Assembly (NCBI RefSeq): GCF_010907035.1
Contig: NZ_QUMK01000018.1
Span: 1 to 64,000 of the forward strand
Source: Rhodopseudomonas sp. BR0M22
GTDB taxonomy: Bacteria; Pseudomonadota; Alphaproteobacteria; Rhizobiales; Xanthobacteraceae
Direction of reading: 5' to 3'
DNA length: 64,000 bases
The position numbers were made by a program, and so were the translations under genes. This document shows positions 1-64,000 of this stretch, one piece after another (the stretch's first letter is position 1; each line of letters starts with the position of its first letter). The notes beneath the pieces were generated by a model. The model worked only from the letters and a program-made list of their open reading frames with translations, did no database searches and had not been told where the DNA came from.

Positions 1-1
1 G

Positions 2-76
2 ATCTACACCCATGTGGTCGAGGAGCGGCTGAAGAGCCTGGTGCGCGACCTGCACCCGCTCGGCGAAGGCCGCTGA
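2..76 (+). CDS. xerD: Tyrosine recombinase XerD, C-terminal end (partial)
   Basis: Only the last 24 codons lie in the window, reading in one open frame into a TGA stop. The peptide IYTHVVEERLKSLVRDLHPL is the typical C-terminus of XerD. It contains the conserved tyrosine region (IYTHV) that supplies the nucleophile for strand cleavage. XerD works with XerC at dif to resolve chromosome dimers. The nearby accA gene matches the gene order usual in Bradyrhizobium relatives. The rest of the gene lies upstream of the window. Confidence 0.85.
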   Translation: MYTHVVEERLKSLVRDLHPLGEGR

Positions 77-82
77 GTCGCG

Positions 83-658
83 TCAGCTCTCGGAAGCTCG
101 GCCGGTCATCCGCGACAGCACTTCGTCGCGCTTGACGAATTGATGCCAACACACCGCGGCGAGATGCAGCGCCAGCACCGCCCCCAGCACCCAGGCGCCG
201 CGGTCGTGCAGCATTTGGCCCCATTCGGAGAGGGCATGATCGCGCGGCACCAGGCGCGGCCACTGAAACAGCCCGAACCACGGCAGCGAATAGCCGCCGG
301 CGCCGGAGAACAGATAGCCGCTGAGCGGCATGAACAACATCAGGCCATACAGCGCCAGATGGCCGGCTCGGGCGGCGATCTCCGTCAGGTGCCCGAGCGG
401 CCGTCGATACGGAGGCTCGCCGCTGATCAGCCGCCATGCGATGCGGACGACGAGCAGCGCCAGGATGGTGAAGCCGATCGATTTATGCAGTTCGAGCAGG
501 CCCTGGCGCGGCTGCTGGCCCGACGGGTAGTAGGCCGCGACGATGCCGAGCCCGATCGCGGCGAAGATCAGAATGGCCATCGACCAGTGCAGCCAGCGCT
601 GGGCGCGCCCGAACATGAAGCGATCGGTCGAATGGGGAGCGTCGTCTGAGGCAGTCAT
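83..658 (-). CDS. Cytochrome b561 family membrane protein
   Basis: The 191-residue protein has four hydrophobic helices and reads as a dihaem b-type cytochrome of the bacterial b561 (YodB/YceJ) family. Candidate haem-ligand histidines are H24 in RWLHWSM, H58 in LELHKSIGF, and two near the C-terminus in MLHDRG and ALHLAAVCWH. Family members pass electrons between quinol and periplasmic acceptors. It is convergent with xerD, leaving only 6 bases between the stops, and divergent from accA. The physiological partner cannot be told from the sequence. Confidence 0.88.
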   Translation of the reverse strand: MTASDDAPHSTDRFMFGRAQRWLHWSMAILIFAAIGLGIVAAYYPSGQQPRQGLLELHKSIGFTILALLVVRIAWRLISGEPPYRRPLGHLTEIAARAGHLALYGLMLFMPLSGYLFSGAGGYSLPWFGLFQWPRLVPRDHALSEWGQMLHDRGAWVLGAVLALHLAAVCWHQFVKRDEVLSRMTGRASES

Positions 659-932
659 GTTGGACTTTCTGGTGAGAGCAGGGGCGGCGCTGAGCCATCA
701 GATCGGCGGCTGAAAATCAAATTACCGACGCGTGATCGGTTCGGCCGGCAGCCGGCTAGCGATCGTGCCGGTTCTGCCGCCTGCTTCTGGCTCCCCGGCC
801 CAAGGAGCTTCGTCGTCTGCGGTGGGGGCGGCGCTGCGGCACTTGTCCCAGCCGCTTGACTTGGCTCACGGATGGCTTGAAAAGCCGGGCGGCCATATCG
901 GCCGCAGCTTTCCTCCCCATATCGCTCTAGTC

Positions 933-1895
933 ATGTCCGGGCCCATGCGCAGCTATCTCGACTTCGAAAAGCCGGTGGCGGAACTCGATTCCAAGATCGA
1001 CGAATTGCGCACGCTCGCGGCGTCCGGCAGCGACATCCACGAGGAAATCGAGAAAATCGAAGAGAAGGCGCAGCAGGCGCTGCAAGATCTCTATGCGGCG
1101 CTGACGCCGTGGCAGAAGACCCAGGTGGCGCGTCATCCGCAGCGGCCGCATTGCGTCGACTACATCGAAGGACTGATCACCGAGTTCACACCTTTGGCTG
1201 GCGACCGCAAGTTCGGCGACGACGAGGCGCTGGTCGGCGGCTTCGGCCGGTTCCGCGGCGAGAGCGTCTGCGTTATCGGCCAGGAAAAGGGCTCGACCAC
1301 CGAGACCCGGCTGCGGCACAATTTCGGCATGGCGCGGCCGGAAGGCTATCGCAAGGCGGTCCGGCTGATGGAAATGGCCGATCGCTTCGATCTGCCGGTG
1401 CTGTCGCTGGTCGACACCGCGGGCGCCTATCCGGGCATCGGCGCCGAAGAGCGCGGCCAGGCCGAGGCGATCGCCCGTTCGACCGACGCCTGCCTGCAGC
1501 TCGGCGTTCCCAATGTGGCGCTGGTGATCGGCGAAGGCGGCTCCGGCGGCGCGATCGCGATCGCCACCGCCAATAAAGTTCTGATGCTGGAGCACGCGGT
1601 CTACAGCGTGATCTCGCCGGAAGCGGCGTCCTCGATCCTGTGGCGCGACGGCACCAAGGCGCAGGAAGCGGCGAATTCGATGAAGATCACCGCCCAGGAC
1701 CTGCTGAAATTCGGGGTGATCGACCAGATCCTGGCCGAGCCCAAGGGCGGCGCGCATCGCGATCCGGAGGCGATGATCGCGACCGCCGGCGACGCAGTCG
1801 CTGCCGCCTTCGCGGAGCTGAAGGGCCAGGGCCGCGATGCGATCCGCGCCCAGCGCCGGCAGAAATTCCTCGATATCGGCCGCAAGCTGGCCTGA
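933..1895 (+). CDS. accA: Acetyl-CoA carboxylase carboxyltransferase subunit alpha
   Basis: AccA and AccD form the carboxyltransferase that moves CO2 from biotin to acetyl-CoA, giving malonyl-CoA, the first committed step of fatty-acid synthesis. The 320-residue product begins with the family start [18 protein letters not shown] and carries the glycine-rich carboxyltransferase segments [20 protein letters not shown] and [13 protein letters not shown] chose the ATG at 933; a second in-frame ATG at 945 (MRSYLD) is equally possible. The frame stays open upstream to 732, but that extension does not resemble the family. accD is not in the window. Confidence 0.96.
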
Positions 1896-2264
1896 TCGGG
1901 CCCGCCTGAGGCCGGCGCGGCACATTGATCAAATCTTAACCAAATCCGCACCGCTGCTCCGGGATTTGGCGCTCGGCCGCAGTTTCGCCGCGCGCCCGCG
2001 ATTCAATGTTCCTTGACCATGATCTCCGGACCGCCCTGCCGCCGGCCTGATCGGCTTGCGACCCCAAGGGCTTAAGGATAATCTTGTCGGACTGCACACA
2101 GCACCAATGCGTTGGCGCGGACGTGGTGCAGAGTTTGGTAAATGCGAGCGGTCGAATCCGCCGGATCCTGCAAGATTCGGTGCCGGACAGGCCGCGCGGA
2201 AGCTGGACGGCCGAGCTGCTCGAATGTGGGGTGCGGGTTTGCCGGTCGTCGGGGGAGCTTCGTT
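1896..2264. other. Gene-free gap between accA and the L,D-transpeptidase gene
   Basis: I see no convincing gene in these 369 bases. The frame of the downstream gene stays open from 2142, but the best ribosome site is at 2251. A CtrA-like box, TTGA-N7-TTAAC, lies at 1925-1940. No clear rho-independent terminator follows accA. Confidence 0.5.
1925..1940 (+). promoter_or_regulatory. Possible CtrA-type box (TTGA-N7-TTAAC)
   Basis: The site reads ttga-tcaaatc-ttaac. It matches the alphaproteobacterial CtrA consensus TTAA-N7-TTAAC except for one base in the first half. It lies about 325 bases upstream of a cell-wall L,D-transpeptidase gene, a class of gene that CtrA can control. The site is short and the distance is long, so chance occurrence is quite possible. 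Confidence 0.25.
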
Positions 2265-3701
2265 GTGACGAAAAGCCCGCTTTTACGCGCGCTGATGCTG
2301 ACTGCCGCGCTGGCCACGATGCCGATGCTCGCCGGCTGCAACAGCGATCAGATGGCGCTTGCCACCAACGCCAAGGCCAACCAGCCGGTGCCGCCGAAGC
2401 TGGTCGCGGCGATTCAGGAAAAGAACATGGACCTGCAGTCGCCCATCCTGGTGCGGCTGTTCAAGCAGGAAGCCGAGCTCGAGGTCTGGAAGCAGGACCG
2501 CACCGGCGTTTTCCAACTGCTGAAGTCCTATCCGATCTGCCGCTGGTCCGGCGACTTGGGTCCGAAGATCCGCGAAGGCGACCGGCAGGCGCCGGAGGGG
2601 TTCTATTCGATCTCGCCCGGCCAGATGAATCCGCAGTCGTCGTATTATCTGTCGTTCAACACCGGCTATCCGAACGCGTTCGACAAGTCGCTCGGTCGCA
2701 CCGGCTCGCAGCTCATGGTGCACGGCGACTGCTCGTCGCGCGGCTGCTACGCAATGACGGACGAACAGATCGCCGAGATCTATGCGCTCGGTCGCGAATC
2801 GTTCTTCGGCGGCCAGCGCGCCTTCCAGCTCCAGGCGTACCCCTTCAAGATGACGCCGGTGAACTTCGCCAAGCATCGCAACAACCCGAACATGCCGTTC
2901 TGGAAGATGCTGAAGCAAGGCTACGATCATTTCGAAGTCACCCGGCAGGAGCCGAAGGTCGACTTCTGCGAGCATAAATACGTGTTCGACGCCGCGCCGC
3001 TGCCCGGCGCGACCCGGCCGCTGCAGTTCAACGCTTCGGCCAAATGCCCGGCCTACGAAGTCCGGCCCGACATCGCCGAAGCGGTGCGCGAGAAGGACAA
3101 GCAGGACAACATCAAGATCGCCGAGCTGATCGCCAAGGGAACGCCGGTGGCACGCCTCAACACCGGCATCGACGGCGGCATGAACCATGTGTTCGCCTCG
3201 AAGATCCCGGACGCATCGACCGGGCTGTCGGATTCCATCGAGGACAAGTCGCTGTCGGTCGCCTCGTTCGATCGCGCGCCGGGCACCATCCCGCCGACCG
3301 TCAATCCGCCGCGGCCGTCCGACAACCTGCTGCGCGCCGCGCCGGCCGAGCCCAGCGTCGCGGTGGCTTCGACCCCGCCGCGCGCGCACGTCGCCTCGGC
3401 CGCGAAGGACGAAATCGGCGGGCTTCTGTCCAGCCCGGCCCATCGGAGCGGTGAAGTCACGGCCTCGACCCGTCGGGCCGCCTCGGCGCCCAGCGTCTCC
3501 GGCCGGCACGAACCGGCGCCGCGCCCGCACGCGTCGGTGCCGAAGGTCAACGAAGCGAAACAGCGGCCGTCGCTGAAGCCGAGCGTCGATACGGCCGAGA
3601 CCACCTCGTCTGCCGCGGCCAGACCGTCCGGGACAATCGCGGGCGGCGCGCCGGTGGTGTCGTCGAATTCGTTCGACAACCGGTTCTCGGCGTTCCGCTG
3701 A
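2265..3701 (+). CDS. YafK-type murein L,D-transpeptidase, lipoprotein
   Basis: The protein is predicted to be an envelope lipoprotein of 478 residues. A hydrophobic signal ends in the lipobox LAGC with the lipidated cysteine at residue 25. The catalytic YkuD/L,D-transpeptidase motif is H153-G-D-x3-R-G-C161-Y-x-M; C161 is the presumed nucleophile for attack on a tetrapeptide stem or a linked protein. After about residue 330 it becomes a disordered Ala/Pro/Ser-rich tail, longer than in E. coli YafK. I chose the GTG at 2265 because GGGGGAG at 2251-2257 is well placed and the signal peptide then starts at the N-terminus. Confidence 0.85.
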   Translation: MTKSPLLRALMLTAALATMPMLAGCNSDQMALATNAKANQPVPPKLVAAIQEKNMDLQSPILVRLFKQEAELEVWKQDRTGVFQLLKSYPICRWSGDLGPKIREGDRQAPEGFYSISPGQMNPQSSYYLSFNTGYPNAFDKSLGRTGSQLMVHGDCSSRGCYAMTDEQIAEIYALGRESFFGGQRAFQLQAYPFKMTPVNFAKHRNNPNMPFWKMLKQGYDHFEVTRQEPKVDFCEHKYVFDAAPLPGATRPLQFNASAKCPAYEVRPDIAEAVREKDKQDNIKIAELIAKGTPVARLNTGIDGGMNHVFASKIPDASTGLSDSIEDKSLSVASFDRAPGTIPPTVNPPRPSDNLLRAAPAEPSVAVASTPPRAHVASAAKDEIGGLLSSPAHRSGEVTASTRRAASAPSVSGRHEPAPRPHASVPKVNEAKQRPSLKPSVDTAETTSSAAARPSGTIAGGAPVVSSNSFDNRFSAFR

Positions 3702-3734
3702 GGCGGCTCGCTCCGTCTTCGGAGAGCTATCATT

Positions 3735-3859
3735 CCGTCATTCCGGGGCGCAGGCGCAGCCTGCGAACCCGGAATCTCGCCGTTCGGGACACCAGCAGGA
3801 TTTCAACAATCTCCGGATTCCGGGTTCGCGCAGCGTTGCTGCGCGCCCCGGAATGACGG
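3735..3859. repeat. Long palindromic intergenic repeat (CCGTCATTCCGGGGCGC arms)
   Basis: The two ends are perfect 17-base inverted repeats, CCGTCATTCCGGGGCGC and GCGCCCCGGAATGACGG. Inside them are further inverted blocks (GCGAACCCGGAATC and GATTCCGGGTTCGCG). The element lies between convergent genes (the L,D-transpeptidase gene and secA). It has no coding potential. It resembles the extragenic palindromic elements common in Bradyrhizobium and Rhodopseudomonas; only one copy is in this window. Confidence 0.8.
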
Positions 3860-3881
3860 CTGCGGGTTTGAACTTCAGACA

Positions 3882-3910
3882 GCAAAATGCCCGGCGCGAG
3901 GCCGGGCATT
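3882..3910 (-). terminator. Rho-independent terminator of secA
   Basis: Read on the minus strand, a 10-bp GC-rich stem (AATGCCCGGC / GCCGGGCATT) with a 5-base loop is followed by TTTTGC. It lies about 30 bases past the secA stop codon. Confidence 0.85.
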
Positions 3911-3939
3911 GCCGCGTGTCTTGATCGGGCCTGCGGCGG

Positions 3940-6780
<2,841 letters not shown>

Positions 6781-7121
6781 GCCAGCTTCCTGTTGTTGCG
6801 CTGTGACTTAGCAGCCGTGATGCCGTTCGCTCGAGCCACTATCAACTCATCGTGACGCTCGGGCACCTATCAGGATACAGGTGCGCGCGCGAAATGATTG
6901 GTAATCCAGCAATCCGAGAGCCGGCCGCCCGGGCGCGGTCGCGCGACGACCGCCCGACCCGAGCCTGTGGCGGCACAGATATGGCTGGGCCTGGGGGTTG
7001 TCAACGCGCCGACCTTTCAAGGATTTCATCATTTTGACAGAGTTTTCGCGTTGCCAAGGCACTGCGATTGGGTGACTGTCTCGCCGCCCCGACACCCCGG
7101 CTTTCAACACAAGGATTTTCC
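6781..7121. other. Divergent intergenic region between secA and the parvulin gene
   Basis: This 341-base gap holds the secA promoter and leader on the minus strand and the upstream region of the parvulin gene on the plus strand. A TTGACA at 7034-7039 could be a -35 for the parvulin gene, but no good -10 follows. No conserved coding frame is seen. Confidence 0.5.
6976..7004 (-). promoter_or_regulatory. Sigma-70-type promoter upstream of secA
   Basis: On the minus strand there is a perfect -35 TTGACA (6999-7004), a 17-base spacer and a -10 TATCTG (6976-6981). Predicted transcription starts near 6969, giving secA a leader of roughly 190 bases. This is inferred from consensus only. Confidence 0.5.
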
Positions 7122-8057
7122 ATGACACCTGCGTTCAACGCAGTCACATCCGGCCTGCGCGCCGGCCTCGTCAACGCGGCTGTGACAGGTTGTCTCGCAT
7201 TTGCGCTTCTGGCGGCCCCTGCCGCGCGCGCCGAGGATGCGAACCCCGTGCTCGCCAAGGTCAACGGCGCTGAGATCCGTCAGAGCGACGTCGATCTCGC
7301 CGAGCAGGAGCTTGGGCCCAGCCTCGCCCAGCTCGATCCGGCGACCAAGAAAGAGAACGTCCTGGCCTTCCTGATCGACATGAAAATCGTCGCCAAGGCC
7401 GCCGAAGACAAGAAGATCCAGGACACGCCGGAGTTCAAGAAGCGGCTCGAATTTGCCCGTGCCCGGCTGCTGATGGACGATCTGCTCGCCGCCGAGGGCA
7501 AGGCAGGCTCCTCCGACGAGGCGATGAAGAAGGTCTATGACGAGGCCGCCAAGCAGATTTCCGGCGAACAGGAAGTCCACGCCCGTCACATCCTGGTCGA
7601 GACCGAGGACGAGGCCAAGGCCGTGGAGGCCGAGCTGAAGAAGGGCGCCGACTTCGCCGAGCTGGCGAAGACGAAGTCCAAGGATCCGGGCGCCTCCGAC
7701 GGCGGCGATCTCGGCTTCTTCACCAAGGACCAGATGGTGCCGGAGTTCTCCGCCGCCGCCTTCGCGCTAGAGCCGGGCAAGATCTCCGAGCCGATCAAGA
7801 CCCAGTTCGGCTGGCACATCATCAAGGTCGAGGAAAAGCGCAGCCGCAAGCCGCCGAGCTTCGATCAGGTCAAGGCGCAGATCGAGCAGTACGTCACCCG
7901 CAAGGCGCAGTCGGACTACGTTGCGAAGCTGCGCCAGAGCGCCAAGATCGAGCGCATGGACCAGCCGGCCGCGAAGCCGGATGCGGCCAAGCCGGCGGAT
8001 GCGGCGAAGCCTGCCGATGCGGCCAAGCCCGCCACCCCGGCGCCGGCCAAGAAGTAA
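7122..8057 (+). CDS. Periplasmic parvulin-type peptidyl-prolyl cis-trans isomerase
   Basis: The 311-residue protein isomerises X-Pro bonds and probably chaperones outer-membrane proteins in the periplasm. A Sec signal ends around AAPAARAED (about residue 38). A SurA/PrsA-like N-terminal helical part (VNGAEIRQSDVDLAEQ) comes next, then one parvulin domain (about residues 150-245) with VHARHILVETEDEA and the conserved block SDGGDLGFFTKDQMVPEF and GWHIIKVEEKR. The C-terminus is an Ala/Lys/Pro low-complexity tail built of repeats of AAKPAD. I chose ATG 7122 because it starts the signal peptide. Confidence 0.93.
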   Translation: MTPAFNAVTSGLRAGLVNAAVTGCLAFALLAAPAARAEDANPVLAKVNGAEIRQSDVDLAEQELGPSLAQLDPATKKENVLAFLIDMKIVAKAAEDKKIQDTPEFKKRLEFARARLLMDDLLAAEGKAGSSDEAMKKVYDEAAKQISGEQEVHARHILVETEDEAKAVEAELKKGADFAELAKTKSKDPGASDGGDLGFFTKDQMVPEFSAAAFALEPGKISEPIKTQFGWHIIKVEEKRSRKPPSFDQVKAQIEQYVTRKAQSDYVAKLRQSAKIERMDQPAAKPDAAKPADAAKPADAAKPATPAPAKK

Positions 8058-8080
8058 GTCTTCTCAAAGAGTTGTTGGTG

Positions 8081-8115
8081 AAATGGCCGGGCTCGTCCCG
8101 GCCATTTTGCTTTTC
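8081..8115 (+). terminator. Rho-independent terminator of the parvulin gene
   Basis: An 11-bp stem (AAATGGCCGGG / CCCGGCCATTT) with the loop CTCGT is followed by TGCTTTT, 23 bases past the stop codon. Confidence 0.85.
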
Positions 8116-8140
8116 CGGCGCGCTTATCCCTCAGTCCGAA

Positions 8141-8217
8141 GAATGGGTTGAGTGGCAGCGAACCCATCTGATCCGTGCTGGGCCTTGATGGGTTTCGCGT
8201 GCGCTCAACCCATCCTC
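8141..8217. repeat. Palindromic intergenic repeat of the ATGGGTTGAG / CTCAACCCAT type
   Basis: Outer arms ATGGGTTGAG (8143-8152) and CTCAACCCAT (8204-8213) are perfect inverted repeats. Nested inside are AACCCATC and GATGGGTT. The element lies just past the end of mutS, in the tail-to-tail gap with the parvulin gene. It resembles the repeats with GATGGGTTTCGC and GCTCAACCCATCCT blocks that are widespread in Bradyrhizobiaceae. Confidence 0.75.
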
Positions 8218-8221
8218 CGAT

Positions 8222-10942
8222 CTACGATCCCGGCAGCTTGGCCTTCAGGGCGTAAAGCGCCTCGAGCGCCTCGCGCGGGGTCATCTCGTCGGGATGCAGC
8301 GCCTTGACCGCGTCGATCAATTGCTCGGCTTCGCTCGGCGGCGCGGCCTCGGCCGGTGCGCGGGCCGTGATGGCGAACAGCGGCAGATCGTCGATCAGCG
8401 TCTTGGGCTGGCCGCGATCGTTGGCTTCGAGCTTGGCCAGCACCGCTTTGGCCCGGTTCACCACCGAGGGCGGCAGGCCGGCCAGCTTGGCGACCTGAAT
8501 GCCGTAGGAGCGGTCGGCCGAGCCCGGCAGCACCTCGTGCAGGAACACCACCTCGCCGCGCCATTCCTTCACCCGCACGGTGGCGTTGAACAGCCGCGGC
8601 AGCTTGGCCGACAGCGCGGTCAGCTCATGGTAGTGCGTGGCGAACAGCGACCGGCACTTGTTTTGTTCGTGCAGATGCTCGATCGCCGCCCAGGCGATCG
8701 ACAGGCCGTCGAAGGTCGCGGTGCCGCGGCCGATCTCGTCGAGGATCACCAGCGCGCGCTCCGACGCCTGGTTGAGGATCGCGGCGGTTTCGACCATCTC
8801 GACCATGAAGGTCGAGCGGCCGCGGGCGAGGTCGTCGGCGGCGCCGACGCGCGAGAACAGCCGGTCGACGATGCCGATCCGCGCCCGGCTCGCCGGCACG
8901 AAGCTGCCGACCTGGGCCAGCAGCGCGATCAGCGCGTTCTGGCGCAGGAAGGTCGATTTACCGGCCATGTTCGGGCCGGTCAGCAGCCAGATCTGGCCGC
9001 TGGTCTGCGCCGGGCCGGGGGACAGGTCGCAGGCATTGGCGATGAACGGCTCGCCGGCCTTCTTCAGCGCCTGCTCGACCACCGGATGCCGGCCGCCCTC
9101 GATCGCGAAGGAGAGCGATTGATCGACTTCGGGGCGCACGTAATTGTCGTCGGAGGCGAGCTTGGCCAGGGCGGTAGCGACGTCGAGCAGGGCGAACGCG
9201 TGTGCGGCGGCGCGCAGGTCTTCGCCGGCGGCGTCGATCGAGGCGGCAAGTCGGTCGAAAATCTCCAGCTCGAGCCCGAGCGCGCGGTCGCCCGCATTGG
9301 CGATCTTGGCCTCGATCTCGCCGAGCTCGGCGGTGGTGAAGCGGACCTGCCCGGCCAGCGTCTGACGATGGATGAAGGTCGCGTTCAGCGGCGCCGCCAT
9401 CAGCTTGTCGCCGTGCTGCGCGCTGACCTCGACGAAGTAGCCGAGCACGTTGTTGTGCCGGATTTTCAGCGCCTTGATGCCGGTGTCGTCGGCGTAACGC
9501 GCCTGCATCGACGCCACCACCAGCCGCGAGGCGTCGCGCAGCTTGCGGGTCTCGTCGAGCGCGGGCTCGAAGCCTTCGCGAACGAAACCGCCGTCGCGCT
9601 TCTGCAGCGGCAGATCGTCGGCCAGCGCGCGGCCGAGCTCGGCGCACAGCTCGCGCGACGGCCGCTGCAGCGCCGCCATCGCACCGGCGATCTCGTGCGG
9701 CGGGCTCGCGAGCTGCGCAAGCTGCACCAGCACCTCGTCGGCGGCACGGATGCCGTCCCGCAAGTTCGCCAGATCCCGCGGTCCGCCGCGGCCGAGCGAG
9801 AGCCGCGCCAGTGCGCGGGCCATGTCGGGCGCCGCCCGCAGCGAGCTGCGAATTTGTTCGCGAAGCCCGGAATCGCCCACGAAGGCTTCCACTGAGTCCA
9901 GCCGCCGGGCGATCGTGGCATCATCGGTGAGCGGCGCTGCGAGCCGCTGCGCCAGCAGCCGCGATCCGGCGGCCGTCACCGTGCAATCGATCGCGTCGAG
10001 CAGCGAACCGCGGCGTTCGCCGGCGAGTGTGCGGGTAAGTTCGAGGTTGGCGCGGGTCGCCGGGTCGATCGCCATCGTGGAGCCGGTCGCCTCGCGCGAC
10101 GGCGGCGCCAATGGCGGCCGTTTGCCGAGCTGAGTGCGGTCGACATAGGTGACGCAGGCCGCTGCCGCGGTCGCCTCCAGCCGCGACAGCACGGCGAGGC
10201 CGTCCATGGTGGCGACGGCGAAGTAATCGCAGAGCCGCCGTTCGGCGGTGGCCGAATCGAACACGTCGCGGGTCAGTGGCGTGACGGCAGCCAGTTCGCG
10301 CAAGGTGGGCGCGAGCTCGGCGTCGCCGTACAGCGCATCCGGCACGATCGCCTCGTTCGGATTGATCCGGGCCAGCGTTGCGGCCAGCTCAGCGGTCGAG
10401 CACTCGGTGACGCAGAACTCTCCGGTCGAGATGTCGATCCAGGCCAGCCCGATCCGATCGGTGCCGGCCGAGCCGCGGGCACGCGCGATCGCCAGCAGAT
10501 AGTTGTTGGCGCGCGCGTCGAGCAGGGTGTCTTCGGTCAGCGTGCCGGGCGTGATCAGCCGCACCACGTCGCGCCGCACCACGCTCTTGCGGGCGCGCGC
10601 CGCCGCCGGGTCTTCGGTCTGCTCGCAAACCGCGACACGGTGGCCGAGCGCAATCAAGCGGTGCAGATAGTCCTCGGAGCGTTCCACCGGCACGCCGCAC
10701 ATCGGAATGTCGGCGCCCAGATGCTTGCCGCGCTTGGTCAGCGTGATGCCGAGCGCCCGGGAGGCGATCTCGGCATCCTCGAAAAACAGCTCGTAGAAAT
10801 CGCCCATCCGGTAGAACAGCAGCAGTCCCGGATTGGCGGCCTTGATCTCGTGATACTGCTCCATCATCGGCGACATTTTCGCCGGCGCTTCGGCGGGTGG
10901 CGCGGCGGCGGGCAGCGGAGCAATGTCGGGGCGGATGGTCAT
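8222..10942 (-). CDS. mutS: DNA mismatch repair protein MutS
   Basis: MutS recognises mismatches and small loops and recruits MutL. The 906-residue protein shows the N-terminal mismatch-reading motif F49-Y50-E51 in [15 protein letters not shown]. It then has connector, lever and clamp domains and an ABC ATPase with Walker [15 protein letters not shown] (about residue 650), signature [14 protein letters not shown], Walker [18 protein letters not shown] and the switch histidine in FATHYHEL. The start [11 protein letters not shown] has no better alternative nearby. The stop codon abuts an intergenic repeat. Confidence 0.98.
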
Positions 10943-11117
10943 GGCCGATGCATAGCAAAATTCGCCCCTTGGTTCCTACCTCGGGCGGCGAGCCATGCAC
11001 GGGTTTCAACCGCGCCCGCGGCGATCTGCGACACGTTGACCTGTTCGGCGGCGCTTCCTACAAACCGGCTTCAAGTCCGGCGCCCCAGCCCGGATCGGCA
11101 AAACAGGGAGAGTTTCG

Positions 11118-12326
11118 ATGGCCGACGTGTTTGTCTGCGACGCGGTGCGCACTCCGATCGGCCGTTACGGCGGATCTCTCGCCAAGGTGCGGACCGACGA
11201 TCTGGCCGCGGTGCCGATCAAGGCGCTGATGGCCAAGCACCCCGACATGGACTGGAGCGCGGTGGACGAGGTGTTCTTCGGCTGCGCCAATCAGGCCGGC
11301 GAGGACAATCGCAACGTCGCCCGCATGGCGGCGCTGCTCGCGGGCTTGCCGGACTCCGTGCCCGGCCAGACTCTCAACCGGCTGTGCGCCTCCGGCCTCG
11401 ACGCGGTCGGAGCCGCGGGCCGTGCGATCCGCGGCGGCGAGATCGATCTGGCGATCGCCGGCGGTGTCGAGTCGATGACCCGCGCGCCGTTCGTGCAGGG
11501 CAAGGCGACCGAAGCGTTCGCCCGCACCGCCGACATCTTCGACACCACGATCGGCTGGCGTTTCATCAATCCGCTGATGAAGCAGCAATACGGCGTCGAT
11601 TCGATGCCCGAGACCGGCGAGAATGTCGCCGAAGAGTTCCAGATCTCGCGCGCCGATCAGGATGCGTTCGCGATCCGCTCCCAGCAGCGTGCCGGTGCGG
11701 CGATCGCGGCCGGCTACTTCGCCGAGGAGATTGCGCCGGTGACGTATTCGGGCGGCAAGGCCGGCCCGATCACCGTCGACAAGGACGAGCATCCGCGCCC
11801 CGAAACCACGCTCGAAGGCCTCGCCAAGCTGAAGCCGATCGTGCGCAATCCGGGCACCGTCACGGCCGGCAACGCCTCCGGTGTCAATGACGGCGCCGCC
11901 GCGTTGCTGATCGCATCCGCCGCGGCGGTGAAGAAGTACGGCCTGACGCCGCGCGCCAAAATCCTCGGCCTCGCTTCGGCCGCGGTGCCGCCGCGGATCA
12001 TGGGCATCGGCCCGGTGCCGGCGACCCGCAAGCTGATGGAGCGGCTCGGGCTGAAGATCAGCGACTTCGATCTGATCGAGCTGAACGAAGCGTTCGCCTC
12101 TCAGGGCATCGCCTGCATGCGCCAGCTCGGCGTCAAGGACGATGCCGACTTCGTCAATCCGCACGGCGGCGCGATCGCGCTCGGCCACCCGCTCGGCATG
12201 AGCGGCGCCCGCCTGGCGCTGACCGCGGTGCACGGCCTGGAGAAGCGCGGCGGCAAGCTCGCGCTCGCCACGATGTGCGTCGGCGTCGGCCAGGGCGTCG
12301 CGATGGCGATCGAGAAGGTGAACTAA
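11118..12326 (+). CDS. pcaF: 3-oxoadipyl-CoA thiolase (PcaF type)
   Basis: Thiolases of this type cleave 3-oxoadipyl-CoA to succinyl-CoA and acetyl-CoA, the last step of the beta-ketoadipate pathway. The 402-residue product starts MADVFVCDAVRTPIGRYGG, which is characteristic of PcaF/PaaJ. It has the nucleophilic cysteine C90 in LNRLCASG, the NEAFASQ motif, GGAIALGHPLGMSGAR with the catalytic histidine, and MCVGVGQG with the second cysteine. The PcaF-like segments GCANQAGEDNRNVARM and IGWRFINPLMK favour this over plain acetoacetyl-CoA thiolase. No other pca genes are adjacent, so the physiological substrate is an inference. Confidence 0.82.
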   Translation: MADVFVCDAVRTPIGRYGGSLAKVRTDDLAAVPIKALMAKHPDMDWSAVDEVFFGCANQAGEDNRNVARMAALLAGLPDSVPGQTLNRLCASGLDAVGAAGRAIRGGEIDLAIAGGVESMTRAPFVQGKATEAFARTADIFDTTIGWRFINPLMKQQYGVDSMPETGENVAEEFQISRADQDAFAIRSQQRAGAAIAAGYFAEEIAPVTYSGGKAGPITVDKDEHPRPETTLEGLAKLKPIVRNPGTVTAGNASGVNDGAAALLIASAAAVKKYGLTPRAKILGLASAAVPPRIMGIGPVPATRKLMERLGLKISDFDLIELNEAFASQGIACMRQLGVKDDADFVNPHGGAIALGHPLGMSGARLALTAVHGLEKRGGKLALATMCVGVGQGVAMAIEKVN

Positions 12327-12335
12327 ACCACTCTG

Positions 12336-12344
12336 AAAGGAGGT
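12336..12344 (+). other. Strong Shine-Dalgarno sequence without a following start codon
   Basis: AAAGGAGGT, a near-perfect anti-16S match, lies 10 bases after the thiolase stop, but no ATG, GTG or TTG follows at a usable distance. The next gene, on the other strand, is compositionally foreign. This may be the remnant of the ribosome site of an original downstream gene that was displaced. Confidence 0.35.
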
Positions 12345-12378
12345 GGCCAAAACGAGCGCCTCGGACGAGTTTGATTAG

Positions 12379-13524
12379 TCACTCTGGATCGACTTGATAG
12401 CCAACTGGACCGAAGTGGAATTGATACTCGACACGATTGAGGATCAATCGATTTATCCCAACGACACGAACGCGGCCGTCAGCGATCGGCCGCCCGAAGA
12501 TTGCAATGTTTGGAATCGTCTTTGACCTCTCCCGATCAGCCAGTTCGGGAATTTGCCGATGAGAGATTCCAAACACTGTTTCGAAGGGCATGCCTCCGGT
12601 ACGGAGCAAGCTAAAATACGACGGGTATACGATGCCATCAAACCCTGCCGTGCGTGCCGCTAGAGCAATCTTGCGCGTCAAATCATAGGAGTGCTTGCCC
12701 GCTAAGAAGAGCATATGCACCGCCATGTCTAGGCTCTCAAATTCGGTAACGTCCTTTTCGAATAGGAGACTGGTCAGATCGAGCAATCGCAGGTCGGTTG
12801 ACGGCGTGAGTGTCGCTACAAACAGTTCGTCCTCGGCCGTCACCCGACACTCGTGAATGCAGACCTCCAGATCTTGAGAAGCATACATCACTTGTAAGCC
12901 TGGGGCATCCAATCGTCCGATGCCGCCGCAACCTAGCGGAGGGCTGTCGTATTCGCTTTGTTCAGCAGGCGCTTTTGGCGCTATCCGTAGCCGGTAAAAT
13001 AGCTCGTCGGCTTTCAGTGGTGCCGCAGGATACTCTGTTGTAATTCTCTTCAAGATTGACGTTTGGGTGACGGGGCTACTTAAGTCCTTCAGGGGCTCAA
13101 CCTCGCCAACCATCCACAATCGAGGGCCGTAATAGAAAAAGCCAACCCCCAAGACTCTTTCAATCAACCGCAAGTCGGATTCAAACCAAGGAGATGCTTC
13201 TATCTCCGTGTTCCGCTGTTGATTGAATTGAATGATCGGAGCTGCCCCGTACTCGCAACGATGTAAGGTTCCCCAAACAAAGAAACGATGCGTGAGAGCT
13301 TCAAGCTCCTCTCGACCCAGTTTTTTGCCCGACGTGGAATTGCAATTCCTGCATACGGATCGATCGTTTACTCCAAGCATCCTCGCATCAAGCTTTATTC
13401 CCTGATTCTCGAAACACTCAGAGCAAAGAAGGGGCTTCGCTCTTCGTCTGCGGAAGATGGACTGCAGGAAGCTCCCTATTCCGCCCGAATTGCTTGCCTT
13501 GTCGTGTGGAAATACCTTCCCCAT
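12379..13524 (-). CDS. RES-domain protein with N-terminal zinc ribbon (orphan)
   Basis: The 381-residue protein has an N-terminal four-cysteine cluster C34-x2-C37-x20-C58-x2-C61, a mainly helical middle, and from about residue 175 a RES domain: LFYRLRIAP (arginine), then GIGRLDAPGLQVMYAS and the glutamate in VCIHECRV (E225). RES toxins of the Xre-RES (MbcT-like) type consume NAD+. Here no Xre/MbcA antitoxin lies beside it, and the protein is about twice the usual size, like the fused HEPN/RES forms. The gene is clearly more AT-rich than its neighbours. The ribosome site GGAAGG sits 7 bases before the ATG. Actual activity is unknown. Confidence 0.72.
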   Translation of the reverse strand: MGKVFPHDKASNSGGIGSFLQSIFRRRRAKPLLCSECFENQGIKLDARMLGVNDRSVCRNCNSTSGKKLGREELEALTHRFFVWGTLHRCEYGAAPIIQFNQQRNTEIEASPWFESDLRLIERVLGVGFFYYGPRLWMVGEVEPLKDLSSPVTQTSILKRITTEYPAAPLKADELFYRLRIAPKAPAEQSEYDSPPLGCGGIGRLDAPGLQVMYASQDLEVCIHECRVTAEDELFVATLTPSTDLRLLDLTSLLFEKDVTEFESLDMAVHMLFLAGKHSYDLTRKIALAARTAGFDGIVYPSYFSLLRTGGMPFETVFGISHRQIPELADRERSKTIPNIAIFGRPIADGRVRVVGINRLILNRVEYQFHFGPVGYQVDPE

Positions 13525-13625
13525 AAGCAGCCTTCCATCTTCATCGCAACATTTGATGCGCTGATGCCCAGAGCCTTTTGGGCCGTTGGGCGCTGCAGGG
13601 CGGCTGAACCTATATCAGTGATTGG

Positions 13626-13662
13626 GAAAATAAAACACGATCGGCAGGGGGCAGCCTGATCG
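13626..13662 (-). terminator. Rho-independent terminator of the emrB operon
   Basis: On the minus strand, CGATCAGGC pairs with GCCGATCG (one bulge) around a C-rich loop, followed by TGTTTTATTTT. It lies 16 bases past the emrB stop. Confidence 0.7.
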
Positions 13663-13677
13663 ATTGGCTAGTGATGA

Positions 13678-15240
13678 TTACTCCATCACCGCCGCATGAT
13701 CCGCTGCGGCTTCGCCCTGCTTGCGCAGCGCTGCTTTGGTCGAGCCGATGATGATCGCCATCGGCACCGCAGCGGCGGTGAGGAACATCACCATCGCGTA
13801 GTCGTGCGAGAACGCGATGATCTGCGCCTGCATGGTGACGATCGCGTCCATCATCGCCTTGCCGGTGGTGGTCGACAGATCGATCATGCCGGTGACGTTC
13901 GGCATCTGCAGCGCGTCGTTGAACGGGTTGATGTGCTCGGTGAGGATCGCGTGCGCCGTGGTGGTGCCCGACGACAGCTTCGCGATCACCACTGAAATCC
14001 CGACCGAGCTGGCGACGTTGCGCACCAGCGTCAGCATGGCGGTGCCGTCGGTGCGGAGCTGTCCTGGCAGGGTCATGAACGCCACCGTCGACAACGGCAC
14101 GAACACCAGACCGAAGCCGAAACCCTGAACGATGCTGGTGACGACGACGCTCGACACGGTGGTCTGGTCGGTCCAGGCGGTCATCACGTAAAGCGACGCG
14201 CAGGTCAGCGACAGGCCGGTGGCGATCAGGGTGCGCGCCTCGATGTGGCGCATGATCCGGCCGACGATCATCATCGCCACGAAGGTGCCGCAGCCGCGTG
14301 AGGCGAGCAGCAGGCCGGCCGTCATAATCGGATAGCCCTCGACATTTTGCAGAAACGGCGACGACAGTGCCATCGTCGAGAACAGCACCAGCCCCATCAC
14401 CGTCATGAAGATGACGCCGCCGATGAAGTTGCGGTCCTTGAAGATCGCGAACTGGATGAACGGCCGCTTGGTCGTGAACGAGTGGGCGAAGAAGTAATAG
14501 AACCCGATCACCGACACGATCGACTCGATGACGATCTCGGACGAATTGAACCAGTCGAGCTGTTCGCCGCGGTCGAGCGCGAGCTGCATCGCGCCGATGC
14601 CGACCGCCAGCGCGGCAAAGCCGAACCAGTCGAATTTGAGCTCCTGGTTCTGGTCGGTCTCCTCCATGAAAAGCGCCAGGCCCAGCACCGTGATGGCGCC
14701 GAACGGCAGATTGACGAAGAACACCCAGTGCCAGGAGTAGGTTTCGGTCAGCCAGGCGCCGAGGGACGGGCCCATGATCGGCCCCATCATCACGCCCATG
14801 CCCCAGATCGACATCGCCTTGGCGCGCTCGTGCAGCGCGTAGCTGTCCAGCATCACCGCCTGCGACAGCGGCACCAGCGCCGCGCCGAACACGCCCTGCA
14901 GCAGCCGGAACGCCACCATCTGGGTGATGTCCTGGGCAAGGCCGCACATCACCGATGCGGCGGTGAAGCCGGCCGCGCAGATGATGAAGATGCGCTTGCG
15001 CCCGAACCGGTTGGCGATCCAGCCGACCGGCGCCGTCATGATCGCGGCCGCCACGATATAGGACGTCAGCACCCAGTTGATCTGGTCCTGCGATGCCGAC
15101 AGCGAGCCTTGCATATAGGGTAGCGCCACGTTGGCGATGGTGGTGTCGAGCGCCTGCATGATCGTCGCGGTCATGGCGCAGATCGTCACCATGTTGCGGC
15201 GGAAGCCCGGAACCGCAGACGAATGAGCGGCGCTCGACAT
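13678..15240 (-). CDS. emrB: EmrB/QacA-type multidrug efflux permease (MFS, DHA2)
   Basis: The 520-residue, 14-helix major facilitator exports drugs by proton antiport. Visible DHA2 features are the N-terminal motif LDTTIANVALPYMQGSL with the conserved Asp in the first helix, the loop 2-3 motif GWIANRFGRKRIF, and WHWVFFVNLPFGA in the middle. With the periplasmic adaptor encoded just upstream (3-base gap) and an outer-membrane channel it should form a tripartite pump. It is the last gene of marR-emrA-emrB. Confidence 0.93.
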   Translation of the reverse strand: MSSAAHSSAVPGFRRNMVTICAMTATIMQALDTTIANVALPYMQGSLSASQDQINWVLTSYIVAAAIMTAPVGWIANRFGRKRIFIICAAGFTAASVMCGLAQDITQMVAFRLLQGVFGAALVPLSQAVMLDSYALHERAKAMSIWGMGVMMGPIMGPSLGAWLTETYSWHWVFFVNLPFGAITVLGLALFMEETDQNQELKFDWFGFAALAVGIGAMQLALDRGEQLDWFNSSEIVIESIVSVIGFYYFFAHSFTTKRPFIQFAIFKDRNFIGGVIFMTVMGLVLFSTMALSSPFLQNVEGYPIMTAGLLLASRGCGTFVAMMIVGRIMRHIEARTLIATGLSLTCASLYVMTAWTDQTTVSSVVVTSIVQGFGFGLVFVPLSTVAFMTLPGQLRTDGTAMLTLVRNVASSVGISVVIAKLSSGTTTAHAILTEHINPFNDALQMPNVTGMIDLSTTTGKAMMDAIVTMQAQIIAFSHDYAMVMFLTAAAVPMAIIIGSTKAALRKQGEAAADHAAVME

Positions 15241-15243
15241 CGC

Positions 15244-16428
15244 TTACCTGGCCTCGTGCGCGTCGTCGTCAGCCTGCGCGGCCTTGGCGGGGCCGAAGCC
15301 GAGCAGGCCCGCCAGCGAACGCCGGTGATTGGTGTCGATCGACACGTTCACGCTCATGCCCGCCTTCAACCGGCGCACCATCGCGTCGGTTTCGTCGAAC
15401 GCGATCCGCAGCGGCACGCGCTGCACCACCTTGACGAAATTGCCGGTGGCGTTCTGCGGCGGCAGCACGGCGAATTGCGCGCCGGTGCCCGGCGAGAGCG
15501 ACGTCACTCGGCCCTTGAAGGCATGATCGGGGAAGGCATCGACGTCCAGCGTCACGGTCTGCCCCACCGCCACATATGTGAAATCGCTTTCCTTCGGATT
15601 GGCATCGACCCAAGGATGCGAGGTGTCGATGACGCTGAACACCGGCGTTCCGGCGGCGACGAAGCGGCCGAGCTGAATGTTGTCGACCTGGGTGGCGGTG
15701 CCGCGCATCGGCGCCCGCACCGTCGCCAGGCGGAGGTTGCGCTCGGCGTCCTCGAGCGCCGCTTTGGCCTGGGCATAGGCGGGGAATTTCTCCAGCGGCA
15801 GGGCGGGGTCGCCGAGCAACTGGTTGAGGGCCGTCGACTGCTGTTGCTTGACGAGCTGCAACTGCGCCTGCGCGGTCACCAGCGCGGCGGTGGAGTTGTC
15901 GAGATCGAGTTGCGAGCCGGCACGGCTCTGCACCAGCGAGGTCTTGCGTTCGACGTCACGCTGCTTCAACGCGATGCCGGCATCCACCAGATCGACCGTT
16001 TTGCCGTACAGCTCGACGTTGGCGACGAGGTTGTCGTGGCTGGTCTTGGCGTCCGCCAGCTTGGCCTGGGCCTGGGCCACAGCGAGGCGGAACGGCACCG
16101 GATCGATCTGGAACAGCTCGTCGCCGGGCTCGACATGCTGGCCTTCCTTGACGGTGACCTTGACGATCTTGCCTGCGACGTCCGGCGTGATCAGCACCTT
16201 CTGGGCGCCCACATAGGCGTCGTCGGTGGTGACGTAGCGACCGCCTTCCAGATAGAAGGTGATGCCGCCGATCAGCGCCAGCAGCGGCAGCACGATCAGC
16301 AGCAGCGGCCGGCGATAGCGACGCAGCGCGCCGCCGACACCGCTACGCGGTCCCGAGCCGGCGGTGGCGGCCGGATCGGTCGCGGGTTCCTTCTGCTCGG
16401 TCGGAAATTTCAGGGCCGGTTCAGCCAT
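15244..16428 (-). CDS. emrA: EmrA-type membrane fusion protein (HlyD family)
   Basis: The 394-residue adaptor has one N-terminal membrane anchor (LLLIVLPLLALIGGITFYLEG), the biotinyl-lipoyl half motif YVTTDDAYVGAQKVLITPDVAGKI, a long alpha-hairpin rich in Gln/Ala/Leu (about residues 110-220), and the beta-barrel domain with LRLATVRAPMRGTATQVDN. It links the inner-membrane EmrB permease to an outer-membrane factor. The ATG at 16428 overlaps the marR stop by 8 bases, which implies translational coupling. The frame is open further upstream, but that part overlaps marR. Confidence 0.93.
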   Translation of the reverse strand: MAEPALKFPTEQKEPATDPAATAGSGPRSGVGGALRRYRRPLLLIVLPLLALIGGITFYLEGGRYVTTDDAYVGAQKVLITPDVAGKIVKVTVKEGQHVEPGDELFQIDPVPFRLAVAQAQAKLADAKTSHDNLVANVELYGKTVDLVDAGIALKQRDVERKTSLVQSRAGSQLDLDNSTAALVTAQAQLQLVKQQQSTALNQLLGDPALPLEKFPAYAQAKAALEDAERNLRLATVRAPMRGTATQVDNIQLGRFVAAGTPVFSVIDTSHPWVDANPKESDFTYVAVGQTVTLDVDAFPDHAFKGRVTSLSPGTGAQFAVLPPQNATGNFVKVVQRVPLRIAFDETDAMVRRLKAGMSVNVSIDTNHRRSLAGLLGFGPAKAAQADDDAHEAR

Positions 16429-16906
16429 AGCGCTCTTCCCGTCTTGTCTCTTCGCGTTGGCAGTGGTGCTGGAGGGCGCCACGCAAATTCTCTTTGATGA
16501 TCTGCATCTGCCGCAGCAGGCGCTGCGCATCGTCCGGCGTGAGGCCGGCGAGCGCGGTGGCGGTGAGTTCGGCGCGGAGTTCGGCCAGCTTGCCGAGCAG
16601 CGGCCGGGCCGCCTCGCGCAGGTGCAGCCGCTTGCAGCGCCGGTCGGTGTCGTCGCTCCGGCGTTCAAGCCAACCGTTGTCGCACAGCTTGTCGATCAGC
16701 CGGGTCAGCGTGATCGGCTGCAGTTCCATCTGCTCGGCGAGTTCGGACTGCTTCAGCCCCTCGGCGCGCTCCACCTTCGCCAGCACCGCCCATTGGGCAC
16801 GCGTGATGCCGTGCCGCGACGCCTGCTTGTCCGCATAGGCGCGGATCAGCCGCTGCACTTCGGCAAACACGAAAATGATGTTCTGGTCGCCCGGACCGTT
16901 GGACAT
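16421..16906 (-). CDS. MarR-family transcriptional regulator of the efflux operon
   Basis: The 161-residue regulator has the MarR winged helix-turn-helix (ITRAQWAVLAKVERAEGLKQSELAEQ, then LTRLIDKLCDNGWLERR). MarR proteins usually repress a neighbouring efflux system until a ligand, often a phenolic or drug, binds. It is the first gene of marR-emrA-emrB. AGGAG stands about 10 bases before the ATG, and a perfect 16-bp palindrome sits in its promoter spacer, so autorepression is likely. Confidence 0.9.
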   Translation of the reverse strand: MSNGPGDQNIIFVFAEVQRLIRAYADKQASRHGITRAQWAVLAKVERAEGLKQSELAEQMELQPITLTRLIDKLCDNGWLERRSDDTDRRCKRLHLREAARPLLGKLAELRAELTATALAGLTPDDAQRLLRQMQIIKENLRGALQHHCQREETRREERYG

Positions 16907-16929
16907 TGGGGCAATCTCCTAAGCATCCG

Positions 16930-16958
16930 ATAAAATAAGCTAGCTTATTATTTCACAA
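16930..16958 (-). promoter_or_regulatory. Promoter of marR-emrAB with overlapping 16-bp palindromic operator
   Basis: On the minus strand, -35 TTGTGA (16953-16958) and -10 TTTTAT (16930-16935) are 17 bases apart. The spacer holds the perfect palindrome AATAAGCT-AGCTTATT (16934-16949), which touches the -10. This is the classical layout for repression by a MarR dimer. The binding protein is inferred from position only. Confidence 0.6.
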
Positions 16959-17100
16959 GATGGGAAGTCGCATATGTCCGATCCAGTTGCGCATGCCTCC
17001 CAGGTGCCGGTGGCTTGCGAGACGAGACTGAATCCCCAGTGTAGGATGGGCCAACGAAGCATGAGCCGGCTTGGCGCCGGCAAGTGAGTGGTGACGTTCG

Positions 17101-17589
17101 ATGACCGCACTGAAGCCGACCTTCCCCGCGCCGGGGCACGACCACGAGCGTTGCTCGGCCGAGGGGTTGGAGCACGCGGAGCGCGTCTGTGCCGATCGAT
17201 CGCAGAATCTGACCCCGATCCGCCGGCAGGTGCTGCGTGCGCTGCTGTCGAGCCATCGGCCGCTCGGCGCCTATGAGCTGATCGACGAGCTAGCGCGGGT
17301 GATGCCGCGGCCGGCGCCGATCACGGTGTATCGGGCGCTGGATTTTCTGATGCAGAATGGCCTCGTTCACCGGATCGAGAGTCGCAATGCGTTTCTCGCC
17401 TGCGGCCACGACCACGACGACGCGGCGACCGTTGCGTTCCTTATCTGCGAATGCTGCGGCTCGGTGGCCGAGGTCCCCGCCTCCGAAGTGACGCAGCGTC
17501 TCAACGAAGCCGCGCGTCAGACCGGCTTCACACCGAAGATGTCGGTGGTCGAGATCACCGGCTTGTGCGGCCATTGCCAAGCCGCCTGA
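17101..17589 (+). CDS. zur: Fur-family regulator, Zur type
   Basis: The 162-residue protein has the Fur fold: a winged helix with LTPIRRQVLRALLSSHRPLG and the recognition segment PITVYRALDFLMQNGLVHRI, then a dimer domain with AFLACGHDHDD and two zinc-binding CxxC pairs (ICECCGSVAE and GLCGHC). The phrase RIESRNAFLAC is typical of Zur rather than Fur or PerR, so it probably senses zinc and represses zinc uptake genes. No znu genes are adjacent. The downstream permease gene follows after about 160 bases. Confidence 0.8.
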   Translation: MTALKPTFPAPGHDHERCSAEGLEHAERVCADRSQNLTPIRRQVLRALLSSHRPLGAYELIDELARVMPRPAPITVYRALDFLMQNGLVHRIESRNAFLACGHDHDDAATVAFLICECCGSVAEVPASEVTQRLNEAARQTGFTPKMSVVEITGLCGHCQAA

Positions 17590-17667
17590 CGCGGTTTACG
17601 CCTTGATCCATGGGAGGAGCGTGGCGCGCCAGCGCCCGCCACAACACGGCGAAAAGCCGGAGGCACC

Positions 17668-17745
17668 ATGTCGATCAAGACGTTACGCCCGACCAGGGCG
17701 ATTTCCTCGAACCCAATCACTCTGCCCGCACGACCGCTGCGGTGA
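17668..17745 (+). CDS. Possible 25-residue leader peptide upstream of the DMT permease
   Basis: An ATG with GGAGG 4 bases upstream opens a 26-codon frame (MSIKTLRPTRAISSNPITLP and five more residues). Its TGA overlaps a GTG (17742-17744) that is in frame with the permease, forming GTGA. This is the usual geometry for translational coupling. It has no recognisable domain and could be chance. Confidence 0.35.
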   Translation: MSIKTLRPTRAISSNPITLPARPLR

Positions 17746-17753
17746 GCGGCACC

Positions 17754-18641
17754 ATGGGGCGTCCGCTGAGCGCCGGCGCGATCGCGCTGATGCTGGTGTG
17801 CTGCTTCAGCTGGGGCTTCAACCAGATCGCCGTGAAGCTGGTGCTGCCGGAAATCCCGCCTTTCCTGCAGGCCGGAATCCGCTCCAGCGTCGGCATGGTG
17901 GTGCTGCTGATCATCGCCTGGGCTCGCGGCGTCAAGCTGTTCCAGCGCGACGGCACGCTGAAGGCCGGGCTGTTCGCCGGCCTACTGTTCGGGCTCGAAT
18001 TCGTGCTGATCTATCGCGGCCTGATGCTCACCACTGCGACCCGCGGCGTGGTCTTCCTGTACACCGCCCCGTTCATCGTGGCGCTCGGCTCCTACCACTT
18101 CCTCGGCGAGCGCCTGAGCGCCCTGCAATGGTCCGGATTGGCGCTGAGCTTCGCCGGCGTCGCGCTGGCGATCGGCGTGCCGCAGCCCGACGTCGACGCC
18201 AAAGTGCTGCTCGGCGACCTGATGCTGGTCGGCGGCGGCGCGCTGTGGGGGGCCACCACCCTGATCGTCAAGGCCAGCCGGCTGCAGAAGGCCCCGGCCG
18301 AGAAGGGGCTGGCCTACCAGATCGCGGTCTCGATTCCGCTGCTGTTCGGCGCGGCCCTGATTTCAGGCGAATCCATCGCCAAAATGCCGAGCCCTGGCGC
18401 CATCACCCTGATGGCCTACCAGTCGGTTTGGGTGGTCGGCCTGACCTTTTTGCTCTGGTTCAGCCTGGTGAAGACCTATTCGGCCAGCAAATTGTCGGCT
18501 TTTTCATTCATTACCCCTTTATTCGGGGTGGTGGCGGGCTATGTCATCATGCACGACCCGCTGACCCCGGCCTTCGGCTTCGCGGCGCTGCTGGTGATTG
18601 CCGGCCTGTACCTCGTCAACCGCCCGGCGAAGACCGCTTGA
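17754..18641 (+). CDS. DMT-superfamily permease (EamA domains)
   Basis: The 295-residue protein has ten hydrophobic helices in two EamA repeats (GFNQIAVKLVLPEIPPFLQA and later ALWGATTLIVKASRLQ), typical of small-metabolite exporters such as RhaT/YdcZ relatives. The substrate cannot be told from the sequence. I placed the start at ATG 17754, but the in-frame GTG at 17742, coupled to a short upstream reading frame, is a good alternative. The open frame continues upstream to 17610 without family resemblance. Confidence 0.88.
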   Translation: MGRPLSAGAIALMLVCCFSWGFNQIAVKLVLPEIPPFLQAGIRSSVGMVVLLIIAWARGVKLFQRDGTLKAGLFAGLLFGLEFVLIYRGLMLTTATRGVVFLYTAPFIVALGSYHFLGERLSALQWSGLALSFAGVALAIGVPQPDVDAKVLLGDLMLVGGGALWGATTLIVKASRLQKAPAEKGLAYQIAVSIPLLFGAALISGESIAKMPSPGAITLMAYQSVWVVGLTFLLWFSLVKTYSASKLSAFSFITPLFGVVAGYVIMHDPLTPAFGFAALLVIAGLYLVNRPAKTA

Positions 18642-18701
18642 GGCCGCCATGGCCGGGTTCCTGCGCCGATTGATCGATTGCTGAATGTCATCGAAACCTG
18701 A

Positions 18702-20009
<1,308 letters not shown>

Positions 20010-20029
20010 GTCCGCCGCGGCACATCCTC

Positions 20030-20323
20030 TCATTCGGAACGAGTGGGATCGCGTCTTGCGGTGTTGCGGACGCTGAGGATGACGACTTCATCCTTGGCTT
20101 CGTCCACCTTGTGAAAGATCACGAACGGATAGCGGACCACGGATAGCGCACGGACGGTCGTCAGATCGGTCTTGTGGCCGGCCAGAGGAAACTCGCCCAA
20201 GAGGCGAGTTCGCTCCCAAATCAGGTTCGCAACCGCTCGGGCGGCGGATGCGTTGCGCTCAGCAATGAACGATAGGATCTCGTCGAGTTCGTGGACCGCG
20301 TTCTCGGACCAGCGAACCTTCAT
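20030..20323 (-). CDS. ParE/RelE-family toxin
   Basis: The 97-residue basic protein has the ParE fold signature: MKVRWSENAVHELDEILSFIAERNASAARAV at the start, then GHKTDLTTVRALSVVRYPFVIFHKV, and VVILSVRNTARRDP at the end. ParE toxins poison DNA gyrase and RelE relatives cut mRNA; the sequence is closer to ParE. It is encoded second in a two-gene unit, its ATG overlapping the antitoxin stop (TCAT at 20320-20323). Both genes sit between ispG and the antiporter gene. Confidence 0.87.
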   Translation of the reverse strand: MKVRWSENAVHELDEILSFIAERNASAARAVANLIWERTRLLGEFPLAGHKTDLTTVRALSVVRYPFVIFHKVDEAKDEVVILSVRNTARRDPTRSE

Positions 20324-20550
20324 GCCCGAAAGCGATTGAACAGCGCGGCCACAGTTTCATCACTGGCAAGCCGGCTCTCTCGAAGGTCCGCCAAGCCGCG
20401 TTCGACGGCAATCCGATCACCATCGCTCAACCGGTAAACGAGATCGTGGCGGGACTCGATTTCGGCGATGGAGTTCAGCAGATCCTGCTGGGCGGCCGAA
20501 GGCCACGCCGCGACCCGGTCGAGCAATAGTTCCAGCTCAGGTTTCATCAT
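20320..20550 (-). CDS. Antitoxin of the ParE-type module
   Basis: The 76-residue acidic helical protein lies first in the pair and overlaps the toxin by 4 bases, as is normal for toxin-antitoxin operons. LLLDRVAAWPSAAQQDLLNSI and the end RLASDETVAALFNRFR resemble the small addiction-module component family. A DNA-binding N-terminal part is not obvious. Function is inferred mainly from the linkage. Confidence 0.78.
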   Translation of the reverse strand: MMKPELELLLDRVAAWPSAAQQDLLNSIAEIESRHDLVYRLSDGDRIAVERGLADLRESRLASDETVAALFNRFRA

Positions 20551-20619
20551 GGCTGCAGATTAGCACGATTTCGACGTTCCGGCAGAAGCTAAGCCGGGCA
20601 AGGTCACTGGAGGACGCCC

Positions 20620-22227
20620 TTACAGCGGCCCCGGCGCCGCCTCGCGGTTCGCGAGGCTCGCCTCTTCGAGGTCGAGGTCGCGCTCGATCCGGCGTCGCGC
20701 CTCGTCGGTGATCTTGCCGGCGCGGAGCTGGGCGTGGATGAATTTGCGCTCGACCGCGATCAGCTCGCGCACCAGAGCGATGCCGACCGCGGAGGCCTCA
20801 TGGTCCGGCGAGCCGATCGGATCGGGCAGCAGGCTGGCGCGGGTCTGGTGCCTTGCGTGCAGCAGCTTGAGCACCTCGTCGGTCAGTTCGCGATTGTCGG
20901 TGATCTTCTTCAGCGAAGCCTGCGCGGCGGCCAGCGCTTCGCGCCGCGCGACGATCTCGTCGTCGTGTTCGGCGATCTGCTCCCGATGGCCGACATGGGT
21001 GATGCCGAGCAGCCTCACCACCGCAGGCAGCGTCAGGCCGAGCCCCACCAGGGTGATCAGGATCACCCCGAAGGTGACGAACAAAATCAGATCGCGATAG
21101 GGGAATGTCTCGCCGCCCTGCAGCGCATAAGGCAGCGCCAGCGCGGCGGCGAGCGACACCGCGCCGCGCACGCCGGTGAATCCGATCACGAACACCGTGC
21201 GCCACGACGGGTAGGGATCGCGCGCCCGCAAGCTGCGGCTGAGAAGCCGCGGCAGATAGAACGCCGGATACACCCAGACGAAGCGTGCGGCGATCACGAT
21301 CGCGGCGACCAGCAGCGTGGCTGTGAGGATGTCGCCGAAGGCGAACTCCTTGGACCGTTCCAGCAGCGCGCGGAGCTGGAAGCCGGTGAGCAGAAACAGC
21401 ATTCCTTCGATCAGGTAGATCACCAGGTCCCAGAAGAAGATGCCCTGCAGCCGAGTCGCCGCCGAGATCAGCAAGGGGCCGTTCCACGAGATGTAGAGCC
21501 CGCAGGCGACGGTGGCGATCACGCCCGATCCGCCATGGTGTTCTGGAATCCAATAGGCGATGTAGGGCGTCAGCAGCGACAGCGTGATCTCGATCTGCGG
21601 ATCGCGCACCCAATGCCGTAGTCGCAGGCTGAGCCAGCCGACCGCCACGCCGAAGGCAAGTTCGCCGGCCATGATCGCCACGAAGGTTCCGGACGCCTTG
21701 GTCAGCGAGAATGCGCCGGTCATGATCGCCGCCACCGCGAAACGGTAAAGGATCAGCGCGGTGGCATCGTTGGCGAGCCCTTCGCCCTCCAGTACCACCA
21801 CGATCCGGCGTGGCAGGCCGAGCTTGCGGGCGATCGCGAGCGGCGCCACCACATCCGGTGGTGCGACGATTGCACCGAGCAAAAACCCGACCGGCCAGGG
21901 CAGCCCGATCAGATAGTGCGACGCGGCCGCGACCGCGCATGCGGTAAAGATCACACAGCCGATCGCGAGCAGGCCGATCGCCCGCAGGTTGGCGCAGAAC
22001 TCGCGCCAGCTCATGGCCACGCTCGCCGAATAGATCAGCGGCGGCAGCACCAACAGCAGGATCAGATCTGGCGGCAGTTCGATCGCCGGCATGCCGGGAA
22101 TGAACGCCAGCGTGATGCCGGCGATCAGCAGCAGGATCGCCGGTGCGATATTCACCCGCCGGGCCAGCAGCGCCGTTCCGGCCAGCACCGCGAGCAGCGT
22201 GAGAAAGATCTGAAACTTGGCTTCCAC
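20620..22227 (-). CDS. CPA1-family Na+(K+)/H+ antiporter
   Basis: The protein (535 residues from the chosen start) has about twelve membrane helices followed by a charged cytoplasmic tail of about 140 residues. Family landmarks are LVLPPLIYSASVAMSWREF, the ion-site block GAIVAPPDVVAPLAIARKLGLPRRIVVVLEGEGLANDATALI (with D replacing the first T of the usual TDP), and FTGVRGAVSLAAALALP. It should exchange Na+ or K+ for H+. The GTG at 22227 starts directly at the first helix (VEAKFQIFLTLLAVLAG) with GGTGA upstream; an ATG at 22296 is the longest alternative. Confidence 0.88.
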   Translation of the reverse strand: MEAKFQIFLTLLAVLAGTALLARRVNIAPAILLLIAGITLAFIPGMPAIELPPDLILLLVLPPLIYSASVAMSWREFCANLRAIGLLAIGCVIFTACAVAAASHYLIGLPWPVGFLLGAIVAPPDVVAPLAIARKLGLPRRIVVVLEGEGLANDATALILYRFAVAAIMTGAFSLTKASGTFVAIMAGELAFGVAVGWLSLRLRHWVRDPQIEITLSLLTPYIAYWIPEHHGGSGVIATVACGLYISWNGPLLISAATRLQGIFFWDLVIYLIEGMLFLLTGFQLRALLERSKEFAFGDILTATLLVAAIVIAARFVWVYPAFYLPRLLSRSLRARDPYPSWRTVFVIGFTGVRGAVSLAAALALPYALQGGETFPYRDLILFVTFGVILITLVGLGLTLPAVVRLLGITHVGHREQIAEHDDEIVARREALAAAQASLKKITDNRELTDEVLKLLHARHQTRASLLPDPIGSPDHEASAVGIALVRELIAVERKFIHAQLRAGKITDEARRRIERDLDLEEASLANREAAPGPL

Positions 22228-22374
22228 GTCACCACGCTGAATTCGTGTGGGCTCGCCGGCAAATGCTTGCATCGCTCGGATGCTGCGGGCGGTCAAGCGG
22301 TGTCCGAATGCCCTTCGGAGCCAGCACTCGTAGGATTACGTGCGACTTTCGTCTCAAACCCGTGCCGACCAACT

Positions 22375-22409
22375 AACCAGCGATTCACCGTCGCTGTGAC
22401 GGTCTGGTT
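22375..22409 (+). promoter_or_regulatory. Two-stem hairpin in the leader of papA
   Basis: AACCAG pairs with CTGGTT and, nested inside after a 6-base bulge, ACCGTC pairs with GACGGT around GCTGT. The stem is followed by GTAATTATGCTTTT and ends 44 bases before the papA ATG. It could be an attenuator, an RNA-stability element or a protein site. There is no direct evidence for any of these. Confidence 0.4.
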
Positions 22410-22453
22410 GTAATTATGCTTTTGGCAATACTCCCCGCGTTTTGTTCAAGGTT

Positions 22454-24163
22454 ATGGGGGTAGTCTCGGTCATCAGAACGGTTGATCTGTTGGAGCCACC
22501 GGCGTGCGGCAACGCGCCGGGGGCTGCGGACGATCACGACCTGTCGCAGGGCAAAGCTCGGCTGACGCTGGCGGCGTTCATGGCGATCGATATCGGGCTC
22601 GCGCTGATCTCGCCGGAGGGCGAGATCGTGATGACCAATCCGACGTTCGATCTCGCCTTTGGTACGATTCCGTCCAAGCAGCTGCTGTCGCGGTTCGGCT
22701 TCGACCCCAGCTACGACGGCGGCAAGGCGTCGCGCCCGATCATTTTCCCGGACGAACGGATCTACTGGATCGACATCACGGGATTTCCCGACGGCTGGCT
22801 GATCAGCGCCGCCGATATCAGCGAGCGCCTGCGCCAGGGCATCGCCGGTGTCGAGCTGTCGCGCATCGATCGGCTCACCCAATTGGCGAACCGCCTGGTG
22901 TTTCACGAGCGGCTCGCCGATCTGCTGACGCAGCCGGCGGACGTTCGTTGCGACGCCGCGGTGCTGACCATCGATCTCGATCGCTTCAAGGCGATCAACG
23001 ACACGCTCGGGCGCACCATCGGCGATGCGCTGCTGTGTCTGGTGGCCAAGCGCATCAGCTCGGCGCTGGCGCCGAGCGACGTGCTGGCCCGGCTCGACGC
23101 CGACGAGTTCGGCGTGATCCAGATGGGGCGAGATCAGCCGGAAGCCTCGGTGACCCTGGCCAAACGTCTGGTCGACTTGCTCAGCCGGCCGTATCTGCTC
23201 GAAGGCCAGCTCATCAATGTCAGTGCTTTCGTCGGCATCGCGCTGCTCGACGACGCCGACATCGACGTCGACGGGGTGCTGAAGAACGCCGATTTGGCGC
23301 TGCATCGCGCCAAGCAGGAACGCTACGCCGGATATCGCGTGTTCGAATCCGCGATGGACGAGAGCATGCGGGCGCGGCGGGCGCTGGAGACCGATCTGCG
23401 CCGCGCTCTGGCGCTGCGCGAGTTCTCGCTGGTGTATCAGCCGCAGGTCAATCTGCAGAGCCGCCGGGTGGCCGGCTTCGAGGCGTTGCTGCGCTGGCGC
23501 TGCCCGACGCGCGGTCCGGTGTCGCCGCTCGATTTCATTCCGATTGCGGAAGAAACCGGGATCATCGGTCCGATCGGCGAATGGGTGCTGCGCACCGCCT
23601 GCCGGGATGCTGCAAGCTGGCCGGGCGACTACATGGTCGCGGTCAACATTTCGGCGATCCAGTTTGCCAACCGGTCGCTGGTGGCGACCGTGGTGTCGGC
23701 GCTCGCCGACAGCGGGCTCGATCCGCGGCGACTGGAGCTCGAGATCACCGAAAGCGTGATGCTCGATTCGCGAGGAAATGCGCTCGGCGTGCTGCAGCAG
23801 CTTCGCGGACTGGGTGTCCGGGTATCGCTCGACGATTTCGGAACCGGCTATTCGTCGCTCGGCTATCTGCGCAGCTTTCCGTTCGACAAGATCAAGATCG
23901 ATCAGTCGTTTGTGCGCGAAGCCTCCGAGGATCCCGGTAACCGCGCGATCGTCCGCGCAATCGCCTCGCTCGGCGCCAGCCTTGGCATGGCGACGGTTGC
24001 CGAAGGGGTCGAAACCGAAGATCAGCTCGCGCGGGTCGCAGCCGACGGCTGCACCGACGTGCAGGGCTATCTGATCAGCCGGCCGATCCCTCCGGGAGAG
24101 ATCGAGCATTTTCTCGCCGAGAGCCGCAACGTGATCGACGCGGCGACGGAAGTCAGTCTCTGA
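22454..24163 (+). CDS. papA: EAL c-di-GMP phosphodiesterase with degenerate GGDEF (PapA type)
   Basis: The 569-residue protein has a short PAS-like N-terminal region, a GGDEF domain whose active-site motif reads DADEF (in ARLDADEFGVI), so cyclase activity is probably lost, and an EAL domain with all key residues: FEALLRW, VNISAIQF, LEITESV, LDDFGTGYSS, KIKIDQSFV, AEGVET and QGYLISRP. It should hydrolyse cyclic di-GMP. The BLUF gene follows after 15 bases. The arrangement matches the R. palustris PapA-PapB pair, in which blue light acting on PapB raises PapA activity; the match is from memory of that system. Confidence 0.85.
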   Translation: MGVVSVIRTVDLLEPPACGNAPGAADDHDLSQGKARLTLAAFMAIDIGLALISPEGEIVMTNPTFDLAFGTIPSKQLLSRFGFDPSYDGGKASRPIIFPDERIYWIDITGFPDGWLISAADISERLRQGIAGVELSRIDRLTQLANRLVFHERLADLLTQPADVRCDAAVLTIDLDRFKAINDTLGRTIGDALLCLVAKRISSALAPSDVLARLDADEFGVIQMGRDQPEASVTLAKRLVDLLSRPYLLEGQLINVSAFVGIALLDDADIDVDGVLKNADLALHRAKQERYAGYRVFESAMDESMRARRALETDLRRALALREFSLVYQPQVNLQSRRVAGFEALLRWRCPTRGPVSPLDFIPIAEETGIIGPIGEWVLRTACRDAASWPGDYMVAVNISAIQFANRSLVATVVSALADSGLDPRRLELEITESVMLDSRGNALGVLQQLRGLGVRVSLDDFGTGYSSLGYLRSFPFDKIKIDQSFVREASEDPGNRAIVRAIASLGASLGMATVAEGVETEDQLARVAADGCTDVQGYLISRPIPPGEIEHFLAESRNVIDAATEVSL

Positions 24164-24178
24164 CCGGGAGCATCGCAG

Positions 24179-24622
24179 ATGTCGAGCGAGCTGTATCGCT
24201 GCGTGTACTACAGTAGAAACCTGATTGCCGGAGGGCCGGCGCGAATCGCCGAGGAGATCGAGTCGATCCTGGCGGCCGCGCGCCGCAACAACCCGCGGCT
24301 CTCGATCACCGGCGCCTTGCTGTTCAACCGCGGTCTTTTCGCCCAGGTGCTCGAAGGGCCGTGCGAGTCGGTGGAAACGCTGTTCGAAAAGATCCTGCGC
24401 GACGAGCGCCACGGCGACATTCAGGTGCTCGCTTTCACCGCCTCGTCCGGGCGGCTGTTCAGCAACTGGTCGATGGCGTTTCTCGGCCGCTCGCGCGAGG
24501 ACGAAAACCTGTTCGGTCATATCGGCCGGCAGACCGGGTTCAGTACCGAGCGGATCGCGGGCGATCGTCTGCTCGAGATCGTCCGCCATCTCGCTTACGA
24601 AGAAGAAGCTCGCGCGGCCTGA
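24179..24622 (+). CDS. papB: BLUF-domain blue-light receptor (PapB type)
   Basis: The 147-residue protein is one BLUF domain (residues 4-97) plus a short helical C-terminal extension. Flavin-site residues line up with AppA: Y10 in RCVYYS, N38 in RNNPRLSITGAL, Q56 in LFAQVLEG, and W97/M99 in SNWSMAF. All are present, so it should bind FAD and photocycle. It has no output domain, so it must signal through a partner; the EAL protein encoded just upstream in the same operon is the obvious one. Confidence 0.9.
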   Translation: MSSELYRCVYYSRNLIAGGPARIAEEIESILAAARRNNPRLSITGALLFNRGLFAQVLEGPCESVETLFEKILRDERHGDIQVLAFTASSGRLFSNWSMAFLGRSREDENLFGHIGRQTGFSTERIAGDRLLEIVRHLAYEEEARAA

Positions 24623-24643
24623 GCGGCGCCTGCGAACAGCAAG

Positions 24644-25330
24644 TCAGATCGCGCTCGCCGCGATGTTGACCATCAGTGCCACCAGCGCGGTGTTGAATAC
24701 GAAAGACGCCACACCGTGCGCGGTCGCGGTGCGGCGGATGATCTTGTCGGTGATGCCGACATCCGACACCTGCGCGGTCATGCCGATCACGAACGAGAAA
24801 TACACGAAGTCCCAATAATCGGGCTCGGCGTGCGCCTCGGCGCCCGGGAACGCCAAGCCGCCTTCGCGGTCGCCGCGATAATATTCGTGGGCGTAATGCA
24901 GCGCGAAGGTGGTGTGAACCGCCGCCCATGACAGCGCGATCGTGAAAGTGGCGAGCGCCAATTCGGCGGCGCCGCGATGCGCGTTGCCGAGTTCGGAGAC
25001 GATCGCCGCGATGCTGGCGAAGGCGCCGAACGCCGTCACCATCAGGATCAGGAAGCGGCCGTCGTCCTGCAGCACCGCGTTGCGGCGGATGTAGGCGATG
25101 CTGCAGCGTGCCATCATCGCAAAGGCCAGCACCAGATAGACGACGATCGACACGTCCCAGCCGATCAGCGCCCGCGTCACCGGCCGCAGCCACCCCGGCA
25201 GCAACAGCGCCGCGGCGATGCCGACCGCGATCGAGGCGAACAGCCGCGGCCGCGAATACACCAGCCGGACGACGCGCGGCAGCTTCCGAAACCGAAGCAG
25301 ACGCACATCGTCGTCCGGATGATGGGGCAT
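24644..25330 (-). CDS. DUF1345 membrane protein
   Basis: The 228-residue protein has five to six hydrophobic helices and the DUF1345 hallmarks [17 protein letters not shown]-like (here [16 protein letters not shown]) and [21 protein letters not shown]. The family has no established function. It starts 7 bases after the ispA stop and is convergent with papB, so it is likely co-transcribed with ispA. I cannot assign a role. Confidence 0.85.
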
Positions 25331-25337
25331 CGGTCGA

Positions 25338-26264
25338 TCAGTTCTTCCGCTCGGCGACGAAACGGGCGGCGGCGCGCAGCACGTCGCCGCGGTCGCCGAA
25401 CGGCTCCAGTGCCTGGTCGGCGCGCGCGATCAGGTCGCGCAGCCGCTGCTTGGCGCCGTCGATGCCGAGCTGGGTGACGAAGGTGGTCTTGCCGAGCGCG
25501 GCGTCGGCGCCGGCCGGCTTGCCGAGCGCTTCGGCGTCGCCTTCGACGTCGAGCAGATCGTCGGCGATCTGGAACGCTTCGCCGAGCGCGCGGCCGTAAT
25601 CGTCGAGCGCGCGATACTGGTCGGCGTTGGCCTGACCGAGGAGCGCGCCGGCGACGCAGCCGTAGCGAAGCAGCGCGCCGGTCTTCATCTGCTGCAGCCG
25701 CGCAACGTCGACCGGTTCGCGATCACCGAACCGGCCTTCACCGGCGAGATCCAGCATCTGGCCACCCACCATGCCGCCGAGCCCGGCGCAGCGCGCCAGC
25801 ACCCGCGTCAACATCAAGCGCACGGTCGGGTCGTTGTGCACTTCGTCGCGGGTGACGATGTCGAATGCGAAGGTCAGCAGCGCGTCGCCGGCCAGAATGG
25901 CGGTGGCGTCGTCATAGGCCTTGTGCAGCGTCGGCCGGCCGCGGCGCAGATCGCTGTTGTCCATCGCCGGCAGATCGTCGTGGATCAGCGAGTAGCAGTG
26001 GATGCACTCGAGCGCGGCGCCGACCAAGAGTGCAGCCGCGCGATCGATGCCGAACACCGCAGCACTCTCGACCGCCAGGAACGGCCGCAGCCGCTTGCCG
26101 CCGCCGAGCGTGGAGTAGCGGATCGCCTCCATCAGCCGGCGCGGCCGGGCGATCTCGTCGGACATCAATTCGTCGGACAACAGCCGGCCGAGCAGCGCTT
26201 CGGTATCCTCGGCGGTGGTGTCGAGCCGCTTGGCAAAGTCGATCGTGGAAGTGCCGGTGGCCAT
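25338..26264 (-). CDS. ispA: Polyprenyl synthetase, probable farnesyl diphosphate synthase
   Basis: The 308-residue enzyme condenses IPP with allylic diphosphates. It has [10 protein letters not shown] for IPP binding, the first Asp-rich motif [16 protein letters not shown] and the second Asp-rich motif [13 protein letters not shown]. The two residues inserted in DDLPAMD are typical of bacterial IspA (C15). A geranylgeranyl role cannot be excluded in a phototroph. I chose the ATG at 26264 because GGAG stands 9 bases upstream; a further ATG pair at 26303-26306 would add 14 residues. Confidence 0.88.
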
Positions 26265-26366
26265 TCGGAAGTGCTCCAGATAAAATTCGGCCGGACCATT
26301 CATCATGGCACCGGCTTCGTCAATTCGGCGGAGGGCAAGGGGGCCACGCCATCACCGGGAGCGATC

Positions 26367-27140
26367 GTGTCTGATCCCGCTGCGTTTGCGCCTCGCACCA
26401 AGCGTGTGGTTCGCATTGTCATCCTCGTAGGGCTCGCGCTGCTGGCCCTGCCTTATCTCCTCACCATCCTGTATGGCGGCGGCCAGCCGGTCTCGACGCT
26501 GATGCTGTGGCGCTGGGCCACCGGCGCGCCGGTCAGCCGGACCTGGATCGACATCGAGACCATCGCGCCGGCGCTGCCGCGCAGCGTGGTGGCGGCCGAG
26601 GACGCCAAGTTCTGCAGCCATCACGGCATTGACTGGGATTCGGTGCGCGACGTGATCGACGACATGCAGGACGGCGAGGCCAGCCGTGGCGGCTCGACCA
26701 TCACCCAGCAGGTCGCGAAGAACCTGTTCCTGTGGCCGGGGCGCAGCGTCATCCGCAAGGCGCTGGAGGCACCGCTGGCGCTGTGGATCGACTTCGTGCT
26801 GCCCAAGCAGCGGATTCTCGAAATCTACCTCAACATCGCCGAATGGGGCCCGAGCGGCCAATTCGGTGCGATGGCCGGCGCCGATTACGCCTTCGGCCGC
26901 TCCGCCGCGCAATTATCCGCCAAGGAGGCGGCGCTGTTGGCGGCGATCCTGCCGAACCCCCACATCCGGAGCGCCAAGACGCCCGGCCCCGGTGTCCGGC
27001 GGCTTGCAGCTACCTATGTGGCGCGGGCCCGATCGGCCGAGCTGCGGCAGTGCTGGCGGGAAAATCGCGAATCTCGCCACTCACTTGGCGGCATTTTGAC
27101 CGCCGACCGCCCTAGCAATCCCATCCAGCTTCCGTTATAA
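26367..27140 (+). CDS. mtgA: Monofunctional peptidoglycan transglycosylase MtgA
   Basis: The 257-residue protein polymerises lipid II into glycan strands. One N-terminal membrane anchor ([19 protein letters not shown]) is followed by a GT51 domain with the catalytic glutamate E78 in [17 protein letters not shown], the motif [30 protein letters not shown] and [13 protein letters not shown]. There is no transpeptidase domain. I chose GTG 26367, with GGGAG just upstream. The frame stays open far upstream, but that part overlaps ispA on the other strand. Confidence 0.94.
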
Positions 27141-27237
27141 GCCCGGCCTTACGCATTTCGCCTGCGCGCAAGCGGGCCGTCCGAGTGTGGACGCCGACAC
27201 CGATTTCGCCAGGGAACCTCCGTTAAGGATTACCGAT

Positions 27238-27420
27238 ATGGCCGTTCCGAGAAGAAAAACTTCGCCCTCGCGGCGTGGCATGCGCCGGTCCGCGGACGCG
27301 ATCAAGCGCCCGACCTATGTCGAGGACAAGGATTCCGGCGAACTGCGCCGCCCCCACCATCTCGATCTCAAGACCGGGATGTACAAGGGCCGCCAGGTTC
27401 TGAAGAAGAAGGATTCCTGA
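27238..27420 (+). CDS. rpmF: 50S ribosomal protein L32
   Basis: The 60-residue basic protein [20 protein letters not shown] with [17 protein letters not shown] is L32 of the alphaproteobacterial type, which lacks the zinc-binding cysteines found in some other L32 proteins. AAGGA lies 10 bases before the ATG. It stands alone about 100 bases after mtgA. Confidence 0.97.
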
Positions 27421-27627
27421 GCTTTCTGCTCGGATCCGGTCGGCGCGGCATGCGTGTCGCTCCGACCCTCAGGGTGCACGCGAGCGCGAGCCGCATCTGT
27501 GCGGCAGCATCGTGAATGGCCCCGACCGATGTCTGAATTCGTGCCAAGTGTTGCGTTAACGCGTTGACGTTCGCGTCCGGACGAAGGCCCGCTCGCGTCT
27601 GGTTGTCGTGAACCACAGGCTTCGCCG

Positions 27628-28257
27628 ATGTCGATTATCGGTTTTCCGCTGCTGCTGATTCCAGTCGCGATCTGCAACATCATCGTGTTTCTGATGCCGG
27701 GGCTGAGTTTCGACGCCCCGCTTTGGAGTCTTGCGCTTCCGTCGGGAGCGGCCTGGGCGATCCGGCTCGGCGACGTCCTGGTGGCCCTCGGCGTGTTGTT
27801 GCTGCTGCCCGAGGTGATGAAGGCGGCACGACCCGGCGCCAAATACCTCACCGATCATTTGCTGTCTTTGCTGGTGCTCGGCGGCACGGCGGCCGAATTT
27901 GTGATGTTGCCGCAGTTTGCCAATCCGACCGTGTTTCTGCTGGTGATGCTCGCGCTGGTCGATTTCCTCAGCGGCATTGCGTTGCGCAGCCGGCATCGGA
28001 AGGCCGCGCGTGCAGCTCGTCAGGTCGCCGCAAGACCGGACCAACCATCCTCGGCCAACGCTGTTCAACCGTCCGAGAAGGTCGAACACGCCGCGCCCGC
28101 GCTGCCGTCGGCCGCGATGGCGCCGCAACCGGTCGAGCCGGCCTCTGTGTCCGCCGCCGCTGCGGCGTCGATTGCGGAAGCAGTTTTACTCGACCGACCG
28201 GAGCCGGTGAAATCCGCCGAGACGCCAGAGGACACCGATAAGTCGCCTGCCCGCTGA
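27628..28257 (+). CDS. Hypothetical membrane protein with Ala/Pro-rich tail
   Basis: The 209-residue product has four hydrophobic segments in the first 120 residues (starting MSIIGFPLLLIPVAICNIIV), followed by a basic patch RSRHRKAARAARQ and about 80 residues of low-complexity Ala/Pro/Glu sequence. I do not recognise a domain family. Membrane location is likely; the tail should be cytoplasmic. Confidence 0.7.
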   Translation: MSIIGFPLLLIPVAICNIIVFLMPGLSFDAPLWSLALPSGAAWAIRLGDVLVALGVLLLLPEVMKAARPGAKYLTDHLLSLLVLGGTAAEFVMLPQFANPTVFLLVMLALVDFLSGIALRSRHRKAARAARQVAARPDQPSSANAVQPSEKVEHAAPALPSAAMAPQPVEPASVSAAAAASIAEAVLLDRPEPVKSAETPEDTDKSPAR

Positions 28258-28275
28258 GCTGCTTCGGCTAGGTGA

Positions 28276-28590
28276 TCACGATGTCCGTTGAGTTCGGAAG
28301 CCGGACGGCGGGGGGCTGAAGGCGTGGCCCGGCGCCGCGCGGTAAGCGGCATTGGCCTGGCCCGGCTCGGCCCGATGGCTGTCGCGGGTCTGCGGATAGC
28401 CGCCGTCAATTGCCATCAAATGTGCCACGAAGTTCGAAGACGGCCGCACCTGCCGATCGGTGTAGCGGGTTCGCATCGGCGGCGGCGTCACCGGGATCGG
28501 CAACGGCTCGATCAGTTCGCCCTCTTCGCAATCCGGTTCCGCCGAGGCGCCGTGGACGTCGCTGCCGTCGTCGATCCAGATATTCGCCAT
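28276..28590 (-). CDS. Small hypothetical protein of a rhizobial family
   Basis: The 104-residue product starts MANIWIDDGSDVHGAS and contains VRPSSNFVAHLMAIDGGYPQ and TRDSHRAEPGQANAAYR. Similar FVAQL-x-PQTR-x-RRA-type short proteins recur in Rhizobiales genomes, which suggests a real gene, but none has a known function as far as I recall. No signal peptide or membrane segment is seen. It is convergent with the membrane-protein gene before it. Confidence 0.5.
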   Translation of the reverse strand: MANIWIDDGSDVHGASAEPDCEEGELIEPLPIPVTPPPMRTRYTDRQVRPSSNFVAHLMAIDGGYPQTRDSHRAEPGQANAAYRAAPGHAFSPPPSGFRTQRTS

Positions 28591-28829
28591 TCTCGCACCC
28601 GCGTTCACTTGTCTCGTTTCGGAACGGGTGACCCCGTCCTGATGCCGTCTTCGCAAGTCGTGTGCCGGAGGCTCGTACCTCGTAATATACCTAGGTCCGG
28701 GCATTCGTTCCTGTCCTGGAATCGGACTTGGTTTCCGAATTCTTAATTGAATCGACCTAGCGTGCGGAGGGTCTGCCGACCTATCCTGCACAGGAGAATC
28801 ACCTGACAGCGTCCCGAAACGAGGCAGTC

Positions 28830-30575
28830 GTGTCGTCCGCCGTTCCTGCGCCCCGCCCATCGACCGCGCAGATCGCGAGCGATCTTTTTCCGTCGTCGAT
28901 CCTGTCGCTGCTCGGGCAAGCGGCCTTCGTGTGGGATCTGGCCACCGACGCGTTGGCCTGGACCGGGGCGGTCGAGGATCTGTTTCAAGACATTCCGGCG
29001 TCGACGCTGGCCACCGGAGCCAGCTTTTCGACGCTGCTCGAGCCATCGCGGAGCGTTCGTTCCGACGCGCTGCTGAACGCCGCTGCGGCCGTAGGACCCG
29101 GCTGCGTGCCGTACCGGATCGAGTATGGCATCCGTGTTTCCACCGCCGCGCCGGTTTGCTGGATCGAAGAAACCGGGGTTTGGTTCGCCGGTCCCGATGG
29201 CCGTCCGTCGCGTGTTCAGGGCATCGTTCGCATCAACAACGAGCGGCATGCCTGGGACGAGCAGCTCCTGAAATTGTCGCAGCACGATCCCCTGACAGGC
29301 GAGCTCAACCGCGCTCATCTGATCGCGGCGCTCGCCGAGGCGATTGAAGAGTCCGCGCGGTTTCGCACCAGCCTGTCGTTCATGCTGGTCGGCATCGACC
29401 ATTTGGCGCGGGTCAACGATTCGTTCGGATTCGACGTCGCCGACGAAGTCATCTCGACGATCGCCGGGCGGATCCGCAGCCGGCTGCGTGCCGGCGATCA
29501 GCTCGGTCGGTTCTCTGGCAACAAATTCGGATTGGTTCTGAAGAACTGCTCCATCGACGATGCGCAAATCGCGGTGGGGCGATTTCTCGCGGCGGTCGGT
29601 GGCGAGATCGTGCCGACGCGGTCCGGCCCTGTGTCGGCCACCGTGTCGATCGGCGCGGTGAGCGCGCCGCGTCACGCGCGCAATGCCGAGGAAGCGATCA
29701 ACCGCGCCCAGGAGGCGCTGGCCGCCGCCAAGCATCGCCGCAGCGGCTCGTTTTCGATGTGGCGACCGAACGTCGAGCGCGACACGCAGCGCCGGGTCAA
29801 CATCCGCGTCACCGACGAGATCGTTGCCGCGTTGAATGAGCGGCGCATTGTGCTGGCCTACGAGCCCGTCGTCTCGGCGTCGTCCCGAGAGCCTGCCTTC
29901 TACGAGTGCTTGGTGCGGATGAGGACCGACGACGGTCAGGTTCTGCTCGCGCCCGATATCGTCCCGGTGGCCGAGCGATTAGGGTTGATCCGGCTGGTCG
30001 ATCATCGTGTGCTGGAGCTGGTGGTGGCCGAGCTGTCCGCCGCTCCGGACGTCTCGCTCAGCCTCAACATCTCGCCCGATACCACGATAGATCCCGACTG
30101 GTGGGCGGGGATCGAATCGCTGATGCTTGCGCATCCCAGCCTCGCGCAGCGCTTGATCGTCGAGATCACCGAGACCGTGGCGATTCCCGACCTCGACGAA
30201 GTCCGCGGGTTCGTCAACCGGCTCAAGAGTCTCGGCGCCAAGATCGCGATCGACGATTTCGGCGCGGGCTACACCTCGTTCCGCAATCTGCGCGCGCTCG
30301 GGGTCGATATCGTCAAGATCGACGGTGCCTTCGTGCAGAACATCGCGCGCTCGGCCGATGACCGTGCCTTCGTACAGACGCTGATCGATCTGGCACGACG
30401 GCTCGGTATCAAGACCGTGGCCGAATGGGTGCAAGACGAAGAATCCGCGCAGCTGTTGCGCGACTGGGGATGCGACTACATCCAGGGACGGTTGATCGGA
30501 CTGGCGTCGCAGCGTCGGCCGTGGCCGATCGCCGCCGCAGCGGCTGCGAGCCTCGCCGGTCAAGCGGTCTATTAG
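28830..30575 (+). CDS. PAS-GGDEF-EAL protein with degenerate GGDEF and variant EAL
   Basis: The 581-residue protein has a PAS-like N-terminal region (about 25-140), a GGDEF domain whose signature is SGNKF (in RFSGNKFGLVL), so it is not expected to make c-di-GMP, and an EAL domain where EAL reads ECL. The EAL metal and catalytic positions are largely kept: E in YECLVRM, SLNIS, VEITETV, IDDFGAGYTS, VKID, the first E of AEWVQ, and IQGRL. AEWVQ departs from AEGVE. It could be a weak phosphodiesterase or a c-di-GMP sensor. GTG start with GAGGC upstream. Confidence 0.85.
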   Translation: MSSAVPAPRPSTAQIASDLFPSSILSLLGQAAFVWDLATDALAWTGAVEDLFQDIPASTLATGASFSTLLEPSRSVRSDALLNAAAAVGPGCVPYRIEYGIRVSTAAPVCWIEETGVWFAGPDGRPSRVQGIVRINNERHAWDEQLLKLSQHDPLTGELNRAHLIAALAEAIEESARFRTSLSFMLVGIDHLARVNDSFGFDVADEVISTIAGRIRSRLRAGDQLGRFSGNKFGLVLKNCSIDDAQIAVGRFLAAVGGEIVPTRSGPVSATVSIGAVSAPRHARNAEEAINRAQEALAAAKHRRSGSFSMWRPNVERDTQRRVNIRVTDEIVAALNERRIVLAYEPVVSASSREPAFYECLVRMRTDDGQVLLAPDIVPVAERLGLIRLVDHRVLELVVAELSAAPDVSLSLNISPDTTIDPDWWAGIESLMLAHPSLAQRLIVEITETVAIPDLDEVRGFVNRLKSLGAKIAIDDFGAGYTSFRNLRALGVDIVKIDGAFVQNIARSADDRAFVQTLIDLARRLGIKTVAEWVQDEESAQLLRDWGCDYIQGRLIGLASQRRPWPIAAAAAASLAGQAVY

Positions 30576-30650
30576 CAAAACTAAGCGGGACGGCCGAGCC
30601 TCGCGAACGCTGGCTGGCCCGGCTTCCACTCGATTGACAGGTCATCGAAG

Positions 30651-30683
30651 CTTTCCGGTTCTGATAGAATCAGAACCGGAAAG
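30651..30683. terminator. Perfect 15-bp hairpin between convergent genes
   Basis: CTTTCCGGTTCTGAT and ATCAGAACCGGAAAG are perfect complements separated by AGA. The hairpin lies between the EAL-protein gene and the phaR gene, which are transcribed towards it. There is no T-run on either side, so it may act in both directions weakly or as a 3' stabiliser. Confidence 0.5.
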
Positions 30684-30707
30684 TTGTCTGAGCAGCAAGC
30701 CTTGCCG

Positions 30708-31301
30708 CTATTCGTCTTTCTTCGGCTGTTCGATCGACATCCGCTCGAGCCGGTCCTGCATCTCTTTCATCTGCCGGCGCAGATCTTCGATGCTGTCGGA
30801 GCCGCCACTGCTGGTTTCGGCGGGCGCTTCATCGCCTGATTCGTGGCTCGGCTTGCGCGGCACGAACATCGAGAAGGTCTGCTGGAAAAGCTCCATGTTG
30901 CGGCGGACGGTTTCTTCCAGCGGCGCGAACGGCGTCATGCTGAAGGTCGATGCCATCTGCTTGCGGAATTTTTCCTGCTCGCGCGTCAGCGAGTCGATCG
31001 ACTGCTCCAGATACTTCGGCACCACCATTTGCATGCTGTCGCCGTAGAACCGGATGAGTTGCCGGAGGAAGGTGGTCGGCAGAAGGTTCTGCCCGGCCTT
31101 GTTCTCTTGCTCGAAGATGATCTGCGCGAGCACGCTGCGGGTGATGTCGTCGCCCGTCTTGGCGTCGTAAACGAGGAAGTCCTCGCCGTCCTTCACCATC
31201 GCGGCGAGATCTTCGAGCGTCACGTAAGTACTGGTGCCGGTGTTGTAGAGTCGCCGGTTCGCGTATTTTTTGATCGTGGTCGGTTGGTCTGATTTCGCCA
31301 T
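30708..31301 (-). CDS. phaR: Polyhydroxyalkanoate synthesis repressor PhaR
   Basis: The 197-residue regulator begins with the conserved PHB/PHA accumulation DNA-binding domain IKKYANRRLYNTGTSTYVTL (about residues 10-30), followed by the PHB_acc domain (LLPTTFLRQLIRFYGDSMQ, VPKYLEQSID) and a coiled C-terminal segment (DLRRQMKEMQDRLERM). PhaR binds DNA and PHB granules and represses phasin and other genes when no PHB is present. It is divergent from phaA. The ATG at 31301 begins MAKSDQPTTIKK. Confidence 0.95.
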   Translation of the reverse strand: MAKSDQPTTIKKYANRRLYNTGTSTYVTLEDLAAMVKDGEDFLVYDAKTGDDITRSVLAQIIFEQENKAGQNLLPTTFLRQLIRFYGDSMQMVVPKYLEQSIDSLTREQEKFRKQMASTFSMTPFAPLEETVRRNMELFQQTFSMFVPRKPSHESGDEAPAETSSGGSDSIEDLRRQMKEMQDRLERMSIEQPKKDE

Positions 31302-31357
31302 GTCACCCACACACACGGAGGATAAGGAACCCGCCGCCTCCCGACAGCAGGCTGAGA

Positions 31358-31370
31358 CGCAATGCAATAA
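31358..31370. promoter_or_regulatory. Possible PhaR site in the phaR-phaA gap
   Basis: CGCAATGCAATAA resembles the TGC-N3-GCA type of dyad reported for PhaR proteins (from memory), with the first T replaced by C. It stands about 57 bases before phaR and could serve autoregulation. The match is imperfect. Confidence 0.25.
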
Positions 31371-31375
31371 AGTAA

Positions 31376-32761
<1,386 letters not shown>

Positions 32762-32802
32762 TCGACGCGTGCCGCAAATTTGCGGTAAACGAACTTATCA
32801 GT

Positions 32803-32811
32803 TGCAGTGCA
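32803..32811. promoter_or_regulatory. Possible PhaR site downstream of phaA
   Basis: TGCAGTGCA fits a TGC-N3-GCA dyad, the core described for rhizobial PhaR (from memory). It lies about 40 bases past phaA and 130 before phaB, just ahead of a terminator. A perfect 14-bp palindrome, CCGCAAATTTGCGG, lies at 32772-32785. Binding is not shown by sequence alone. Confidence 0.3.
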
Positions 32812-32824
32812 AGAACGATTGTTC

Positions 32825-32853
32825 AAACGCCCGGCAGATTGCCGGGCGTTTTT
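32825..32853 (+). terminator. Rho-independent terminator between phaA and phaB
   Basis: A perfect 12-bp stem AAACGCCCGGCA / TGCCGGGCGTTT with a 3-base loop is followed by TT. It should end most phaA transcripts, so phaB probably needs its own promoter. Confidence 0.85.
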
Positions 32854-32940
32854 GCTTGATGTTCGTCGGCGAGCATCCTTTTATTTGAAAAGACACAATC
32901 GCGTTCTAGACGACAAAGGAATTGCGGGAGGAATTTGGAA

Positions 32941-33666
32941 ATGGCGCGAGTGGCGTTAGTGACGGGGGGAACGCGCGGTATCGGTGCAGCAATCAGCAAG
33001 GCGTTGAAAGCGGCGGGCTACAAGGTCGCAGCGTCTTATGCGGGCAACGATTCGGCAGCGGAGAAGTTCAAGAGCGAGACGGGTATTCCGGTATACAAAT
33101 GGGACGTGAGTTCGTTCGATGCCTGTGCCGAAGGCGTCAAGAAAGTCGAGGCCGAACTCGGACCGGTCGACGTTCTGATCAACAATGCCGGTATCACGCG
33201 CGACGGCGCCTTCCACAAGATGACGCTCGAGCAGTGGAATGCGGTGATCAACACCAATCTCGGTTCGCTGTTCAACATGACGCGGCAGGTGATCGAGGGC
33301 ATGCGTGCGCGCAAGTTCGGCCGCGTCATCAACATCTCGTCGATCAACGGGCAGAAGGGGCAGTTCGGCCAGGTGAACTATTCGGCCGCCAAGGCGGGCG
33401 ATATCGGCTTCACCAAGGCGCTGGCGCTGGAGAATGCGCGCGGCGGCATTACGGTCAACGTCATCTGTCCCGGTTACATCAATACCGAGATGGTGCAGGC
33501 GGTGCCGAAGGACGTGCTCGACAAGGCGATCCTGCCGCTGATCCCGTGCAACCGGCTCGGCGAAGCCGAGGAGATCGCGCGTGCGGTGGTGTTCCTCGCG
33601 GGCGACGATGCCGGCTACATCACGGGCTCGACGCTGACCATCAACGGCGGCCAATACATGGTGTGA
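32941..33666 (+). CDS. phaB: Acetoacetyl-CoA reductase
   Basis: PhaB reduces acetoacetyl-CoA to (R)-3-hydroxybutyryl-CoA with NADPH. The 241-residue short-chain dehydrogenase has the cofactor motif VTGGTRGIGAAISK, NNAGITRD, the catalytic serine in ISSINGQKGQFGQ, and YSAAK. The GQFGQ-N-YSAAKAGDIGF context and the end TLTINGGQYMV are specific for PhaB. The ATG at 32941 has GGGAGGAA 9 bases upstream. A weak promoter candidate (TTGAAA, 16 bases, TAGACG at 32885-32912) lies after the phaA terminator. Confidence 0.96.
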   Translation: MARVALVTGGTRGIGAAISKALKAAGYKVAASYAGNDSAAEKFKSETGIPVYKWDVSSFDACAEGVKKVEAELGPVDVLINNAGITRDGAFHKMTLEQWNAVINTNLGSLFNMTRQVIEGMRARKFGRVINISSINGQKGQFGQVNYSAAKAGDIGFTKALALENARGGITVNVICPGYINTEMVQAVPKDVLDKAILPLIPCNRLGEAEEIARAVVFLAGDDAGYITGSTLTINGGQYMV

Positions 33667-33742
33667 GGCTCGGCGATCGGGCTGCAACCATCGCACGGCG
33701 CGCATCTCGCGCCGTTGCGATGGGCCTTGAACGGGGGCAGCC

Positions 33743-34609
33743 ATGACGCCGCGCATTGCGACGTTGATCGGGCTGTCGGCGATTCTGATGTGGTCGCTGC
33801 TGGCGGTGATGACGGTTGCGACCGGCACCATTCCGCCGTTCCAGCTCGCTGCGATGACATTTGCGATCGGTGCGGTGGCCGCTGCGGTCGGATGGATAGT
33901 GCGGCCGCAGGCGGTTCGCGCGCTGCGCCAGCCGCCGCTGGTCTGGGCGATCGGCGTCGGGGGGCTGTTCGGCTATCACGCGCTGTACTTCCTGGCGTTG
34001 CGGCTGGCTCCGCCGGCCGAAGCCGGGCTGTTGAATTATCTGTGGCCGCTGCTGATCGTGCTGTTCTCGTCGCTGCTGCCGGGCGAGCGATTGAAGTCGC
34101 ATCATCTGGTCGGTGCGCTGCTCGGGCTGGCCGGTACGGTGCTGCTGTTCACGGGTAACGGCGCGGCGATCGAACGCGCCTATTTGCCTGGGCTTGCGGC
34201 AGCTTTCGTCGCGGCCTTCGTGTGGGCGAGCTATTCGGTGCTGTCGCGCCGGCTGAGCGCGGTGCCGACCGACGCGGTTGCCGGCTTCTGCTTTGTCACC
34301 GCTGTCCTGGCGGCTCTGGTGCATGCTGTGATCGAAACCACGATCTGGCCCGACACCCTATTGCAATGGTTGGCGATCATCGGGCTCGGCATCGGCCCGG
34401 TGGGGGCGGCGTTCTATGCGTGGGACATCGGGATGAAGCGCGGCGATATCCGCGTGCTCGGTGCGGCGTCCTACGCCACGCCGCTACTGTCGACCGCGTT
34501 CCTGATCATGGCAGGTTACGCCCGGCCGACCACAGCGCTTGCTCTGGCGGCGCTGCTGATCGCCGGCGGCGGGCTGCTGGCGGCCAAAGACATGCTGAAG
34601 CGAGGCTGA
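33743..34609 (+). CDS. DMT-superfamily permease (EamA domains)
   Basis: The 288-residue protein has ten hydrophobic helices in two EamA repeats. Motifs such as ILMWSLLAVMTVATGTIPPF, LNYLWPLLIVLFSSLLPGERL and ASYATPLLSTAFLI resemble the YddG branch of amino-acid exporters. The substrate is unknown. It follows phaB by 76 bases and may share its transcript, but a functional link to PHB is not implied. Confidence 0.86.
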   Translation: MTPRIATLIGLSAILMWSLLAVMTVATGTIPPFQLAAMTFAIGAVAAAVGWIVRPQAVRALRQPPLVWAIGVGGLFGYHALYFLALRLAPPAEAGLLNYLWPLLIVLFSSLLPGERLKSHHLVGALLGLAGTVLLFTGNGAAIERAYLPGLAAAFVAAFVWASYSVLSRRLSAVPTDAVAGFCFVTAVLAALVHAVIETTIWPDTLLQWLAIIGLGIGPVGAAFYAWDIGMKRGDIRVLGAASYATPLLSTAFLIMAGYARPTTALALAALLIAGGGLLAAKDMLKRG

Positions 34610-34660
34610 CCCCAGCGCTTTGGTCCGTGGCCGGAGGGGGGCCTATTGCTCAAGCGCCAT

Positions 34661-35182
34661 CTATTGCTCGAGCACCATCCGGCCGTCCGCATAGGCGAAG
34701 CGCTTCAGCTTCGACAGGTACGACAGGCCGAGCAGGTTTTCGGACAGCGCCTCGTCGGGAAGCACCAGGGCATCGACATCACGAACGATCAGCCCGCCGA
34801 CGTCCAGCATGGCGATGCGGGCGCGCGCGGCCTTGACCTGACCGTTCGCCGTCGAAACCTTGGTGGTGTAGTCGCCGCGCGACGGCCGCAGGCCGAACTG
34901 CGCCGCCGAGCTTTCGTTGAGTGCGACCACCGAAGCGCCGGTGTCCACCATGAACGTGAGCCGCTGGCCGTCGATCCGACCGTCGGTGCGGAAGTGGCCG
35001 CGCGGATCGCGAGCGATGCTGACGCTACGGCCATAGCTTTCGGAAGCAGCTGCCGCCATCGCGATGGTGCTGGGGGGCGCCGCATGTGCCTGGGCCGGCG
35101 CCGGCGCAATCCGGTCAGCGATTTGAGCCATCGCGGTGCCAAGCACCACGAGAGCCGCCGCGAAAATCAGGATGCTACGCAT
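34661..35182 (-). CDS. Retropepsin-like aspartic protease, secreted or anchored
   Basis: The 173-residue protein has an N-terminal hydrophobic signal (ILIFAAALVVLGTAMAQ), a linker, and a single retropepsin-type domain with the catalytic motif FMVDTGASVVAL (about residue 78) and the flap/strand segment YTTKVSTANG, ending in ENLLGLSYLSKLKRF. It belongs to the clan AA group of small bacterial aspartyl proteases. Dimerisation would be needed for activity. Its substrate is unknown. Confidence 0.88.
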   Translation of the reverse strand: MRSILIFAAALVVLGTAMAQIADRIAPAPAQAHAAPPSTIAMAAAASESYGRSVSIARDPRGHFRTDGRIDGQRLTFMVDTGASVVALNESSAAQFGLRPSRGDYTTKVSTANGQVKAARARIAMLDVGGLIVRDVDALVLPDEALSENLLGLSYLSKLKRFAYADGRMVLEQ

Positions 35183-35312
35183 GACGCCTACTCACACAAC
35201 CAGTCGCCGCGCGGATTGGAACATGCGCGGATGTCGGACGCGACCACGCCGCCCGATGCATCCGGTTGTTTTTGGCGAAAACGGTGAGCGAAGGATTAAT
35301 GCCGGCGCCGGC

Positions 35313-37838
35313 TCAGGTGCCTTTTGGCTTGGCGCGGCGGGTCGGCGGTGCCGAGGCGGGGTCCTCCGGCCAGGGGTGGCGCGGATAACGGCCGCGCAGA
35401 TCGGCCCGCACGCCGGCGTAGGAGCCGCGCCAGAAGCCGGGCAGGTCGCGCGTGACCTGGACCGGGCGGTGCGCCGGCGACAGCAGTTCCAGCACCAGCG
35501 GCACCGCGCCGCCTGCGACCGATGGATGGGCGGTGAGGCCGAACAATTCCTGCAGCCGCACCGCGATGGTCGGGCCCTGTTCGGCCTCGTAATCGATCGG
35601 CAGCTTCGAGCCGGTGGGCGCCTCGAAATGCGTCGGCGCCTCGCGGTCGAGCCGCGTGCGCAGGTCCCACGGCAGCAGATTCATCAGGGCGTCGGACAGA
35701 TCGCCGGCCGAGATGTCTTTCAGCCCGGTCTTGTCGAACAGCATCGGCACCAGCCAGGTTTCGCGCGCCTCGGCCAGAGCGGCATCGGATAGATCCGGCC
35801 AGGGGTCGCCTTCGGCCTTGCGCAGGAACATCACCCGGCCGCGCCATTGCTGAAGCTGCTTCGACCATGGCAGCCGGTCGAGGCCGGCGGCGACCAGGCC
35901 ATCGGCGAACACGCGCGCGGTCCGTTCGGACGGCGTCAGCGCCAGCGGCGCCTCCGACAGCGTGATCGCATGCAGCGCGCGGCGGCGCCGGGCGCGGAGC
36001 GCCATCGCGGAGCGGTCGAAGCTGACCTCGTCGGCGTCGGTGATCTGATCGCCGAACTGCAGCTCGATCTCCGTCAGCGTGATTGGCGCGGCCAGCAGGA
36101 TGCGGCCCTGCGCGGCGCTGCCGGTCAGTTCGCCGACCGCCAGATACGGTGCGCGTGCCAGCACAGAAGTCTGCTCGATCGTTGCGCCGCGCCCATTGGC
36201 CAGCGTGAAGCTGCCATTGCCGCGATTCTTGGCGACGCGATCCGGAAACGCGAAGGCGAGCAGGACGCCGGAGCTGAGCTCCCCGTCCGCTTGCGGGGAC
36301 GGGGAGGGTGACGAAGCCCAGCGCTGCGCCATCTGGCGGGCGCTCGTTGCACGCTGCGAGCGGTCGCGGCGGAATTGATCGCGGCGGTGGTCGAGGTCGG
36401 CGCTGTCGCCGCCGAGGCCTCGCTCCGTGAGGATCGCGGCGATCTCGGCGGCCTCGTCGGCGCAGCCGAACCGCGCCGCATCGACGATCATCCGCGCCAG
36501 CCGTGGCGGCAGCGCCATCGCCCGCAGGGCGCCGCCTTCCTCGGTGATGCGGCCGTCGGAATCCAGCGCGCCGAGCTCGCGCAGCAACTCGCGGGCTTCC
36601 TTCAGCGCCGGCTGCGGCGGCGGATCGAGAAACGCCAGCGACGACGGATCGGCAACGCCCCACTGCGCCAAGTCGAGCAGCAGCGACGACAGATCGGCGG
36701 ACAGGATTTCAGGCTGCGTATAGGCCGGCAGCGACGCGGTCTGCGGCTCGTCCCACAGCCGGTAGCAGACGCCGGGCTCGATCCGCCCGGCCCGGCCGCG
36801 GCGCTGATCGACCGCGGCGCGCGAGGCGCGGACGGTCTCCAATCGTGTCAGCCCGAGATCGGGCTCGTAGCGTGGCACCCGCGACAACCCGCAATCGACC
36901 ACGATCCGCACGCCTTCGATGGTCAGCGACGTCTCGGCGATCGAGGTCGCCAGCACCACTTTGCGCTGGCCCTTCGGTGCCGGCTGGATGGCGCGGTCCT
37001 GCACCGCGGCGTCGAGCGCGCCGAACAGCGGTACGATCTCCACCGCCGGGTCCTGCACACGCTCGCGCAGCATTGTCTCGGTGCGGCGGATTTCGGCGGC
37101 GCCGGGCAGAAACGCCAGCACCGAGCCGGGCTCCGCACGCAGCGCCTGCGCGATCGACTCGGCCATCTGCCGCTCCAGCGGCGCGTCGCTGCGGCGGCCG
37201 AGATAGCGGGTCTCGACCGGAAACGCCCGGCCGAGGCTCTCGACGACCGGCGCGTCGCCGAGCAGCTTGGCGACGCGGGCGCCATCGATCGTCGCCGACA
37301 TCACCACGATGCGCAGGTCCTCGCGCAGCCCCTGCTGCGCATCACGCGCCAACGCCAGGCCGAGGTCGGCGTCGAGTGAGCGCTCGTGAAATTCGTCGAA
37401 CAGCACCGCGCCGACGCCGGTGAGTTCCGGGTCGTCGAGGATCTGCCGGGTGAAGATGCCCTCGGTGACGACTTCGATTCGGGTGGCGCGTGACACCTTG
37501 GAGCCGAACCGGACGCGGTAGCCGACCGTCTCGCCCGCTTTCTCGCCGAGCGTCTTGGCCATCCGCTCGGCGCTGGCGCGGGCGGCGATCCGCCGCGGCT
37601 CCAGCACGATGATCTTTTGATTCTTCAGCCACGGTGCATCGAGCAGCGCCAGCGGCACTCGGGTTGTTTTGCCGGCGCCGGGCGGCGCGACCAGCACTGC
37701 CGTGCTGCTGGCTTTCAGCGCGCCGGTAAGGTCGTCCAGCGCGTCGTCGATTGGAAGTGGCGTATCGAAGGTGCGGGTCAAAGGCGGCTCGAACGGTGCG
37801 GGGCGCGGATGGTTAACAGAAACCCCATCCAGCGGCAA
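35313..37838 (-). CDS. hrpB: ATP-dependent helicase HrpB
   Basis: The 841-residue DEAH-box protein has Walker A VAPPGAGKTTRVP (about residue 52), EPRRIAARASAERM, the DEFHER box, MSATIDG, SIAETSLTIEGV and DQRRGRAGRIEPGVCYRL, followed by the winged-helix/ratchet region and the HrpB-specific C-terminal domain (VARDLPGFW-like, here VTRDLPGFWRGSYAGVRADL, then GRYPRHPWPEDP). HrpB proteins are proposed RNA helicases whose exact substrate is not settled. It is divergent from an acyltransferase gene. Confidence 0.94.
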   Translation of the reverse strand: MPLDGVSVNHPRPAPFEPPLTRTFDTPLPIDDALDDLTGALKASSTAVLVAPPGAGKTTRVPLALLDAPWLKNQKIIVLEPRRIAARASAERMAKTLGEKAGETVGYRVRFGSKVSRATRIEVVTEGIFTRQILDDPELTGVGAVLFDEFHERSLDADLGLALARDAQQGLREDLRIVVMSATIDGARVAKLLGDAPVVESLGRAFPVETRYLGRRSDAPLERQMAESIAQALRAEPGSVLAFLPGAAEIRRTETMLRERVQDPAVEIVPLFGALDAAVQDRAIQPAPKGQRKVVLATSIAETSLTIEGVRIVVDCGLSRVPRYEPDLGLTRLETVRASRAAVDQRRGRAGRIEPGVCYRLWDEPQTASLPAYTQPEILSADLSSLLLDLAQWGVADPSSLAFLDPPPQPALKEARELLRELGALDSDGRITEEGGALRAMALPPRLARMIVDAARFGCADEAAEIAAILTERGLGGDSADLDHRRDQFRRDRSQRATSARQMAQRWASSPSPSPQADGELSSGVLLAFAFPDRVAKNRGNGSFTLANGRGATIEQTSVLARAPYLAVGELTGSAAQGRILLAAPITLTEIELQFGDQITDADEVSFDRSAMALRARRRRALHAITLSEAPLALTPSERTARVFADGLVAAGLDRLPWSKQLQQWRGRVMFLRKAEGDPWPDLSDAALAEARETWLVPMLFDKTGLKDISAGDLSDALMNLLPWDLRTRLDREAPTHFEAPTGSKLPIDYEAEQGPTIAVRLQELFGLTAHPSVAGGAVPLVLELLSPAHRPVQVTRDLPGFWRGSYAGVRADLRGRYPRHPWPEDPASAPPTRRAKPKGT

Positions 37839-37952
37839 AACAGCCTACCGTGCTCACAATTCCGAAAATGCGGCATAATCGGTGGCAAGGGCAACACTAA
37901 CGCAACCGATCGCACCGAAGATGCGTCTCGTCCGCATCACACGGGAACAACC

Positions 37953-39005
37953 ATGACGGCGAACGGCACACACGCTCCGCGCATGCACCGCGGCCGGGTC
38001 GACTGGGTCGACTACGCCAAGGGCATCTGCATCATCATGGTGGTGATGATGCATTCGGTGCTCGGCGTCGAGGCCGCAGCCGGCCAGACCAGCTTCATGC
38101 ATTACGTGGTCGAGTTCGCGCGCCCGTTCCGGATGCCGGACTTCTTCCTGATCTCCGGGCTGTTTCTCGCAGTGGTGATCGATCGCGGTTGGCGCACCTA
38201 TCTCGACCGCAAGGTCGTCCACTTCGCCTACTTCTACGTGCTGTGGGTGACGATTCAGTTCGTCTTCAAGGCGCCGAGCTTCGCTGCCGAAATGGGCTGG
38301 GCGGGGGTCGCCAAGCTTTACGCGCTGTCGTTCATCGATCCGTTCGGCACGCTGTGGTTCATCTATCTGCTGCCGATCTTTTTCGTCGTCACCAAGCTTA
38401 CGCGGCGGCTGCCGCCGCTGCTGATCTGGGGCGTTGCGGCGCTGCTGGAATCGCTGCACCTCACAACCGGCTGGATGGTGCCGGACGAGTTCTGTGCGCG
38501 GTTCTTTTATTTCTACACCGGCTATCTGTTCGCCAGCCAGGTGTTCGCACTGTCGGATTCGGCACGCGCGCGGCCGGTGCTGGCGCTGCTCGGCCTTGCG
38601 GTGTGGGCGGTGATCAACGCCGTTCTGGTGCATGTCGGCGCCGCCGACCTGCCGGTGATTTCGCTCCTGCTCGGCCTTGCGGGGGCTTGTGCCATCATCA
38701 CGGTCGGCACGTTGCTGGCGGAGAAGCGCTGGCTCGACGGCCTGCGGTTCTGCGGCGAGCATTCGATCGTGATCTATCTGGCGTTCTTCCTGCCGATGGC
38801 GACAAGCCGGGCATTGCTGTTGAAATACGCCGCGTTCCTCGATCTTGGCGTGATCGCCATTCTGGTCAACATTGCCGGGGTGATCGGAGCGCTGATCATC
38901 TGGAAGCTGGCGATGAAGAGCGGCGCGACCTTCCTGTTCGAGCGCCCCGACGCATTCTGGATCGCACCGCGAAAGAAGGCGACACAGCTGCAGGCAGCGG
39001 AGTAA
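37953..39005 (+). CDS. Membrane acyltransferase 3 family protein
   Basis: The 350-residue protein has about ten membrane helices and the acyltransferase 3 hallmarks: VDYAKGICIIMVVMMHSVLG with the catalytic-type histidine in helix 1, RPFRMPDFFLISGLFLA, and FGTLWFIYLLPIFFVVTKL. Members acetylate or succinylate exported polysaccharides or small molecules. The acceptor is unknown. ATG 37953 is chosen because it begins shortly before the first helix; the frame is open further upstream, where it overlaps hrpB. Confidence 0.88.
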   Translation: MTANGTHAPRMHRGRVDWVDYAKGICIIMVVMMHSVLGVEAAAGQTSFMHYVVEFARPFRMPDFFLISGLFLAVVIDRGWRTYLDRKVVHFAYFYVLWVTIQFVFKAPSFAAEMGWAGVAKLYALSFIDPFGTLWFIYLLPIFFVVTKLTRRLPPLLIWGVAALLESLHLTTGWMVPDEFCARFFYFYTGYLFASQVFALSDSARARPVLALLGLAVWAVINAVLVHVGAADLPVISLLLGLAGACAIITVGTLLAEKRWLDGLRFCGEHSIVIYLAFFLPMATSRALLLKYAAFLDLGVIAILVNIAGVIGALIIWKLAMKSGATFLFERPDAFWIAPRKKATQLQAAE

Positions 39006-39020
39006 TCATAATTTTCATCT

Positions 39021-39099
39021 CGTCATTGCGAGGAGCGAAGCGACGAAGCAATCCAGCTCGGTGCGGAGCTCTGGATTGCTTCGCTTCGCTCGCAATGAC
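39021..39099. repeat. Palindromic repeat, GTCATTGCGAGGAGCGAAG type, copy 1
   Basis: The left arm (GTCATTGCGAGGAGCGAAG, continuing into CGACGAAGCAATCCAG) pairs with the right arm (CTGGATTGCTTCGCTTCG, continuing into CTCGCAATGAC) around a short centre. It sits between two convergent genes. A second copy in the opposite orientation lies at 62692-62776. Confidence 0.88.
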
Positions 39100-39123
39100 A
39101 TAGAGAGGGACGTGGCCGGTCCC

Positions 39124-40683
39124 TTACCGCCAGGCGTCGGCCTGCACGACGGCATCGTCGCGCCAGGCTTCGCGCGCGGCCTTGTTGGCCATCCAGTTCG
39201 GCAGGAAGGTCAGCGCTTCGTCGATAATGTGCGGAGTGTGCAGGCCCGGCGAATATTCCAGCGCCCGCTTGAAGTACTCCTTCAGCGCCGGCCGGAAGGT
39301 CGGGTGCGCGCAGTTCTCGATGATCACCTTGGCGCGCTGCTTCGGCGACAGGCCGCGCAGGTCGGCGAGCCCCTGTTCGGTGACGATCACCTGAACGTCG
39401 TGCTCGGTGTGATCGACATGCGAGGTCATCGGCACGATGCAGGAGATCTTGCCGCCCTTGGCGGCCGACGGCGTCATGAAGAACGACAGGTAGCTGTTGC
39501 GGGCGAAATCGCCCGAGCCGCCGATGCCGTTCATGATGCTGGTGCCCATCACATGGGTCGAGTTGACGTTGCCGTAGATGTCGGCCTCGATCATGCCGTT
39601 CATCGCGATCACGCCGAGCCGGCGGATCACTTCGGGATGGTTGGAGATCTCCTGCTGCCGCAGCACGATGCGCTCGCGGTAAAAATCGAGGTTGCGCAGG
39701 AATTCGTCGTAGCCTTCGGGCGACAGTGACAGCGCCGTCGCCGAGGCATGGGTCAGCTTGCCCTTGCGCAACAGGTGCAGCATGCCGTCCTGCAGCACTT
39801 CGGTGTAGGCGGTGAGATTGTCGAACGGCCCGTCCTCCAGACCGTTCATCACCGCATTGGCGACATTGCCGACGCCGGATTGCAGCGGCAGCAGATTGTG
39901 CGGCAGCCGGCCCTTCTTCACCTCGTGACCGAGGAAATCCAGGATGTGGCCGGCGATCGCCTGCGAGGTTTCGTCGGGCGGCGAGAACGCCGAGTTGCGG
40001 TCGGGCAGGTTGGTCTCGACGATTGCAACGATCTTGGCCGGATCGCAGCGCAGATACTGCTCACCGATGCGGTCGCCGGAAGCGATGATGGGGATCGGCT
40101 TGCGGTTCGGCGGCAGCTGCGTGCCGTAATACACATCGTGCATGCCTTCGAGGCGGATGTCCTGCCAGGCGTTGACTTCCAAAATCACCTTGTCGGCAAG
40201 ATCGAGCCAGGTCTTGTTGTTGCCGATCGACGACGACGGAATCAGATTGCCGTCCTCGCGAATGCCGGCGACCTCGACAATCGCGATGTCCAGCTTGCCG
40301 AGGAAGCCGAACCAGGCGTGTTGGGCGACATGCGACAGGTGGATGTCGATGTATTCCATCCGGCCGGCGTTGATCCGCTTCCGGCAGGTCGGGTCTGACT
40401 GATACGGCAGCCGCATCTCGATGCCGTCGACCTTGGCGAGCGCACCGTCCAGCTCGGGTGCCGTCGAGGCGCCGGTCCAGACGCTGACCTTGAACTTTTG
40501 TCCCCGCGCGTGATGCGCGTTGATGCGCTCGGCGAGCGCCAGCGGCAGCAGCTTGGGATAGCCGGCGCCGGTGAAGCCGCTCATGCCGACATGCGCACCG
40601 GATGGAATCAGCGCGGCAGCGTCGGCTGCAGTCATGACCTTGGAGCGAAGTTGGGGAGCAAGGATGCGGTCGGCGTTGACCAT
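39124..40683 (-). CDS. Acetyl-CoA hydrolase / succinyl-CoA:acetate CoA-transferase family protein
   Basis: The 519-residue protein starts MVNADRILAPQLRSKVMTA and has GMSGFTGAGYPK (oxyanion-type glycine loop), GNLIPSSSIGNNKTWLDLADKVILEVN, QSGVGNVANAVMNGLED, GGSGDFARNS and the C-terminal VTEQGLADLRGLSPKQRAKVII. These are hallmarks of the Ach1/Cat1 family. Most characterised members are CoA-transferases between succinyl- or propionyl-CoA and acetate rather than hydrolases. It would help balance acetyl-CoA and acetate in this carbon-storing organism. The frame is open beyond the chosen ATG, but the family start is here. Confidence 0.9.
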   Translation of the reverse strand: MVNADRILAPQLRSKVMTAADAAALIPSGAHVGMSGFTGAGYPKLLPLALAERINAHHARGQKFKVSVWTGASTAPELDGALAKVDGIEMRLPYQSDPTCRKRINAGRMEYIDIHLSHVAQHAWFGFLGKLDIAIVEVAGIREDGNLIPSSSIGNNKTWLDLADKVILEVNAWQDIRLEGMHDVYYGTQLPPNRKPIPIIASGDRIGEQYLRCDPAKIVAIVETNLPDRNSAFSPPDETSQAIAGHILDFLGHEVKKGRLPHNLLPLQSGVGNVANAVMNGLEDGPFDNLTAYTEVLQDGMLHLLRKGKLTHASATALSLSPEGYDEFLRNLDFYRERIVLRQQEISNHPEVIRRLGVIAMNGMIEADIYGNVNSTHVMGTSIMNGIGGSGDFARNSYLSFFMTPSAAKGGKISCIVPMTSHVDHTEHDVQVIVTEQGLADLRGLSPKQRAKVIIENCAHPTFRPALKEYFKRALEYSPGLHTPHIIDEALTFLPNWMANKAAREAWRDDAVVQADAWR

Positions 40684-41026
40684 CAACGGCTCTTTCTTGC
40701 TAGGAGCGGCGGGAAAACGAAACAATTCGTCTACCGGTTGGGCCAAAAAGAGCCATGCAACCAATGGCGAAGGAGGCATGCGATCGGCGCCCCGCCGTCG
40801 CCGCAGAGTGCTTCTCCAATGGTCTCCGGTTCGCGGTCCTATCCGCAGGTTGTTGATTTTGCGTGTAAACTCGGCCGCCAGCGGGCGCCGTTCAAGGCCG
40901 CCGAGGGACCGTGCCCAAATCTGCTGCGGCATGCCTCTGCTGCAGAGCAGGGCCGCGCTCGTCTATCAGGAGGCCGATGTCAGCTCTGGGCGTTGCTCCG
41001 TGCTCCGACGGCCCCCCCGTGCTGCC
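40684..41026. other. Intergenic region upstream of the CoA-transferase gene
   Basis: This part of a 756-base gap holds the upstream region of the CoA-transferase gene. Long frames on the plus strand lack family resemblance and run through a terminator-like hairpin, so I do not call a gene here. Confidence 0.45.
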
Positions 41027-41150
41027 GCCAAAAAGCGAAAACCTCCGGCAGGGCATTGCCGGAGGTTTCCTGGAGGTCTCATGAAGGAGAAATTGCTTTC
41101 GGTTCCTTCGACGGCCACCGGTCACCGGCGGCCTTGAACGGAAGTATATG
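41027..41150 (-). ncRNA. Candidate small regulatory RNA
   Basis: On the minus strand there is a 5' hairpin GGCCGCCGG-TGA-CCGGTGGCC (41113-41133), then an unpaired stretch rich in pyrimidines containing TCTCCTTC and GACCTCCAGG. A 12-bp terminator stem AAACCTCCGGCA / TGCCGGAGGTTT follows (41039-41068), with TTCGCTTTTTGG after it. The arrangement of hairpin, anti-Shine-Dalgarno-like single strand and terminator is typical of alphaproteobacterial trans-acting sRNAs. The 5' end is a guess. No protein gene on this strand ends here, since the porin gene upstream has its own terminator. Confidence 0.45.
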
Positions 41151-41377
41151 GCCATTTTACATGACTACAACAGGTAATTTGATCAATTATCTTGTTTCCA
41201 TCCGGCGATGATCCGAGGTCCGTCCGGCACGCGGCCACGCGACTATCAAAGTCTCAACCTGCGGAAAGACCCAAGCTTGCTGTCGCAGCGACGCATCCTC
41301 TGACGGATCGATTGCGTCCCGACGAAGTGCTTCCAGAATCCACCAATCGGACGTGCCGATATAATCGGTCGGTTCGA

Positions 41378-41409
41378 AGAAAAAACCCCGGCGGTTGCCC
41401 GCCGGGGTT
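41378..41409 (-). terminator. Rho-independent terminator of the porin gene
   Basis: Read on the minus strand, AACCCCGGCGG and CCGCCGGGGTT form an 11-bp stem with a short loop and are followed by TTTTTTCTTC. It lies about 30 bases past the porin stop codon. Confidence 0.9.
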
Positions 41410-41439
41410 CGTCAGATTCTTGCGTCGAGAAAGCGGAGA

Positions 41440-42888
41440 TCAGAAGTTGCGCTGAACGCGGAGGTTGCCGCTCCAGACGCCCTGATCCTTGAACTCGTAG
41501 AACGCCGCCGGCTTGGTGGCTGCAGCAGTCAGCGGCAGCACGCCCGACGAGGCCTGATCGAGGTAGGTGTACATCACTTCGCCCGACAGGGTCAGACCCT
41601 TGACCGGAGTCCAGCGGGTGACGGTGCCGATCTGAGAGATCGCGAAGTCGGGGTTGCAGGTGAAGCCGGCCACGTTGGCGCCCAGACCGCTGCAGATCAG
41701 ACCGGTCGCGGTGCCGTTGTAGTCGATCTTGGTGTACGACCCGAACAGCGAGGACGACCAGTAGGGGTTCCAGTTGTGGTTGAACGCACCACGGATGCCC
41801 CAGGCAGAGGTCTTCTCGATGCCGGTGCCGTTCAGGTTGCTGGTGCCGGCGAACACGCCGTCAGCCGCAACGCCGAAGGCGACGCTCTGGTAGGTGCCCG
41901 GCACCGAGTTGTTGCCGTAAATCGCGAACGAGTTCGGGCTCACGCCGCCCAGCACGTAACGGGTCGCGCCGTTGGAGTAGGTCGCGGTCAAGTTGATGCT
42001 GTCGCCGGGGCCGGTCGGCAGGTTCTTGAGCGAGATGGCGCCCTGCACCGCGTAGCCCCAAGTGTCGCTCGGGTGGCCCGAGGTCTCGAGAGCGGTGTTG
42101 TAGTAGCTGGCGCGAACCTGATGCGCGGCGGCCGACACCTGGAACAGACCCCAGGCCTGATCGACGCGGACCTTGCCGACGATGTCGGGGACCGACGTGC
42201 CGGCGTAGGAATTGGTGCCGTAGGCCAGGAAGTTCGCACCCGTCGAGGTGTTGTACAGCGCCGACTGCAGGTACGACGACTGATCTTCCAGCGAGATCGA
42301 AGCCGACACGCCGTTGCCGAATTCCGCGGTGTACGACACCTGGTTGACGCCGGTGACGTCGTCGTAGCCGCCGATCAGGAACGAGGTGTTGTTGCCCGGA
42401 TAACCGGTCCAGGGCGTGTCGAACTGCGACACCGCCTTACCGAAGGTAAAGCCGGCGAACTGCACGAACGCGTAGTAGACGCCGAGCGAGCCGGCCGCGA
42501 TGCCGTCACCCGTGGTCCAGTTGAACGTCGCATCGAAGAAGGTGCGAACCACGCCGTATTCGGTCGCGGTGCGGGTGTCGATGTTGATGTCCTGGCGAGA
42601 GCGGAACTGATAGTCGTTGGTGAGACGGTTCATCTGGCCGGCGTTGCCGTTCCAGGCCGGCATATTGTAGGCGGCGCCGCCCGCGATCGTCACGTCGGCG
42701 CGGAGATAGCCGCCGAGCTTGATGCAGGTGTCGGTGCCCGGGATGTAGTAGAAGCCGGCGCCGTAGATCGAGCAGACCTTCACGTATTCGACGGCTTTCG
42801 CCTTCAACGGAAGATCGGCGGCCTGGGCGCTGCCGACGGCGATCACCGCCGCGGCTGTTCCCAGCGCCAATTGCTTGATGATGTTCAT
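41440..42888 (-). CDS. Outer-membrane porin, alphaproteobacterial type
   Basis: The 482-residue protein has a Sec signal ending in SAQAADLPLKAKAVEYVKVC, the fixed N-terminus of this porin family, followed by YGAGFYYIPGTDTCIKLGGYLRADV and alternating amphipathic strands. It ends in LRVQRNF with the terminal phenylalanine used for outer-membrane insertion. It should form a trimeric general diffusion channel. Regulation may involve the TGCA-rich elements upstream. It has its own terminator and no operon partners. Confidence 0.95.
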   Translation of the reverse strand: MNIIKQLALGTAAAVIAVGSAQAADLPLKAKAVEYVKVCSIYGAGFYYIPGTDTCIKLGGYLRADVTIAGGAAYNMPAWNGNAGQMNRLTNDYQFRSRQDINIDTRTATEYGVVRTFFDATFNWTTGDGIAAGSLGVYYAFVQFAGFTFGKAVSQFDTPWTGYPGNNTSFLIGGYDDVTGVNQVSYTAEFGNGVSASISLEDQSSYLQSALYNTSTGANFLAYGTNSYAGTSVPDIVGKVRVDQAWGLFQVSAAAHQVRASYYNTALETSGHPSDTWGYAVQGAISLKNLPTGPGDSINLTATYSNGATRYVLGGVSPNSFAIYGNNSVPGTYQSVAFGVAADGVFAGTSNLNGTGIEKTSAWGIRGAFNHNWNPYWSSSLFGSYTKIDYNGTATGLICSGLGANVAGFTCNPDFAISQIGTVTRWTPVKGLTLSGEVMYTYLDQASSGVLPLTAAATKPAAFYEFKDQGVWSGNLRVQRNF

Positions 42889-43101
42889 TGCTACCCTCCA
42901 AGGTCAACAAAGTGGATGGAGCCGGTTCCTGCGGGAGAAACCCGAGGTGGCCCTGTGACGCGAAGTTCGCCGATGCCTCGGCGTGGCAAACCTCTCAACG
43001 GGACGACTTGTGTTGCCCCACCCCGTCTGCGCGGATCATGGTTGATTTCATCACGTTAGCAAATTCATTTATCTGCTCAGCAATCTGATTTGGCGGGTCA
43101 C

Positions 43102-43137
43102 GTTGCATTTGTGCAACAAGGCTGCGGCGGTGCACAA
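43102..43137. promoter_or_regulatory. Cluster of TTGTGCA / TGCACAA boxes upstream of the porin
   Basis: GTTGCA-TTTG-TGCAAC (43102-43117) is a perfect dyad that contains TTGTGCA (43109-43115). An inverted TGCACAA follows at 43131-43137. A third TTGTGCA lies at 43334-43340. The second and third copies share the 9-mer ATTGTGCAC. The boxes may be operators for the adjacent MarR regulator or another factor. Confidence 0.4.
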
Positions 43138-43333
43138 TTTCCGAGGGGGCTTTCGGTCGGGCTGATGCATCTCGATCGAGCCGGGTCCGAACCGACGGCG
43201 TCGGAGATGGCCGCCTAGTGATGCAACCCGATCACACAGGCGTTGCCGGCGGCTCGGTGCGCCTTGCGGCGATGCGGACCAACCCACAAGTCATGCATCA
43301 ACAGTCTGTCTCGATGCAGATGTCCGTGCAGCA

Positions 43334-43340
43334 TTGTGCA
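43334..43340. promoter_or_regulatory. Third TTGTGCA box upstream of marR
   Basis: The sequence ATTGTGCAC matches the inverted copy near 43131. It stands about 125 bases before the marR start. Confidence 0.3.
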
Positions 43341-43464
43341 CGCAAACGGACTATAGAATCCTGCCGGGCGAACGGCGAATGCTCGCGGGGGCTTAGTTTG
43401 TTCGGAATTGATATGATAAGTTGAAGAATTTGTGTACAGTAGAAACCTAATCGAGCGATGAGCT

Positions 43465-44022
43465 ATGCACGAGCGGCCGTGCTCGTGCGGGATGACGTGC
43501 CGGACAATGCAGACGACGAAGAACAAACGCGAGGTCCGTGCGTCACGCGCCTCAACGATCGACCCGGACATCGCGAGGCGTTTTGCCTCGACGGTGTCCA
43601 GCGTCGCGATATTCCTGGATGAAATCCGCCAGTTCCGGGCTAAGTCGTTGGGTATCAGCGGACCCCAATTCGCGCTCTTGATGGCTGTGATGGACCTCGA
43701 GCAGGGCGAGGGCGTGTCGATCCGACATGTCGCCAAGGCGGTGCATGTCGATCCTTCGTTCATCACCACGCAGTCCAAGCTGCTGGAGAAGAAAGGTCTG
43801 ATCCGGCGACAGGTCGACAGCCACGACGCCCGGGTGGTCAAACTGTCTCTCTCCGACAAGGCCTACAAGCAGATCGCCGGGCTGGCGACTGAAGAGCAGG
43901 AACTCAATCGTTTCATCTTCGAAGAGACCGGCGGCGAGGCTCTGGAGCAGCTCACCTTGCAGCTCGGCGAGCTGCAGAATCGCCTCGAAAAGGCGACCGT
44001 TAAACTCGCCAGCGGCCTATAG
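43465..44022 (+). CDS. MarR-family transcriptional regulator
   Basis: The 185-residue protein has a MarR winged helix (GISGPQFALLMAVMDLEQG, VSIRHVAKAVHVDPSFITTQ, LLEKKGLIRRQVDSHDARVV) and a C-terminal dimer helix. The start could be ATG 43465 or ATG 43507 (MQTTKNKREVRAS), which removes 14 residues without family resemblance. It ends tail-to-tail with a hydrolase gene, the two stops sharing the palindrome CTATAG. Its target is unknown; TTGTGCA boxes upstream are candidates for autoregulation. Confidence 0.88.
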   Translation: MHERPCSCGMTCRTMQTTKNKREVRASRASTIDPDIARRFASTVSSVAIFLDEIRQFRAKSLGISGPQFALLMAVMDLEQGEGVSIRHVAKAVHVDPSFITTQSKLLEKKGLIRRQVDSHDARVVKLSLSDKAYKQIAGLATEEQELNRFIFEETGGEALEQLTLQLGELQNRLEKATVKLASGL

Positions 44023-45135
44023 GCGGGTGTCGATCGGGCGGCTGCGGCCGGTCCCGGCGTCATCGGCCTTCAGGTGCCGAGAAAGCCAGTCGAAAACGAA
44101 ATCGGCCACCAGAATCCAATCATAGCCGTCGATCGGCCAGGGCGTCCCGCTGTTCTCGCCGAACACTTTCAGCAGAATGTCGCGATTACCGGGATGACGC
44201 TCGGTCAAAAGATGCCGGGCGTGGGCGGGGGCGATGCCGTCGCCGTCCCTCAGTGGCACCAGGAGCGGACAGGTCAGTACCGAGGGACGGGCGCAGCTCT
44301 GCATCATGCCCAGCGCGGCGCCGCGTGCCTCGGTCTGCTGCGTCGCCCACAAGTCCCATAACCCGCCGTCACAGACCGCGGCGGCGACACGACCGTCGCG
44401 CGCGATGCCCCGCGTGACCAGCGAAGAGGGGCTGCCGTCTCCGATCACCGCGATTCGTGCCGCATCTATCCCGCGGGAGTCCGTCAGGTAATCAAGGATC
44501 GCGGTGATTCCGGTTTCCGGGGCGCAGCACCCCGCCGCCATCTCGTCAGGCAGGTCCACACACAATAACGCCATGCCGCGTTGTCGGGCGGAGCGCAGAA
44601 CCAGCGACAGAATCTCTTCTTTGGTACGCCGGGTCTCGGCGATACACACCACCACCGGACCAGGGTCCGCGCCGTGCGGCACGATCGGCAGGTAGAAGCC
44701 TTCGAGCGAGCGACCCTCGAGCCACGGGATCGCGACCGTTTCGCCCTGGGGCGTCAGGTTTTCGAGATAGTGCCGCAGACAGGTCCGGGCCAAAGCCTGC
44801 AGCGTAGGTTCTGGGCCTTCGGGGGTTCTTTCGATCGCCGCGGCCATGAAGTAGTTCGCCGCGTGCAGCCAGGCCTTCTGGGTTGCGGCGTCCTTGCCGC
44901 TGCGACGGGTTTGTTCGGCGCGCCGCAAATGCGATCTGGCGAGCTCTTCCCAGGCCTGCCGCCAGCCCGGCCCGCTGCTGGAACGGATCAGTTCGGCGGC
45001 GGTGATGCATTCAGAGTAACTGACGCCATCGTTCTTGGCCACGCACAGCAATCTGCGGAATTCGCCACTGTACTGGTCATGATCGAGCAGTCCCCGAACG
45101 TCGCAATGATCCTGAATGCCGCTGTCGAGTCGCAA
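44017..45135 (-). CDS. Alpha/beta-hydrolase-like protein with altered nucleophile elbow
   Basis: The 372-residue protein has a helical N-terminal region (WEELARSHLRRAEQTRRSGK, AWLHAANYFMAAAIERTPEG) and an alpha/beta-hydrolase core (VVVCIAETRRTKEE, MALLCVDLPDE). The arrangement recalls FrsA/DUF1100-like dipeptidyl esterase relatives. At the nucleophile position the sequence is IAVIGDGSPSSLVT, where G-x-S-x-G would be expected. The serine seems to be displaced or lost, so it may be inactive or use a nearby serine. The TTG start at 45135 is supported by GGGAGG with good spacing. It overlaps the marR stop by 6 bases. Confidence 0.7.
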   Translation of the reverse strand: MRLDSGIQDHCDVRGLLDHDQYSGEFRRLLCVAKNDGVSYSECITAAELIRSSSGPGWRQAWEELARSHLRRAEQTRRSGKDAATQKAWLHAANYFMAAAIERTPEGPEPTLQALARTCLRHYLENLTPQGETVAIPWLEGRSLEGFYLPIVPHGADPGPVVVCIAETRRTKEEILSLVLRSARQRGMALLCVDLPDEMAAGCCAPETGITAILDYLTDSRGIDAARIAVIGDGSPSSLVTRGIARDGRVAAAVCDGGLWDLWATQQTEARGAALGMMQSCARPSVLTCPLLVPLRDGDGIAPAHARHLLTERHPGNRDILLKVFGENSGTPWPIDGYDWILVADFVFDWLSRHLKADDAGTGRSRPIDTRL

Positions 45136-45395
45136 GACGGCGAACCTCCCTCCCGAGTTTCCCGATCGACTTCATTGAATTACTTAGTTGATTGGATAAC
45201 TGAACTGGAACCGCATGTCACTCGCGAAGCCGCTCTTCAGCGCCACGATCGATGCTGCGCCGCAAGGGTCATTGCGCGGTGCAACAGAAGGTCGGCCGGA
45301 GGTACCTTGCGCGGACAGCAGGCGGTGCCATGCGCGGAGACGAGTCAGGAAAGAGGCACCAAGTCAGGGAGAGGCGCATAGTGCGGCCGTCGCGA
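45136..45395. other. Gene-free gap between the hydrolase gene and tRNA-Leu
   Basis: I see no gene here. An AT-rich segment at 45170-45205 probably holds the hydrolase promoter on the minus strand. An open frame on the plus strand runs through the tRNA and is an artefact of it. Confidence 0.5.
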
Positions 45396-45480
45396 TGGTG
45401 CCCCTGGCCGGGATCGAACCAGCACTCCTTGCGGAACTCGATTTTGAGTCGAGCGCGTCTACCAGTTCCGCCACAGGGGC
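45396..45480 (-). tRNA. tRNA-Leu (anticodon CAA)
   Basis: The minus strand folds as a class II tRNA: acceptor GCCCCTG / CAGGGGC with encoded CCA, D-arm TGGCGGAACTGGTAGACGCG, anticodon stem CTCGA / TCGAG with loop CTCAAAA giving CAA, a long variable arm, and T-arm GGTTCGATCCC. It decodes UUG. Confidence 0.96.
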
Positions 45481-45634
45481 CTGCGCGGCCGAAGGTTGGT
45501 TCCGGCCGCGAAGCGCGCGGACTATAGCGGTCCCGGAGTCGGGGTCAACCCGACCTTCAAGCGTCGCTGAAACACCGCGGTTTGATCAGCGCTCGTCTCG
45601 ACAGCCGTTCGGCCCCGCGTTAGGACCCCGGCCG

Positions 45635-46195
45635 ATGATGGAGACCGCCGTGAACGCTGATCTTCTCGATACTCGCGGGGCTACCGCCCGGCGCGCTGAT
45701 TCGGCCCGGATCGCCGGGGGCGTTGCGTTGACCGTGGCGGTCGTGGCCGTGGCGGCGCTGGGCCTGGCCTGGTTCTCGCAGCTGGTGTTGGAGCTGGCCC
45801 CGTGCAAGCTCTGTCTCGAGCAGCGCTATGCCTATTATCTCGATATTCCGCTCGGTTTGCTGGTGGCTTTCTTGGCCTGGCGCCGGGCGCCTGTTTGGTT
45901 GCTCGCCGCCGGCTTGGCGGTGCTCGGCCTGATGGCGCTCGGCAACGCAGGCCTCGCCGCCTATCACGCCGGCGTCGAATGGCGCTTCTGGGCCGGCCCG
46001 TCCGACTGTTCGGGGCCGATCCTGGATCTCAGCAAGGCCGGCGGCCTGCTGGCGCAGCTCGACAAGGTCAAGGTGGTGCGCTGCGACGAGGTGCAGTGGC
46101 GCTTTCTCGGCCTGTCCTTCGCGGGCTACAACGTGCTGATGTCGCTGGCGCTGGCAGCCTTGTGCGGCTGGGGCCTGGCGCGACTGCGGCGGTGA
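45635..46195 (+). CDS. dsbB: Disulfide bond formation protein DsbB
   Basis: The 186-residue inner-membrane protein reoxidises a DsbA partner with quinone. It has four helices, the first redox pair C-K-L-C in ELAPCKLCLEQRYAYY, and a second pair in the periplasmic loop: CSG in WAGPSDCSGPI and C in VVRCDEVQWRFLGLSFAGYN. These features match the alphaproteobacterial DsbB branch. ATG 45635 is followed directly by another ATG. No dsbA is adjacent. Confidence 0.93.
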   Translation: MMETAVNADLLDTRGATARRADSARIAGGVALTVAVVAVAALGLAWFSQLVLELAPCKLCLEQRYAYYLDIPLGLLVAFLAWRRAPVWLLAAGLAVLGLMALGNAGLAAYHAGVEWRFWAGPSDCSGPILDLSKAGGLLAQLDKVKVVRCDEVQWRFLGLSFAGYNVLMSLALAALCGWGLARLRR

Positions 46196-46198
46196 TCT

Positions 46199-47278
46199 TC
46201 AGTCGTCGAGATCGTCCGGGCTTTTGCCGAACAGGTGCACGATGCCGGGCGTGACGATCGACACATAGATGAAGCGCGACAAATGGTGAGCGCCGACGAA
46301 CACCGGATCGATGTGCAGGGTCAGCGCCAGCGCCATCATGGCGTCCATTGCGCCTGGTGAAAACGCCACCACCAGGTCGTTGAGCCTCACCGGGGTGGTC
46401 AGCATGATGGCGACCACGAACACCGCCGAGATGGCGATCGCGACCGCGAACGATCCCAACGCCGCTCCGATATAGCTGAGGATGGTGCGCGGCTTGATGG
46501 CGCCGAACCGTGACCCGATCAGGGTTCCGATCCCGACCAGCGCCGCCAGATAGGCCCATTGCGGCAGGGTGCCCTCGACCCAGCCGGCGCCGTGCAGCAC
46601 CGACGAGCCGAGCATGGCGCCGAACATCCAACTCGCGGGGAAATTCACCAGCCGCAGCAGCATCGAAACTCCGACCGCGACCGCGATCAGGATCGCCAAG
46701 ACCTGCGGTGTCGCTTCGGGCCCCCGCGACGGCAGCGCGCCATGGCCGGCCATGCCGATCAGTGCCAGCAACATCGGCACCGCGCTGGTGAGGATGATCA
46801 CACGCGTCACCTGGACGACGGCGATCCCCGGCACGTTGGCTTTGCGTTCGGTCGCCAGCATGATGATCTGCGACAGCGCGCCCGGGCTGCCCGCGAGTAG
46901 CGCCGAAGTGCGGTCCCAGCCATGGACGCGCTGCAGGTAGATGCTGCTGCCGAAGGTGGCGCAGAACGTCGCCACCGCGAGCAGGCCGATCGTCACCGGA
47001 TAGGAGCTGAGATTGTGCACCATGGCGGGCGAGACGACCGAGCCGAGCGAGACGCCGAGCGCCATCAGCACGATGTGCGACAGCGGCGGCGGCAGCCCCA
47101 TCTTGCGTCCGGCAAGACCGGCGGCGCCGACTGCGATCATCGCGCCGGTGATCAATCCGCCGGGGAGTTGTGCCCAATAGAACAAGGCGCCGCCGGCACA
47201 GCCGATCGCGACGGTCTCGACCACTTGGAAGGTCTTGGAACGCCACGACGTGGCGGCGAGCGCTGGATTTTGAGGCAC
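46199..47278 (-). CDS. AbrB-family membrane protein
   Basis: The 359-residue protein has about ten hydrophobic helices arranged as two repeats of the AbrB (membrane AbrB duplication, formerly linked to ammonia monooxygenase) family: PGGLITGAMIAVGAAGLAGR with GSPGALSQIIMLA, and FPASWMFGAMLGSSVLH with AFSPGAMDAMMALAL. The family is thought to be transport- or regulator-related, but its function is unclear. It is convergent with dsbB. Confidence 0.85.
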   Translation of the reverse strand: MPQNPALAATSWRSKTFQVVETVAIGCAGGALFYWAQLPGGLITGAMIAVGAAGLAGRKMGLPPPLSHIVLMALGVSLGSVVSPAMVHNLSSYPVTIGLLAVATFCATFGSSIYLQRVHGWDRTSALLAGSPGALSQIIMLATERKANVPGIAVVQVTRVIILTSAVPMLLALIGMAGHGALPSRGPEATPQVLAILIAVAVGVSMLLRLVNFPASWMFGAMLGSSVLHGAGWVEGTLPQWAYLAALVGIGTLIGSRFGAIKPRTILSYIGAALGSFAVAIAISAVFVVAIMLTTPVRLNDLVVAFSPGAMDAMMALALTLHIDPVFVGAHHLSRFIYVSIVTPGIVHLFGKSPDDLDD

Positions 47279-47446
47279 GCGACCTTATTGCAAATCATTA
47301 TACCGTCGGCAATTGCGTCCGGCGCGCATCGCCATGCCGGCCGCGATGGCGCTCGTCGCCGATGGCCGCTGGTAATCGGATCGCAATTGTCAGTTGCATG
47401 CCGCGGGATAGAATATCAGCGGGTGGCATTCCAAGGAGACGGGACA

Positions 47447-47989
47447 ATGAGAGTTCGAAGGTACGAGACCGGGGCGGCGCTACTGATTGCGGCGGGGCTT
47501 ACGTTGTGGTCCGCCGGCACGCCTGCGCAGGCGCTGACCGCGCAGGAGTGCAGCGCGAAGTATCAGGCGGCCAAGGCCGACGGCAGCCTGAATGGGCAGG
47601 GGTGGAACGATTTCCGCAAGGAGCATTGCGCAGCCGCAGCCGCAGCCGCAGCCGCGAGCGGCGACAGCAAGGCGGCCGAGGCCAAGCCCGCGGAGTCGAA
47701 GTCCGACCCGAAGCCGGCGGCTACCACGTCCGAGGCGAAGTCCGACGCCAAGCCCGAGAAGAAGTCCAAAGCGAACAGCGCCGCTGCGCCGGCGGTGCCG
47801 CAGGGGCCCGCGGTCTATCCGACTGCGGTCGATCCCAAGTTCGCTCAGGAAAAGCCGTCGCTCGCGCGGCTGCACACCTGTGCGCAGCAATGGAAAGCCA
47901 ACAAGGCCGCCAACACCACCGGCAGCCTGCGCTGGATTCAAAAAGGCGGCGGCTATTGGAGCGAGTGCAACAAGCGGCTGAAGGGCTGA
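47447..47989 (+). CDS. Secreted Ala/Lys-rich hypothetical protein
   Basis: The 180-residue product has a signal peptide (ALLIAAGLTLWSAGTPAQA) and a short conserved-looking segment LTAQECSAKYQAAKADGSL with GQGWNDFRKEHC. A low-complexity Ala/Lys/Ser/Pro stretch (about residues 65-120) follows, encoded in part by tandem GCAGCC repeats, then a compact C-terminal motif LRWIQKGGGYWSECNKRL. AAGGAG stands 8 bases before ATG 47447. Similar small secreted proteins are common in Bradyrhizobiaceae; the role is unknown. Confidence 0.8.
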   Translation: MRVRRYETGAALLIAAGLTLWSAGTPAQALTAQECSAKYQAAKADGSLNGQGWNDFRKEHCAAAAAAAAASGDSKAAEAKPAESKSDPKPAATTSEAKSDAKPEKKSKANSAAAPAVPQGPAVYPTAVDPKFAQEKPSLARLHTCAQQWKANKAANTTGSLRWIQKGGGYWSECNKRLKG

Positions 47990-48147
47990 CTTCGGCTGCG
48001 GACCGGGTGAAGCTGATTTGCGGCTGGCGTATACCGGATGCCACGGCGCCGGGACCGGCCGCATAGCAGCCGTTCCGGCTCCCGCAATTGACAGGTTCCG
48101 GCGAAGCCCGCATCGGTGCGCGCGGATTTTCCGCGTGAGGGAACCTG

Positions 48148-48531
48148 ATGATCGCCAGTCTCGGCCTGATTCTGCTGTGCCAGCTCGCCGGCGAAGTGAT
48201 CGCTCGCGGGCTGGGCTTGCCGTTGCCGAGTCCAGTGCTCGGCTTGATGTTGCTGTTCTGCCTGTTGGTGGCGCGCGATTACATCAAGCCTCTGGCACGC
48301 GGACCACTCGCTGACGGAGGCGTCGAAGACGCCTCCAAAGGCATGCTGGCGCATCTGTCGCTGCTGTTTGTGCCCGCGGGCGTGGGCGTGATCCAACAGC
48401 TCGACATGATCGCCGCCCACGGCGTCGCGATCATGCTGGTGTTGGCCGGCTCGGTGCTGATCACCCTGGTGGTGACGGTGGTGACGTTCGTGGTGGTGGC
48501 GCGGCTGTTGTCGCTGTGGGTGCCGCGATGA
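48148..48531 (+). CDS. lrgA: CidA/LrgA-family holin-like membrane protein
   Basis: The 127-residue protein has four hydrophobic helices with LILLCQLAGEVIARGLGLPLPSPVLG and HLSLLFVPAGVGVIQQ, the CidA/LrgA signatures. The family was described as holin/antiholin-like and has more recently been linked to export of overflow metabolites. Its stop codon overlaps the next start (ATGA), so LrgA and LrgB are translationally coupled. Confidence 0.93.
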   Translation: MIASLGLILLCQLAGEVIARGLGLPLPSPVLGLMLLFCLLVARDYIKPLARGPLADGGVEDASKGMLAHLSLLFVPAGVGVIQQLDMIAAHGVAIMLVLAGSVLITLVVTVVTFVVVARLLSLWVPR

Positions 48532-49250
48532 GCGCCAATCCGTTCTCGCTGTGGGTGTACCTGTCGCAGACGCCGCTACTGTGGCTGACGGTGACGTTGC
48601 TGGTGTATGCGGCGACCGACGCGGTGTCGCAGGCGACCGGGCGCAATCCGCTCGTCAATCCGGTGTTGCACGCGATGTGGATCATCGGCGTGTTCCTGTG
48701 GGCGACCGGCACCTCCTACACCACCTATTTCAGCGGCGCGCAGTTCGTGCACTTTCTGCTCGGCCCGGCCACCGTGGCGCTAGCGGTGCCGCTCTATGAA
48801 AACCGCAAGCTGGTGCTGGCCGCGATCCTGCCGATGGCTCTGGCACTGGTGGTCGGCTGCGTCACCGCGATCGTTTCGGTGGTGTGGCTGGCGCAGCTTG
48901 CCGGGCTGCCGGAGACGGTGGTGCTGTCGCTGGCGCCGAAATCGGTCACGGCCGGCGTCGCAATGGGTATCAGCGAGTCCTTGCACGCCGATCCGTCGCT
49001 CACTGCGGTGGCGGTGATCCTCACCGGCATCCTCGGCGCGATCGTGGTCTCGCCGCTGATGAACCGGCTGGGAATTCGCGACTACCGGGCGCGCGGCTTC
49101 GCGGTGGGGCTCGCCTCGCACGGCATCGGCACCGCGCGGGCATTTCAGGTCGACGCCATCGCGGGCGTGTTCGCCGGCATCGCGATGAGTTTGAATGCGC
49201 TGATCACCGCTCTGCTGGTGCCGGTCCTGGTGACTCTGTTGGTACGCTGA
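48528..49250 (+). CDS. lrgB: LrgB-family membrane protein
   Basis: The 240-residue protein is LrgB (CidB): FLLGPATVALAVPLYENRKLV, LAPKSVTAGVAMGISE, and GLASHGIGTARAFQVD are its standard motifs, within about seven helices. It works with LrgA. I use the ATG at 48528 that overlaps the lrgA stop; an in-frame GTG at 48516 is a longer option. Confidence 0.94.
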   Translation: MSANPFSLWVYLSQTPLLWLTVTLLVYAATDAVSQATGRNPLVNPVLHAMWIIGVFLWATGTSYTTYFSGAQFVHFLLGPATVALAVPLYENRKLVLAAILPMALALVVGCVTAIVSVVWLAQLAGLPETVVLSLAPKSVTAGVAMGISESLHADPSLTAVAVILTGILGAIVVSPLMNRLGIRDYRARGFAVGLASHGIGTARAFQVDAIAGVFAGIAMSLNALITALLVPVLVTLLVR

Positions 49251-49336
49251 AGTTCGCGTCGCCGCAGTGTGATTTGCCGCCGCCGCAACCGCCGCGTTAC
49301 GCTTGCGAGCACCATCATCAGCCGAGGATGTCGCGA

Positions 49337-49798
49337 ATGTCCGATTCTTCTGTGCTGCCCGTCTCGCACGCCGCCGCCCCGTTGTGCTGGTCGATGCCGC
49401 GTCCGGTACTGGTGATCGCGGCAGCGCTGGTCGCGGCTGTCGCGGCGGTGCTGGCCTCGCCCGATGCGGCCACGGCTGGGCTGGCCCAGCGTGATGCCGA
49501 GCTGGTGTTGTTGTTGCGCTTCATGGCCGGCGTGAAGGCGCTGCTGGCGTTTGCCGCGCTCGGCGCCGTGGCCTGGCGGCTGGGATATCCTGCGTCGCCT
49601 TTGCTGAGTGCAGCCTACGTGCTGGCGCCTGCCCTGATGGTGGCGGCACCGGTGCTGATCTGGCAGATCGCGCCGACGGCTCTCGGCGCCGGCCTGTTTC
49701 ACAGTGGTTTGGTGCTATTTTTGCTGGCTCTATTCGCCGATCGTGGCCGGGCATCGGAATTGGCCCGGCAGACTCTACTGGCGCGGCGCGCGATCTGA
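49337..49798 (+). CDS. Hypothetical membrane protein
   Basis: The 153-residue protein has four predicted membrane helices (PVLVIAAALVAAVAAVLAS, VKALLAFAALGAVAWRLG, YVLAPALMVAAPVLIWQIA, FHSGLVLFLLALFADRGR). No family is recognised. GAGG at 49325 fits ATG 49337. It lies 86 bases after lrgB and might be co-transcribed. Confidence 0.7.
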   Translation: MSDSSVLPVSHAAAPLCWSMPRPVLVIAAALVAAVAAVLASPDAATAGLAQRDAELVLLLRFMAGVKALLAFAALGAVAWRLGYPASPLLSAAYVLAPALMVAAPVLIWQIAPTALGAGLFHSGLVLFLLALFADRGRASELARQTLLARRAI

Positions 49799-49801
49799 AC
49801 G

Positions 49802-50878
49802 TTACGCCGCCGGCACCTTCAGCCAATCGAGCAGCGCGGTGTTGGCCTCGCGCGGATAGCTGTGACTGAGGTCGGCGATTTCGCGGTAGCTGACGTCGGC
49901 ACCGGCGGCGACGAGCGCCTCGTGCGCCTGTCGGGCCACTTCCACCGGAAACATCCAATCGTGCCGGCCGTGCACGATCTGGATCGGCAGCCCGCTCAGC
50001 CGCGCGGAATCCGCTAGCCCGGCGAGCAGCGGATGAAAGCTCGCGGCGATCGGCGCCAGATGGGTGAAGGGCGAGTCGCTGGTCAGGCCCGAGACGTAGC
50101 AGAAGGTGCCGCCGTCGCTGAGGCCGGTGAGCAGAAGCCGCGACGAATCGATCCGCCAATGCCCCCGCACCTCGTCGAGGATGCGGGCCAGATTGGGCGA
50201 GTCGACATCATCGCCCCTCAGCGCCCAAGTTCGCCCCCTCGCAGTCGGCGCCACCACGATTGCGCCGCGGCTGCGGGCGTCGCGCAGCCAGCTCCAGAGA
50301 AACATCCGGCCGTGGCCGCTGCCGCCGTGCAGCGCCATCACCAGCGGCCATTCCCGCGCGGGGTCGTAATATTCCGGCACATAAAGCGAATAACCGCCGC
50401 GGCTGCCGACCTCGTTGAGCCGGTGAAACACGCCGCTGTCCGGATGCTTGGATTGTGTCAGCCGCGCCAGAAGCGCCTCGTCCTGCTGGCTGGCCGGCTC
50501 GAGGAAGAAGCTGGACACCGGCGGCAGCGTTGCCGCCAGCGGATACAGCGCCTCCAAGGCCTGCGGCAGGTGCCGGAGCGCCCGGAATACGTCACCGAGG
50601 TCGCCCTGGCCGGCGTCGACTGCACGCAGGCCGGCAAAAGCGGCAAGCGCCTGCTCCCCAGCGCTCTGCAGCGGGATGCTGAGATGCGTGAACGTCTCCG
50701 GCCAGTTCGCAAGCCGCGGCAGCTCGGCGCGCAACGCGTCCTCGGGTGTGCCGGCGAGCTTCAGCAGGTCGCTGAATTCCGGCGGGTGCAGATAACGCGC
50801 GACGAAGCCGAGCGATTCGAGGGTCTGCAGCAGCGGCGGCAGCAGCGCCACGATATCGTCCACCACAGCTTCACTCAT
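49802..50878 (-). CDS. Alpha/beta-hydrolase (esterase/phospholipase type)
   Basis: The 358-residue protein has a helical N-terminal part of about 160 residues and a C-terminal alpha/beta-hydrolase with MALHGGSGHGRMF (oxyanion), the nucleophile G-L-S-D-G-G in LLLTGLSDGGTFCYVSGL, the acid in VHGRHDWMFPV and the histidine in ISDLSHSYP-like (here IADLSHSYPREAN). The complete triad indicates an active carboxylesterase, perhaps of the phospholipase/carboxylesterase group. The long N-terminal domain is unusual. Confidence 0.83.
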   Translation of the reverse strand: MSEAVVDDIVALLPPLLQTLESLGFVARYLHPPEFSDLLKLAGTPEDALRAELPRLANWPETFTHLSIPLQSAGEQALAAFAGLRAVDAGQGDLGDVFRALRHLPQALEALYPLAATLPPVSSFFLEPASQQDEALLARLTQSKHPDSGVFHRLNEVGSRGGYSLYVPEYYDPAREWPLVMALHGGSGHGRMFLWSWLRDARSRGAIVVAPTARGRTWALRGDDVDSPNLARILDEVRGHWRIDSSRLLLTGLSDGGTFCYVSGLTSDSPFTHLAPIAASFHPLLAGLADSARLSGLPIQIVHGRHDWMFPVEVARQAHEALVAAGADVSYREIADLSHSYPREANTALLDWLKVPAA

Positions 50879-50993
50879 CGCGTCACCTCCCGATCGCCCA
50901 CAGCGGTCGGCGACGAACGGCGCCGACGTGGCTGCAAGCGTCGAGAGTGTCGGTCGTCAGCGTCGATGCAACAACCGCAAATCGTCGGGGATC

Positions 50994-51026
50994 AAAAAGA
51001 CGCCGCGCGACGGCTGTCGCGCGGCG
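50994..51026 (-). terminator. Rho-independent terminator of the chemoreceptor gene
   Basis: On the minus strand, CGCCGCGCGAC pairs with GTCGCGCGGCG around a 4-base loop and is followed by TCTTTTTGAT. It lies about 30 bases past the chemoreceptor stop codon. Confidence 0.88.
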
Positions 51027-51052
51027 CAGGTTGATCCCGCGAACGGCTTTGC

Positions 51053-52747
51053 TCAGGCCGCCCGCACGGTTTCGAGGAAGCGGGCGACCTCGTCTCGGAG
51101 GCGACTGCTGTCTTGCGACAGCGATTTGGCTGCCGACAGAACCTGCCCCGAAGCCATGCCCGTTTCGGTCGCGCCGCGCTGGACATCGGTGATGTTGGAC
51201 GACACCTGCTGGGTTCCGTGCGCGGCCTGTTGGACGTTGCGCGAAATCTCCTGGGTGGCGGCGCCTTGCTCCTCGACCGCAGACGCGATGGTGGAGGCGA
51301 TTTCGGACATCCGCCCGATGGTCAGGCCGATTTCCCTGATGGCCGACACCGACTGATCGGTAGCGGCTTGAATGCCGGTAATCTGCTGGCCGATCTCGCC
51401 GGTCGCCTTCGCTGTCTGCTCGGCGAGCGCTTTCACCTCGGCGGCGACCACCGCGAAACCGCGGCCGGCGTCGCCGGCGCGCGCTGCCTCGATGGTGGCG
51501 TTGAGCGCCAGCAGGTTGGTCTGCCCCGCGATGGTGTTGATCAGCTCGACAACGTCACCGATCCGGGCCGCGGCGGTCGACAGCATGCCGACGCTGTCGT
51601 TGGTCTTGCGCGCCTGATCGACCGCATCGGTGGCAATCCGTGCGGATTCTTGCACCTGGCGGCTGATCTCGGAGATCGAAGACGACATTTCCTCGGTCGC
51701 CGAAGCCACCGACTGCACGTTGGCAGAGGCTTGTTCGGATGCCGCCGCGACCGCGGTGGTCAGTTCCTCGGCGTGCCCGGCGGTCGCGGTCAGCGTTCCG
51801 GCGGATGCCTCGAGTTCGGTCGAAGCCGCCGACACCGTCTCGACGATCTGGCCGATTGCGGTTTCGAACTGCCGGGTTGCGGAATCGACACGCTGGCCGC
51901 GCGCGATCTTGGCTTCGGCTTCGTGTGCGACGGCCTCGTCGGCGGCCTTTTTGGCGATCAGCGCCTCCTTGAAGATTTGCAGCGAATCCGCCATCGCGCC
52001 GATCTCGGTGCGCACGCCGCGATAGGGCACGTCGGCCGAGAGATCGCCTTGGCCCAGGGCCTGCATCGGCTTGATGATCGAACCGATGCCGGATGTGATG
52101 TCGCGGATCACCATCACGCTGGAGATGACGCCGACTGCGATTGCCAGGCCGAGGATCGTCAGAACGATGAAGAACGCCGAACCATAGGTCGCAGAAGCTG
52201 CGGCGCTGGCATCGTCGGCGCCCTTGTTGTTCAGATCGATGTCTTTCTGGAAAATAGCGTCCATTCGCGCGCCGAGCGGCATCAGCGTCTTGCTCAGCAG
52301 GCTCATGCCCTCGACCGAAATCTGCCCGTTGTTGGCCTTGCGCGACAGCTCCAGCAGCTTCGGTACAACGGCCCGGTATTGATTCCAGGCCTCGAGCCAG
52401 GCCTCGTAAATCTGCCGCTCCTCGGGTGATGAGATCAGCCCCTCGTAGCGCTTCTGTGCGCTCTTGATCCGGTTTTCGGTCGCCTCGATCTGTTTTTCGA
52501 TCGCAGCCATCGTGGCGTCGTCGGTCTCCAGGAGATGGTCCCGCAGCTTTATCCGGTATTCGAGGGCTTCTGCGCGCATCTGGCCCAGCAGCGTCACCGT
52601 CGGCAGCCAGTTGGTGGTGATATCCACCGTATTGGCGTTCATCGAATTCAGCTTGACCAGACTGAGCCCGCCGAGTCCGGACAGAGCGATCAGCAACGTC
52701 GCTACCAGCGACGTAATTTTGGTCCGGATCGAGAACCTTGAAAGCAT
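51053..52747 (-). CDS. Methyl-accepting chemotaxis protein
   Basis: The 564-residue receptor has an N-terminal membrane helix ([21 protein letters not shown]), a periplasmic four-helix-bundle sensor (about 35-190), a second membrane helix ([23 protein letters not shown]), a HAMP domain, and a long cytoplasmic coiled coil with the hairpin tip [20 protein letters not shown] followed by [20 protein letters not shown]. It signals to CheA/CheW. It is monocistronic. The ligand is unknown, and no typical CheR-binding pentapeptide is seen at the C-terminus. Confidence 0.95.
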
Positions 52748-53151
52748 GGTCTGATTTCCAGTTGCCCGGCGGGCTGGTGATTGTTGATGCCCGCACGCGG
52801 GAGGATGCCGGCCGCGTGCGCTTGTCCTCGGACGAAGCGTCAGTCCGACGTCGTCGCGTGTAAAAAAGCTTTGGATCGCTCTGCTTGTCGCAACGTTAAT
52901 TCAGCACTCCGTACCAATACGGGGCGTGAATTCGGCGGAGGTTTTCGCCACCGAACCGTCCCTGGGGAAGGTCATGTCAGAGCAGGCCGCGAATGTGCCA
53001 AGCTGGCTCCGCCGGCGCGCGTGGATCTGGGCCGGAGCCGCAGATCGCAAGACCAAGTACTTTTACTGGCCGCGCCAGTTGTGTAAGTCAGCCGGAGCCA
53101 AAGGCAGTGTCGACCGTTATGCTAAACGACGTCGTGAAGGGAATGCGGTGA
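52748..53151. other. Divergent gap between the chemoreceptor and AI-2E-family genes
   Basis: No convincing gene is seen in 404 bases. An open frame from about 52926 with ATG 52974 and GGGGAAGG upstream overlaps the AI-2E gene by about 170 bases in another frame and shows no family resemblance. Confidence 0.45.
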
Positions 53152-54288
53152 ATGCGTGCCTCGGAGAACAGCTTCTTCATTCTGCTGCTGATCGGGGCGA
53201 CCGTCCTGTTCTGCTGGATCCTGTGGCCGCTGTACGGTGCGGTGCTGTGGGGCGTTGTGATCGCGATTCTGTTCGCGCCGTTGAACCGTGGCCTCAATCG
53301 CTCGTTCGGCTTCCGGCGTAATCTCGCGGCGCTGACGTCGGTCGCGATCATCGTGCTGATGGTGCTGCTGCCGCTGTCGCTCATCGGCGCGGCGTTGGCG
53401 CGGGAAGCGGCGGCGACATACGCGAAGATCGAATCCGGCAATCTCGATCTGCTCAACAAGATGCGCGAATTGATGGCGGCGCGGCCGGACTGGGTCGGCG
53501 ATTTGCTCAGCCGGTTCGGCGTCGGCAATCTGTCAGATCTGCAGGAGAGGCTGTCGGCGGTGCTGCTGCGCGGCAGTCAGTATCTGGCGGGGCAGGCGCT
53601 CGACATCGGCCAGAGCACCTTCGACTTCACGGTCAATCTGTTCGTCATGGTGTATCTGTTGTTCTTTCTGCTGCGCGACGGCGATCTCCTGGCAGGACGC
53701 ATTCGCCGCGCGATGCCGCTCGGCGTCGACCACCAGACGAGGTTGCTCGACAAATTCACCGTCGTGATCCGCGCAACCGTCAAGGGCAACATGCTGATCG
53801 CCCTGATCCAGGGCGCGCTCGGCGGGCTCGCCTTCTATGTGCTCGGCATCAGCGGTGCGCTGATGTGGGCGGTGGTGATGGCGTTTCTATCCCTCCTGCC
53901 GGCCGTCGGCGCCGGCATCGTCTGGCTGCCGATGGCGCTGTATCTGATCGCCACCGGTTCGCTCTTGCACGGCGTCGGGCTGATCGTGTGGGGGACGCTG
54001 GTGATCGGCATGGTCGACAACTTCCTGCGTCCGATCCTGGTCGGCAAGGATACGCGGATGCCGGATTATGTCGTGCTGATTTCCACGCTCGGCGGCATCG
54101 AAGTGTTCGGGCTGAACGGCTTTGTGATCGGTCCGGTGATCGCCGCGATGTTCATCGCCACTTGGGATATCTACTCCTCGGCGCGTCAGGAAATCGGCAA
54201 CCCGGCTCCCAGCATCGGTTCGGCAGGGGGCAAGTCGGCGCCTGCTATTCCAGCCCCGACCGATCGGGCTACGCCACCTGCGGCTTGA
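53152..54288 (+). CDS. AI-2E family transporter
   Basis: The 378-residue protein has about eight membrane helices with the family motifs GAVLWGVVIAILFAPLNRGL, ALIQGALGGLAFYVLGI, MAFLSLLPAVGAGIVWLP and GMVDNFLRPILVGKDTRMPDY. The AI-2E (YdiK/TqsA) family covers exporters, ion/H+ antiporters and quorum-related proteins; the substrate here is not known. The C-terminal 40 residues are Pro/Ala-rich and soluble. Confidence 0.9.
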   Translation: MRASENSFFILLLIGATVLFCWILWPLYGAVLWGVVIAILFAPLNRGLNRSFGFRRNLAALTSVAIIVLMVLLPLSLIGAALAREAAATYAKIESGNLDLLNKMRELMAARPDWVGDLLSRFGVGNLSDLQERLSAVLLRGSQYLAGQALDIGQSTFDFTVNLFVMVYLLFFLLRDGDLLAGRIRRAMPLGVDHQTRLLDKFTVVIRATVKGNMLIALIQGALGGLAFYVLGISGALMWAVVMAFLSLLPAVGAGIVWLPMALYLIATGSLLHGVGLIVWGTLVIGMVDNFLRPILVGKDTRMPDYVVLISTLGGIEVFGLNGFVIGPVIAAMFIATWDIYSSARQEIGNPAPSIGSAGGKSAPAIPAPTDRATPPAA

Positions 54289-54363
54289 CGATCGAATCGC
54301 GGTGGCGGCGGACCGGCGAAGCCGTCCTGAATTCGTGCCGAGCTGTGATCGACCTCGGCGATG

Positions 54364-55272
54364 TCAACGGCGCTGCGGGCGATCGGTTGTCCGGGGCTCC
54401 TTCCCCGCCAAGGTCTGGACCAGCGCGACGAACTGGCGTGCGAGTGCGTTGGCGGCGCCGGTGGTCAGCGCGTGGACGTCCGCCCGGATCGGCGGACCGG
54501 CGATCGGCCGATACACCACATCCTGATGCGCCAGCTTGCTGACGAATTCCGGGATGATGGCGATGCCGAGGCCCGCCGCGACCAGACTCGTCAGCGACGC
54601 CGACTCGATCGCCTGATGGGTCACGCGCGGCGCGTAGCCCGCCTCGAAGCAGCACTGCCACAGATATTTCGCGAACAGCGAGTCCTGGAGGCGCAGGAAC
54701 ACGAAGCTCTCGTTCCTGAGGTCGGCGAGCGTGACCTTCTTCGACGATAATGCATGGCCTTTCGGGAGGACGAGCCGCACCGACTCCCGCCATGCCAGTT
54801 CGCTCGAAATATCGACGTCCTGCGGCGGGGTGCGCAGGAAGCTGACGTCGGTCTGCCCGGATTTCAGCGCCGCAATCTGCCGGTCCGGCGACATCTCATG
54901 GATTCGGAGGTCGACGTCCGGGCAGCTCAGGGAGAACTGCTGGATCGCTCGTCCCAGCGGGCCGGTGAGCACCGATCCCGTCAGTCCGACATTGAGGATG
55001 CCCGCCGTGCCGGCGCCGATCGAGCGGGCGCGCTGAACGGCGGTCTCGGCGCGGTCCAGAATCGCGAGTGCCTGCTTCAGGAAGTCTTCGCCGGCGCGTG
55101 TCAGCGCGACGCGGCGGGTGGTCCGCTCGAACAGCGCGGTGCCGATTTCGGCTTCCAGATCCTTGATCTGCTGACTGAGCGGTGGTTGCGCGACACCGAG
55201 GCTGTCCGCGGCGGCGGTGAAATTCAGGTGGCGCGCCACGGCGACGAAATAGCGGAGATGGCGGATTTCCAT
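54364..55272 (-). CDS. LysR-family regulator of the ureide/DctA-type locus
   Basis: The 302-residue regulator starts MEIRHLRYFVAVARHLNFTA, the standard LysR helix-turn-helix (continuing AADSLGVAQPPLSQQIKDLE), followed by a substrate-binding domain (residues about 90-295). It is divergent from the DctA-type transporter gene across a short gap of 104 bases, so it probably controls that gene and allE-allA, likely with a ureide or related acid as inducer. ATG 55272 is chosen; another in-frame start lies 9 codons upstream. Confidence 0.9.
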   Translation of the reverse strand: MEIRHLRYFVAVARHLNFTAAADSLGVAQPPLSQQIKDLEAEIGTALFERTTRRVALTRAGEDFLKQALAILDRAETAVQRARSIGAGTAGILNVGLTGSVLTGPLGRAIQQFSLSCPDVDLRIHEMSPDRQIAALKSGQTDVSFLRTPPQDVDISSELAWRESVRLVLPKGHALSSKKVTLADLRNESFVFLRLQDSLFAKYLWQCCFEAGYAPRVTHQAIESASLTSLVAAGLGIAIIPEFVSKLAHQDVVYRPIAGPPIRADVHALTTGAANALARQFVALVQTLAGKEPRTTDRPQRR

Positions 55273-55376
55273 CGGCCAATGATATGCAGATCGTCTCAAT
55301 AAAGACAGACGAAATATTTGACGTCTAGAAACTCAGCAGTGATTGTTTCGCAGGCTCCAGATCCGGGAACATTCCG

Positions 55377-56684
55377 ATGAAGCGGTTTTTCGCGTCGCTG
55401 TTTGGGCAGGTGGTCGCCGCCCTCGTGCTTGGTGTCGTTGTCGGTGCGCTGTGGCCTGAAGTCGGGGTCGCGTTGAAGCCGCTCGGCGACCTGTTCATCA
55501 AACTGATCAAGTTCGCGATCGCGCCGCTGGTGTTCGGCGTCGTCGTCCACGGCATCGTCGGCGCCGGCGACCTGAAGAAGGTCGGGCGGGTCGGGCTGAA
55601 ATCGCTGATCTACTTCGAGGCGGTGACGACGGTGGCGCTCGCGCTCGGCATCGTGCTGGCCTACGTGTTCCAGCCCGGTGCCGGCATGAACGTCAACACC
55701 GCGACGCTGGATGCATCGCTGCTCGCCGGCTACAGCAGCCACGTCAAGGAAGTCACCGGCTTCACCGACTTCCTGATGCGCCTGGTGCCGACCACCTTCG
55801 TCGACGCGTTCGCCAAAGGCGACGTACTCCAGGTGCTGATCATCGCGATCCTGTTCGGCGCCGGGCTGTCGCTGCTCGGCGACCGCGGCAAGCCGCTGGC
55901 CGACAGCATCGAGCGGATCACCGAAGTGCTGTTCAAGATCATCGGCATCATCGTCCGGCTGGCGCCGCTCGGCGTGCTCGGCGCGGTGGCGTTCACGGTC
56001 GCCAAATACGGCATCGGCTCGCTCAAGCAGCTCGGCATGCTGGTCGGCCTGTTCTATGCCGGTGTCGCGCTGTTCGTGTTCGTGATCCTCGGCGCCATCA
56101 TGCGGCTGGCGGGCTTCAGCCTGATAAAGCTGCTGGCCTATTTGCGCGAAGAACTGACGGTGGTGGCCGGTACGGCGTCGTCGGACAGCGTGCTGCCGCA
56201 GGTGATGCGCAAGCTGGAGCGGCTCGGCATCAAGGACTCGACCGTCGGTTTGGTGATTCCGACCGGCTACTCGTTCAACCTCGATGCGTTCTCGCTGTAT
56301 CTGACGCTGGCGACGGTGTTCATCGCCCAGGCCACCAACACGCCGCTGTCGTTCGGCCATCTGCTGGTGATCCTCGGCATCGCGCTGCTCACCTCCAAGG
56401 GCGCTCACGGCGTCCCCGGCTCGGCGATCGTGGTGCTGGCCGCAACGCTGTCGGCGGTGCCGGACATTCCGCTGATCGGCCTGGTGCTGGTGCTGTCGGT
56501 CGACTGGTTCGTCGGCATCGCCCGCGCGCTCGGCAATCTGGTCGGCAATTGCGTGGCTACCGTGGTGATCGCCGCATGGGAGGGCGACATCGACCGGGCC
56601 CAGGCGAAGCGCGTGCTGAACGGCGAGGTCACCACCGACACCGCGGCGATTCTGGATGCGCCGGTCGCGGAAGCCTCCGCCTGA
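55377..56684 (+). CDS. DctA-type cation:carboxylate symporter
   Basis: The 435-residue protein has eight helices and two re-entrant loops of the DAACS family: LFIKLIKFAIAPLVFGVVVH, TASSDSVLPQVMRKLERLG (first hairpin), IPTGYSFNLDAFSLYL with the NxD site, SKGAHGVPGSAIVVLAATLS (second hairpin) and SVDWFVGIARALGNLVGN. Its relatives import C4-dicarboxylates. Position before allE-allA suggests an acid from ureide breakdown, such as ureidoglycolate or allantoate, as a possible substrate; this is inference. Confidence 0.88.
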   Translation: MKRFFASLFGQVVAALVLGVVVGALWPEVGVALKPLGDLFIKLIKFAIAPLVFGVVVHGIVGAGDLKKVGRVGLKSLIYFEAVTTVALALGIVLAYVFQPGAGMNVNTATLDASLLAGYSSHVKEVTGFTDFLMRLVPTTFVDAFAKGDVLQVLIIAILFGAGLSLLGDRGKPLADSIERITEVLFKIIGIIVRLAPLGVLGAVAFTVAKYGIGSLKQLGMLVGLFYAGVALFVFVILGAIMRLAGFSLIKLLAYLREELTVVAGTASSDSVLPQVMRKLERLGIKDSTVGLVIPTGYSFNLDAFSLYLTLATVFIAQATNTPLSFGHLLVILGIALLTSKGAHGVPGSAIVVLAATLSAVPDIPLIGLVLVLSVDWFVGIARALGNLVGNCVATVVIAAWEGDIDRAQAKRVLNGEVTTDTAAILDAPVAEASA

Positions 56685-56723
56685 TCGCGGGGCTTGCTAA
56701 TAAGAAACAATGGGAGAGGCCCG

Positions 56724-57563
56724 ATGAACGCCCCGAACTACAACCCGGCCTGCGGCGGCCTGCCGCCTCAGACCGCGCTCCACACCGGCCGCGCGGTGTT
56801 CACCGAGGCCTATGCGGTGATCCCGCACGGCGTGATGAGCGACATCGTCACCAGCCTGCTGCCGGGCTGGACCGATACCCGCGTCTGGATTCTGGCGCGG
56901 CCGCTGTCCGGTTTCGCCGAGACCTTCGCGCAATACTTGGTGGAGGTCGCACCCGGCGGCGGCAGCGATGATCCGGAGCCTGATCCTCAAGGCGAAGGCG
57001 TCGTCTTCGTGGTCAGCGGCACGCCGAGCCTCGACCTCGGCGGCAAGTCCCATGCGCTGCGCCCCGGCAGCTACGCCTATCTGCCGCCCGGCTGCGGCTG
57101 GCGGCTGCGCAACGCTGGCAGTGAGGCGGCGCGCTTCCACTGGATTCGCAAGGCCTACGAACCCGTGCCGGGTCTCGATGCGCCGGATGCCTTCGTCACC
57201 CATGAGTCAGAGATCGAGCCGGCCGGCATGACCGGCACCGGCGGCTCCTGGGCGACGACGCGGTTCGTTTCCCCGGAGGATCTGCGCCACGACATGCACG
57301 TCAACATCGTCACGCTGCAGGCCGGCGCCTCGATTCCGTTCGAGGAGACCCATGTGATGGAGCACGGGCTGTTCGTGCTCGAAGGTAAGGCGGTGTATCG
57401 GCTCAACCGCGACTGGGTGGAGGTCGAGGCCGGCGATTTCATGTGGCTGCGCGCGTTCTGTCCGCAGGCCTGCTACGCCGGCGGTCCCGGCCGCTTCCGC
57501 TATCTGCTGTACAAGGACGTCAACCGCCATCCGGCGCTCGGCCGCCGCGGGCTCGGACGATGA
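56724..57563 (+). CDS. allE: (S)-ureidoglycine aminohydrolase
   Basis: The 279-residue bicupin hydrolyses (S)-ureidoglycine to (S)-ureidoglycolate and ammonia, with Mn2+. The first cupin ends with EGVVFVVSGTPSLDLGGKSH and SYAYLPPGCGWRLRNAG. The second has FEETHVMEHGLFVLEGKAVY, with histidine and glutamate metal ligands, and GDFMWLRAFCPQACYAGG, which is specific to this enzyme. GGGAG lies about 10 bases before ATG 56724. Its stop overlaps allA (ATGA). Confidence 0.92.
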   Translation: MNAPNYNPACGGLPPQTALHTGRAVFTEAYAVIPHGVMSDIVTSLLPGWTDTRVWILARPLSGFAETFAQYLVEVAPGGGSDDPEPDPQGEGVVFVVSGTPSLDLGGKSHALRPGSYAYLPPGCGWRLRNAGSEAARFHWIRKAYEPVPGLDAPDAFVTHESEIEPAGMTGTGGSWATTRFVSPEDLRHDMHVNIVTLQAGASIPFEETHVMEHGLFVLEGKAVYRLNRDWVEVEAGDFMWLRAFCPQACYAGGPGRFRYLLYKDVNRHPALGRRGLGR

Positions 57564-58072
57564 GCGATATCGCGCGAAAGATCGTCGCGCAGCCGCTGAC
57601 GGCGGCAGCGTTCGCGCCGTTCGGCCAGGTGATCGATACGGCGCAGGCCTCTTCGCGGCCGATGAATGCCGGCATGGCAAGGCGCTTCCACGATCTCGCC
57701 GAGATCGAGGTGATCGGCGACGGCGCGCGCGTGGTGGTCGGCCTGGTGGAGGCGCAGCCTTACGCGATGCCGCTCTGGCTCAACCTGGTCGAGCGCCATC
57801 CGCTCGGCGCCCAGGCGTTCGTGCCGCTGAATGCCGCGCCGTTCCTGGTGGTGGTCTGCCCGGATGAAGCCGGCAAGCCCGGGGCGCCGCAGGCCTTCGT
57901 CACCGCCCCGCATCAGGGCATCTGCTACGCCCGCAACATTTGGCACGGCGTGCTGACGCCGTTCGGCGCCGCGCAGGATTTCGTGGTGATCGACCGCGGC
58001 GGGCCGGGGGCGAATCTCGAAGAGCACGTATTCGACGAACCGTGGATCGTGCATCTGCCGGCCGGCGGGTGA
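57560..58072 (+). CDS. allA: Ureidoglycolate lyase
   Basis: The 170-residue protein splits ureidoglycolate into glyoxylate and urea. The family blocks are PFGQVIDTAQASSRPMNAG, FHDLAEIEV, LVERHPLGAQAFVPLN and ICYARNIWHGVLTPFGAAQDFVVIDRGG. The start overlaps the allE stop, which implies translational coupling, so the two consecutive steps of ureide breakdown are made together. No allantoinase or allantoate hydrolase is present in the window. Confidence 0.92.
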   Translation: MSDIARKIVAQPLTAAAFAPFGQVIDTAQASSRPMNAGMARRFHDLAEIEVIGDGARVVVGLVEAQPYAMPLWLNLVERHPLGAQAFVPLNAAPFLVVVCPDEAGKPGAPQAFVTAPHQGICYARNIWHGVLTPFGAAQDFVVIDRGGPGANLEEHVFDEPWIVHLPAGG

Positions 58073-58120
58073 CGTCGCGGCGCAGGAAACGAACTGTGCC
58101 CGGCGTCGCGTCGCTGCCGG

Positions 58121-58744
58121 CTACGGCCGCTCGAACGTGATGCTGTAGCCGAAGCCGTTGCCGCTGCAGCGCAGCTCGCGAAATCCCGCGGCCGCAACCC
58201 GCTCGCGCACGCGGCGGCGGGACACGTAGTGCGGATCGAACACGCTCTCGGCGACGAGCAGACGGCCGCCGGGGCGCAGCATGCGATGCACCGATGGAAA
58301 GATCTCGGTGCCGCTCGGAAACTCGCCGAGGGCCATCACCATCACGGCCGCATCCAGCGAGCCCGCCGCGACGGCCGCTTCCCGGACGTCGGCTCGGAGC
58401 AGGCGGATATTGCTCAGCGCTTCGGCCTCGGCCTTGGCGGCAACTTTCGTCAGCATGCCGTCCTGCACATCGAGCGCGGTCACCTGGCCGTTGGGGCCGA
58501 CGGCCCGCGCCAGCGGAAGCGTCACCCGTCCGGGGCCGCAACCGATGTCGATCGCGTGGTCACCCGGCCGCAGCTGCAGTTGCGCCACGACCTGTTCGGA
58601 CCGCGTGGCGCGTGCCAGCGGATTCTCCATCTCCACCAGCCAGGCGATCTCCGACGGGCACGGCAACACCGTCCGCCTGGACGCCATCCGCCAGCCCACC
58701 CAGAGGGCCGGCGGCAACAGTAGAAGAAGAAAACCCGACATCAC
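58121..58744 (-). CDS. Class I SAM-dependent methyltransferase
   Basis: The 207-residue protein has an N-terminal hydrophobic helix (MSGFLLLLLPPALWVGWRMAS), unusual for the family and probably a membrane anchor. A Rossmann methyltransferase follows, with motif I AIDIGCGPGRVTLPLARAV (about residue 65), VTALDVQDGML and later LRPGGRLLVAESVF. The methyl acceptor is unknown. Confidence 0.86.
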   Translation of the reverse strand: MMSGFLLLLLPPALWVGWRMASRRTVLPCPSEIAWLVEMENPLARATRSEQVVAQLQLRPGDHAIDIGCGPGRVTLPLARAVGPNGQVTALDVQDGMLTKVAAKAEAEALSNIRLLRADVREAAVAAGSLDAAVMVMALGEFPSGTEIFPSVHRMLRPGGRLLVAESVFDPHYVSRRRVRERVAAAGFRELRCSGNGFGYSITFERP

Positions 58745-58858
58745 CGATCCGCTCGCACGCGACTTCGAACGCAGCAGTGCAGCCTGCGGGAGGCGGTGTA
58801 AAGCGGGCAGGGAAGCTGCGCGGCAGGGTCGAGGCGAGACCTTCGGGCCGCAGGCGGA

Positions 58859-59416
58859 CTACGGATCCAGCTCGGTGTCCCAGTACAAGTAATCGAGCCA
58901 GCTCTCGTGCAGATAGTTCGGCGGGAACAGTCGGCCGTTGCGGTGGAGCTGATGCACCGTCGGGGCGAACGCAGTCTGGCGCGGAAACATCTTGGCCTGC
59001 TCGGGCGTCAGATTGCCCTTGCGCAAGTTGCACGGCGAGCAGGCCGCGACGACGTTCTCCCAGGTGGTCTGGCCGCCTTTCGAGCGCGGGATGATGTGGT
59101 CGAAGGTGAGGTCTTCCGGCGCGCCGCAATATTGGCAGACGAACCGATCGCGCAGGAACACGTTGAACCGGGTGAAGGCCGGATGCGTGGTCGGCTTGAC
59201 GAAGGATTTCAGCGACACCACGCTCGGAAGCTGGAAGTCGAGGTTGGGACTGTGGACCGCGCGGTCGTAATGGGCGACAATATTGACGCGATCGAGGAAC
59301 ACCGCCTTGACCGCGTCCTGCCACGACCAAAGCGATAACGGATAGTAGCTGAGCGGCCGGAAGTCCGCGTTGAGCACCAGCACCGGCCAACCGCCATGTG
59401 AGACATGCGCGTTCAA
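58859..59416 (-). CDS. HNH endonuclease
   Basis: The 185-residue protein has a C-terminal-half HNH domain: zinc cysteines in FVCQYCGAPEDLTFDHIIPR and VVAACSPCNLRKGN, with D-H-I-I-P as the metal and general base motif and N in TTWENV. The N-terminal part (PVLVLNADFRPLSYYPLSLW) is the conserved lead-in of a widespread group of chromosomal bacterial HNH proteins. Their role in the cell is not known to me, and nothing here points to a mobile element. Confidence 0.9.
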   Translation of the reverse strand: MNAHVSHGGWPVLVLNADFRPLSYYPLSLWSWQDAVKAVFLDRVNIVAHYDRAVHSPNLDFQLPSVVSLKSFVKPTTHPAFTRFNVFLRDRFVCQYCGAPEDLTFDHIIPRSKGGQTTWENVVAACSPCNLRKGNLTPEQAKMFPRQTAFAPTVHQLHRNGRLFPPNYLHESWLDYLYWDTELDP

Positions 59417-59697
59417 GAAACGCTCCTGACCCCCGTCGATCGACGCTGCGAAGCAGCATGCGAAGGCATACTACAGTCAGCGTGACGGCCTTGTGAAGGG
59501 CGATGCAGAAATGTCCCTCCCGCAGGGCGGGATTTCAGCCCAAGCCGGAGCGTCTAAGCAGCACGCGTATTCCAGAAACCCGTCGCTTTAGAGGTGTTTG
59601 TTCCATTTTTACCAGCCGCGTTGACGGGGCCGCGGCGGGCTAGCAGATTGCCCAGTGACAGTTCCCGTAAATCCGCCAACCTGAGTGAGGAGGCGTC
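59417..59697. other. Divergent gap between the HNH and cysK genes
   Basis: No riboswitch or strong promoter is evident in these 281 bases. GAGGAGG at 59688-59694 is a strong ribosome site for cysK. Confidence 0.5.
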
Positions 59698-60695
59698 ATG
59701 TCCAGCGCAGCAACCGCATCGATCAAAGCCGTCGCAGAAGCACCCGCCCATCGTCCCGGCCGCGGCCGGGTGTACGAGTCGATCGCCGATGCTTACGGCG
59801 ATACGCCGCTGGTACGTCTGAACCGGCTGCCGCAGCAGCACGGCGTCAACGCGACGATCTACGCCAAGCTCGAGTACTTCAATCCGGCGAGCAGCGTGAA
59901 AGATCGTATCGGCGCGGCGATGATTGCGGCGCTGGAGCAGGAAGGGATCATCAAGCCCGACACCGTGCTGATCGAGCCGACCTCCGGTAACACCGGTATT
60001 GCGCTGGCCTTCGTGGCCGCCGCCAAGGGCTACCGGCTGAAGCTGGTGATGCCGGAATCGATGTCGATCGAGCGCCGCAAGATGCTGGCGTTCCTCGGCG
60101 CCGAACTGGTGCTGACCGAAGCCGCCAAGGGCATGAAGGGCGCGGTCGCCAAGGCCGAAGAGCTGGTGGCGGCGACCCCGAATGCGGTGATGCCGCAGCA
60201 GTTCAAGAACCTCGCCAACCCGGCGGTGCATCGCCGCACCACCGCGGAAGAGATCTGGAACGACACTGACGGCGCGGTCGATATCTTCGTGGCCGGCGTC
60301 GGCACCGGCGGCACCGTCTCGGGCGTCGGCCAGGTGCTGAAGCCACGCAAGGCGTCGCTGAAGGTGGTGGCGGTCGAGCCGGAAGAAAGCCCGGTGCTGT
60401 CGGGCGGCGCGCCCGGCCCGCACAAGATACAGGGCATCGGCGCCGGCTTCGTGCCGGATATCCTCGATCGCTCGGTGATCGACGAAGTGGTCAAGATCCC
60501 CAGCGCCACCGCGATCGAAACCTCGCGCGCGCTGGCGCGGCACGAGGGTATCCCAGGCGGCATCTCGTCGGGCGCGGCGATCGCGGCCGCGATCGAACTC
60601 GGCAAGGGCCGGAAAACGCCGGCAAGACCATCGTGGCGATCGTGCCGTCGTTCTCGGAACGCTATTTGTCGACGGTGCTGTTCGAAGGCGTGTGA
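59698..60695 (+). pseudogene. cysK: Cysteine synthase A, with a frameshift near the 3' end
   Basis: CysK makes cysteine from O-acetylserine and sulfide with PLP. Residues up to [10 protein letters not shown] are intact and include the PLP lysine in [13 protein letters not shown], the phosphate loop [11 protein letters not shown] and [11 protein letters not shown]. At about 60606-60612 one base is missing from GGGCCGG. The family sequence [20 protein letters not shown] and LSTVLFEGV continues in the +1-shifted frame and ends at TGA 60693-60695. In the zero frame a foreign Arg/Cys-rich tail runs to 60930. It is either a sequencing error in a GC run or a real mutation changing the last 30 residues. 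Confidence 0.85.
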
Positions 60696-60717
60696 TCGAA
60701 AGAGTGTAGATGCCGAT

Positions 60718-60748
60718 GCCGGATGGCGGGGTATTCCCGCAATCCGGC
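60718..60748. terminator. Strong hairpin between convergent cysK and purC
   Basis: GCCGGATGGCGGG and CCCGCAATCCGGC pair over 13 positions with one mismatch around GTATT. No T-run follows on either strand. It may stop transcription from both sides. Confidence 0.5.
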
Positions 60749-60759
60749 GCAGCGCTGGC

Positions 60760-61677
60760 TTAAGTCACTACCAGATCGGCGCCGGTCAGCCGGCGGTAGG
60801 CATCGAGATAGCGCTTCGAGGTCGCCTCGACGATCTCGGCGGGCAGCGTCGGCGGCGGCGCTTCGCCATTCCAGCGCCCGCCACGGCGTTCGGCGTCGAG
60901 ATAATCACGCAGCGGCTGCTTGTCGAATGACGGCTGCGACCGGCCCGGCGCGTAGGTATCGGCCGCCCAGAACCGCGAACTATCCGGCGTCATCACCTCG
61001 TCGATCAGGATGATGCGGCCGTCCTTGTCGCGGCCGAACTCGAACTTGGTGTCGGCGATGATGATGCCCTGCTCGCGGGCGACCTGTTCGCCCTGGGTGT
61101 AGATCGCGCGCGTCATGCTCTCGAGCGTGTAGGCGGCTTCGTCGCCGATGATCTCACGCATCCGCGCGATGGTGATGTTCTCGTCGTGGCCGGTCTCGGC
61201 CTTGGTGGCCGGCGAGAAGATCGGCGGATCCAGCCGCTCGCTTTCCTTCAGCCCTTCGGCCAGTTTCTCGCCCGCCAGCGTGCCGGAGGCGGCGTATTCC
61301 TTCCAGGCCGAGCCGGTGATGTAACCACGGATCACGCATTCGATCGGGAATACGGTGGTGCGCCGGCACAGCATGGTGCGGCCGGCCAGCGCCGCGCGAT
61401 GGCCCTGCAGCGCCGGGACCGCGGCGATGATCTTGTCGATGTCGGCGCTGATCATGTGATGCGGCACCACGCCGCCGAGCTGGCCGAACCAGAATGCGCT
61501 CACCTGGGTCAGCACGGCGCCCTTCATCGGAATGGTCTCGCCCATCACCACGTCGAAGGCGCTGATCCGGTCGGTGGTGACGAGCAGCAGCCGGTCGTCG
61601 TCGACGGCATAGATGTCGCGCACCTTGCCGCGGCCGATCTTGGTCAGCGGCAGGTCGCTCGAGAGCATCGTGGTCAT
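60760..61677 (-). CDS. purC: Phosphoribosylaminoimidazole-succinocarboxamide synthase
   Basis: PurC (SAICAR synthase) couples CAIR and aspartate with ATP in purine synthesis. The 305-residue enzyme has [21 protein letters not shown] with [40 protein letters not shown] and [14 protein letters not shown]. It is of the longer form also seen in eukaryotes and some proteobacteria. ATG 61677 begins [15 protein letters not shown]. The pirin gene lies 70 bases upstream in the same direction. Confidence 0.96.
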
Positions 61678-61747
61678 GGGCGGTGTTCCAGGCAGAGACG
61701 GCCGCCGGCGCGGCCGGCGGCGGGGATCGGTTCGGGCCCGCAGTCTA

Positions 61748-62665
61748 TCATTCCGGCAGCGGAATGAACTCGCTCTCGTTCGGGACGGCGGCGAAACGGC
61801 CGGTTTTCCAGTCCTGTTTGGCCTGTTCGATCCGCTCTTTGCTGGACGAGACGAAATTCCACCAGATGTGGCGCGGCCCCTCCAGCGCATCGCCGCCGAG
61901 GAACATCATCCGCGTGTCCGTCTTTGCCCGGACAGTGATGCGGTCGCCGGGGCGGAAAATCAGCAGGGCCGGGCCGGCGTGGCGCTCGCCGGCGATCTCG
62001 ACTTCGCCGTCGACCACGTAGACCGCGCGCTCCTCGTGGTCCGGATCGAGCGGCACCGCGGTGCCGGCCTTGGCGTTGACCTCGGCATAGAACCACGGCG
62101 ACACCATCGTCACCGGCGAGGCCTTGCCGAATGCGGAGCCGGCGATCACCCGGGCGGTGAAGCCGGTGTCCTGCACCATCGGCAGCGTCGCCGCAGCAAA
62201 GTGCTGGAAGCTCGGCGCGATCTCTTCGGACGCCTGCGGCAGCGCGATCCAGCTCTGCAGGCCGAGCATCGACTGGCCGTCGCGCCGTTCGACGTCCGGC
62301 GTCCGTTCGGAATGCGCGATGCCGCGGCCGGCGGTCATCAGGTTCATCGCGCCGGGCGCGATCTCCTGGATGTTGCCCTCGCTGTCGCGGTGCATGATCT
62401 TGCCGTCGAACAGATAGGTGACGGTGGCCAGCCCGATATGCGGATGCGGCCGCACGTCCATGCCTTTGCCGGCGATGAACTGCACCGGCCCGAAATGATC
62501 GAAGAAGATGAACGGGCCGACCATCTGGCGCTTGCCGTGCGGCAGTGCGCGCCGGACCGCGAAGCCATCGCCGAGATCGCGCGTCCGCGGCACGATGATC
62601 AGCTCCAGCGCGTCACAGGTCGCAGGATCGCCGAGCGTCGGATCGTTGGTGGGCATCCAGCTCAT
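61748..62665 (-). CDS. Pirin family protein
   Basis: The 305-residue bicupin has the pirin N-terminal metal site [27 protein letters not shown] (histidines about 73-77 and HRD), and the conserved IAHSERTP segment. Its C-terminal cupin ([18 protein letters not shown]) is typical of YhhW-like members, some of which have quercetinase activity. The function in this organism is not known. It shares direction with purC. Confidence 0.92.
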
Positions 62666-62691
62666 GAGACGAACTCCTCGACGTTTGAGAT

Positions 62692-62776
62692 CGTCATTGC
62701 GAGCGAAGCGAAGCAATCCATGAGCCTCGTGTACCAAGAGCTGGATTGCTTCGTCGCTGCGCTCCTCGCAATGACG
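62692..62776. repeat. Palindromic repeat, GTCATTGCGAGCGAAGCGA type, copy 2
   Basis: The arms GTCATTGCGAGCGAAGCGAA (continuing GCAATCCA) and TGGATTGCTTCGTCGCTGCG (continuing CTCCTCGCAATGACG) pair around a divergent centre. The arm with the CGTCG/CGACG variation is on the right here and on the left in the copy at 39021-39099, so the two are in opposite orientation. It lies between MCD and the pirin gene. Confidence 0.88.
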
Positions 62777-62818
62777 GGGTGAAGCCTGTGCAAGACGCGG
62801 CAGGCATGCCGTCGTTCC

Positions 62819-64000
62819 TCACGCCGTCGGCGCGGCCTGCGGGGCGCTGGCAGTTTTTCCGTTGCTCTTGCGCGGCTCGCTCGTCACCGGCTTTGTCGGC
62901 ACCAGCTTGCGCACCGCGGAGGAGGCGGCGATCTGGCCGCGTTCGAACAGTGCCTCGTGGTTGGATTCGATGTCGCCGAGCGCGTACAGGTAGTTGACCA
63001 TCAGCCCGTGCGACTGTCGCATGCCGTTCGGCGAACGATCGCCGAGGAAGTTCAGCCGGTCGAGCCGCGCGCCGTTGCCAAGGTGGAAGCGCGCCACCGG
63101 ATCGAGGGGACGGCCGTTCTTCGATTTGGCCTGCAGGAAGTAAGCGGCCGCGAGCTGCAGCACGATCGGCTTCAGCCGATCGGCCGTGTCGGCGTCGTCG
63201 AACCAGTTCGGCGTGTCCAGCGCCTCGAGCGCGGTGCGCGCCGAGGCGTCGAGCAGCGTCGAGTCCGGATTGTCGCGTTCGCGCTGGAGCCACTTGGCGA
63301 AACCCGGCACCGGCGACAGCGTCACGAAGGTCTGCACGTTCGGCAGCTCGCGCTTGATCTCCTCCACCACCTGCTTGATCAGAAAGTTGCCGAACGAAAT
63401 GCCGGCGAGGCCCTGCTGGGTGTTGGAGATCGAATAGAACACCGCGGTGGTGGCGTCGCTGGCGGCGATCGGCTCGCGCTCGAGATCAAGCAGCGGCGCG
63501 ATCGCGGCCGGGCTGTCCTTGGTCAGCGCGACCTCGACGAAGATCAGCGGTTCATCGACCAACCGGGGATGGAAGAAGCCGTAGCAACGGCGGTCGGGCG
63601 GAGCCAGCCGCGCGCGCAGATCGTCCCAGTCGTGGATGGTGTGGACCTGCTCGTAGCGGATGATCTTTTCGAGGATGTTGGCCGGTGTCGTCCAGTCGAT
63701 CCGCTGCAGCACGAGGAATCCCCGATTGAACCACGAGGTGAACAGATGCACGAAATCGTCGTCGACGTGACGCAGTTGCGGATGCGCGGCGATGCGGGCC
63801 AGCACCGCTTCGCGCATCTTCACCAGCGCGGCGGTGCCGCCCGGCGCATGGTTGAGGCGGCGGATCAGCTCCTGCCGGCGCGGTTCGGCGGCGTGCATCA
63901 GTTCACCGGTGGCCTCCGACGTGGGGTCGGCGCGGAACGCCTCGATCGCGGCGTTGAGTTCGGCGAGGTCGGGTCCGAACTGTTCGGCGAGCGCATCGAG
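62819..64000 (-). CDS. Malonyl-CoA decarboxylase (partial at the 5' end)
   Basis: The visible 393 residues belong to malonyl-CoA decarboxylase, which makes acetyl-CoA and CO2 from malonyl-CoA. Conserved blocks are CYGFFHPRLVDEPLIFVEVALTK, GISFGNFLIKQVVEEI, TLSPVPGFAKWLQRE with the active-site serine, and RFHLGNGARLDRLNFLGD with the active-site histidine, followed by MRQSHGLMVNYLY. The C-terminus is a short Lys/Pro/Ala tail. The frame is open to the window edge, so the N-terminal part lies beyond it; an internal ATG at 63898 is not the start. Confidence 0.95.
   Translation of the reverse strand, partial: LDALAEQFGPDLAELNAAIEAFRADPTSEATGELMHAAEPRRQELIRRLNHAPGGTAALVKMREAVLARIAAHPQLRHVDDDFVHLFTSWFNRGFLVLQRIDWTTPANILEKIIRYEQVHTIHDWDDLRARLAPPDRRCYGFFHPRLVDEPLIFVEVALTKDSPAAIAPLLDLEREPIAASDATTAVFYSISNTQQGLAGISFGNFLIKQVVEEIKRELPNVQTFVTLSPVPGFAKWLQRERDNPDSTLLDASARTALEALDTPNWFDDADTADRLKPIVLQLAAAYFLQAKSKNGRPLDPVARFHLGNGARLDRLNFLGDRSPNGMRQSHGLMVNYLYALGDIESNHEALFERGQIAASSAVRKLVPTKPVTSEPRKSNGKTASAPQAAPTA

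Follow-up and report, generated by a model that had tools for sequence, protein, structure and literature searches.

The two adjacent genes described here are highly likely to form a papA-papB module, in which blue light acting via PapB would control the phosphodiesterase activity of PapA, and in which the GGDEF domain of PapA and its predicted PAS domain would be regulatory. They were analyzed in the window, i.e., the whole stretch of 64,000 nucleotides under study (contig C69 of genome G000; 5.29 Mb, 159 contigs). According to an excerpt of a review, the published system responds positively to blue light, with PapB as the regulator and PapA as the phosphodiesterase; the two proteins form a heterotetramer, the signal passes through the C-terminal helices of the BLUF protein, and the effect of light is the activation of PapA (PMC8846402). 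The R. palustris system has also been linked to the inhibition of biofilm in an excerpt of another paper (PMC4844311). By analogy, PapA and PapB of the window would behave like the R. palustris pair, and the roles of the GGDEF and PAS domains are those that we infer below. The kind of pair is already known; the present analysis adds the predicted PAS domain, the extent of the pairing, and a natural series of GGDEF states.

The features of the locus are summarized in Table 1. The initial annotation had placed a BLUF gene 15 nt after an EAL gene, and this arrangement was borne out (22454-24163 and 24179-24622). Both frames are open: papA runs from an ATG at 22454 to a TGA at 24161-24163, and papB runs from an ATG at 24179 to a stop codon that ends at 24622. 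The two genes share one reading frame, and the BLUF and EAL domains belong to separate polypeptides, with the TGA stop and the 15-nt spacer between them. The translation of papA may start instead at a TTG at 22442, which would add four residues; the ATG at 22454 is kept in the frames of the orthologues. Among the matches listed, no NCBIfam equivalog was above its cut-off for PapA or PapB, and a promoter and terminator scan at the locus gave nothing informative.

Table 1. Positions of the papA-papB genes and of their domains in the window.
Feature	Position	Strand	Evidence
papA orthologue, PAS-GGDEF(degenerate)-EAL c-di-GMP phosphodiesterase, 569 aa	22454..24163	+	ORF, Pfam, orthologues
PAS domain (predicted), PapA residues ~27-122	22532..22819	+	predicted fold, orthologue Pfam matches
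GGDEF domain, PapA residues 138-289, motif DADEF	22865..23320	+	Pfam E 3.5e-34
EAL domain, PapA residues 314-544	23393..24085	+	Pfam E 3.5e-73
Spacer, papA stop to papB start, 15 nt	24164..24178	+	sequence
papB orthologue, stand-alone BLUF protein, 147 aa	24179..24622	+	ORF, Pfam
BLUF domain, PapB residues 5-100	within 24179..24622	+	Pfam E 5.7e-27
C-terminal helical tail (predicted), PapB residues 101-147	within 24179..24622	+	prediction

Two other genes of the window were also recorded. A second GGDEF-EAL protein is encoded 4.2 kb downstream of papB (28830-30575, plus strand); both of its motifs are degenerate (SGNKF for GGDEF and ECL for EAL), and on these residues the product is likely a non-catalytic c-di-GMP-related protein. 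A gene of this type is also a neighbor of papA-papB in loci L046 and L054. A small ORF on the minus strand (20030-20323) matched the Pfam family of the ParE toxin of parDE systems (E = 1.8e-10).

The locus is very probably the papA-papB pair known from purple bacteria, the published system having been compared by description. Its match to R. palustris PapA-PapB, proposed in the initial annotation, is supported by the organism, by synteny in 14 of the 16 genomes of the genus, and by the uniqueness of the pair. In these 14 genomes, papA followed by papB occupies the same conserved place, and in all 14 a polyprenyl (GGPP) synthase gene lies downstream and an IspG (GcpE family) gene and/or a Na+/H+ exchanger gene lies upstream. 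The BLUF genes of the genus were found at 25 places, comprising the 14 pairs and 11 loci without an EAL gene; at the latter, about 4 kb on each side was inspected for most, and about 0.8 kb upstream for L068. Among the loci examined, the pair was the sole case of neighboring BLUF and EAL genes in the genus, and it is therefore the only candidate for papA-papB. The R. palustris system was described by Kanazawa et al. in 2010, and its papA and papB genes are reported to be adjacent. The window genome contains a second PapB-class BLUF gene (L083 3959-4435, minus strand, contig C132), the product of which is 51% identical; it was considered as the real papB, but its neighbor is a LysR-type regulator gene and no EAL gene was found within 4 kb of it, so that this option was rejected. 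Several genomes of the genus share this second BLUF locus.

PapB has the sequence expected of a complete sensor. The flavin-site residues named in the initial annotation (Y10, N38, Q56, and W97) are all there, and the Pfam matches agree with its description of PapB as a stand-alone BLUF protein without an output domain; at 147 aa, the protein is short. These four residues and M99 are kept in all 49 of the extracted paired PapB proteins. The window PapB is 93% identical over residues 1-138 to PapB of R. palustris strain XCP, which is the nearest named match of the window genome. A sequence search returned no solved PapB structure, the nearest being Slr1694/PixD (E = 1.2e-15). To model papA and papB jointly, the TGA was read as W to give a single chain (56 alignment rows, 7 paired); this is a modeling device, and biological read-through is not claimed. 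The AlphaFold model of the joint chain had a mean pLDDT of 85.3 and a pTM of 0.59, with confident single domains and a PapB tail of low confidence, in which the prediction gave helices for residues 688-694 and 701-721 of the chain (PapB about 113-119 and 126-146) in a block with pLDDT 51-62 from residue 681. The output consisted of confidence and secondary structure only, and hence is silent on the PapA-PapB interface. One of the two main branches of the genus has a poorly conserved PapB tail: among its six genomes, the mean identity was 44% for the tail (residues 101-147) and 71% for the core (residues 1-100), and in the window's branch it was 88% and 85%, respectively. The PapB genes of G002 and G012, which had been suspected to be pseudogenes with an in-frame stop, simply encode shorter proteins (140-141 aa), and the suspicion was rejected. 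In seven members of family f42 (L094, L095, L096, L144, L146, L147, and L151), PapB is 120-230 aa longer than usual, with total lengths of 265-378 aa. The extension is probably a coiled coil as judged by eye, these papB genes are in tandem with papA, and no Pfam family was above the cut-off in the extensions of the four proteins scanned.

We next describe how far the pairing extends. PapB searches covered 61 relatives, the genomes of the genus (16), order (397), family (296), and class (385), four further families (11, 20, 149, and 18 genomes), and named genome contigs (11 loci). The 121 BLUF loci examined are a selection consisting mostly of the better-scoring matches, and some of them lie on short contigs. 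A locus was regarded as paired when a PapA/EAL hit of ≥ 200 bits occurred on the same strand within 500 nt upstream, and BLUF relatives were called close at ≥ 112 bits against PapB and remote below 112 bits. A PapA-type gene was directly upstream on the same strand in 50 of the 121 loci, and pairing was found in 48 of the 63 close relatives, whereas it was found in 2 of the 58 remote ones. In 46 of the 49 extracted pairs, the papB start falls in an interval from 8 nt upstream to 58 nt downstream of the papA stop. Chance adjacency is negligible, because the window genome has only 18 EAL matches. The pair occurred in at least 15 of the 397 genomes of the order, a lower bound drawn from the better-scoring matches, so its distribution is scattered and not universal; in the 385 genomes of the class, the window's own PapB was the only PapB-class match at 1e-20. 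In a plasmid collection, 160 of the 72,556 records had a PapB match, and plasmid-borne pairs were found in Rhizobium (two records, papA being broken in one), Neorhizobium, Sinorhizobium, Aureimonas, and Skermanella; a phage search with PapB gave two weak hits. On plasmid pSM-1 of Skermanella mucosa (L126 2338-6771), papA-papB is followed directly by the bacteriochlorophyll genes bchE and bchJ. At L053, the PapA-like gene upstream of the BLUF gene is on the opposite strand. At L136 and L137, distant BLUF genes lie within about 120 nt after a gene 28-29% similar to a PapA, possibly representing another BLUF-GGDEF/EAL arrangement. The distances among PapA and among PapB proteins were correlated in a mirror-tree comparison of 48 pairs (r = 0.80, with 0 of 2000 permutations as high), which is no proof of interaction because the correlation mostly reflects shared ancestry.

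PapA and PapB are not inseparable, because papA stands alone in G007, G006 has neither gene, and 15 of the 63 close BLUF relatives, including 11 from this genus, lack a PapA gene beside them. In G007, a papA of 569 aa (L156 1402-3111) is present in the conserved place, flanked by the exchanger gene and by the DUF1345 and GGPP synthase genes, with no adjacent papB. Its product is 65% identical to the window PapA over residues 31-557, and has the motif DSDEF and intact EAL motifs. Here, papB is cleanly gone, because the papA stop runs right up to the end of the DUF1345 gene, which is on the opposite strand, and no papB lies there; one orphan PapB-class BLUF gene (L067) is retained elsewhere in the genome. 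In G006, no BLUF match was found and a close papA was likewise absent, the best match reaching 50% without the N-terminal part. Elsewhere, papA is broken beside a full-length papB in L124 and L131 (Rhizobium sp. CC-CFT758 and G578), and the pair is apparently broken in Skermanella rosea (L139); the module thus decays in some lineages.

The orphan genes bear on the possibility, which we consider unlikely, that PapA is served in trans by several PapB-type sensors, the orphan BLUF paralogues of the genus also docking on it. Candidates for such a role are available in the orphan of the window genome, in the two orphan PapB-class BLUF genes in each of G003, G004, G010, and G015, and in G007, which lost the neighboring papB and kept papA and one orphan. 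However, 8 of the 14 genomes of the genus that have the pair have no orphan BLUF. The tails of the orphans (residues 101-147) also share only 31% identity with the tails of the window's branch, a divergence that says little because paired PapB proteins from other branches reach just 35-39%. It is quite improbable that papA and papB are merely co-transcribed, with the target of PapB elsewhere and PapA ruled by PAS and GTP. The persistence of papA without papB in G007, that of PapB-class proteins without papA, and the predicted PAS input of PapA itself would fit such a situation, but the pairing persists across the order and on plasmids, and a PapA-PapB complex is described in the review excerpt (PMC8846402).

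Regarding the enzyme, the initial annotation described the phosphodiesterase motifs of PapA as complete, and this was confirmed: the catalytic residues checked were all there (E343, N398, E430, E433, D460, D461, K481, E517, E520, and Q537) and were identical in all 48 full PapA proteins. In a sequence search, PapA matched solved GGDEF-EAL proteins. PapA is also predicted to carry an N-terminal PAS domain that the initial annotation overlooked, and it is described here as a PAS-GGDEF-EAL protein because of this predicted fold at its N-terminus. Residues 1-135 of the window PapA had no Pfam family match at E up to 1. The Pfam family table for the 48 PapA proteins was without positions, and the scan was repeated on the N-termini alone; at the same limit, 21 orthologue N-termini matched PAS_7 in 15 cases, PAS_4 in 11, and PAS_8 in 10, the best being PAS_8 at 8.5e-6. 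More distant PapA relatives reach PAS_7 at 5.3e-11 (L094 residues 50-159); when four such relatives were scanned individually, one of them, L126, gave no PAS match. An AlphaFold model of residues 1-135 built with the 21 orthologues (mean pLDDT 79.0, pTM 0.66) showed the strand and helix order of a PAS domain. Solved PAS domains were among its best Foldseek matches, and VIA-align superposed it on the PAS domain of FlrB (7yrt) with a Z of 10.7 and an rmsd of 2.1 over 94 residues. Heme-binding, flavin-binding, and other PAS domains were all among the structural matches. With a longer PapA model, Foldseek placed PA0861 (PAS-GGDEF-EAL) and PA0575 (GGDEF-EAL) among the best matches. Every PapA seen in the genus is a GGDEF-EAL protein with an N-terminus that can be aligned to the predicted PAS domain.

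The GGDEF motif of the window PapA reads DADEF, as previously noted (residues 215-219). Both motif glycines are replaced (D215 and A216), the metal-binding aspartate of the motif and its glutamate are kept, and the I-site arginine is absent (A206). The protein thus lacks the intact GG(D/E)EF that marks a bifunctional cyclase/phosphodiesterase. It keeps D174, N182, D191, and D217, which correspond to metal- and guanine-binding positions of PleD. R187 and Y291 stand in place of the usual H and R, and these changes may weaken GTP binding. A broken cyclase motif combined with kept guanine and metal contacts is the pattern of the GTP-switched type, and by analogy it would fit a domain that binds GTP or serves for docking but has no cyclase activity.

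The relatives show a range of states of this domain. The Pfam GGDEF domain is retained in all 48 full PapA proteins, from which L124 and L131 were left out because their papA frames are broken; of the 48, 25 have an intact motif and 23 a broken one. An I-site arginine was found in 15 of the 25 intact-motif proteins, in contrast to 3 of the 23 broken-motif ones. On a maximum-likelihood tree of PapA, there were at least seven changes between the intact and broken states. The 14 PapA proteins of the genus formed one branch of 16 rows with those of G020 and G451 (support 100/100), in which all motifs are broken (DADEF, EADEF, HGDEF, EGDKF, EADKF, and YGDQF); other lineages have GVDEF, DADEF, DDGKF, GGDAF (two), DGASF, and DGATF. 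Because the tree, which included the motif columns, was rooted at its midpoint and its deepest forks are weak, loss rather than gain of the cyclase motif is a direction that we infer. With G007 (DSDEF) added to the 14, the motif is broken in every PapA found in the genus. The proposal of the initial annotation that the GGDEF domain is a regulatory or docking module and not a cyclase is thus supported by broken motifs in all PapA proteins of the genus and in other lineages, together with the retention of the domain in all 48 proteins. None of the 48 has lost the phosphodiesterase half. The simplest reading would be that selection maintains the phosphodiesterase output and treats the cyclase output as optional, with repeated losses; the cyclase half looks dispensable, and it was apparently lost before this genus radiated. 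It is barely conceivable that the window PapA still makes c-di-GMP and that light toggles synthesis against hydrolysis, because the aspartate and glutamate kept in DADEF and the intact motifs of 25 of the 48 relatives are set against D215 and A216 in place of the glycines, the absence of the usual H and of the I-site R, and the different ways in which other PapA proteins of the genus break the motif (EADEF, EGDKF, YGDQF, and DSDEF).

Under the papA-papB interpretation, PapB would bind flavin and sense blue light, and its C-terminal helices would signal to PapA within a protein complex, altering the rate at which the EAL domain hydrolyzes c-di-GMP. The GGDEF domain would no longer make c-di-GMP and would most likely be an allosteric and dimerization module between the PAS and EAL domains, possibly still binding GTP; the PAS domain would be a second input to PapA, and the two domains would set its responsiveness.

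We compared this arrangement with known systems. PapA-PapB of R. palustris comes from the same genus and shares the EAL phosphodiesterase with a short BLUF protein, the complete phosphodiesterase and flavin sites, and a PapB tail predicted here to be helical. However, the review excerpt names only an EAL domain for PapA, which it calls a "solo EAL" protein (PMC8846402), whereas the PapA proteins of the genus are GGDEF-EAL proteins with a predicted PAS domain, and the description fits none of those seen. In those portions of the PapA/PapB literature that were consulted, we found no description of a GGDEF or PAS domain in PapA. In BlrP1 of Klebsiella and YcgF of E. coli, a BLUF domain likewise governs an EAL domain, but the two are in one chain, whereas in the window there are two proteins and the enzyme also has GGDEF and PAS domains; the EAL domain of YcgF is given as inactive in an excerpt (PMC3989770). 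PA0861/RbdA, PA0575, CC3396, and PdeB are of the same GGDEF-EAL type, PA0861 being also PAS-GGDEF-EAL like PapA, but their partner or ligand is GTP or HubP and not a BLUF protein, and GTP binding by the window protein is hypothetical. Excerpts of two papers describe an inactive GGDEF domain that switches the EAL domain on by binding GTP or a partner in CC3396, RbdA, RmcA, and PdeB (PMC9061725; PMC3989770); one of them shows GTP binding to the inactive domain for PdeB and cites it for CC3396, RbdA, and RmcA (PMC9061725).

A broader history can be put forward tentatively, as a possibility that falls short of being probable. The pair would be an old two-gene light switch distributed over the Hyphomicrobiales, the commoner form of which both makes and destroys c-di-GMP; the known version would belong to a branch that lost the cyclase, in one of at least seven such breakings, while retaining the inactive domain in an allosteric role. 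Relatives with an intact GGDEF would be bifunctional under blue light, and orphan BLUF proteins may act on PapA in trans in G007 and elsewhere. The role of the GGDEF domain becomes testable, since there are natural relatives with an intact motif, with variously broken motifs, and with PapB removed; G007, the variable PapB tails, and the f42 extensions are natural variants for testing the coupling between PapA and PapB. The papA-papB pair is also a natural two-protein optogenetic handle on c-di-GMP, and if the intact relatives are indeed bifunctional under light, one sensor would steer both the synthesis and the breakdown of the same messenger.
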